DNA from: Syncephalis plumigaleata
Lineage: Eukaryota > Zoopagomycota > Zoopagomycetes > Zoopagales > Piptocephalidaceae
Direction: 5' to 3'
Assembly: GCA_025201365.1 (NCBI GenBank)
Contig: JAIXMF010000085.1
Coordinates: 1-43,538, forward strand
DNA length: 43,538 nt
The translations under genes and the position numbers were made by a program. Numbering within the stretch: the stretch's first letter is position 1; every line of letters begins with the position of its first letter. This document shows, piece by piece, positions 1-43,538 of this stretch. The notes below the pieces were generated by a model. That model saw only the letters and a program-made list of their open reading frames with translations, ran no database searches and was not told the DNA's origin.

Positions 1-295
1 GTGATCGCCATTTCATCCATGCCATTGCTATTGTGCAATAAACGTAACAATTTATCGTTTCATTCCGTGAAACCTGTGGCGTCTGTTGTAACACGGTTGC
101 TCACCAGTGTAATCAATCACGGTCATCGCTTAAACCGTAGTGTTTCAGTGCCCACGTAAACTGTTGATATCTCTTCAAGCCTACTTCAACTGATCGATTA
201 CGCTTTTCTTTATCTCTCTTTTCTAACTGACTGACTGATTGACTGACTGACTGACTGATTGATATCTAACGCACACTCCTCTTATTGTCTACACA
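1..295. other. 5' flank with CTGA/GATT tetranucleotide run
   Basis: No coding region is supported here. A degenerate CTGA/TTGA tetranucleotide run lies at about 224-262, just upstream of the first ATG at 296. It probably represents promoter or 5' UTR sequence of the following gene. Confidence 0.4.
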
Positions 296-1072
296 ATGGA
301 AAACGTTTATTGTGGTGATAAAGATGACGCGCCTAGCGAATGTCTTCGGTGTAAGGAGACAGTAACCACTGCAGGTGGAGCACGACACATTCGATGCGAA
401 ATCCTATGGAATGGACGTCCGTTACCACGTCACTCGACGTTAAGCAACGAGCGAGGCGGTGGAAACAATCAACAACAACAACAGGAAAGTCGGGATAACT
501 CCTCAGATAGTACGGCAAAGGAGCAGTCATCCGAGCATGCATCATGCCGTATACAAGTTGTCCAAGCAATACATCATGGCGATAATAATCCCATTGCATT
601 CGATCGTAAGTGCATCGTTTGTTACGAACTGCCTATAAAACTTGAATGATGGTTGAATAACTAACAATAACCATCATTATAGAAGAATCAGCTGATCGAA
701 AGCAAAGGTGCCATATGGTCTCTGATGAGCAGTGCACATATTAATCGGTATAAAGTATCGTATGATGGCAGATTAGTGGTAACAGAGCTGCATCAAGCCA
801 TAATAAAGAATGTGATGAAATTTAACAATTGTGACTTGGTTACTATTCCAATTTCACTAGTTGCATACTTTGCCGAAAACCAACTACATACCGTGCTAAT
901 GATACGCACGGATGTTGTGTACAGTGTGCTAAGCCACTTCTCGGGTATTGTGTTGGTAAAGGAAAGGGGTAACAGGCCATGTTTTAAATCAGGTTTACAG
1001 TTGCATACGGCGCTGCATATTCTATCTGAATGGCAAGCGTGTAGAATAGAATATAACGGTACGAAGGAATAG
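296..1072 (+). CDS. Unrecognised protein with N-terminal poly-Q tract; exon structure unresolved
   Basis: Two open stretches are visible. The first (296-605) starts with ATG and encodes a polar segment with two Cys-rich spots, a QQQQQ run and a Ser/Asp/Glu-rich tail, ending at a good donor (GTAAGT at 606). The second (about 683-1072) is open in a different frame and reads as ordinary hydrophobic/polar globular protein up to the TAG at 1070. Joining them at the best acceptor (TAG ending 682) leads to an early stop, whereas an unusual AAG acceptor at 706-707 would keep the frame. The connection is therefore unproven and they could be separate genes. I recognise no family. The 7-TM gene follows 24 bp downstream on the same strand. 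Confidence 0.35.
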
Positions 1073-1096
1073 GAAACTTGGAATGGGCCATCACAT

Positions 1097-2166
1097 TTGT
1101 TCCATGTTGTCGTTCGTTTATTTCCAATATTTTTACTACATTTTATTTTTATTAACAGCGTATTATTTTTACTAATGCCCATAATCGATTACAACAATCC
1201 AAATCATACAGAATGGATGGCGCATGCCGATCAATTTTGGGGTATTCCACTACATCCACTCGGTGAAATCAACGCACTTGATTTCCTGATAATAAATAGT
1301 ACAACGCAAGAGGAATTCAGTAGATTCAATGGTTACAGACTGCAAATTGTAATGCTTACAGTTGTATTCCTATTAGAAATCCGTAATCTTGGACTGGCAC
1401 TTATGATGGCAATGAGCCGTCCCAAAGCCCTGGTATCATGGTGTTGCCTAGTGCCTAGTATATTTAATGCGTCAACAACAACCATCTGCCACCTTTTAAC
1501 CCTAGGCTACTACAGCAACTGCCGACAAGTTATATGGCTAGTGTTGGTACTTACATCCATTTCTAATATTTGTAACAGTACGATGCTATTGCAAAAAGCG
1601 TATATCGCCTTACAAAAGAAGAAGTGGATGATTTATGCTGGTATCATTCCAATACTCTCCTTCTTGTCCTATCCTGTTGTTCTTATCTCTACATCGTTTA
1701 TCATTATAACACCAGATGGTGGATGTGTGATCTATTATCCCTACTATTCAATTTGGCTTTTCATTGCAATCACACTGCCACTTAGCACTGCATTATCCAG
1801 TGTTTTCTGTTATGTTGCCGTAAAACAGTATCTTCAGTATGAGTCGGAGGCATGGAAGCGACTGGCACAGGAAGGACTTTATGCAATGTGCTCTGCAGCA
1901 TTATGCAACGCCATTTGCGGCATCATCATTGCCACTCAAGCAATCGGATCAATATCGGACACGTGCTCAGTTGTAGCATGGTAAGAGGCAAAGTTGCAAA
2001 CTATTAAAGCATGCTAACCGTTCAATTCACTAGTGTTATCATCAATACCGTCCTTATAAATCATTGTTATAGTATGCGTAAAATCAAGGATCTATCCAAT
2101 CAACTGGACACTAGTCATATATTTTATCCCATTGAGATTAAAACGTCCACACCTATAGATGACTAA
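1097..2166 (+). CDS. Seven-transmembrane protein, GPCR-like, function unknown
   Basis: Two exons (1097-1980, 2073-2166) give 325 residues. The join is supported by GTAAGA...TATAG and frame continuity (W/C codon split, then MRKIKDL...). Seven hydrophobic segments are visible, roughly at residues 8-27, 92-118, 122-145, 150-178, 184-210, 218-244 and 262-285, with an extracellular-looking loop containing NST and NHT sequons after the first. The C-terminal tail (about 40 residues) is short and charged. I see no DRY or NPxxY motif, so assignment to a classical GPCR class is not justified; it resembles orphan 7-TM families that are expanded in early-diverging fungi. The start could also be the Met at 1175, but that would remove the first hydrophobic segment. 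Confidence 0.75.
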
Positions 2167-2400
2167 AATGGATAGCTCTATATTAATAGTATAAAAATGC
2201 AAAACCAGTAAATGAATTGAAGCGTACAGAAATATACGATTGATACAAATAGAATGAGATTATTAGGTAAGGAGACGTGAAAGGTTCGTGTGTGCGTGTC
2301 TGTCATTATCATCCTTCCTCACTCTTTCCTTTTAATAGACGTGTTTTTTTCGATTTAATTTTTCATTAACGACTCGTGTCATTGACTACTAACATCCAGC

Positions 2401-5029
2401 ATGCACATACTTCATGTGGCGGAGAAACCTGCCATTGCCAAATCTATTGCACAGATCCTGTCCAAGGGTGACATGCGAATGGTAAGCTGGCACTGCGATA
2501 AACACGTATATAATAGTGACACTTATCTTGATATTAGGAGCAAAGTTGTGCTAAATACAACAAGAACTACTGCTTCAAGTATCGGATAGGAACGCAACTA
2601 CACGATATGGTGGTGACATCGGTGCTAGGACACCTTACGGAGGACGACTTTCCCGCAGAGTATCGACAATGGTCTAATTGGCCACCGGCCATATTGTTTG
2701 AAGCACCTATACAGCGTACCATTTCAAAAGTAAGTGCCGACTAATCACTCGCGACACGTTATCGCCTCCTAATACATCGATGACAGAATATGAAGGATGT
2801 CCATAAGAATCTGTTGAATAAATCACGATACGCGGTAGAGTTGTATCTATGGACGGATTGCGATCGAGAAGGCGAGAATATAGCCTATGAAATTGCGCAA
2901 GCATGTCGCCAAGCTAATGCTCGCTTAGTACTACGTAGACCGCGTTTCTCGGTAATTAACAGTAGGTTAGTCATCCTAAATGTGAATAATAATAGTATTA
3001 AGATGATTGAGAAACTAACGCACACGTATACACACACACATGCCATGATAGAGACATTAATCGGGCGTGTCAGTCGCCGCATGAACTCGATATGCGACTT
3101 GTACACGCCGTAGATACGCGTCGTGAACTTGATCTACGTATCGGCGCGATATTTACTCGTTTTCAAACAATGCGATTCCAACGACGATTCCCCTTGCTTG
3201 GTAAACGCGTCATTAGCTATGGTAATACATTGTCGTACACTTGATGAAGGAGTAGCACTGACTCTAATGGTATCCCATTAACAATTAGGCGGTTGTCAAT
3301 TTCCTACACTTGGTTTTGTGGTGGATCGATTTCTAAAGGTGGAGAACTTTGTACCGCAAACCTTTTGGAAGATTGAAGTGCGCGTCGAACGTGATGATGC
3401 GCAGGTCAACTTTCTATGGCGTCGTGTTCATCTATTCGATCGACTCTCCTGTATGGTGCTTTATGAGGAATGCGTCGAAACACCGGTAGCCACTGTAGTA
3501 TCGGTACGATCACGCGCAACATCTAAATGGTAATGCAAAGGGAAACGATATCGAAAGCCATTACTCCTCATCAATGCTTACTGATGCGTATATATATATA
3601 TATATATTTGTACAGGAAACCATTACCATTAACTACGGTGGAATTGCAAAAGAGTGCCACTCGCTTTCTAAACATGTCATCTGATCAGGCAATGGCCGTG
3701 AGTACATGAACAGTTGCTAGCTGTTGCTGTTGTTATTACTAAACTACATTCATATTAGGCGGCTGAATCACTCTACATTCGCGGTCTTATTAGCTATCCT
3801 CGTACGGAGACCAATCGATTCGACAAGTCATTTCCATTCAATACAATGATCGAAAGACAAGTTAACGACGCGTCATGGGGTTCATTTGCTCAAAAGTAGG
3901 TGGTACTCGATAGTCATAGCGTGTAGAGACATCATTACATCATTAATAGAATACAAAAATGAATACAGCTTACTAAACGGTGGCTTCCATGCACCACGAC
4001 AAGGTAAGGATGACGATAAAGCTCATCCGCCCATTCATCCTACTGGACATGCCACCGATATGAATCAACACGAGAAGAGTGTATTCGAATTTGTTACACG
4101 TCGATTTCTCGCATGTTGCGCCGATGATGCTCGTGGTCGTGAAACACGCGTTGAAATCAATATTAGCGGTGAAGTATTCTGGACCAAAGGTAAGCTAATA
4201 CAACAGTATTGCTACTATTATAATACATATATACTAATAGTAATAATTGTTATAGGTCTTATTGTCGATGCGAGAAACTATCTCGATGTCTACAAGTATG
4301 AACGATGGAATACTCGCGTTATTCCCAATTTCCAACAAGGCGAAACATTCATACCGAATGAGCTTATGATGACAGAAGGTCGAACTAGTGCACCCAGTTT
4401 ATTACGTGAGGCCGATCTTATCGCTATGATGGATGCCAATGGCATTGGTATGGGATCAGCAATGAAGTGTACACATTAACATCCATGTAGTAGTAGTACT
4501 AACAACAATCTTGATGTGCTTATTAGGTACGGATGCAACAATACATGAGCATATCAAGAAGATCATTGAACGTGAATACGTGTTCAAGCAGAATGGCTAC
4601 TTTTATCCATCTACACTGGGTATTGGCCTGGTACGCGGTTATGATCGTATCGATCTTGAACACTCATTAACCAAACCATTGCTACGTCGTCAGGTGTGTG
4701 TAGATTAAGATCAACCGGTATTATCATTGCGTAGTTGAATAGTCATTAAACAATTACTACTTGACTAGATGGAACAAGACTTGAAGTTAATATGCGAGGG
4801 AAGCCGTCATCGTGAACAAGTAATCCAAGCAACCCTAAACAATTATCAACAAATGTTTGAACGGACCCATAGAAATGCAGCAATACTGGAAGAGGTAAAA
4901 GTAGACATGAACCTGCTTAATAGAAGAAGAATAGACTACTAATCGACATGTCTCTATGATTGCTGCTGTTATTGTTGTTGTTGAATCCTATAGGAATTGA
5001 ATCGTTATCTAGGCAATAATCCTTCGTAG
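2401..5029 (+). CDS. TOP3: DNA topoisomerase III (type IA)
   Basis: Twelve exons (2401-2481, 2538-2729, 2787-2965, 3052-3221, 3289-3529, 3616-3697, 3759-3895, 3969-4189, 4256-4447, 4527-4693, 4769-4894, 4994-5029) encode 607 residues. The protein begins with the Toprim motif HVAEKPAIAKSIAQIL, then the acidic WTDCDREGE motif, the RxELDLRIG element, CQFPTLGFVVDRF, and the active-site motif GLISYPRTET with catalytic Tyr at about residue 328. KAHPPIHPT and DANGIGTDATIHEHI follow. It relaxes negative supercoils and, with a RecQ helicase and Rmi1, dissolves recombination intermediates in the nucleus. It stops soon after the catalytic core, so it has the short yeast-like form without the C-terminal zinc fingers of animal TOP3A. 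All exon lengths keep frame. Confidence 0.97.
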
Positions 5030-5136
5030 TTTATTATTATTATTATCATGCTATCATCTACATTGTACATTCTTTCTTGCTATTCTATTTCAATTAATTG
5101 ATGCTTTTCTTTCTCTCTCTCTTTCGTATAATGAAA

Positions 5137-5397
5137 CTATGGCGATTTACGTTTTGCTTTTGATTTTGGTGTGGTTGCCTTGACTGTAGCAATAAATAGT
5201 TGAATATCATCCTCCTTGAATGGGAATGGACACTATATACATGTATATCAATGTCATTAGTAGTGACAAGCTAGTAACGAGTAACCCTAGTAGAACGAAT
5301 AGTTTACCTGAACATTGCTACACATGGTAAATCGTACGTCCAAGTGAACATGCGCAGCCAACAAGGGAGACTGACACACCGGACAACGAGGTTCCAT
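5137..5397 (-). CDS. Small zinc-ribbon-like protein (61 aa)
   Basis: Two exons on the minus strand (5308-5397 and 5137-5232, GTAAAC...TATAG intron) encode 61 residues. The start is MEPRCPVCQSPLL. The protein has a CPVC knuckle near residue 5, then CSNVQ joined across the intron to CPFPF, giving a CxxC plus CxxxxC pattern typical of a single zinc ribbon, and a basic C-terminal tail (KSKAKRKSP). The upstream in-frame hydrophobic extension comes from TAG/TAA-rich repeats and is probably 5' UTR. It is divergent from ACP (260 bp between starts) and convergent with TOP3. Family unknown; nucleic-acid or protein binding is only a guess. Confidence 0.65.
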
Positions 5398-5656
5398 AGT
5401 AATAACTGAACTAGTCAATATGGCGTAAGAAAGTAACAACAACAGTAGTAATAGTAATAGTAATATAGTTGTTGTAAGTGTGCTAGTTTGAAAATGGACT
5501 TTTGCCAATATGAAAAGAGTTAGAATATCATCGCCTCATATTAGGAAGAGAAAAAGGATTTTCTCGTTTCTTCACCGTTCCACTCGTTCTATTCCCCTTT
5601 CGTTTTCTTCCGTTTGTTTGATCATTTCCCCGGTTGTTGACGTGCACCCTTCCAGC

Positions 5657-6205
5657 ATGAACTATAGCAGTCTCCGACCCGCTGGCCACGCGCTTATGCG
5701 TACGGTACAACGACAAGCTCGTCCATTTGCTCCACGAATCTTGCCAGCAATGGCGGCACGTTGGTACGCATCAGCAGGTGGCTTATCTAGCGAGGAAATC
5801 ACCGATCGTATCCTACATGTAGTCAAGGCATTCGAAGGCATTAACGTTGATGCAGTACGTATTCGTTTTTCTCCCTAAGATGACGCGTTGATAAATAATT
5901 ATCTATGGCAACGAGAACTACATACTATACGACCGATGTTGTTGCCATGAGTGATTATATCATTCTTTTATTGTTGATGACGCGTCCAATACTTTATAAC
6001 AATGCTAATAATGTCTAATAATGAATAGGTCAAGCCAACCGCTTCATTTAGCGAGGATCTTAAGCTCGACAGTTTGGACACGGTAGAACTAGTCATGCAA
6101 ATTGAAAATGAATTTGCCATCGAGATATCCGACGAGGATGCCGACAACATCAAGACAGTGGGTCAAGCCATCGAGTATGTTGCTAAGCGTGACGATGCCT
6201 CTTAA
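5657..6205 (+). CDS. ACP1: Mitochondrial acyl carrier protein
   Basis: Two exons (5657-5854, 6029-6205) encode 124 residues. Residues 1 to about 40 are a basic, hydroxylated, acid-free presequence ([16 protein letters not shown]..., ending near ARWYASAGG). The ACP fold follows, with the phosphopantetheine attachment motif DSLDTVE (Ser at about 81) and the helix [15 protein letters not shown]. It carries acyl chains for mitochondrial type II fatty acid synthesis, feeds octanoate to lipoate synthesis (a lipoyl synthase gene lies at 18-19.8 kb), and is a structural partner of LYR proteins and complex I. An ATG at 5510 is in frame further upstream, but the Met at 5657 gives a standard targeting sequence. 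Confidence 0.95.
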
Positions 6206-6506
6206 TTCCACTTTCAATGAAGTCTGACTATTGCGACTACTATTACAATTATGGCAAATGTAATGTATACATGTAGCGATATTGTCTCTATAATAGTAAT
6301 GATTTACAAATGGTTCATTATTCCAAAAGGCATTGTCTATATACCAATAAGATAGAGGGATGACATTGATGATGTCAATATGTATAGATATTGTTTATTT
6401 TCATTGAGTAGCTGGTATAGAACAACAAATAGATGATGACGAGCAGCTAGTGTGATGCTGCTACACACACATACACTATTTGCGTAATTTATTCTCACAT
6501 ATAATA
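6206..6506. other. ACP 3' flank
   Basis: AT-rich sequence between the ACP stop codon and the transposon at 6509. No gene seen; it contains AATAAA-like and TATA-like runs consistent with a 3' UTR. Confidence 0.5.
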
Positions 6507-6508
6507 TA

Positions 6509-7074
6509 CAGGCTATTTCCATCCAATTTGCGCAGTTAGCTTTTTGTCTTTATGAATAAATGATATTTAACACTTACAATCACCCTGTATTTTTGACAAT
6601 TGACGATACAATATGGTTAATTTGTTTTTTGATGTTTGGATCCCTCTTGATCTTGATCTTCATTTAGTGAATGTTTTGCGGATGTACCAGAATCAGGAGG
6701 AGGAACGGCACGTCGTTCAAATTGTGTTGGAATAAGGTTGTCCTCACGAACACTGTGGATAATCTGAATGAAGTTCAGACATGCAGCCATATCCCGATTC
6801 CATGCACGATAATCAATAGCTACTTGTAAGTACATGACATGGCAATATCCAACTATACTAGTACACTTCTTGTATCATCTGCCTTATAGAATTGATGATG
6901 ATGGTTATCGCTATCAATAAATGATCCATTACTGAATACTGAATTGTTATTATTATCATGCTATATCAATTGGCATTTCTATGGTGATAATGGTGTTAAC
7001 AATCGTGTAAATCTATTTATTAATAAACTGCAAATGTTAAAGGATAAATGCGCAAATTGGATGGAAAAACACTG
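6509..7074. mobile_element. Short TIR transposon with TA target duplication (Tc1/mariner-like, non-autonomous)
   Basis: The two ends form an inverted repeat. The left end begins CAGGCTATTTCCATCCAATT and the right end, reverse complemented, begins CAGTGTTTTTCCATCCAATT. From position 8 to 26 of the ends, 19 bp are identical, and TA flanks both sides (6507-6508 and 7075-7076). CAGT-type termini plus TA duplication point to the Tc1/mariner superfamily. At 566 bp it is too short for a full transposase and holds instead the tail of a Fanzor-like gene on the minus strand. It sits between ACP and PKA-R without interrupting either. Confidence 0.82.
6617..6835 (-). pseudogene. C-terminal remnant of Fanzor/TnpB-like RuvC nuclease inside the TIR element
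   Basis: The minus-strand frame contains DYRAWNRDMAACLNFIQI followed by a polar tail that ends DQDQEGSKHQKTN and a TAA. The WNRDxxAxxN arrangement matches the RuvC-III motif that closes the catalytic domain of TnpB and eukaryotic Fanzor proteins (consensus around NRDxNAxxNI). Known Fanzors are carried inside several eukaryotic DNA transposon families, including mariner-like ones, which fits the location. Only about 65 residues of homology remain, so this is a deletion derivative. A second, more diverged copy lies at 40.7-41.07 kb. The assignment rests on a short motif plus context and is not certain. Confidence 0.5.
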
Positions 7075-7257
7075 TATGCATATATCTCAGCTCAATCATG
7101 TATGATCCTATAGGCGGAGTCTACAATACAATAGAAACGCACTAGTGTATGTGAGTGTTTTCAATGTTGTCTCCGTAATACGTCTAGTTCTTTCACTTGC
7201 TCATCGTCTTTGTCCTCCTCTTTTATTCGTGTGTCATTGCCGTCATTCCACTGTAAT

Positions 7258-9086
7258 ATGACCACTGAAGCGGCGGACAGTATGTCGTCACCTTCGCGAC
7301 AGTATATTGAAAAGCATCAATTAAATACGTTATTCAAGGTGATTTGACAGATATACGTATAAATACATATACGTATGTTCGATGTACATGTCAATTAACG
7401 AACAGTATAGGAACTATTGGTATCACTACTGATTGAACAACCTGAAGAACCCATACCATTTCTCGTCATGCAACTGCAAGAACGAGCCAGCATGCTAAAC
7501 AGAGTAACTATCCAGTGTAGAAACATTCATTTAATAATCAGAATGTTAACCATATGATTAGCAGTCAAGTCATATTACATCGTCAACTAGTACATCAACT
7601 TTATCAGAATCAGGTAAGCATACTATTCTATGTAAAAGAAGAAAGAAAGAGAGAGCGAGATAGTCTGACTCGATCATTTAATAACTATACCATAACTGTT
7701 ATGTTATCAATGTCACTGCTTAATCAAGATACATTTACGTAAGTGATGGTAATACAGATGTAATTTGTAATGACAATAATGATTGATTGATTCTATATTA
7801 TTCATATATCCATCTAGTAATACGATACTTCATCCATTGGGTGGACTAACAAAAAAGAGTATCACGCAACGATTCCGCGATACACACGGTGACGATGCCA
7901 GTAATGCGATCATTCGTAATGCTCGACGTGGATCAGTGAGTGCAGAGCCAATATCGATATCGGAACATGATGAAACATCCGCGACAATTATTCCAAAGAG
8001 TGACGAGGCTCGTATGCGTATTGCCACGGCAATCGCTAACAATCTACTATTCCGTAATCTCGATCACGAACAGCGTCAACCTGTAGTAAGTGCTATATGT
8101 ACTTGATTACACTTGACAAACAAGCAAGCGATATCCACTGGCTAATGACGAGTAAATGAACGTGATCATAGATTGACGCGATGTTCGAACGGAAAGTGAC
8201 CCTAGGCGAAGTGGTTATCACACAAGGCGAGGAGGGCGACAATTTTTACGTCGTTGATCAGGGCACTTTTGATATCTTCGTGAATGGTAAAAAGGTGGTA
8301 GATGTCGGGCCCGGCGATAGTTTCGGTGAATTAGCATTAATGTACAATGTAAGCGACACTCGTCATTGATTAATTGTTACATGATCTGAATGGTATTCTT
8401 ATTGTATATATGTAGACACCACGAGCAGCCACAATCACTGCGACTAGCGAGGCTATTCTATGGGGTGTAGATCGTGGTACATTCCGTAAAAGTATCACAG
8501 GCTATAGTTTTCGTAAACGCAAAATGTACACGGATTTCCTAAAGACCGTACCACTATTGACGAAGCTTAATGATACGGAGATTGCCAAACTTGCCGATGC
8601 ACTGGAACCCGTCAACTACGAGGATGGCGATGATATTATCGAGCAGGGTGATCATGGTCATCGTTTCTACCTCATCGAACGAGGTGAAGTCGAGGTGACT
8701 AAAACGAACTTTGATGGCACGCTACTTCATTTGCCATCACTCTCGGTAGGCGATTACTTTGGCGGTAAGTGAATACACTTTTTTACTTTGAATGAAGTCA
8801 ATTAATATCGATATACGCTGTACGCATATTAGAGCTTGCACTACTTCATAATAGACCACGAGCAGCCACCGTAACAGCCAAGGGTTCGGTACGAGTAGCC
8901 GCCCTCGGTAAAGATGCATTTACACGACTACTAGGACCAGCGGTCGATGTAATGAAGCGACGTTCACAAACCTACGGTCAAATCGACAAGGAAGCATTAG
9001 CGGAACTATTACGTAATGGTAGACCGCTGCATCATCAACATGATGAGACTGCCGATGATTCTTCAACAGCAACCGAGGATAATTAG
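7258..9086 (+). CDS. BCY1: cAMP-dependent protein kinase regulatory subunit
   Basis: Best model: eight exons (7258-7338, 7411-7503, 7562-7613, 7729-7738, 7818-8085, 8172-8348, 8416-8764, 8833-9086), 427 residues. The N-terminal dimerisation/docking helix pair is clear ([28 protein letters not shown]). A Ser/Thr-rich linker leads to the inhibitor site [11 protein letters not shown], whose Ser makes it an autophosphorylated type II-like pseudosubstrate. Two cyclic-nucleotide-binding domains follow, with phosphate-binding cassettes [18 protein letters not shown] and [18 protein letters not shown], each keeping the Glu and Arg that bind cAMP. It holds the PKA catalytic subunit inactive until cAMP binds. 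The linker needs a 10-nt micro-exon to stay in frame; that part of the model is less sure than the rest. Confidence 0.93.
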
Positions 9087-9284
9087 CTAATAAATTTGTT
9101 TATACACACACATGTATATATAAAAGTAGGATTGATCATTCTAGTTTGTTGTTTAATAGCACACAATGGCATAACACGATAGAAACAGCATTCTAAATGG
9201 AACTACTAATGCATCTTTTTTCGTATCTGTATGTGTATATTTGTATGTCAAGGGTTTATTAGCAGACCTGCACAAAAAACCGCC

Positions 9285-10153
9285 TTAGAAAGAAGCTTTG
9301 ACGACCTGAGCGCTGATACGATCCAAATCACGACGACCGTCCTTGGTGATGCGGCGACCACTAATAATCACAATGAAGGCAAGATGGTTAGTTTAATCAT
9401 TTATAAGATGAGCGACAACACAACGGTGGCATCTTCGTTCTATAGTATAGATTATGGCAACTTAGTGTACTTACCCTTCTGGGGACTTCTCCAAAACACC
9501 CAACTTCTCGAGGGCTTGAAGGGCCTTGCGTTGAACGGAGCCGGAGGCATCGGCGTGGTGGGATGGGCGTGTGCCGCGGTTTTCGCGACCACCATACAAC
9601 TTGCGGAGAGCACCGACACCAACGCTGTTGCGGAGGTAGATGTGGCGGGCAATAGAGGCTATATGAATAGTGAACAGGTAGATTGGAGTGTACATTGATT
9701 AGTGATCAGAATAGATAGTAATAGTAATAGTAGATGATTTATCTCCTCCATAGATCTATGCAATTAGTGCATCTCATGCGTGTGTGTATGCGTGTATATC
9801 CATAACATAGTAATAATAGACATTGATAGTATTCTTATGGCCTTGTTGATATTGTCGTGACCAATAACTACTACCTCATTAATGCTAATGCTAATACCAC
9901 TATGCATACATACATACATACACACGACATGATACAATATGGCAACATGATACGCGACAACATGATATGATTACTTACCCGCATGGACGTAGAACCAGTC
10001 GCTCTCATATGGAGCGAGTTCTTTGTAGGTGCCAGTCTTGACAAGGTCTACCCACTTGGGTACGTCAACCTTGCCACTGCGCTTCAAATGGGCAGCATAA
10101 GCCTTTACGAACGCTTGCGCGTCGACATCTCTGACAGTAGCACCGCGGAACAT
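9285..10153 (-). CDS. RPS19: 40S ribosomal protein S19 (eS19)
   Basis: Three coding exons on the minus strand (9979-10153, 9475-9658, 9285-9360) encode 144 residues, the usual family length. Landmarks are [90 protein letters not shown] and [13 protein letters not shown]. It is a structural protein of the small subunit head needed for 18S rRNA maturation. A 5' UTR intron at about 10160-10267 (TCG|GTAAGT ... TTTAG) is likely, with the TATG of the coding start just after it. It is convergent with PKA-R (about 200 bp). Confidence 0.97.
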
Positions 10154-10159
10154 GTTGAT

Positions 10160-10267
10160 CTAAACACGCATAGAAATTGCCGGTTTATTAGTTCAGCGGT
10201 TCGCAATAGCAATAGTATATTATCGTATAACGCATAGATATACGCATATATGGCTGATCTAACTTAC
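10160..10267 (-). other. Probable 5' UTR intron of RPS19
   Basis: On the minus strand TCG|GTAAGTTAG opens and TTTAG|ATCAACATG closes a 108-nt interval directly upstream of the RPS19 ATG. Leader introns are common in ribosomal protein genes. It is inferred from motifs only. Confidence 0.6.
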
Positions 10268-10928
10268 CGAATCAGACGGCGACGATGCAAAAAACGAGCC
10301 GAATAGTGGAAAGAGGCAGAGCAAGCGCTGGAGGGGTGAAAGTAACGCAGTGAAAAAAGACCAGCAAACGAAAAATTTGCAGGGGTTAAAACTGGCAATC
10401 GGATTGGCTGTAGCAAAAAGTGAAAGCGAATGAGTGATGTGCCGATTATAATTGTTAAGAAAATGAAAAGAAAAACTCCACTTTCATTCATCGACTGACT
10501 AGCTAGCATTCTATAACATACACAATATACTTGCTAATAAAGCTTGTTTATTTCTATTATTATTCAACAACAACACATCTATGACATTCAACATGATCTA
10601 TTCAGTGGTTATCCTGTAGTAAATCATTAGTTAGTATTGCCATACTATAGAGAACAATTAATGAATATTAAGTGTAACAATAACATCAAATGATTCCACT
10701 ATAATTGATTTATACAGTTTTAATAACCTGCAGTTTATGAATCAATCTCGCATTGATGACAGTCCTACTCTTTAGAGGATGTAGATCAGGTCAGAGATGC
10801 TTCATTAGCAATATCATGCTGTAATGACATGATGAATGAACTAAACAGTAACAATAGCAGTAATGGTAGCAATCCTTATATGATCATAGAGGTGATTTTA
10901 ATCAATAATAATGTAGACATCAGTTGAG

Positions 10929-12588
10929 CTAACATAGCTGCTCTAATTTCGTGCAAAAAGTATCCGCGTACTCGGCATTTTTTACCTAACCAAACAAATG
11001 GAATCATATATTGTGTTATTAGCGAATGTAACTATATATATTCCATAGTCACCCATTGTAATACTTGCTTTAATAGCAAATGAGCGTGGTTCGCCAGATA
11101 CATTGGTTCCTCTAAAGTAGATAGATGCATCCTTGACAGATGGTTCCATTCCTGGTACTAGCTTGGTATTGAGAATCACTTGCATTGTTTTATCACGACG
11201 CATCACTAATAAAATAGATGAGGAGTGATTGCTCATTGTTAATCTAATAAGCAAATGTGATAACCAGTGGTAACACTTACCAAGTCGAGCACTATTGGAG
11301 TCATCCTTATTAATATTGATATGACATAGACCAATGCCGCGTTCTCGCCAAGTATTATCCTCAAACTCGTATAGTTTACCACGCATCTAATCATGATTAT
11401 GACAAGTATTATTATCATTCTAATAGTAATTGTATACTAATCGATATACCTCGAATAACTTTTCCTCCTCTTCTTCACCTGTTACCACTAATCATTGCCA
11501 TATAATTGATGTATTAGCTCGTTAGTCAATATATTGGTAAATGAATAGTTACCTTTAACATGATTTACATCCGTTTTACGACGTGATTCATCGCCTAGTG
11601 TTGACACGGTAAAGCCTTCAACGGTATCAGTGGCACCATTGTCTGTGTCATTATCATCCTCGCTCTCCTCTTGCTCACTGCTTCCCTCTTCATCTCCACT
11701 GTTTGACTTGGCCATAACAACGGTGGTGGCAACATTCGCACTTGTCTTATCATTCTTCTGACTAGTACTACTTTGGAGCTTATTGTCCGGTAGTGAACTC
11801 AACGACGAAGTAGCCGATGCAGTAACTGCTGCAAATGGTGATGCACCACTCTTTGTTGCAAATGATCCAAATGTCAATGGTTTACTAGAACCAAATCGGA
11901 ATCCCTAATGTAATGTATTATTCGATTATTGAGTATACAAGTCGTTGTTGTTGTTGTTATTGCTTTGCTATTTGTTTACTTACACCTGAACCTGATGATG
12001 GTTGTTGTGATGTTGTAGTAGCAGTAGCAGTATATGCATTTTCTGCTTGTTCTACTGCTTGTGCTTCGGCATGACTATTACGCTTCTTATCACCAGCGCT
12101 TGTGGGCGGTGATTGGTGTGATTCGTTGTGTTTTGTCGCCGTATCCGATTCAGACCGATTACTATTAGGTGGTGAGTTAGTCTCAGACTGTGCATCCGTG
12201 TCCTCCTCTCGACTAGACAGGTCAAACTGGTTGGTAGACGTTATATTACTACTATAAAGCACTAGTAACTTACATTTTCTTTCGTTGAGACTCTCGCCGT
12301 GTTACATCCGGGTTAGCTACCTAGTAGATATACGTATATATAAATACTTATATGAGATCATGTCTAATTCACCGCTACACTAGACATACCGTTTCAACAT
12401 CGGTGGTTTTCGAGGTTTCATCTGCTTGCGTAATCCACTCTCGCTTCTTCTGTGATGCTTCTGTATTATCACGACAATCAGTTACAGATAACAATAATAA
12501 TAAACTAGAGAGAGAGAAGAGAGAGAGAGAACGTCACTGTATGCTTTGTTTACTTACCAGAAGGATCTGGCGAGCCACTGGAAGACAT
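10929..12588 (-). CDS. YRB2: Ran-binding nuclear transport factor, Yrb2/RanBP3 type
   Basis: Nine minus-strand exons (12558-12588, 12390-12460, 12274-12320, 11984-12251, 11553-11904, 11450-11487, 11281-11386, 11069-11205, 10929-10985) encode 368 residues. The N-terminus has basic clusters (SQKKREW, TRRESQRKK), then a long Ser/Thr/Asn-rich linker, a short FG region (FRFGSSKPLTFGSF) and an acidic stretch. The C-terminal Ran-binding domain runs from VVTGEEEEEKLFEMRGKLYEFE through WRERGIGLCHI, RLVMRRDKTMQVILNTKL to FAIKVKNAEYADTFCTKLEQ. ILNTKL and the VTGEE entry resemble RanBP3/Yrb2 more than Nup50. It would assist Crm1-dependent export. The last intron is a GC-AG intron (AAA|GCAAGT...TTAG, 10986-11068), needed to complete the domain. 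Confidence 0.88.
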
Positions 12589-12837
12589 GGCTGCAATCGT
12601 GTAAATCAGTAGCTGAGCCTAGACAAGACAATATACAGACCAGAGACGGTCCAAGCAAAAAAGAAACTATATGAAAGAAACAATAGAGTGGTAAGGTTGT
12701 GTTTTGACCAAGAAGTGGAGGAGAGATATAACTCGTTCACTCGTTCTCTTTTCTTTTATACAACCGTGTTCACATAATAGCCTGTTTCATTTTCGTAGAA
12801 TTATCTCCAGCTAACACTTACTACCTGACTGATAACT

Positions 12838-14355
12838 ATGACGCGTCACTCCAAGAATAATACTGCCTCCAGCGTATTCACCTATGCTGAGAGGGAAATG
12901 CTAAAATATGGCACGCAAAGGGTTGGTTACAACTACTATTAGCGTAGATTACCACTTTCATATTGATATCCCTCTTGACTATTCTGTAGAAACGACTAGG
13001 ACGCGATTCCATGCGTGACTATGATGCCTGTTTCCTATGTCTACATACAGTACGTGACCCACTTTGCTGGTAAGTATAAGGAAGGGGAAAGCTGCGTAGG
13101 ATTCGCGATAACAAAGTAGTATTATCAAACAACAATAATAGTCCACAAGGTCACTTGGGCTGTAAAGAATGTTTCTACGAGAATATATTGGTGCAGAAAA
13201 GAGAGATTGCTAGGAATATTAAATTGGCTGAGGAGCAACAGAAAGCAGAGCAGGCAAGTAGTAATGGTTATGATACGAGTATGACTTGCTTACACCACAT
13301 TAAATAGCTTGAGCAGGCCAATAAAGGAGCACAGGCACAGCAAGCATTGATCAAAGAGTTTGAAGGTGCACAAATGAGTACTAATAAATCGACACCGGCA
13401 TCTAGTAATGGCGAGTCACCGTTCAGTCGAGGTAGTATAAGAAGTGATCATAAGCATGGAATGTGTTAGATAACAAGGATATCCATGATGATTATAGAGG
13501 AAACTAGCGAGAGAAAAGTATTCCGTATGACGGCCGAGGACATCACTGCTCGACAAGAGATGGAACGACAACGAACAATAGAACAGATGGATAAAGTAAC
13601 AGTAAGTAGTAGTAGTAGTAATAGTATGATATACTGTATCATTTATACTGATCGATACATGTACATGTATATGTATATATAGGCAGAGAAGAATAAAGCA
13701 AAATTACCTAGTTTCTGGATTGTACGTATAAATAACAACAGCAACACCATATATATATACCTGAATATTGATCATTTATGTGTGTGTATATGATATAGCC
13801 ACACTTAACACCGGAAGTCAAGACGAATAGCGTTGATACTAGTAAAACACAACCTACCTGCACTGGATCTAGTCCACCTCATCCGATTGGCATTAAAAAG
13901 CTAATACCTGTAAAATTCACCTATCTAACCGATAAACAAGAGAGAAATCCCGACGATGATGATAATGTGACAACTGCAGAGGAACGACGTCAATCGGCAG
14001 TATGTCCATCATGCTCGAAATCACTAACAAATAGCATGAAATTAATATGTAAGTGCTATCTCCACTATCATAGAACATAATCCTAATTCCATCTATATAC
14101 GATAATAGTATCAAAACAGTGTGGACATGTACTTTGCAGTGGTTGTGTTGATAAATTCGTAAAACCATCCAAGCAATGTTTTGTATGTGAAAAGAAATGT
14201 AAAGATAAAGACATGGTCACATTGAAATCAGAAGGTAAGCTAGTAATATTGATGAATAGCACTATCATTAATACGATTGTTGTTTAGGTACTGGATTTGC
14301 AGCGGGTGGTGGCAAAGTACAAGTGACCAAGTATGAAACGGCATTTATCGGATAA
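12838..14355 (+). CDS. NOSIP: NOSIP-like RING/U-box ubiquitin ligase
   Basis: Nine exons (12838-12921, 12990-13069, 13142-13253, 13308-13431, 13498-13601, 13683-13721, 13799-14048, 14109-14234, 14288-14355) encode 328 residues. The N-terminus MTRHSKNNTASSVFTYAERE and YGTQRKRLGRDSMRDYDACFL is the diagnostic NOSIP signature, followed by the split U-box half (RDPLCCPQGHLGCKECFYENI). A coiled-coil (LAEEQQKAEQLEQANKGAQA) precedes FWIPHLTPEVKT and the C-terminal half CPSCSKSL...CGHVLCSGCVDKFV. NOSIP acts as a nuclear E3 ligase associated with late spliceosomes. Intron 3 is a GC-AG intron (CAG|GCAAGT at 13254). Its start lies 249 bp from the divergent RanBP3 gene. Confidence 0.93.
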
Positions 14356-14482
14356 CATTGTAGATGAGTCGAGTACTAATGATATAAATGTTTCTGTTAA
14401 AATAAATACACTACATGATTGTTTGTCTAATAAAATAATATTAGCATTACTTAATAATGACTAGATATATATAATTATATAA

Positions 14483-16215
14483 TTATTGTAATAGTAGAGA
14501 TGCAGCCACACCAAGAGCAGCACCCCATTGAACATCTAACAGGAATACAGACATAAAGGTGATCATCCAGATGGACCACGCCTTTCTATCAGATGACCAT
14601 AGTGTTTGTACTTGTTGCAATTGCTGCAGTAGACTACGACACGCTAACAGAATGACTGCAGCAAGTACCGTACGTGGTAACGAGTAGAATAATGGTGCAA
14701 GCCATAGTAGCGATAGTACAACGACAACCACACAGATCATGCTGACTATCTGTGTTTTACCACCGGTAGTTGCAGTCACGGCAGAACGAGTTAATGAACC
14801 ACAGGTGAGATAGCTAGAAAAGCATGCCCCCACTATACTAGCTAGACCGGTGGCTAATAGTTCTTGATTCTCATTAATGGTATAATCAAACTGATGTGCA
14901 AATGTCTTGGCAATGGATAAAGAGATCACGGCACCGATAGATGCGATAATAATGGCAGGCCATAAAAGTGAACGAATTGTCATCCAACTATCGAATATAC
15001 TGAATGGTAGCGATACTGGTGGTAGTCCAGTGGGTACATGTCCCACAACAGCAATACCATAATGTTCCTTCCAGTTCAGTAGTGATGACAATAAAATAGC
15101 AATGACAATGGTTAATAATACATCAGGAATGGGTAGATCAACGAGTTGTTCACTAATTCGTGATATCATACTAGCACGTCTAATACTAATGCCACCACTA
15201 TCTCTTAGTAAAGAGGTCGTTTCATCGAGATGTCTACCTATACGACGATGTATGGCACTACTACTCAGATGCGATGATAACAACGAGGATGACGATTGTT
15301 GTCGCCATAGTCTACGCTTCCGTTCTAATTGATTAAGCAATAGCATGAGGATGAGTGCAGACACACCGATCAACATGGTTGGCAGATGAATATTACGCCA
15401 ATGCATTAGAACGTATCTCCATGTGTGTAATAGACCGGCAAATGTTCTCGATTCATCGGGAATCACCAATCCAAATAGATTACGTAGTTGCGATGTACAT
15501 ATATGAAAGGCGGATGCCGTAGTGAATGCCGTAATGAATGACGATGGCATTAATCGATCGGAATATCTACCGATTCTTAGTAGACTCATAATCAATTGAA
15601 CGATGCCCACAAGAAATGACAACAATAGTGCAATATGAATGTATTCACTATCATCGTCAGATTCATCTAGACTAGTAAGCGGCGACAATAGTAGCAATGA
15701 TCGTTTGTCATCCTTGTATTGACTCATCATGTACTGACTAACTGCTTGACCTAATAGTAGAGATGTTCTAACAAACCAATAATCGAGTGCATATATCCAT
15801 TAATGGCCGTGTTTCATATACAATTAAATCATCTACACTTACAAGGCAAATGTACCGGCATTCATGTGTCGACTAGTGGATAAGCAGGCATAAATTATCA
15901 CCGGTACTGCCGATGTATATAACCCGTAAACAGGTGGTAAACCTAGTATTTTGCAATGAGCAACTAATACAAATGTTTATTTGACAACTTACCTGCAAGC
16001 ATAGCATATGCCATACTTTGTGGCACGACAATAGTGGCTAATGCTGGTATACATGCATGGATATGCTTTGATGAATATAGTGGTTATATGGTAGCATAGT
16101 CAAACGACGATTACTTACTCAGACCCGATATCAAGTCGGGTATACCCTGACGCTTCCAATTATAGTTAGGCAACCAACCGACTATAGGAACTATTCGCTG
16201 AATAGTTGACGACAT
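14483..16215 (-). CDS. SulP/SLC26 anion transporter lacking a STAS domain
   Basis: Four minus-strand exons (16119-16215, 15993-16043, 15842/15843-15942, 14483-15767) encode 510 residues. The start MSSTIQRIVPIVGWLPNYNW leads to the SulP signature VVPQSMAYAMLAGLPPVYGL. Multiple membrane helices follow, including SIFDSWMTIRSLLWP, IGAVISLSIAKTF, NQELLATGLASIVGACFSSY and SLTRSAVTATTGGKTQ. A poorly conserved Ser/Arg-rich insertion lies near residues 240-290. SulP proteins normally carry a cytoplasmic STAS domain after DxxxGAALGVxxSL; here the reading frame stops five residues beyond that point (LLLQ*), and the convergent NOSIP gene ends only 128 bp away. Likely substrate is sulfate or another oxyanion. 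It is not possible to infer direction or selectivity. Confidence 0.9.
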
Positions 16216-16461
16216 AGTTTAGTATGTGACACGTAGTATAGAAGCAGCAAAGCAATAGCAATAGCAATAGTATGTAGTATGTAATATGCAGTGTGGGAAG
16301 AACTAAGCGAGTAGAGAAGAGGTAAAGAGATGTAGGCAAGTATTGCTCACATTGCATACACATTTTATATACACCATAATAATAATAACAGGATTTTATC
16401 GGACATTTTCCCTTACTCTTCTCTCTTTTCCTTATTCAATTAATCGTATTGCGTGGTAAAC

Positions 16462-17984
16462 ATGGAGCAGAGCGATGAGATGACGGCACTTCAGGTAATA
16501 TACCGTAAACAATAGAATAGCAAGGAAATACTAATATTTGATATTGCTACCGTGGAATAAAAGGCCATTTACGACGATGCGTTTGAATATGGACGTAATG
16601 CCGCTAATGAATACACAGGCAAATTAACTATCGACGTGAATATACCTGCAGAAGCATCGATATTGGTGGCAGGATCGATTGCATCGTCGGATACTAGTGA
16701 TACTGATGTGGTAACACGTTCCATATCAGCATTACCGCCTGTGACATTGTTCTTCACGTTGCCGGTCACGTATCCTGAACATGCAGCACCACAATTAACT
16801 ATTGCTTGTGTCTGGCTATCGAGTCAACAGCGTACGGAATTAGAACAACAAATGCACGCGATATGGGAACAGGAACCTGATGTTGTAAGTCTATCGAGAA
16901 ATGATAATGATGATGAAGAGCAAAAACTAACATGTATATCATTCATTAGATATTGTTCCATTGTGCCGATCTATTACAGAATATATTCGATAGACTTTGT
17001 ATTGTATTTCCTTTGGTTCTCTCCGATGGTAATCTAGAATGAACAAGCAATATCAATCTACTACTAGTACTAATATGATTGTTAATAGATATACTGCAAA
17101 TCATCATTAATAATGATCGTGTTAAACAGCAAAAACGTTTCGATGAAACTCGACATGATTGCAGTATTTGCTTGGAGAGTAAGCTGGGTACAGCTTGTTA
17201 CACGTTAAGTTGCGGTCATGTCTTTTGTCGAGCGTGTCTCGTTGACTTTCTCACTCTACATATCAATGAGGGGAATGTTGCCGCGGTACAGTGTCCCGAT
17301 AGTGCTTGTACCAAGCATGGTATCAAATTACTAGATAGCGATATTCAAGCACTAGTCAGTGCCAAGCTCTATGAACGCTACAATGATATAATGGAGAAAC
17401 GTGCACTCGATGTAGATCCGTCGATTACGTGGTGTCCACGTCGCACCTGTCAAGCACCCGCACGTAAAGATGCATCCTACGAGAAATTGGCCGTGTGTCG
17501 CAAGTGCAAGTTTGCTTTCTGCTTCTATTGTCGTCGATCATGGCATGGTAGCGGGCAGTTCTGCGCCATCGATAATCATCAGCGTATCGCGCAAGAGTAC
17601 AACGATGCCAGTGATGATATGAAGCGTTACATGGAGTTGAAATATGGTGCCGGTACAATTCAGCGCATTCTAGCCGATGCTGAACAGGCACGAGAAACGA
17701 ATCGTTGGCTTGAAGAGAACACGACGTGTTGTCCGACGTGTCATTCTAGCATTCAAAAGTCGTTCGGTTGCAATCACATGGAATGTTCTGTATGCGGTAC
17801 ACACTTCTGCTACCTTTGCGGTTACTATTTAACATCGAGCAGTGCACTGGATCACTTCAACGGTCAAAGTGGCAAGTGTCGTAATCGATTGTTTGATAAT
17901 CTAGGCGCGGATCCTGAACAATTACTAGCTGATCTAATACAGAATCAGTTCAATGAAGATGTTCCAGATCCATCATTGACGTAG
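16462..17984 (+). CDS. RBR-type E3 ubiquitin ligase with RWD domain (RNF14/Itt1-like)
   Basis: Four exons (16462-16494, 16564-16884, 16950-17028, 17089-17984) encode 442 residues. An N-terminal RWD domain (ALQAIYDDAFEYG ... PVTLFFTLPVTYPEHAAPQL) is followed by RING1 (CSICLE ... LSCGHVFCRACL), the IBR domain (CPRRTCQAPAR ... CRKCKFAFCFYCRRSWHG) and RING2 (CCPTCHSSIQKSFGCNHMEC ... FCYLCGYYL). The Cys of FGCNHM is the expected catalytic thioester residue. RNF14 relatives act on stalled translation factors and crosslinked RNA-protein damage in animals and on translation termination in yeast. The promoter is shared with the divergent SulP gene (246 bp between starts). Confidence 0.95.
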
Positions 17985-18125
17985 TAGTAAGAAAAGAAAC
18001 AAGAATATTATGTAGTGATGTAGACATGTAATAAAAGCTATTATTCAATTAGAATGTCATCTACCAGTCTATTACTACTACTATTACTATTACTATACTC
18101 TCGTTTATTAGTATTCTAACAAACA

Positions 18126-19825
18126 TTAATTCGTATTTAGTGATGGTGATGAAGCTCTTTTGGCACGTAGAATATTGCTGATAAAGAACTCGCCTGCCTT
18201 GTAGGATGAACGCACTAATGGACCGCTGGCTACATACTTGAACCCCATTTGCTCGCCTAATTGCTGCCAATGATTGAACTTTTCTGGTGGAATGTATTCC
18301 GCTACCTAATAGTAATAAATATCTAGGATGAGTACAAGATGCCATCTTATCATCAATCAATTGATCCCACTTACTTTCATGTGTTTACGCGTGGGACGCA
18401 TATACTGTCCAAGTGTTAGACAATCCACTTCAGACGCTCGTAAATCTAGTGTGTATACACATACATACATACATATATGTAGTCAGATAGGAATAATAAT
18501 AAATGTACATATCAAGATGGATTACCTTTCATCGTTTGCAAGACTTCTTCATCAGTTTCACCGCAGCCTAGCATGATTGACGTCTTGGTAAATAGAGTGG
18601 GACGCACTTTCTTCGCGTGTTCCAACACGCCAATCGACTGACGATAGGCGGCACGTCGATCGCGTACATACTTTTGCAGACCCTCTACCGTCTCGACATT
18701 ATGCGCATAGACATCTAGTCCTGACTGAGCAACTGTTGCCACATTATCTAGATTGCCCTGGAAATCACCGGTTAAACATTCGACGAGAATATGTGGTGAT
18801 CTACGACAATGTTATACGTTGATGGTTAGTGACACCTCGAGTCCATTGATCTAGTTTACCTTTCTTTCAATGTTCGAATAGTTCGAGCAAAGTGTTCCGC
18901 GCCACCATCCGCTAAATCTATTGATAAACTATTAGCTATCATGCATAGCATTGTATAACATCGCATAATATCGCGTAACTCACCATCTCGATCGACCGAA
19001 GTTAGTACAATATAGTCGACGCCCCATTTGGAGATGGCAATAGCGGTGTTCTCCGGTTCATTAGGATCAAGTGGTTTGGGCGTTTTACTTGTTTTAACAG
19101 AACAGAAACGACAGGCTCGCGTGCATTCATCGCCCATAAGCTAGCATATACAATAGGGCTATCCGTTAGCATGCTAACACCATGATGTCCTGTCATTAGC
19201 ATGTATTCATTACCATAATAGTGGCTGTTGCCGTCTGATGCTCGCCACCACCCCAACAATCCGATATATTCGGACATTTGGCTTCTTCGCATACCTAGAT
19301 CATAATGGAATAGGATAATCACATCAGTATAGTATATCAAGTTATCATTAGTAGTATAGCTAATGACATACTGTATGCAGATTAAGATTACGTAGATTCT
19401 TACGAATACTATGGAAATTAGGTCCTGTTGGTACTTTTTGCTTTAACCAGGATGGAAGAGGCTCTCTATTAATCATTATCGTCATAATCATCGTAAGGCA
19501 TTCAATATACTGTAGATAATAAATGATAGCTATCAATTTACCTTCGTCGCCGTGTTTTAGTTGTAGTTGTAGTGGCAGAAGTCTGAACTTCTTCTGTTGC
19601 GTTATTCGGGAAATCACCGGAAATAAAATCGTCAAGGGTCGGTGCTTCCTCCTCTAGACGACGCGAGAAGTCTGCTAGACGAGTTGAACTAGTTGCTTGC
19701 GAGGTTGCCTCCTCCTGACTTATAAAACTCGTATGAAATCCTCGACTGCCTATCCTGCCTAGTGAGACTGACAGAGATGCACGTGCCAGCTTGCAACAAT
19801 CATTAGTGCAAACTCGAACTAGCAT
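18126..19825 (-). CDS. LIAS: Mitochondrial lipoyl synthase
   Basis: Eight minus-strand exons (19542-19825, 19372-19465, 19214-19294, 18984-19140, 18860-18911, 18526-18800, 18375-18445, 18126-18305) encode 397 residues. Presequence-like residues lead into [18 protein letters not shown] and [20 protein letters not shown], which carries the auxiliary cluster motif CX4CX5C. The radical-SAM motif [58 protein letters not shown] and the C-terminal RSSYKAGE motif follow. It inserts two sulfurs into octanoyl groups delivered from ACP. The 5' end is ambiguous: an upstream exon with ATG...PVMG|GTAAGT near 19873-19910 could splice to the AAG before LARASLSV and give an alternative presequence. Confidence 0.97.
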
Positions 19826-20084
19826 AATCGTAGCAATAGTTAAATGACAACAACTGCTGCTATATACTTACCATGACAGGACGAGTCATTACAAGGTCGA
19901 ACATGTTAGTGTAAGGAAAAAAGCAAGTTGCGAATTTTTAGGTAACATATGAACACACACAGTAATCAACTCAATTTATCCTTTTTTATTTAAATGTAAC
20001 AATAGTCACTTACAAAAATACTAAATAGTTGTATATGTATATATAAGAATAATAATAAGAGGAATACTAGTGACTGTATGCTGA

Positions 20085-20718
20085 CTATTTTACTTGTTTA
20101 TCCATTGTTGTATCCTTGTTGTTGTTGCTGGATAGACCTGCACGTAATGATCGAGATCGAATTGATGATTTTGGTGGAGTAATCGGTGGTGGTTTATGCG
20201 TAGACGAGTTTCCCGCACGTTTACTCGTATTATTGCCATTGCTTTGTAAGTTTGAGTTACTATTTAATGAGCTGTTATTTGACGAGTTACGACGCCCATT
20301 TGATCGTTTGCCATGATTAGCACCTGATTTTACGGTTAATACACCAGTAGGTGGTCGTCTATTATTATTATTATTGCATTAGATTGTCTATTTAGTAAAG
20401 CAATTCATGTATTCTTCTTTATAGTCATACTTACCTTGGATAATAACCTTGTCGTGCCATAGTATTCATAGCTATTTCATGTCGGAAATCGGCACATGGA
20501 TCATTCATCTGCCATATTTCAAGCACGTCGAATGTTCGTGTACTTGTTTTTGTCGATTCTTCACTATGATGCGTGTGTCCCACAGCAATGGATTTGTCTT
20601 GACTATGCTGTAATAATGACTCTTCTTTCTTGGATAGAATCGGTCCTAGTGCGTTGTCATGCAATTGATTCACTTCTAATACATCTCGATTGATCGGTCC
20701 TAATGCCTTAATCGACTG

Positions 20719-20750
<32 letters not shown>

Positions 20751-21861
20751 TAAAATCTAAAAGTGCTTCTACAGATGACTTTTGCTTAATCGGTGTACTA
20801 CTACCGGTAATGGAGGCCGGTGATGATATACCAGAGGTGTCACGATGTTCGTCGTCCGATAACATTGGTAAAGACGATGGTGATGGTGTATCACGACTAT
20901 GTGGTAATAAATTAGTGGACATGGCGAGATTCAAGTGACTACTATTGCTCTTCTCCCAAATGGTCGTTAAATGCTCTATCCCTCCTCCTTTTGTATTGAA
21001 CTGACTTGCATGAACAACATGATGTCTATCCGGTATATCCGACGACATAGTGGTGCCGACACGATAGGATCGTCGTTGTCCAAAGTAACCATCTAGAAAC
21101 ATTGAGAAATCATTACCCGAGGACAGGTCCTTGCGAGGACACGAAACAGCATTGCCACTATCTTGATGATGCATGGGTGGCATGCCAGTCGTACCATCTG
21201 CACCTAGGGTACCCATAGTTGCTGCAGTAGGGGTACGTGCTCCTGTAGTAAGTGTATCAGGTCTTTTTTTACACATAACCATGGTTAATCATCAATTTAA
21301 ATATATTGGTGTTACTCACATCATATGAATGGCATGATCCAGCTCGATAGGTTTATGATGAATATTGGAGAATGCCATTGATGCTTCCGATAAATGATTT
21401 GGATTAAAATGCGGTTTCGGATTAGATATAGAATTCAACAGTAGTAATGAAGGATCATAAGGATAATTCAAGGATTGTTTCATGTTGGATGTGGCCATTG
21501 TCGTGGGATATTGCTGCTGTTGATGTTGCTGTTGAGGGTAGAAACAATGATTCGTGTATGGATTTGCATGCGAGGAGATCATCGACATCCAATGGTAAAT
21601 AGAACCATGAGCAGGTGCTGCTGTATTACTATTACTATTACTACCATTATTTGGTATAGTAGAGGCAAGTGGTGCTGATAGAAATGAAGTAGGGAATGAT
21701 CGATACTCCATGTCATAAGGATATACTAGGGCACCCTGCGAGTGAGATGTGTTTGGAAAAGCGGCTAGACTAATGGTTGGATCTGTACCACTAGATGGTG
21801 GAATATGACTCGAATGGCAACGAGTATTGCTGTTATCACTCGACATTGTAAATGGATATGA

Positions 21862-21900
<39 letters not shown>

Positions 21901-21951
21901 ATACTGACGCTTATTCCATTCCTGGATTGAATATACCTCAAATCTATCCAT
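20085..21951 (-). CDS. Low-complexity poly-Q/Asn/Ser-rich protein, unknown
   Basis: Three minus-strand exons (21320-21951, 20435-21262, 20085-20358) encode about 577 residues. A run of about 13 Gln follows MDRFEVYSIQEWNKRQY, and further Gln/His runs, a run of Ser near residue 395 and an Asn/Ser-rich C-terminus are present. Two segments look less random and may be conserved: NDFSMFLDGYFGQRRSYR and TFDVLEIWQMNDPCADFR followed by HEIAMNTMARQGYYPRRPPTG. No domain is recognised; composition suggests a transcriptional or RNA-associated regulator, which is only inference. The second exon starts after an unusual poly-A AAG acceptor (AAAAAAAG|AC) that keeps the frame. Confidence 0.7.
21859..21903. repeat. 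CAG/CTG-type trinucleotide run coding poly-Q
   Basis: A (GTTGCT)n run on the plus strand (CAG/CAA on the coding strand) encodes the Gln tract of the gene on the minus strand. The CAG and CAA codons alternate. Confidence 0.85.
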
Positions 21952-22512
21952 AGACTAAAACAAAATGTATTACAAGATAGGTTACCGTCAGTGCTGCTCT
22001 ACACAAGTCCACAATAAGTTAACGACGGAAGAGAACAAGAGATAAACGATAAAGGAGCAGTTGGACGAGGAGAGAAAAGCGAGGAGAATAAGGGGAAGCG
22101 TGTAACTTTGATAAGGGCCCAATGTAAATAGCCGACTACTGCAAGCGAATCAAGCATGTCTATTAGAAAAGGGGGAGAGGTAATGCTGAAGTATAAATAG
22201 GACTAATAACCAGGTTCTACCATCTGAACTGTATTAGAAATAGTGTGATCTGTGCCGATCAATTCTATCTTATTTCATATTGTAATCATTGCAGAAATGT
22301 AACATTTGAATGTCATCATTAATAAACGTGCATACTAGTCATTGTAATAATAGCATCGACATTGTTCTACATGATATTCGTATTCCTATGAGATAATTGT
22401 GAACATACTATGAATTTAATCATTGCTAATATGCTGAATATAAATGTATATATGTAGATGTATGTATATGATACGCAATGCATTTTTAAGAGTAAGCACA
22501 AGTCATGCATCG
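21952..22512. other. Promoter region of the poly-Q gene and 3' flank of the myosin light chain gene
   Basis: Purine-rich and then AT-rich sequence with no supported ORF. It lies upstream of the minus-strand start at 21951 and downstream of the RLC stop at 22513. Confidence 0.5.
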
Positions 22513-23189
22513 TTATTCGCCGTATTTCAAAATACGAACAAATTTCTGATAATCGAAATAACCATTGCGATCAATCATATCACCTTTGAATAGAATATCC
22601 ACCTAACATCGAGTATAGATTAGCTAACTCATCTATAATGACACATTTGTCTTCTGTATCAAGTACACTTACATCATCATCTGTAAAACGATCACCCATT
22701 GTGGTAAGATATTCACGTAAATGTTCAGCGTGAATACGCCCATTACCCTCCTCGTCGAAACACTCGAATGCCGATAGAATTTCATGTTCAGGATCTGTCC
22801 CACTCATCTTCTCGCCCATCAATGTGAGAAACATGGTAAAGTTGATACTACCAGGTGCTTCACGAATCATTGCATCGATATATTCATCGGATGGATTTTG
22901 ACCTAGTACAACAACGCAAATCAGCTAATCATATCATAATCATATCATAATCATAGTAACTTACCCAAGGATGCTAGCATATCCTTTAGATCTTCACGAT
23001 CGACAAAGCCATCCGAGTCATGGTCAAGGATAGAGAATGCTTCCTTGAATTCGGCAATTTGTCGCTGGTCAAACATGGCGAACACATTGGAATTCTGGCG
23101 TACTGCACGCTTCTTCTTTTGCTTACGAAGTGACTAGATATGAAATAAGTATACATACATATAATCTATTGTTATATATTACTCACCAT
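22513..23189 (-). CDS. RLC1: Myosin II regulatory light chain
   Basis: Four minus-strand exons (23187-23189, 22965-23133, 22673-22902, 22513-22602) encode 163 residues. The first coding exon is only the ATG, immediately followed by GTGAGT. Basic [18 protein letters not shown] holds the kinase site; Ser16 matches Ser19 of animal RLC, while the preceding Thr is Asn here. An EF-hand loop [64 protein letters not shown] and [17 protein letters not shown] follow, as in RLC. It binds the second IQ motif of a myosin II heavy chain and regulates contractile ring motors. Confidence 0.95.
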
Positions 23190-23706
23190 GATGAATAAGG
23201 CTAACAAGTAAAAGAAATACAATAATCAGTAGAGAGAGAGAGAGAGAGAGAGGAATAAGAGAAAAGTAGAAACAAGCGGAATAAGAAAGGAACAATATGG
23301 TTATGGCGGGATATGGACACATTGTCGTCAGCGTCATTTAATGAGGGACATCCACTTGACACGTGACTGCATCAGGTGATACCGCTCATTGGCTACAATC
23401 ACTATTGTCCAATCTATTTGGTAGTCAATCCACTTGAATAGACATGGAATACAATGAGTATAGAGTAGTAAAAGACTAATGTCATCTCACATAGGGAAGA
23501 TGACGGTTATTGTTTTATTATGATAGATAAGTGAAGGTTTAAAGAAAAATAAATACAGTAAGATTCAACTAAAGAAAGAAATGAAAATAGGAAAGTCATT
23601 AAATAGTCATCATTATCGAAAAGTGTAGTAATATATAATAATAATAATCAGCCAACAACCTGCTTGTTTGTATAGTAAGCAATTGGCTCTATCCCTTCAT
23701 CAACCT
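23190..23706. other. RLC upstream region with (AG)n run
   Basis: Contains an AG dinucleotide run at about 23232-23252, then unremarkable sequence up to the stop codon of the next minus-strand gene at 23707. No gene seen. Confidence 0.5.
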
Positions 23707-25929
23707 TTAGAAATCCATCACGTAATCGTCTTCAATGTCATTTCGTTCTAGTTGATGATGATGATGATGATGATGATCAGTAAAGTCAAAGTCATGACTA
23801 GGTAAATCATCAAGATCCAAATCGAAATCGATCATTTGTACGATACCACCATCAGAGTCGAGTCCCATGATTGAATCACTACTATTCAGTGATGGCATTG
23901 CCTCCTCTGTATTAATCAATATCTGATTGCTAGTCTGTTGTTCACTTGCTTGTCGTTGCACGGCTGCATGAAGAGTAGCTAGAGCATCTTTAGCATCGAG
24001 TGACTCATCCAACGAGATTAGACTAGTAGTAGATGGTGATCGTAATCGTTGTCGTAATGAATGACGTTCTGATTGATTATCCATTGTATCAATTGTTATA
24101 CGTGGTTTAGTAGTAGTAGTAGTAGTTGTTGTTGTTGTATTACTTTCTAAACTTGATGGCTTAACATTTCCTGCTTCTAGTGCCTCCAATGAATTAGAGA
24201 ATGATGGCATTCTCGGTAAACGAATGGTAGGCAATGATGTCGATATACCTGATACTGTACTACCACGCACTGACATGTCATCATGCTTATTATTATTATG
24301 CATATCTGTCGTGGGTATGGGCATGGTAGGCGATGGACGTGTAAAGAATAGCGAGTGCAACATACGTGATCCGGGCAGTGTACTCCTAAATGGACGTGCC
24401 TGCTCAATAATTGGATTGGTTATACGAGGTGGTCCTGCGACAGTAGTAGTAGTAGTAGTAGTGGATGGTTTAGACGCAGGTGACATGGCAGGCATAGAAT
24501 GTAGTTCAGATGGAGAAGTTGATAGAGTTATTGTATTGGATGTGGTGGTGGCAGTAGTTATCGCTGACATTAATGATGGCGTATGATATCCAATAACATG
24601 CTGTTTCTGTTCGATAGTACGATCTGAATTGTCAGAGGAATGAAGCTGTGAAAGCGATTTACGCGTTCTTAACGAGGCCGGCGGTGACATACACGATAGT
24701 GCACTGACTACGGGTGGAGTCGGTTCAAGTCGACGTGATACCACACCCGACATCCATAGATCGGTGATTGAGGGTCGTTTCGTTAGTGTGCGTATCTTTT
24801 CTGTATTGTTAGTGGATGTAGTCACTACTTCTGATAGTGAAGAGGCACAACTATCTGTAGTAGCAGTGGTAGTCGATGTTGATATTGATGACATACTAGT
24901 ATCTGCCTCGCTGTAACTATTCTCACGAGATAGTAATGGTAGGTCATCGGATGAACTACGCTCACTAATAGTGATAGAATCTGATAGTACACCCTCCATC
25001 TCTAATACACCTGATATAGCAGAATCATTTGGTGAAGAGACGGTACATGGTTCTTCAACTAATGCCTCTACAATCAAGGGTGTTTGTAATTGATTGATGA
25101 TATTTGCTTTTCTCGACGAATGTTGACTATGGTTGGATGCTGTACAAGGAGGATTAGAACGAGATTTTGATAGTGGTACCGTAGATTCAGTAGTAGTGGT
25201 AGTAGTAGTGGTAGAAGGAGTCGATTGTCGACGAACAGTAGTAGTAGTAGTAGTAGTAGTAATATTGCTACGTCCATTGGTAGATCGCTTACTACTGGAT
25301 AACAAGGACGATGATACACTCCATGTTTCGGATGACGGAGGAGGTGATGACGGTGCTTTGTTTACCGCTGCTAAACGTGCCGATGAGATAGTGGCACGAG
25401 CATATCCCTTGGATGTAATATCAATTGGTGTGGTTGCCGTAGTTGTTGACTTTTGTCCACTCAGTCCACGTATCATACCCTGACTGTTACGCGAATGATT
25501 GGATCTAGACTTTTTAGGTGGTTCAGGTGTAACTGTACCATCCCTGCTTGGATGAGATCGATGCCGTCCTGATCCCATTAGAACTGCAGCTGCCTTGGCT
25601 GCATCCTTCATAATACGAGCTTTCTTGCCATGTCCCATTGTGTCAGGACGATGTTCGTTCCCTTGACTTGTCGTGATACTATGATGTGCGGTTGATCTCA
25701 CTCCTATATCGCCTTCTTTTCGAATAGGTTCCTCGGGAGTACGTGCCGACAAACGTTTCATTCGTCTTCCAGAGAGAACGGTAGAAAAGGGAGAATCAGG
25801 ATTGTCAGCGTTATGCATTGCCATGCTGCTACCACCGCTTGATGCTCTACGATGTCTACCAGTGGTAAACAGATCATGAACGGACGATGATTCCGTAGAC
25901 TCTCGCGGTTTCCTTCGAATAGTCGCCAT
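23707..25929 (-). CDS. Intronless Ser/Thr-rich low-complexity protein, unknown
   Basis: A single uninterrupted minus-strand frame of 740 codons, unusual among intron-rich neighbours. The N-terminus is basic (MATIRRKPRESTESSSVHDLF) with several RRxS-like PKA/AGC sites (RHRRASSGG, MKRLSART), a KARIMKDAAKAAAVLMGSGRHR helix, and long Ser/Thr runs. Short repeated elements such as SLEALEAG, LISLDESLDAKDALATLHAA occur near the C-terminus, which is acidic (DFDLDDLPSHDFDF) with a run of seven His. No domain recognised. Composition suggests a disordered, phosphorylation-regulated scaffold or transcription regulator; this is inference. Confidence 0.75.
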   Translation of the reverse strand: MATIRRKPRESTESSSVHDLFTTGRHRRASSGGSSMAMHNADNPDSPFSTVLSGRRMKRLSARTPEEPIRKEGDIGVRSTAHHSITTSQGNEHRPDTMGHGKKARIMKDAAKAAAVLMGSGRHRSHPSRDGTVTPEPPKKSRSNHSRNSQGMIRGLSGQKSTTTATTPIDITSKGYARATISSARLAAVNKAPSSPPPSSETWSVSSSLLSSSKRSTNGRSNITTTTTTTTVRRQSTPSTTTTTTTTESTVPLSKSRSNPPCTASNHSQHSSRKANIINQLQTPLIVEALVEEPCTVSSPNDSAISGVLEMEGVLSDSITISERSSSDDLPLLSRENSYSEADTSMSSISTSTTTATTDSCASSLSEVVTTSTNNTEKIRTLTKRPSITDLWMSGVVSRRLEPTPPVVSALSCMSPPASLRTRKSLSQLHSSDNSDRTIEQKQHVIGYHTPSLMSAITTATTTSNTITLSTSPSELHSMPAMSPASKPSTTTTTTTVAGPPRITNPIIEQARPFRSTLPGSRMLHSLFFTRPSPTMPIPTTDMHNNNKHDDMSVRGSTVSGISTSLPTIRLPRMPSFSNSLEALEAGNVKPSSLESNTTTTTTTTTTKPRITIDTMDNQSERHSLRQRLRSPSTTSLISLDESLDAKDALATLHAAVQRQASEQQTSNQILINTEEAMPSLNSSDSIMGLDSDGGIVQMIDFDLDLDDLPSHDFDFTDHHHHHHHQLERNDIEDDYVMDF

Positions 25930-26819
25930 ATTGGATAGATATGCAATAATATAGATTGGATAATATGCAGTAAATTGGATAGAATAAATGAAATAATAGG
26001 GAGAGCATAAAGTTATTAAGACTGAGCCACCTAATAGCTATGCTTGTAATTAATATGAATATGAATATGAATAATATGAATAATATGAATAAGAGTAGCT
26101 GAAATACAACAATAATAACATATCGATTAGCTTTTATGAACTTTTACTAATAGTAAACAAACCTTACCTTTTTATGTAATAGTTGTAGTAATAGTTGTAG
26201 TAATAGAAGGATAATGAGAATGGCGGTATGTTTACTCAACGTCTAGCAGTACAGATATGTAGGTGTGTGTGCGTGTTGAATCAAGGCACAGAAAGGCAAT
26301 GTTTTGCTTTAAATGAAAGAACGAGCAAGATGAAAGCCGATAAATGAAAGAACGAAAGAACGAAAGAACGAAAAGAAGACCAGGATAAGAACGTGAAAAC
26401 GAGAGAGCACACACATATTCTCTCGTGCACTCACTCACTCACTCACTCACTGACTTTTACTCGCTCTTATCCATATGATGATGATGCCATAAAGACTGCA
26501 CGGCGTGTATACGACAATAAAAAAAGAGTCAGGTGATCAATGGATTGCACCAAATACGAATGACCACTTCTCCTTTTAAAGAGCTCAAATCTACTAATGG
26601 AGTTTCAATGTTCATGGTAGGCGTTAGTGGTGTAGGAAAGCATTCTACGGAAATACACGAAATGCATCGGCTATTTATTAGTAAATGAGAAACAATATAT
26701 ATAGATGCATTGACAAGCAAGTAGATAGCTAGCTTGATAACTAGCTAGCTAATGCAAATGATAGACGCCACATCATTGTCTACATTAGGGAATGGAATGG
26801 AATGTATATCATCTCTCTT
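25930..26819. other. Long upstream region with short tandem repeats; no supported gene
   Basis: AT-rich sequence with ATATGA repeats (about 26055-26092), GAAC/GAAAGAAC tandem units (about 26340-26376) and an ACTC repeat (about 26427-26455). A short minus-strand frame at 26529-26720 has no splice or homology support. The region is 5' to the intronless gene and 3' to MRPS17. Confidence 0.5.
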
Positions 26820-27170
26820 CTATTGCTTCCACTCCTGAGTATCGGGATCTTGCCAGCGCTTGGCTGCTTGAACTACTTCAGCTACTGCAAAATGCTTCTT
26901 CTTACTTAGAGGACGGCATGCTTCAATGCGTATCACGTCGCCTAGTCGACACGTTTCATTCTCGTCGTGAGCAAAGTAGGTTTTATGCTTGGTGATCATC
27001 TACACCAGAATACAATTCCTTATGTTACTACGTAATCGCATAGAAGATAGTTGTACTAATCTACCAATTACCTTTTTAACTACGGGATGCATAGACATTT
27101 TGGCGACACGTACTTTGACGGTCTTTTGCATCGCCGTGCCTATTACCATACCAACAAAGTTTTGCCGCAT
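26820..27170 (-). CDS. MRPS17: Mitochondrial small ribosomal subunit protein uS17m
   Basis: Two minus-strand exons (27072-27170, 26820-26999) encode 92 residues. MRQNFVGMVIGTAMQKTVKV is the S17 OB-fold start, followed by RVAKMSMHPVVKK, then TKHKTYFAHDENETCRLGDV and IRIEACRPLSKKKHFAVAEV. It binds 16S-like rRNA in the mitoribosome small subunit. No cleavable presequence is evident, as in many uS17m proteins. It is compact, with a single GTAATT...GTAG intron. Confidence 0.93.
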
Positions 27171-27375
27171 CGTAACTGCAAACGTTACAATCAGGAAGAA
27201 AGGAAAGGAAAGGAAAATAGAAAGTGTATTCTATGAAAAACCACGTGATAAAAGGATAAAAACTTTTATTGAAAAAAATCTGAATAAACAATATGTAGTC
27301 ATAAGAGCAGGAGCAGTAATGTTAATAGTAATAATAAAAATACGAGCATTCTATAAATATCCACGTTTATCGTGT

Positions 27376-30154
27376 CTAGCCGTCGATACTGCCACTACGA
27401 CGACGACCTACAACAGATCGACTAAGCAAGGTAAATACACGTTTCGGTTTAACTGATTGAAATCGGAATCGTGACGATTCATTCGAATCAGTAGTTGTAG
27501 TAGTACTAGTGCTCGTACTATTAGTAGGAATACCTGCTAATGTACTTCTACTACCATTATCCATGGTTAATAGCTGACCTGCCTCCTCAGATCTTCGCCT
27601 ATTGATAATGCCGCTAACGAGTGTTGTATCACTGTGCGAGGTAAGCGGTTGACGATAATGTTGTCGAGATAGATTCTCCAATTCTTCGATTTCCGTAGTA
27701 AGCACGCACTCTGTGTCTAGTTCAATTGCATTCGATCAGCATCATCATTCCACTATAATTGTCATGTAGACAAGTGTCATTTAATAGCTTACCTAAGCAT
27801 TGAGCAGTAATATCTTCTGGAATGTTGCATCGCTTGCTTAGTTCGTAGACAGTTTCATCATGATCATTCTTTATGGATGGATCAGCCCCGCGTGCCATCA
27901 AGTATTGACATGCATTGATTTGTCGCTGTGAGAGTGCTTCGTGCAATGGTGTCCATCCATTTTCACCAGATGTATTTACATGGATACCAGTATCTAATAG
28001 CATGGTTATTAGAACGATATTGCCTTCACGAGCTGCCAGATGTAATGCGGTAGATCCACTAATAATACATTATAGGGTAAATAAATGTATATATATATAT
28101 ATATATATGTGTGTGTATATAATATATACTTACTATTCATCTCGTTGTAGTCGATTGATAGTTGTACGTAGTAAATGGGAGACAATCAGTGGATCATTTT
28201 GTACAAGTAATGCATGATTAGCTGTACTAATGGCCTTGCTATCCATGCTATTTATTGACGTGTAACATTAGTTGGCTGCTATTATGTATACGAAATAGAA
28301 TGTTTGATTATTTGTATGAAGCAACAAACTTACCGTTTCAGGATTAGCTGCATACTTTGTTGATTACCACGAGCAGCGGCTATCTCAAATGGATATATAT
28401 AATGATTCGCTTTGTTACTAGTAGCTACCGAGGTAATGTGCTCCTTACGACTAGATCGATTAGAGGCCTTCAAGAAGCCCAACTCTGACGCATTGCTCGA
28501 TCGACCCCATTGACCAATTCGTCGTTGACGTAGTGTCTGTTCATGCGATCCATCGTCGTCACTCCACGGCTGTGGCACTTGGAATGCTTGTCGATCTAGT
28601 TTCGACATAAATGATAGTTGCGGTAGGAGAATGCCTAGTTCTGGATCTGCCCCGTAATCGAGTAGTAATGCCACCACACGATGATCATCGTAGGAGCGTC
28701 GACTACACGCTAGCATCAACGGGGTAAGTCCGTACCATACTTGATTAAGATTGGCACGCTAAATGAACACATCATCCATGAAGGGGGGGGTTAGCAATGA
28801 ATATAGCTGCATTCCATGAAATAACACACCTTAATCATATGTGCAATAACATTATACATGCCTGTAGCAATGGCATATAAAAAGTAACTAGGATACTGGA
28901 ATGACTTGTTTTTCTTTCCATTATTACTGCTATTCTGATTATTATTATTCTGATTATATTTTAGGATAGGTGCATTGATATCGGATGGAATACCCCGTTC
29001 TAGCATGAATAGCACCACTTGTTCCATTCGATTAGAGAGTGCATGCAATAGAATGGCATTGGCTTCAGTGGCGTGTTTCTGACGTAGACCAACCGGTGAT
29101 ATCAGATCGATAAGTGAACAAGTAAGTGGCACATTATGATCACGTAATGCTAGTCGTATTTCATTAAAGATGGCTACAACAAATGAATGTCAATTATACG
29201 ACGACAACAACAACTGAGTAACAAATGGTATACAGCTTCTTCCTTCTTACCTGCTTTCGTACGCTTCTTGTTCTTCTTTTTGGGCATCAATGCATTCAAA
29301 CGCTCAATGGTAGAGGCACGATGACGCATGATAATGTCTTTAGATCGTAGCTTGAGCATTTCTCGACCTTAGTATACAAGTTATTAATACACATATTCAT
29401 TTCTTTCCTATGTTCCCTTCTTTCACTTACTATGACGTGTTCGTAGTCGGTGCTTACTTGGTTCGCGAAATTTCTTGTTATCTCGTAATGCATCATCAAG
29501 CAATTGCAACTCACTCAGCCGTCGTCGATGCCAACGAGGACGTGTATCGGCACAGAGAAACTCGCCATAAGTGAGAAAGCCATTGCCATCGGTGTCGATG
29601 GCTAATGAACAAGAGGTAGACGATGATGGTCGTGATCGTAAACTACCGAACGAGCTTGAAGCACGTAGGGTGGGCGGTAGTGATCGCATTCCCGATGTGG
29701 ATAGTGAGGCGTTATCACGCGGCGTGTTATGTCGGCGTGTTGATCGATGTGTGTCGTCGGTATCTAAGCTTTTACGCTGGCTGACATACAATTTAGCCTT
29801 TAGTTGCGGCGACTCTATACTGGGAAGGGCGGATGTTGCATCACTGTCCTCCTCTCCCTCCTCCTTGTCTAGAGACACATCGCTTGACTCGCTCGAAGGC
29901 AGTTCTAGTTCGGGCTGTATGATATCAACGGTAGTTGCGGTGGTGGTGGTTGTTGTAGTAGTAGTATTAGTTGCAGTATTAGTAGCCATGGAGCACTCGG
30001 TCCCTTGTTCTATAGTCGTATTAGACGAGTATTCCGTACAAGTCACGTTTGCTATCGGTTCCTCCGTGAGTGTAGATGTATGTGTGGTCGCTACACCGCT
30101 AAGACTGGTGTAAGCCGGTACAGTGGAAGCCTCCACACTAACCGTGGTAGACAT
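27376..30154 (-). CDS. Ankyrin-repeat protein with EF-hand-like motif
   Basis: Seven minus-strand exons (29431-30154, 29251-29367, 28830-29173, 28334-28758, 28134-28247, 27793-28058, 27376-27716) encode 776 residues. The N-terminal 190 residues are Ser/Thr-rich with a long Thr run. A lone EF-hand-like loop follows (AIDTDGNGFLTYGEFLC). A basic segment (MPKKKNKKRTKA) leads to ankyrin repeats, the clearest being YGLTPLMLACSRRSYDDH, YGSTALHLAAREGNIV, NGWTPLHEALSQRQINA and YLMARGADPSIKNDHDET. The C-terminus is disordered and basic. Probable scaffold or signalling adaptor; a specific role cannot be assigned. Confidence 0.88.
28086..28122. repeat. TA/TG dinucleotide microsatellite in an intron
   Basis: (TA)n followed by (TG)n lies within an intron of the ankyrin gene. 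Confidence 0.85.
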
Positions 30155-30996
30155 GATGAGCAGTGGCACAGTATAATATAATGCGCTACTCTATACCCGT
30201 ATGCTTGCAATAAATAGGCAACGTTCTATAATGGTAAGGGTAATAGTAATAATAGCGGCAGTAGTATTGGTAGTAGCTCTTCTAAGAGTAGATGAAGAAA
30301 AAGAATATGATAGGGAAAAAGAAAGGCTAGCAGTACAATGCAACTGTAGACAAAATAGAGATGACGAATAGAAGGCGTGTGGATGAGCGAAGAAATAAGT
30401 TCCAACCGTGCGTGGTTATGCGTGACTATGATATGGCCAGGTGTGGTATTCTGATTTCTTTTTTACGAACAATAGTAACAGATAGACAGAGAGAGATAGA
30501 CAGATAGACAGAGAGACAGAGAGACAGAAAGGCGTGAATGGATGGGGTCGAGCACAATGAGCTTATGTTTACCTATTAGGCTAATCGTGTAATAAAAATA
30601 GGAAGCAAGACTAAGGCTGTATAGCTCGTGTTTAATAGCTTATCAAGTAATAAGAAGCACCGCGTTGGTACTCATTTACAATTAATAGATACGAGCATAT
30701 GATGCTGTCGAGGCATTTAACTATGATATAAACTTGTATGAACTAATCGAGAAGAACGATAGAAATGATGCAATCATTTGACATTCCAACTTGAATTGTA
30801 AAGGACAAGGCGAATATTAAACAAAGAACTGACCGGAGTTGACTGGAAATTAAAATGGAGAAACAAGTAATGTAGACGCTGTACACACAAAGTAGACAAC
30901 CACTAATCAAGATCATTTATAATGACGCTTTACGATACTGATTGAGAAAGTGACAACATCAACCATTGAGCTATACTTATCTCGCTGCCCAATCTA
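30155..30996. other. Upstream region of the ankyrin gene with GACA/GATA-type repeats
   Basis: A purine-rich imperfect GACAGAGA/GATAGACA tract lies at about 30480-30532. No supported ORF. The region is 5' of the ankyrin gene and 3' of the small gene ending at 30997. Confidence 0.5.
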
Positions 30997-31519
30997 CTAT
31001 ACTGCAGCTAGTGAAGGTTCAAACTCGGTGGTACAGCAGTACTCCAACAAGGTGAGTAAATGAGCGGTTAACTGCAACTCTTCACTGGTCATCGTCAACT
31101 TTGCATCTGTCGGTTCAAGCTGTCCCACTAATAAACTGGTATATCTATGAATGCTTTCCAGAATGACAAGTCGTGCGGTACGGTTACTGCATTGCAGCAT
31201 GCCATGAATGAGCGGCCAGACCATATATCCTCGATGATGTCTCGATGAACCATCAGGTGTATCCGATACCGCATGATGTCCCTCAAGGAAACACATGGCA
31301 GTACGTTTCACAGGCACGTTCGTGTGGTGTGATCGTGCAACAGCCAAAGCCTACACATCAAGAGGTTAATACATGCTAGTTCAAGGAGATCTATATATAT
31401 ATGTGTGTATGTATATGCATATATACGAATACATGCATGCATATACGCACACTCTGCAACTGATTACTTACCATAGCTAAAGGAAAGATGATTGCTTTAT
31501 ACGCACTTGAATCCATCAT
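30997..31519 (-). CDS. Small all-helical protein, unknown
   Basis: Two minus-strand exons (31472-31519, 30997-31350) encode 133 residues: MMDSSAYKAIIFPLAM joined to ALAVARSHHTNVPVKRTAMC. The rest (YMVWPLIHGMLQCSNRTARL, VILESIHRYTSLL, LQLTAHLLTLLEYC) reads as amphipathic helices of the HEAT/ARM style. Splice sites are good (ATG|GTAAGT...GTAG). I recognise no family; it could be a short stand-alone helical adaptor or the remaining part of a longer repeat protein. Two adjacent ATGs begin the frame. Confidence 0.55.
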
Positions 31520-32379
31520 AACTCTTTACCTGGTATAAATGGTGGCATATACTAAAATAGAAATAGACGAGTGTGCGCATTTCACGAATGGCAAGATCAA
31601 GTTACGTGATGATTTGCTGATTCGCTAATTTAATAGGATCACCATTCTAGCCATTCTCATGTTGATAGATTTATTTTTTTGGTTTTTTGGTTTTTGATAA
31701 ATTATAGATTGATAATAAACAGAAGAATGACACCATTGATTAATTACTATTAGACGTGTATTAATAGTGTCAGCATACATAGCATGAATGCTTGTAGTTC
31801 ATTCTAGTTCACGTCGTAGTTCCTTCTAGTAGCATTACAGTAAGAAGCCTATTGCTATTCACGATTGTATAGCTTTATAGAAATTATCGAGTATTTGATC
31901 GTTGCTGGATAACCCGCTCAATACAAAGTAGCAAATAAGCGAGCAACTGAATAGTCCACAGTATTGGCACTTTTACAAATTGCAATCAAGATCTATCCAG
32001 TAAGAGAATATTGACTGAATAGATAGCTCGTTATTCTAATTGTATCGTCAAGTATTAAGGTAGCCTATTGTAGTGTATATAGACGAGAGAAGAGGGTACT
32101 TGGCATAGAATACGGTCATATCAGACATTATTTGGATTGTGATGTGAATTGCGAATGAATGCAACAGGTGTATTTGTTGATTTCACGCGCATTTATTCCG
32201 TCTCTCTTTTCATTCCTTTATTCTGCTTCCTTTAATCAACCAGACAATCCTTCTATCGTTTCTAATAGCAACAAGCAAGTAGTTTTACTTTTACGATATT
32301 GTATTGGAACTAGTCGTAACTGTCAAATCAAGGATAACCAGTAGAGCATAGAACAACGACCACGAATACCATCATCAAA
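31520..32379. other. Divergent intergenic region
   Basis: Promoter region between two divergent genes, with a T/G-homopolymer-rich stretch at about 31671-31698. No supported gene. Confidence 0.5.
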
Positions 32380-34503
32380 ATGAATAAGGATAGACGACCA
32401 GGTCGTGGTAAAGCGGCATTCCCTATGCATGCATTCAGTCGGTTCCCGATAAAGCGCAGTGAGCAGAACTGGCGAAAGAGTGAGTTTAACTTGCGAAACA
32501 GCGCTTACCATTCATATATGCTAATATTGTTTTGTATCACGTTGTACAGTCGATTACAATGCATTGCCATCATCGTCAGCCTCCTTGGACGTAGGTGGTA
32601 GCGACAGCAATGCTCCATCGAATTCCACTAGTGATCCGACTGCGAGTGCAGTCCCACGAGGTGCACCCAATGCCTGTTTATTCGTGGCGAGGTATGCTAA
32701 GTCTATGGCTTATTCATGCTGATACTGACTCAATGCAGTCTGACGACCAGTAGAACAGAGAGTCAGTTGAAGACGAGCGTGCACGATCACTTCTCGAAAT
32801 GGGGAAAGCTAATTGACGTCAAGGTATTTCGCGACTGGCAACACCGACCCTACTCGTTCGTGCAATTCGAGGTAGCTATACAGCAATTAATGAGCTAGCA
32901 TACAACGACTTACTTGGCTGTGATTGTAGTCCAAAGAGGTGGCCCTTGTAGCCTTACAAGAATCGAAGGGTACATTGATTGACGGCAGACCGATACGCGT
33001 TGAGCAAGCTCGAGTTAATCGTGCATTGTTCATTGTGCACAAAGAAGCGCGTGAATTAAATGAACAGGTAGCGCATAGACTGACAAGCATAGCCGCTGTT
33101 GGCTTACATAAAATGTACCATAGGAAATCATGCAACTTATCGGTCCTTACGGTGAAGTGGAAACAATGGAGATCCTGCCATGGTCGGCCAACAATCAGGA
33201 ACGTGGACTGGCCTTTGTAAAGTTCTGCTATCGAGACGATGCCATTCAGGCTTATTTGGTATGAGGCATATCCACGCCGAGACATCTAGTCAACTAATTA
33301 ACTAATATGCATGCATAACAATTAGGGCATCCGTGTCAATCGCACTTGGTGTGTCGACTGGGCCAATCACGCTGAGAGACTCATGCATCCCAGTGACAAG
33401 ACTAGCTTGTTCGTCGGTCAGCTTGATCCGCAGGAAATAACCGAAGAGAAGTTACGGGATCGATTTGCACGTTATGGCTCAATAGCAGAAGTGATACTGA
33501 TCAACCGACCTACAATGAATTCAAGTAAAATAGGCTTTGATGAATAGCAAGCTTGCATTAGTGCTAACAATGAACTATAGCGAAAACTCGATTTGCATTC
33601 GCATTTATTCGCTACCACAATCCAGAATCAGCCAGCAAGGCATTAGCGGCCGAGGTAAGTGGATAGCATTACATAATTACAGGGGTATATGCGTATTACT
33701 AATACACTATGTGATAGGATGGTGCATACTGGCTAAATCATCATATCTCGGTTCAATATCGCGAATCGCGCGAGCAAATCATGCATCGTCGAGCAGCCGG
33801 TGCCTCTACTACCACCACGACTACATCTGTTATACATCCATTTCCTACCACAGTAGGTCGACACCGACAGAATGTCGTAGAGGATACGCCAAGTAGCATT
33901 GCAATCTATAGCGCATCCCAACCTACAGGTATATTATTCAAGCATTGACATGATTATTACCATTATTATTACTTGTAGTAATTTATCATATTATTATTAG
34001 GAGCAATTCAATCTACTCTATCAGCTGTCAACTATATGCCACCACCACTCATGGAGGGCTACTACTATCCTTACATGCCCAATATACATCCACCGTCTGC
34101 TCCCACTTATGCTGTAGCACCGCAACAATATATGACACCCACCCAGTTACCATCACCGACTGACGGTACTCCTTTCTACATGTACACGCCACAGCAATCG
34201 CCCGTATCGTCGATTCCCTACAAGCCACCCGTACACTTGATGGTCAGCTCCTCTACCAATGAGGACTTGCTATTCACGCCAGATAATCGTACAGTCTACA
34301 AGCTGCTAACACCGCAATCACCGGATCATGCGGTTGACGTCATGCCCCTTAGCTTGAATCCAATGCTGCCCACTGCTATTGTCACTGCTACTGCTGCTAG
34401 CAGTAATAGTAGCTCATCCGTAGTGAAAGGCCCATCCCTTACTGCTGATGACATTAGCTACCAATTGAGTGCACTTCATATGACTTCCCAACCCAATATC
34501 TAA
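32380..34503 (+). CDS. RNA-binding protein with three RRM domains
   Basis: Nine exons (32380-32479, 32550-32691, 32739-32871, 32939-33067, 33124-33258, 33326-33524, 33581-33654, 33718-33928, 34001-34503) encode 541 residues. RRM1 spans ACLFVASLTTSR to RPIRVEQARVNRALFIVHKE with RNP1-like RPYSFVQFEVAL. RRM2 runs to GLAFVKFCYRDDAIQAYL and GIRVNRTWCVDWA. RRM3 starts TSLFVGQLDPQEITEEKLRD and includes RFAFAFIRYHNPESA. The C-terminal 190 residues are Pro/Tyr/Gln-rich and disordered. The layout resembles fungal Crp79/Mug28-type cytoplasmic mRNA-binding proteins; the exact orthologue is unsure. Confidence 0.9.
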
Positions 34504-35503
34504 TCAGCTTGCATTATTACTCAATTGCAATTATGGCAGAATTAGCCAATCTACAATCATATCAATTTGCATTTATAACATCTGTATTGCACTAGTAGCA
34601 TTATAATAAATAGTATTGCTTTAATAATCTTGCATGATGTGCTAGCTAGTAGGTGTCCTATACGTGCATACATATCTCGTTCTTGAATGTGTACAATCTG
34701 AATCTAAATCCTCTTGTCGTCTTTCCTATTAAGTAAGCTGAAAAGCTCAGTGTTACTTTTTTCGATGATAAAATACGGGGTTTCCAATCAATTAACGCAG
34801 TTAACCTTAACTTTTGCTATTGAAGAATACGTATCCGTTGCAATTACCTCTCTCTCTTTCTCTCTCTTCCCTATTTCACATTTGACTATGTCCTCCGTAA
34901 TTACTTGTATGTGTATCAAATCGTGTTGTCATCACTCGATTCCATGCTGTTGTATCGTTTAAGCATTAAAGTATAGAAATGTAGACGTTGTCTTTGTTCC
35001 TAGCAATACAGCAACACTAGACATAGTTATGACATGTTGTAATCCAAGTGTAATGACAATATGTAGGAAGCATAGTTCTAAGGATACTGACATATGTGAT
35101 GAAATAGCACTCGTGTAATCAATATTCGATGACCTCACTCGATATACAATGCTCATTCATGGTACACGATAAGTAATAAGCATAGCTGGAGTAGAAGAAA
35201 GAATTGAACGATGAATAGAGTAGAAGGATGCCCTATAGCATTACATATTTATTCAATCAATGACCCAGCCATTATTTGATATTTATGTAATAGGACCATG
35301 GATGAATAGACTGAATGATGGACTTGTAGATATATTTCTTGATCCAAGGAATAATGACTTGAATAGCATGGACACAAAAGGGTCTTGCACCAATACATTC
35401 TTGACTTGAATACCTATAATATCTACTTGATGATGTCCTTGTCTTGCTCTAATCATAATGGATTAGTATGGGTATGATTATTTGTTGAATTATTACTTAC
35501 TGC
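34504..35503. other. Convergent intergenic region
   Basis: 3' flanks of the RRM gene (plus) and of the micro-exon gene (minus). Short frames here have no splice or domain support. A CT-rich tract lies at about 34850-34872. Confidence 0.5.
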
Positions 35504-38500
35504 TTAAACCTATCATTCAATTAACGTGTATTGTATTGTGATTAGATCGACGTATCAATGTTAAAAATACTGGCTTACATCCTAGCATCCATGATCATAT
35601 GGGAGTTGCATGCCACACTGTAGTTAGTACTCATTCATACGTTACGGTCAGCGATATTCACTTACATACTATCGTGCGAGAACATAGGTAGATCATGTGC
35701 CGTATTAGTATCAATACATCCATAGGTTGTCATCGGGAATAGTAACTTACGCACTGTTACCCACAAATGTATGGACATCATATGCCATATTATCATTAGT
35801 ACTCATTCATTACAATCAGAATATTGACTTACAGGCTGTTATACAGAAACATATGTGGATTGTGTGGCAATAATGTAGTTAGTACGCCATTCATTACGAT
35901 TGGAATGACAACTTACACCCTATCATACAAAAACACAAGGAAATCATGTGTCATATTATCATTAGTGCTTCATAGGGTACAACCAGAATGATAACTTACA
36001 GACTATCATACAAAAACATACGTATATCATGTGTTATAGTGTGGTTAGTATATCATAGATTATGGTCAGAATGATAACTTACTCCCTATTATGCACAGAC
36101 GTATGGAAATCGTGCGCCACATCATAATTAATTCCTCGTTCATTATGGTTAGAATACTAACTTACGACCTATCATACAGGAATATACGTGGATCATGCGT
36201 CATAGGGGGATTAGTACTCATTCATAGATTACGATTGTAATGATAACTTACGTTCTGTCATACAGGAGCAGATATGGATCATGAGCCACATTGATATTAG
36301 CGTATTTATATTATAATCAAAGTGATTACTTACGGGCTGTTATACACGAGCATAGGTGGGCCATGTGCGATATCATAGTTAGTACATTCATTCATTACGA
36401 CCATAATGGTAACCTACACACTGTTATGGGCAGATACATGTATGGATCGTATGCCACATCATAATTAGTACACCATAGTTTATAAATGGAATGGTTACTT
36501 ACACACTGTCATACCGAGACATACGTATGGATCGCGTGTCATACTACAGTTAGTATCTCGTACATTGGGTTAGAATTATTACTTACTTGCTATTAACAGA
36601 CACATATGGATCGTGTGTCATATTGTGATTAGTACCGCATTCGTTACAATCAGAATGATGACTTACCTCCTGTTTATACACAAACGCAGATGAAGCGTGC
36701 GCCATAATGCAATTAGTACCTCATAGATTACAACCGAAATGGTTACTTACAGTCTACCATACAGGAAATACAAGCAAATCATATGTCATATTATTATTAG
36801 TGCATTGTACAGCATCATCGAAGCAATAACTTACCTCCTATCATACACGAACATATATGGATTCATGTGCCAGATTATAATTAGTATACCACAGTTTATA
36901 ACTGGAATGGTAACTTACCCACTATCATACACAGACATGTGTTAATCATGTACCACGTTATAATTAGTACTCCATTCATTCATTACGGTCAGAATGATTA
37001 CTTACACTCTATCATACAGGAACGTATATGGATCATGTCATATTATAATTAGTATACCACAGTTTATAATCGAAATGTTTACTTACCCACTAGCATACAC
37101 AGACATGTGTTAATCATATACCACGTTATAATTAGTACTCCATCCATTCATTACGGTCCGAATGATTACTTACGACCTATTATACAGGAACGTATATGGA
37201 TCATGTGACATATTAGGATTAGTATACCGTAGATTGTAACCGAAATGCTAACTTACATACTAGCATACACAGACATATGTGGATCGTGTGCCATAGGATG
37301 ATTAGTACATTCATTCATTCATTACGGTCAAAATGATTACTTACATGCTATCATACAGGAACGTATATGGATCATGTCATATTATAATTAGTATACCATA
37401 GATTATTATCGAAATGCTAACTTACATACTAGCATACACAGACATAGGTGTATCGTGTGTCATAGCGTGATTAGTACATTCATTCATTGTAGTCAAAATG
37501 ATAACTTACACCCTGTCATACAGACACATAAGAAAATCGTGTAACACGCTATAATTAGTACCTCATAGGTTACAACCAGAATGATAACTCACGTCCTATC
37601 ATACACGGAATCATGTGCCACGTTACAATTAGTACACTCATTCATTGCAGTCAGAATGATGACTTACACTCTATTATACAAGAACATACGTGGATTGTAT
37701 GCCATATTGTAATTAGTACCTCGTTCATCACAGTCGGAATGATAACTTACACACTGTAATAAACAAGTATGCATGGATGGGTTGGCACATCATAATTAGT
37801 ATACCATGCACTACGATCAGAATGGTAACTTACAGTGGCTTGAAATGGTAATTACATGATTTTAATTTATACTACAATTAGCATAATGCTTGCTATGGTC
37901 AGTAGGATAGCTTACGTTCATGTCCTAACAAATTAGTAGGAAGAATAAACATTACAATGTGATTAACATAGTACTTGTTATGATCAATAAGCTAGCTTAC
38001 CATGTGGTGCTAAAAATTAATAAGTAGAATAAGCATTATAACATGATTAGCATAGTACTTGTTGAAGTCGATGGGATAGCTTACGGCGTGGTCCTAACAA
38101 ATTAATAAGTAGAATAAACATCATAATGTGATTAGCATAGTACTTGTTGAAGTCAATAGAATAGCTTACGGCGTGGTCCTAACAAATTAGCAAGTAGAAT
38201 AAGCATTATAACATGATTAGCATAGTACTTGTTGAAGTCGATAGGATAGCTTACGAGTTTTTCCTAACAAATTTATAGGTGGAATAAACATTGCAACGTG
38301 ATTAACATATGAAAATAACCATTTAATACATATGAACTTACGACCTATCGGTAATCATCGGTAGACAATGAAACAATAGGCTATGATTAGTACATCAATT
38401 GATAGGGTCACGGCCAGACATACCACGACGTTCCAGGGCGGGGCTAGCTTCAACGGCGACCAGACTGGTGATAGCGACAACGGCGACGGCAATAGCGATG

Positions 38501-38517
38501 ATGGCAGAGAACTTCAT
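35504..38517 (-). CDS. Secreted cysteine-rich peptide encoded by a micro-exon array (27 single-codon exons)
   Basis: On the minus strand, exon 1 (38424-38517) encodes a signal peptide (MKFSAIIAIAVAVVAITSLV, AVEA) and SPALERR, a dibasic Kex2-like site. Then come a 3-nt exon (38342-38344), five 9-nt exons (38255-38263, 38170-38178, 38085-38093, 38001-38009, 37916-37924) and a 5-nt exon (37834-37838), followed by 27 exons of 3 nt whose first plus-strand bases are 37751, 37668, 37593, 37510, 37426, 37345, 37257, 37174, 37087, 37006, 36919, 36835, 36751, 36667, 36587, 36503, 36418, 36334, 36252, 36166, 36083, 36000, 35917, 35833, 35751, 35666 and 35579. The terminal exon reads GTT TAA (35504-35509). 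Each is bounded by YAG or AAG and GTAAGT, GTAAGC, GTGAGT or GTAGGT; introns are about 72-85 nt. The 5-nt exon moves the frame from phase 1 to phase 0, so each later exon is one whole codon. Concatenation gives 77 residues: basic GRKTRPRRPRPPHGHEPT, then CSDGYHYVWSWETEQ, CCPNVGSGPCYDV, then stop. Four Cys suggest two disulfides. Likely a secreted effector-like or antimicrobial-like peptide; function is unknown. There is no alternative continuous ORF of comparable sense. Confidence 0.87.
35510..37833 (-). repeat. Tandem array of intron plus single-codon-exon units, about 84-bp period
   Basis: About 28 diverged units, spaced 75-88 bp, each with the minus-strand order YAG, three variable bases, GTAAGT, an ATCATTCTGACC-like segment, TACTAAT, and an ATGATCCATAT-like segment, then TATGATAG. 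TACTAAT is the probable branch site, about 40 nt from the acceptor. The introns are mutually similar, so the array probably grew by unit duplication, while the three bases between acceptor and donor differ from unit to unit. This is an array of introns and is not a satellite. Confidence 0.9.
37839..38341 (-). repeat. Tandem array of 9-nt-exon units, about 80-95-bp period
   Basis: Five units with minus-strand order TTAG, nine coding bases, GTAAGCTATC, a CAACAAGTACTATGCTAAT-like segment and an AATTTGTTAG acceptor. Two neighbouring exons are identical (GACCACGCC). The intron family differs from that of the 84-bp array. Confidence 0.88.
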
Positions 38518-38656
38518 GTTGATGTTGGCCTAGTGGAATGGATAGCTCAGCTGACTAGAACGAGAATAGAGAGTAGAGAGAGAGAGTAGAAGAGAGGAGA
38601 GTAGAGTAGAAGAGTGAATATGAGGATGGCAAGCTGAGTGTGTCAAAAGTGCTTGA

Positions 38657-38664
38657 TTTATAGC
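38657..38664 (-). promoter_or_regulatory. TATA box of the micro-exon peptide gene
   Basis: CTATAAAT on the minus strand, about 140 bp upstream of the ATG at 38517. The intervening leader is rich in AGAG/CTCT repeats (about 38565-38615). Confidence 0.55.
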
Positions 38665-38669
38665 CGAGA

Positions 38670-40730
38670 TGATGCTAAATATTTAGGTGGAAAGCATGAT
38701 GATGGCTATCGTGGCGTCATTCATTATACACGCGAGTAGTTGTCCTAAGCATCTACTCCACATGCCGACATGTTGTAACGACATGGAATGATATTATCCC
38801 GCTGTATTACACATTTTGCTACATTGTTTTAGCTCTAATAGACCTTCTCTCCTTATTTCCTTTACCTGAGATCTTTTACACGAGACCTTGTAACCAATCC
38901 TATGCTACTATCCACTATTTCCTCCATACTCGCCACTTCCATTTCTCCTTTTACCTGTTATTTCCAAGGAGAAACATTTGCATTGGGATTACTTTGATGG
39001 TGATGATGTGATAGAAGTCGCCATTGTCCAATAGTAGCAGGACTGGTATTCGGATAAACCGGTTTTTGTAAGAAGAAAACCGGAAGGTCCCAGCACCATG
39101 GCTTTTGTCCATACGTTTCACCAACCTGACATGAGGGATCTGGACAGGTGTTTGCTGGTCAAGGATTAAGCAGCCAACATCAGTTTGAGTAAAACAGGTC
39201 AGTTCAACAGAGCGTGTTACAGCCATTCCACTTTTGAATAGAGGTCTGGGCTAAATCATTAGAATAGCCAATCATTTAATGAGGAGTGAAGTAACCGGTA
39301 CATGCGACACATGGCACAAATACAAGCATACAACAATGCACGAGTGTTTCATGATGTCCGTTGCTTTCAAAGTAGTCGGGTCAGTCAGGCCAATGTAAGC
39401 AAGTTGGGGAATATGAGCATTTGCCGAAGGAGGGAGGGTTTACTTGCTTGGAATTATCGAATGCAACTATCATTAGTCTAGGAACTGACGTAGCTCGTTT
39501 ACATCCACCTATTTGTTCGGCATCATTCTTTCCATCCAGTAAAAGTACTCATTCCCATCTTCACCTGTTTTAACTCCTTAGTCGCACATTTCACTAACAC
39601 TAGACATTATGCTATGCTCGGATTGTTATGCGTATTACATGCATGTGTGGTGAGGATAGTCGGCTGTTCGATGAAGTCGATTAAGAAGTGGATAGATAAG
39701 AATAGGAAGCATGCCTGCCTAGTTGGACAGTGATGGCAAATCAAGTTGAATAGTTGATATTATGCACTTTTAGCATAGGAATACATGCGAATTACGAACA
39801 ATACACGATAGCTTCCAATAATGGAGCGTGCATGTCATTATTATTCTGACTTGATTGTCACATCCATACAAATGTCATTCATTATCATGACATCTACATG
39901 ACATGTTCATTTGTATGTCATCTATCATTGTTCATTCCATTGTCAACTGACATGATCGATACTGATTGCAATCTATCACGACATGTCATCGAATGATCCC
40001 ACAATCATATGAACGTATCAATGGAACATGAACATACTTGATGGTATCTATAATGCAATACGACATTCATCCGATGAATATGATCAATTATCATTATTAA
40101 CTACGCTGTATAACCAGCATATTTGACGATCTAATAAATCCATTCATTCATTTACATACATATGCAGTTTACTCCATCAACAACTTCCCCAATTGCCCAT
40201 AGACTTACGTAGCACATACTGAATCCTACTAGTACAATTATTAGCAATGCTCAACATTATACCACCATCCTTTGTCATTTTTATCTATTTGTTGCTAAGC
40301 TATAAGTGGCATTATACCATTGCAGCAAAGTTACAATGGTATTAAATGATACGAATCTTACTGCATTGTGTTGTAAATGACACTGCTTGTCACAATAAAT
40401 TCATCCTTCCTATATGTATCTGAATAAACGTCTTCACTCTTGCACAATAGATCCATGCTGCTAGTGCTACTAACATGCCACAAATATAAAAGACGCATAT
40501 ATTATCTCCATCTTCCAGTTCAATCGTCCCTATTACACTCTACTTACACTACCTTATTGTATATCGCCTACACATTGTGCTTGAGCAATCGAGCAACCAT
40601 AGCTCCCACACTATCAATGAGAAAGTGTCCTATTACTTGTCATGATCCCTTACGGTAAGTATACCTCATTACACTTTGATATTTATTACAATATACTAAC
40701 TCATTATTCTACTAGATGCACACATCGAAA
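38670..40730. other. Gene-poor AT-rich region
   Basis: No spliced gene could be built. A 91-codon minus-strand frame (38951-39226) and other short frames have no flanking splice support or recognised domain. A stretch around 39880-40000 is rich in GACATG/ATGACA-like words. Confidence 0.45.
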
Positions 40731-40732
40731 CA

Positions 40733-41074
40733 ATGATTAAGAGGACATGCAAGTTAAAGGACTCGAGTATCATTTGTGGAATCGGGGTTATGATTGCTCG
40801 TCTGGATTTCATTCAAATCACCAAATGCTTTCGTAGTGGAACCGATGTTTCAACACACCCTCATCCAAGTGTCGTTGCTTCCAATCATTCAAGAAATGAA
40901 GAACAAGACCAAGAGGGAACCAAACAACAAATTACAAATTAACCAGGTTGTATCGTCAATCCACGTCACTGTCGTCCAGGCAACTACGGTACTAAATACC
41001 AGCAAGTGTTATCATAACGATTATTCATTCGTAAAAACAAAAGGCTAACTGCGCTAATTGGTTGAAAGTTTTGG
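40733..41074 (+). pseudogene. Second, diverged copy of the Fanzor-like element tail and transposon end
   Basis: Aligns to the 6.5-7.1 kb element in opposite orientation. The shared parts include TGGAATCGG, TTCATTCA, the tail encoding NEEQDQEGTKQQITN with stop, the sequence after the stop (CAAATTAACCA...TTGTATCGTCAAT), and the end itself (AAGCTAACTGCGCAAATTGG in copy 1, AGGCTAACTGCGCTAATTGG here), finishing near a TA at 41075-41076. The WNRD motif is degenerate. The opposite transposon end was not found, so the copy is probably truncated. It stops 85 bp before the RPB10 start codon. Confidence 0.6.
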
Positions 41075-41159
41075 TAAAAACATAAATTTTACACTTTTTT
41101 CTCTTGTCACTTCCTAATTGTCGTTCGTCCAATCGTCTATTTATCTTTATAGTCACACT

Positions 41160-41496
41160 ATGATCATTCCAGTTCGCTGCTTCTCTTGCGGCAAGATTGT
41201 CGGCGACAAGTGGGAGACTTATTTCAGCTACCTGCAGGATAACGTGCCTGAAGGGTAAGTTGATGAGTGTAGCAAAATATCCTGTATAGATGCTAACGAG
41301 GATATCCATCATAGCGAAGCGTTAGATCGACTTGGTTTGCAACGGTATTGCTGTCGACGAATGCTGCTCACTCACGTGGATCTGATGAGAAACTGTTACA
41401 GTATAATGGTAAGTTAACTAGATTAGACAGATTCGTCGATAGATACTTGTATTCATTCTATTTGTAGCCTATTCAAGACGACGAATGCGTCGCTAG
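41160..41496 (+). CDS. RPB10: RNA polymerase subunit RPABC5 (Rpb10), apparent one-base shift near C-terminus
   Basis: Exons 41160-41254 and 41315-41408, then a possible third at 41468. The protein begins [20 protein letters not shown] and has [21 protein letters not shown] and MLLTHVDL, including the CxxC plus CC zinc site. It is a shared small subunit of RNA polymerases I, II and III. After HVDL the family continues (I/V)EKLLxYxP. Here the same bases (GAGAAACTGTTACAGTATAA) are present but one base out of frame, so the direct reading is LMRNCYSIM and either ends VS* if the GTAAGT is not used, or runs on. A one-base assembly error or a real C-terminal change are both possible. Confidence 0.92.
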
Positions 41497-41638
41497 AGCA
41501 TATGTGCGCATACAAACACGTAAACACACAAACATATACACATACATTGACGCGACACTTTGTTTACTTGCTTCTATTGTGTCCGTATATTAAATGAATA
41601 TCTACGATTAAAATTGTTCTGCTTTATACTCGATGAAA

Positions 41639-42123
41639 TCATTGTTTATTACAAGTGTAATCAATTATCAAATGAATATACTTGGCTGCGTGGGTTTTCT
41701 CACTTTGAGTCGGTGCTGTCAATGCTACTTGGCCAGTATTAACGGCGTGTTCTAGATAGGTTGCATATTAATATCAATTGCATCTATTCTGTACACTTGT
41801 GATCCTAACTTACCAGGTTCATTATTACCATCTGTTGTCGTCGTTGCTGGATATAGTGACATTTCAAGTTGTCGTACGCGATCTTTAAGCTGCATAATAC
41901 GTAGACCCATCTTCTCCTGTCGTTCCTTCTCCTCCATCCGTACGCTTAATAATCCAATAGCGGCAGAACCAGTCAATGCCCATAGAAATACGCGTCGACC
42001 AAAGAACATAACAATGGCATTGGCACCTGGTGTATATTTAAATCGGTCTGGAATATTTGTATGCACCAGGCGTATACCGGAACGTGTCCTAACTGACAAC
42101 AGGGACAGTAATGGTGGTCTCAT
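41639..42123 (-). CDS. Small mitochondrial-type protein with one TM segment and coiled coil
   Basis: Start MRPPLLSLLSVRTRSGIRLV (Arg/Ser-rich, acid-free, presequence-like), one hydrophobic segment (VFLWALTGSAAIGLLSV) and a charged coiled coil (MEEKERQEKMGLRIMQLKDR). Exon 1 (41814-42123) ends at a strong GTAAGTTAG donor; the best partner is CTATCTAG, giving exon 2 at 41639-41751 and 140 residues. Without splicing the frame would end at 41752. Function unknown; the architecture resembles small inner-membrane assembly factors. Confidence 0.6.
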
Positions 42124-42330
42124 TGTTGAATACGCAAAAGTAGCAATACAAAAAAGAATTGAAAAATCAAGAAAGAGAGATGGATTCACGTAAACTATAC
42201 GAATTTTGAATCACTCGACTATATTATACGCATTGCCTTTCCTTTCAAATTCAAGGAAGAAGATTGTATATTTATTTGTATAACAACATAAGAACGTATA
42301 GATATGCACGTAAGCGGTAAAAGTAAAGTA

Positions 42331-42657
42331 TCAAGTACACAATTGTTCTAGCTCTTCAATTCGCTGTTCAAGTCGTTTGATTTCCTCCTCGTCAAGACGA
42401 CGCTTGTACTGACTGCACAAGGCTTCCTGAAGTAAATGCAAGGTCAGTGTGGTCCCTGTAGCAATAGCGAAACACGTAGACAATGGATTCCCGTAACGTT
42501 GCCAGAAAGAAAGTTGACCCGGAATGAATATATGAACAGACCGTCGTTGAACACCACGAATACCATTGATACTCGACCTATTAGATAGCATGAACGAACG
42601 CATACTATAAGCTATCGTTCCATACGGTCTTGATAATAATGTAGAGAGTGTCTTCAT
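42331..42657 (-). CDS. Small mitochondrial-type protein with one TM segment and coiled coil (tandem neighbour)
   Basis: Single exon, 108 residues. Start MKTLSTLLSRPYGTIAYSMR is presequence-like, followed by RRSVHIFIPGQLSFWQRYGN, a hydrophobic stretch (CFAIATGTTLTLHLL) and a C-terminal coiled coil (RRLDEEEIKRLEQRIEELEQ). The order presequence, VHxxIP motif, TM, coiled coil is the same as in the gene immediately downstream on the same strand, so the two may be old tandem duplicates or functional partners. No family recognised. Confidence 0.65.
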   Translation of the reverse strand: MKTLSTLLSRPYGTIAYSMRSFMLSNRSSINGIRGVQRRSVHIFIPGQLSFWQRYGNPLSTCFAIATGTTLTLHLLQEALCSQYKRRLDEEEIKRLEQRIEELEQLCT

Positions 42658-42929
42658 AATAATAACAAGTAGAAGCAGAAGAGTGATCAGTAGTAATCAA
42701 GAGAATAAACAAAAATATGTGTTTGTATTTACTACTGAATGAATCCAGTCATCTCCTCTACATCTCTACCCTTAAATGATTTGTTAATTAAAAAAAAAAA
42801 GAAAAATCAACATTTGTTTTTTCCACTTTCCCTCCTCTCGCTCTCTCGTACTTTTCTCGTTAATTATTACAGGCTTCTCACGTACGTCGATCCAATTGAG
42901 AACAGCTAATCTGACGAATATGCCGATTA

Positions 42930-43518
42930 ACACTGGAGAAGCCGCCAAGAGACAATGGACTCGGTCCAACTAAGACGAAAGCAGTGGACGAGAAACCGGT
43001 TGATAAGGAGCAGGAGGCTATTGACCTCAAGAGAAATCGTGCCAAAGCGGCCAGTGAAGTGGCAGCGAAAGCAACTCAGGGCCACTTAGGTCAACTGCCA
43101 GTGGCATTTACGCGTGATTCTCGGTAAGCAATAGTGATATCCATATCGTCAATGCTTGTACTATCTCATAATCATCATCATCATCATCCTATTAATAACA
43201 AAATACATAATTTGCATATAGTCTCTTTATTAATTCTACCGATAAAGAAGTACGATTCTTTAGTGTAGCCACCGGTCAAGCCATCCGTGCTGTACCACAT
43301 CTACCAGAGGATCGTCACGGTAAACCATTAACTGCGGCAGTGATCAATTATGCTAGTCCTGACCAGGTAACATGATAGTTGTACATGTGTTGCGTACCAT
43401 ACTAATATACTCATTGTCATTCTTCGCTTTCATGATTGCCCTTACTATATAGCTAATTACAAGTTCATTCGATAAACGAGTCAAAGTGTGGAATTATGAG
43501 GAACAGACACTATTGAAG
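42930..43518 (+). CDS. UTP17: U3 snoRNP protein Utp17/WDR75, N-terminal part (runs off the window)
   Basis: Partial gene. A frame with basic Lys/Arg/Ala-rich sequence (KRNRAKAASEVAAKATQG) leads to LPVAFTRDSR (exon end 43133), then exon 43222-43366 (LFINSTDKEVRFFSVATGQA, AVINYASPDQ) and exon 43453-43518 (LITSSFDKRVKVWNYEEQTL), the first WD repeats of the t-UTP component that supports rRNA transcription and early 18S processing. The start codon was not located; the frame is closed by a stop just upstream of about 42905, so a short 5' exon is expected. The remaining exons lie beyond 43538. Confidence 0.8.
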
Positions 43519-43538
43519 GTAATGTGATTCATATAGCC

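Follow-up and report, generated by a model that had tools for sequence, protein, structure and literature searches.

The window analysed here is an entire 43.5-kb contig of Syncephalis plumigaleata, and its minus strand from 38517 to 35501 carries a gene which a splice-site parse blind to the reading frame divides into 36 coding exons, 27 of them consecutive exons of 3 nt. The coding sequence of 234 nt, running from the ATG at 38517 to the TAA at 35506-35504, comprises 77 codons plus the stop and encodes a predicted Cys-rich prepropeptide of 77 aa; the spliced frame is open and reads MKFSAIIAIAVAVVAITSLVAVEASPALERRGRKTRPRRPRPPHGHEPTCSDGYHYVWSWETEQCCPNVGSGPCYDV up to the stop. The coordinates proposed by the initial annotation prove exact to the base, the two peptide strings and the four Cys that it had read from the triplets are correct in the spliced frame, and its claim of triplets free of stops followed by an exon with TAA agrees with the open frame of 77 codons, although the frame was not used in the choice of sites. 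The features of the locus are as follows.

38657..38662, minus strand: TATA box TATAAA, 145 nt upstream of the ATG, within the conserved block CTATAAATCAAGCAC
38424..38517, minus strand: exon 1, 94 nt, signal peptide (by eye) and short propeptide with terminal RR
38342..38344, minus strand: exon 2, GTC, 3 nt, phase 1 (frame-blind parse)
37916..38263, minus strand: five 9-nt exons, phase 1, a basic proline-rich linker in tandem units of ~85 bp
37834..37838, minus strand: 5-nt exon CCACT, phase 1 to phase 0 (frame-blind parse)
35579..37753, minus strand: 27 consecutive single-codon exons, introns of 72-85 nt, reading CSDGYHYVWSWETEQCCPNVGSGPCYD
36835..37428, minus strand: sub-array with 168-bp two-unit duplications, alternating peptide Y-H, Y-V, W-S, W-E
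35501..35509, minus strand: terminal coding exon GTT-TAA-GCA, 9 nt, stop codon at 35504-35506 (frame-blind parse)
35248..35500, minus strand: short 3'-UTR intron (boundaries inferred) and 3' UTR, AATAAA at 35248-35253

Exon 1 ends in phase 1 with the donor GTATGT. The five 9-nt exons (38255-38263, 38170-38178, 38085-38093, 38001-38009 and 37916-37924) lie in a tandem repeat with a period of 85, and the introns preceding the last four of them have a mutual identity of 0.79-0.95. The position that resets the phase is occupied by a 5-nt or a 2-nt exon in other copies of the family; in the window, the 5-nt exon shifts phase 1 to phase 0, and thus each later 3-nt exon is one complete codon. Several of these codon exons are covered by the segment CSDGYHYVWSWETEQCC of the peptide. 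In the sub-array, the repeat of period 168 has 86% matches and introns two units apart are 0.81-0.95 identical; since Y-H, Y-V, W-S and W-E fall on successive 168-bp double units, the duplications are recorded in the protein sequence itself. The terminal exon is given by the parser as GTTTAAGCA, and a stop followed by GCN is the ending of most family copies that reach a stop. A search of the window against Rfam returned nothing at gathering scores. Moreover, the array has a counterpart of 98% identity on a 1.5-Mb contig (C318, locus L004), so that the window contig is probably the second allele of that copy.

The parser chains introns by donor, branch site and acceptor, and is blind to exon content as well as to frame. 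With CTAAY branch sites made mandatory it ended after one exon, and the relaxed requirement gave the parse described above. The first model also proposed an 11-nt exon past the stop of the window gene, which was dropped by a second model trained on 830 introns, the coding result in the window being unchanged. In other copies, the first model broke the frame in L005, L010, L012, L014 and others, and the second recovered a missed 5-nt exon in these four, although the first remained the better of the two for L039 and for the tail of L016. On the array strand of the window the parser scored 853 with 35 exons after exon 1, compared with 0 exons on the opposite strand, 1 on the reversed array, 1 per strand in the rest of the window, and a maximum of 1 exon with a score of 11.9 among 200 dinucleotide shuffles. 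The 830 unique introns have the donor consensus GTAAGT, a length mode of 80 nt and TACTAAY most often 41 nt before the AG, signals which are descriptive only, as the sites were picked with GT..AG, donor and branch signals; under the same caveat, their GT..AG ends, GTAAGT-like donor and CTAAY upstream of the AG fit ordinary U2-type introns.

The gene family across the genome

The initial annotation saw a single gene and proposed a search of the genome for similar arrays. The gene stands, and it is not alone: judged from sequence, it is one member of a family that is large and dispersed. With at most 3 mismatches, the leading 29 nt of exon 1 match 180 times in the genome, allelic contigs included, and not once in the reversed control; a protein search for the family gave at least 150 matches (of 173 candidates, 150 were scored). 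For the strict consensus ATRMYAG-NNN-GTAAGTNA there are 1207 occurrences in the genome against 14 in the reversed control, and when the spacing is changed to 4 or 6 only 5 (control 21) and 11 (control 8) occurrences are found genome-wide. As this consensus recovers 407 of the 750 known single-codon exons, about 2200 such exons are estimated for the whole genome, alleles included.

The loci L001-L062 resolve into 41 distinct copies, alleles included, which were parsed with the retrained model and read by eye. In 26 of the 41 the frame is open to a stop in the terminal exon, and in seven (L009, L016, L017, L020, L034, L054, L055) it is open but unfinished; three (L010, L019, L025) have a 2-nt exon in the middle of the array, which breaks the frame unless that exon is skipped, and in five (L006, L039, L045, L050, L058) the parse ended early or used other sites. 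The copies share one grammar, namely phase-1 exons of 3, 6, 9 or 12 nt, a 5-nt or 2-nt phase reset, and a run in phase 0 which consists mostly of single codons; altogether, 3-nt exons account for 869 of the 990 that were parsed downstream of exon 1. In 39 of the 41 copies a TATAAA lies no more than 300 nt before the ATG. After the terminal exon, the mean majority frequency among 20 aligned copies is 0.95, 0.88 and 0.70 in successive blocks of ~100 nt.

With the spliced window protein as query, 8 deposited records were returned, all from Syncephalis plumigaleata. One of them, P0001 (BDF22DRAFT_685769, 82 aa), contains NPINGSMDYVYWKPIVPGYWGPIN, and the blind parse of its locus yields the same string. 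Threaded by us onto L016 (the exons are thus those of our threading and not record coordinates), it occupies 43 exons, 40 of them of 3 nt, and 29 are identical to the second parse, which ended before the end of the array. Since P0001 fits only a chain of 3-nt exons in this threading, a gene-calling pipeline did not treat all arrays as non-coding, contrary to what the initial annotation had expected of a standard gene finder. However, P0001 omits or alters five parsed exons, three of which have the donor GTAGGT; this resembles a gene finder favouring GTAAGT, so the model looks like an ab initio prediction and is not counted as transcript evidence. As for two other records, P0002 runs into introns and P0003 threads only up to residue 74 of 92. 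The full four-Cys peptide is contained in none of the 22 proteins returned. Seven of these, P0016-P0022, are short ORFs from JGI metagenomes or ENA, and their matches to the family profile have E-values of 3e-5 or lower in four cases and weak ones of 8e-3 to 5e-2 in the other three; moreover P0016, P0018 and P0019 continue into sequence like the start of intron 1, with GTSGHGHIN, GMSGHGRIN and GTSGYGYIN where the window gene has GMSGRDPIN. Pattern scans of a virus and a prokaryote collection gave 11 and 96 stretches, respectively, 80 of the latter being listed. The listed stretches are viral or prokaryotic by title, and several have evenly spaced repeats which might be CRISPR-like.

Coding signal and divergence of the copies

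Among the 750 phase-0 exons of 3 nt in the 41 copies there is no stop, where about 29 are expected from base composition, and with five near-duplicate copies removed there is again none in 651 exons of 36 copies against about 25 expected, counts which are not independent draws as the units are related by descent. The same holds for 3-nt exons of any phase (0 stop triplets in 869) and for the genome matches found by pattern only (0 stops among the 100 listed of 1207), while control triplets taken from introns at fixed places after the donors contain 219 stops in 3960. Cys codons number 86 among the 750 single-codon exons, against 46 expected. The framework C-x(4-16)-CC-x(7-14)-C is present in 17 of 32 copies, a set without near-duplicates and without copies having fewer than 8 single-codon exons, and in L010, L019 and L025 the triplets on either side of the 2-nt exon were joined for this count; when codon order is shuffled within copies, the mean is 1.1 and the maximum 6 in 2000 trials. 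The other 15 copies are proline-, glycine- or histidine-rich, have other Cys patterns or are cut short, and L016, cut by the second model, has the framework under the first. The synonymous codon use of the triplets showed no correlation with that of five long ORFs in the window (rho -0.05, 59 codons), while triplets from introns track these ORFs weakly (rho 0.31), and the ORFs may be poor references. In the 41 copies, codons with a final AG looked strongly avoided, but the claim was dropped, with AAG equal to AAA (6 and 6) in a genome-wide sample.

How the copies diverge was examined in nine pairs by comparing exon and intron bases, and because pairs overlap the ratios are indicative. The four near-identical pairs L003/L004, L016/L017, L021/L022 and L056/L057 together show a single difference in 398 exon bases and 155 differences in 8966 intron bases, and thus their codons have been kept. 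Among these pairs, the window and its C318 counterpart (L004) differ at 1 of 143 exon bases downstream against 45 of 2838 intron bases, with 5 of 94 in exon 1. L007/L009 also keep codons (4/131 exon against 270/3188 intron bases). The trend is opposite, with exons diverging more than introns, in L005/L012 (18/107 against 289/2601), L041/L042 (10/53 against 74/1143), L001/L002 (5/56 against 48/1162) and L046/L047 (2/65 against 20/1216).

Units were also compared between genes. Where the 120 flanking bases differ by 0-2, the codons differ in 8 of 135 pairs, 4 of the 8 by at least two bases, corresponding to a divergence of 3.2% in the exon and 0.6% in the flank; the exon excess persists up to 11 flank differences and reverses at 12-14 (8.6% against 11.0%). 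In a looser comparison, the exon divergence is 3.4 to 5.0 times that of the intron in the five bins where the latter is above zero. Positive selection acting simply through point mutations was considered and found no support, since among codons with one changed base the amino acid is altered in 427 of 607 against about 501 expected, which argues for constraint. Taken together with the exon excess, this constraint on single bases indicates that the excess comes from codons replaced several bases at once, just what unit exchange or reordering would give. Length changes between relatives are in whole units of ~83 bp and hence in whole residues: 162 bp or 2 residues in L046/L047, 78 bp or 1 residue in L005/L012, and 168 bp or 2 single-codon exons in L001/L002, where the terminal exon also differs by one codon.

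Explanations for the arrays

We consider the window to hold a protein-coding gene of a large, hypervariable secreted-peptide family in which the module is one codon plus one intron, a reading to which we give a probability of about 0.92. The open frame, the conservation of exon bases against C318 and the stop-free grammar of the paralogues all support the initial annotation in its reading of a secreted-peptide gene; that the window array is spliced into single-codon exons we infer from the same sequence evidence. The conserved promoter block and exon 1 are followed by a chain of ~80-nt introns that carry ordinary GTAAGT, CTAAY and YAG signals. Introns so short and with such strong signals are well matched to intron definition. 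Simultaneous binding of an acceptor and a donor separated by only 3 nt is improbable, which suggests sequential removal, so that the spliceosome may excise the introns one after another by intron definition, adding one codon per step. Kex2-like cleavage after RR would then free a peptide of 46 aa with two putative disulfides. Syncephalis species are mycoparasites, S. plumigaleata belonging to the Zoopagales, and from this lifestyle the mature peptide may be secreted towards the host fungus. The tandem unit of intron plus codon (~83 bp) appears to be the evolutionary module as well, in part borne out by the copies compared above: gain or loss of a unit changes exactly one residue without risk to the frame, so that the loops between Cys could grow, shrink and change residue by residue.

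According to a rival explanation, what follows the signal-peptide exon is a tandem repeat or an array of introners, whose triplets are spacer and which is spliced out whole or never transcribed. The array is indeed an ~83-bp tandem repeat, an intron-shaped unit would itself score well for splice sites, and the codon use of the triplets is unlike that of the window ORFs; the preference for spacing 3 across the genome could by itself reflect a repeat, too. The absence of stops could not, however, and together with the Cys framework, the bookkeeping of phase and codons better kept than introns in near-identical pairs it makes this explanation hardly credible. It is also very improbable that the window carries a defunct remnant of a family once active: the copies with 2-nt exons (L010, L019, L025) look damaged or hard to parse, but the window copy retains a TATA box and every donor and acceptor, its frame is open up to a stop, and its downstream exons differ less from C318 than its introns do. 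A further alternative concerns only the origin, namely that introners were inserted into a once intact coding exon, instead of an intron-codon unit being duplicated in tandem. Introners fill genes with similar introns, which speaks for it, yet an insertion between every codon would be required, and the window units two apart have introns that are 0.81-0.95 identical together with matching residues (YHYVWSWE), while related copies differ by whole units; moreover, a search of the genome for uninterrupted coding of two mature peptides, P0001's among them, found none, an empty result of weak weight. We regard this origin as unlikely.

Compatible with our preferred reading of a family built from codon-intron modules, though on balance somewhat doubtful, is the case of a real gene whose splicing is deliberately incomplete, giving many variants per gene. 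All single-codon exons being in phase 0, any subset could be skipped in frame. The donor GTAGGT follows 40 of the 86 Cys exons against 13 of the 664 exons for other residues, the deposited P0001 lacks some of the exons with this donor, and in the three copies with a 2-nt exon the codons that come after it still make sense in phase 0, as they would if it were left out by splicing. On the other hand, the omissions in P0001 may be artefacts of prediction, and the C..CC..C framework and the codons kept in near-identical pairs imply that selection favours the inclusion of every exon at least some of the time. We suggest still more tentatively, as an idea on the unlikely side, that the array is a dedicated generator of diversity: in the germ line, gain, loss and exchange of units would act on one residue at a time, entire codons would be swapped between nearly identical introns, and in-frame skipping of codon exons could give many isoforms per gene. 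If so, thousands of peptide variants might arise from the ~180 signal-exon copies in one fungus.

Should transcripts confirm the splicing, this would be, as far as known, the finest fragmentation of coding sequence described, with an exon of its own for the majority of the residues in a mature peptide, and one present throughout a large family. It would mean that the spliceosome accurately joins dozens of consecutive 3-nt exons, which bears on the use and order of sites 3 nt apart, and exon shuffling would become testable at its lower limit of one residue per module. It would further imply that families of secreted peptides can go unnoticed in early-diverging fungi, and perhaps in other organisms, because their coding part resembles a non-coding repeat.

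Comparison with known systems

Conotoxin precursors have a conserved signal, a short propeptide, a basic cleavage site and a hypervariable Cys-rich mature peptide, a plan which the family resembles. To our knowledge, their gene layout has nothing in common with that of the S. plumigaleata family. The Pfam match to conotoxin (PF02950) is weak, 17.0 bits against a cut-off of 25.1 and in 1 of 15 members, and that to the chitin-binding CBM_14 peritrophin-A domain (PF01607), confined to 17 residues in a single member, reaches 15.7 bits where the cut-off is 22.1. A profile search of PDB gave a single match with an E-value of 0.48, which was rejected.

A paired-Cys theme is known from the bicycle genes of aphids. 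Like the present family, these genes are described, in the accessible text, as putative secreted and fast-evolving effectors with many microexons of the same phase, and megacycle genes have more than 100 microexons (PMC9168663). According to the same text, however, bicycle genes have ~17 exons on average with internal exons nearly all in phase 2 (PMC9168663), whereas the window gene runs through phase 1 and then phase 0 over 36 coding exons, and the S. plumigaleata family has single codon exons of phase 0 in a tandem array of near-uniform introns.

The micro-exon genes (MEGs) of schistosomes are likewise similar in their secreted products, mostly short symmetric exons and a proposed variation of splicing, as far as the accessible text describes them (PMC5825161); here, secretion is predicted from exon 1, which by eye resembles a signal peptide and is common to the family. 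The initial annotation noted that MEG exons are longer than 3 nt: they are given as 6-36 bp in that text (PMC5825161), a size not shown by the family, where 869 of 990 exons are of 3 nt, and MEGs belong to a flatworm while the family belongs to a fungus. In two protein searches no MEG protein was returned, only S. plumigaleata and unnamed short ORFs, by a method which needs shared words of 5 residues and so would overlook remote relatives.

Exons as short as 1-3 nt are within reach of spliceosomes, as is shown by known ultra-short microexons, for example 3-nt exons in mouse Ncam and Drosophila TnT and 1-nt exons in plant APC11 and VPS55 (PMC8042270, PMC8831610); yet in the text accessible microexons are single, or adjacent as 5 + 12 nt in a rice transcript, whereas here they form runs of at least 27 and make up most of the mature protein. 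SP7-like effectors were considered and set aside, as they are described in the accessible part of the source with a conserved intron before their repeats and without a microexon array (PMC11333574). A Trichoderma paper of 2024 states, in its accessible text, that no functional microexons had been described earlier in filamentous fungi (PMC11121469). The sole open-access paper found to name S. plumigaleata is listed as a phylogeny (PMC7865070), and no paper on arrays of 3-nt exons was found in the open-access literature, which does not by itself prove their absence from print. Altogether, the gene architecture is probably categorically new and its function probably that of another secreted-effector family; by analogy, MEGs and bicycle genes are the nearest in kind, being secreted, fast-evolving and built from microexons.

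Donor and codon bias in the single-codon exons

Among the 750 single-codon (3-nt, phase-0) exons in the 41 distinct family copies of S. plumigaleata, alleles included, the donor GTAGGT follows 40 of the 86 exons coding for Cys, while it follows only 13 of the 664 exons coding for other residues. The array gene of the window, on the minus strand, provides an example:

36418-36420, Cys-coding exon with GTAGGT donor

Such a preference may be a sign of positional homology of the Cys units, or else of a regulated step. In the same exons synonymous usage is skewed, with TAT found 36 times and TAC 0 times, TTT 23 times against TTC once for Phe, CCT 53 times against CCG 0 times for Pro, and CTT 19 times against CTC once for Leu; this lopsided choice could reflect a small number of founder units, or splice constraints.

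In the copies L010, L019 and L025, the single-codon run is interrupted mid-array by one 2-nt exon apiece, and the triplets downstream of it retain phase-0 sense and the last Cys. Either this 2-nt exon is skipped, or these copies were broken recently.

Possible exchange of the signal exon and possibly allelic contigs

Between the family loci L021 and L022, 12 of 94 bases differ in exon 1, while 0 of 89 differ in the downstream exons and 4.1% in the introns, as if the signal exon had been swapped by gene conversion. The family signal exon also fronts bodies where the parser finds no usable donor after exon 1, namely at the loci L040, L044, L055 (minus strand), L061 and L062 and in the protein P0008; these bodies include a glycine-rich one (L040) and a Ser/Ala/Val-rich one (P0008).

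Loci of large contigs recur near-identically on several small contigs (C368/C318, C186/C362 and C129/C223), and judging from these sequences it looks as if the assembly contained both alleles of a diploid or a heterokaryon.

Neighbouring genes in the window

The array gene has ordinary neighbours:

14483-15730, minus strand, sulfate permease family protein (PF00916)
17079-17984, plus strand, protein with RING and IBR domains (PF01485)
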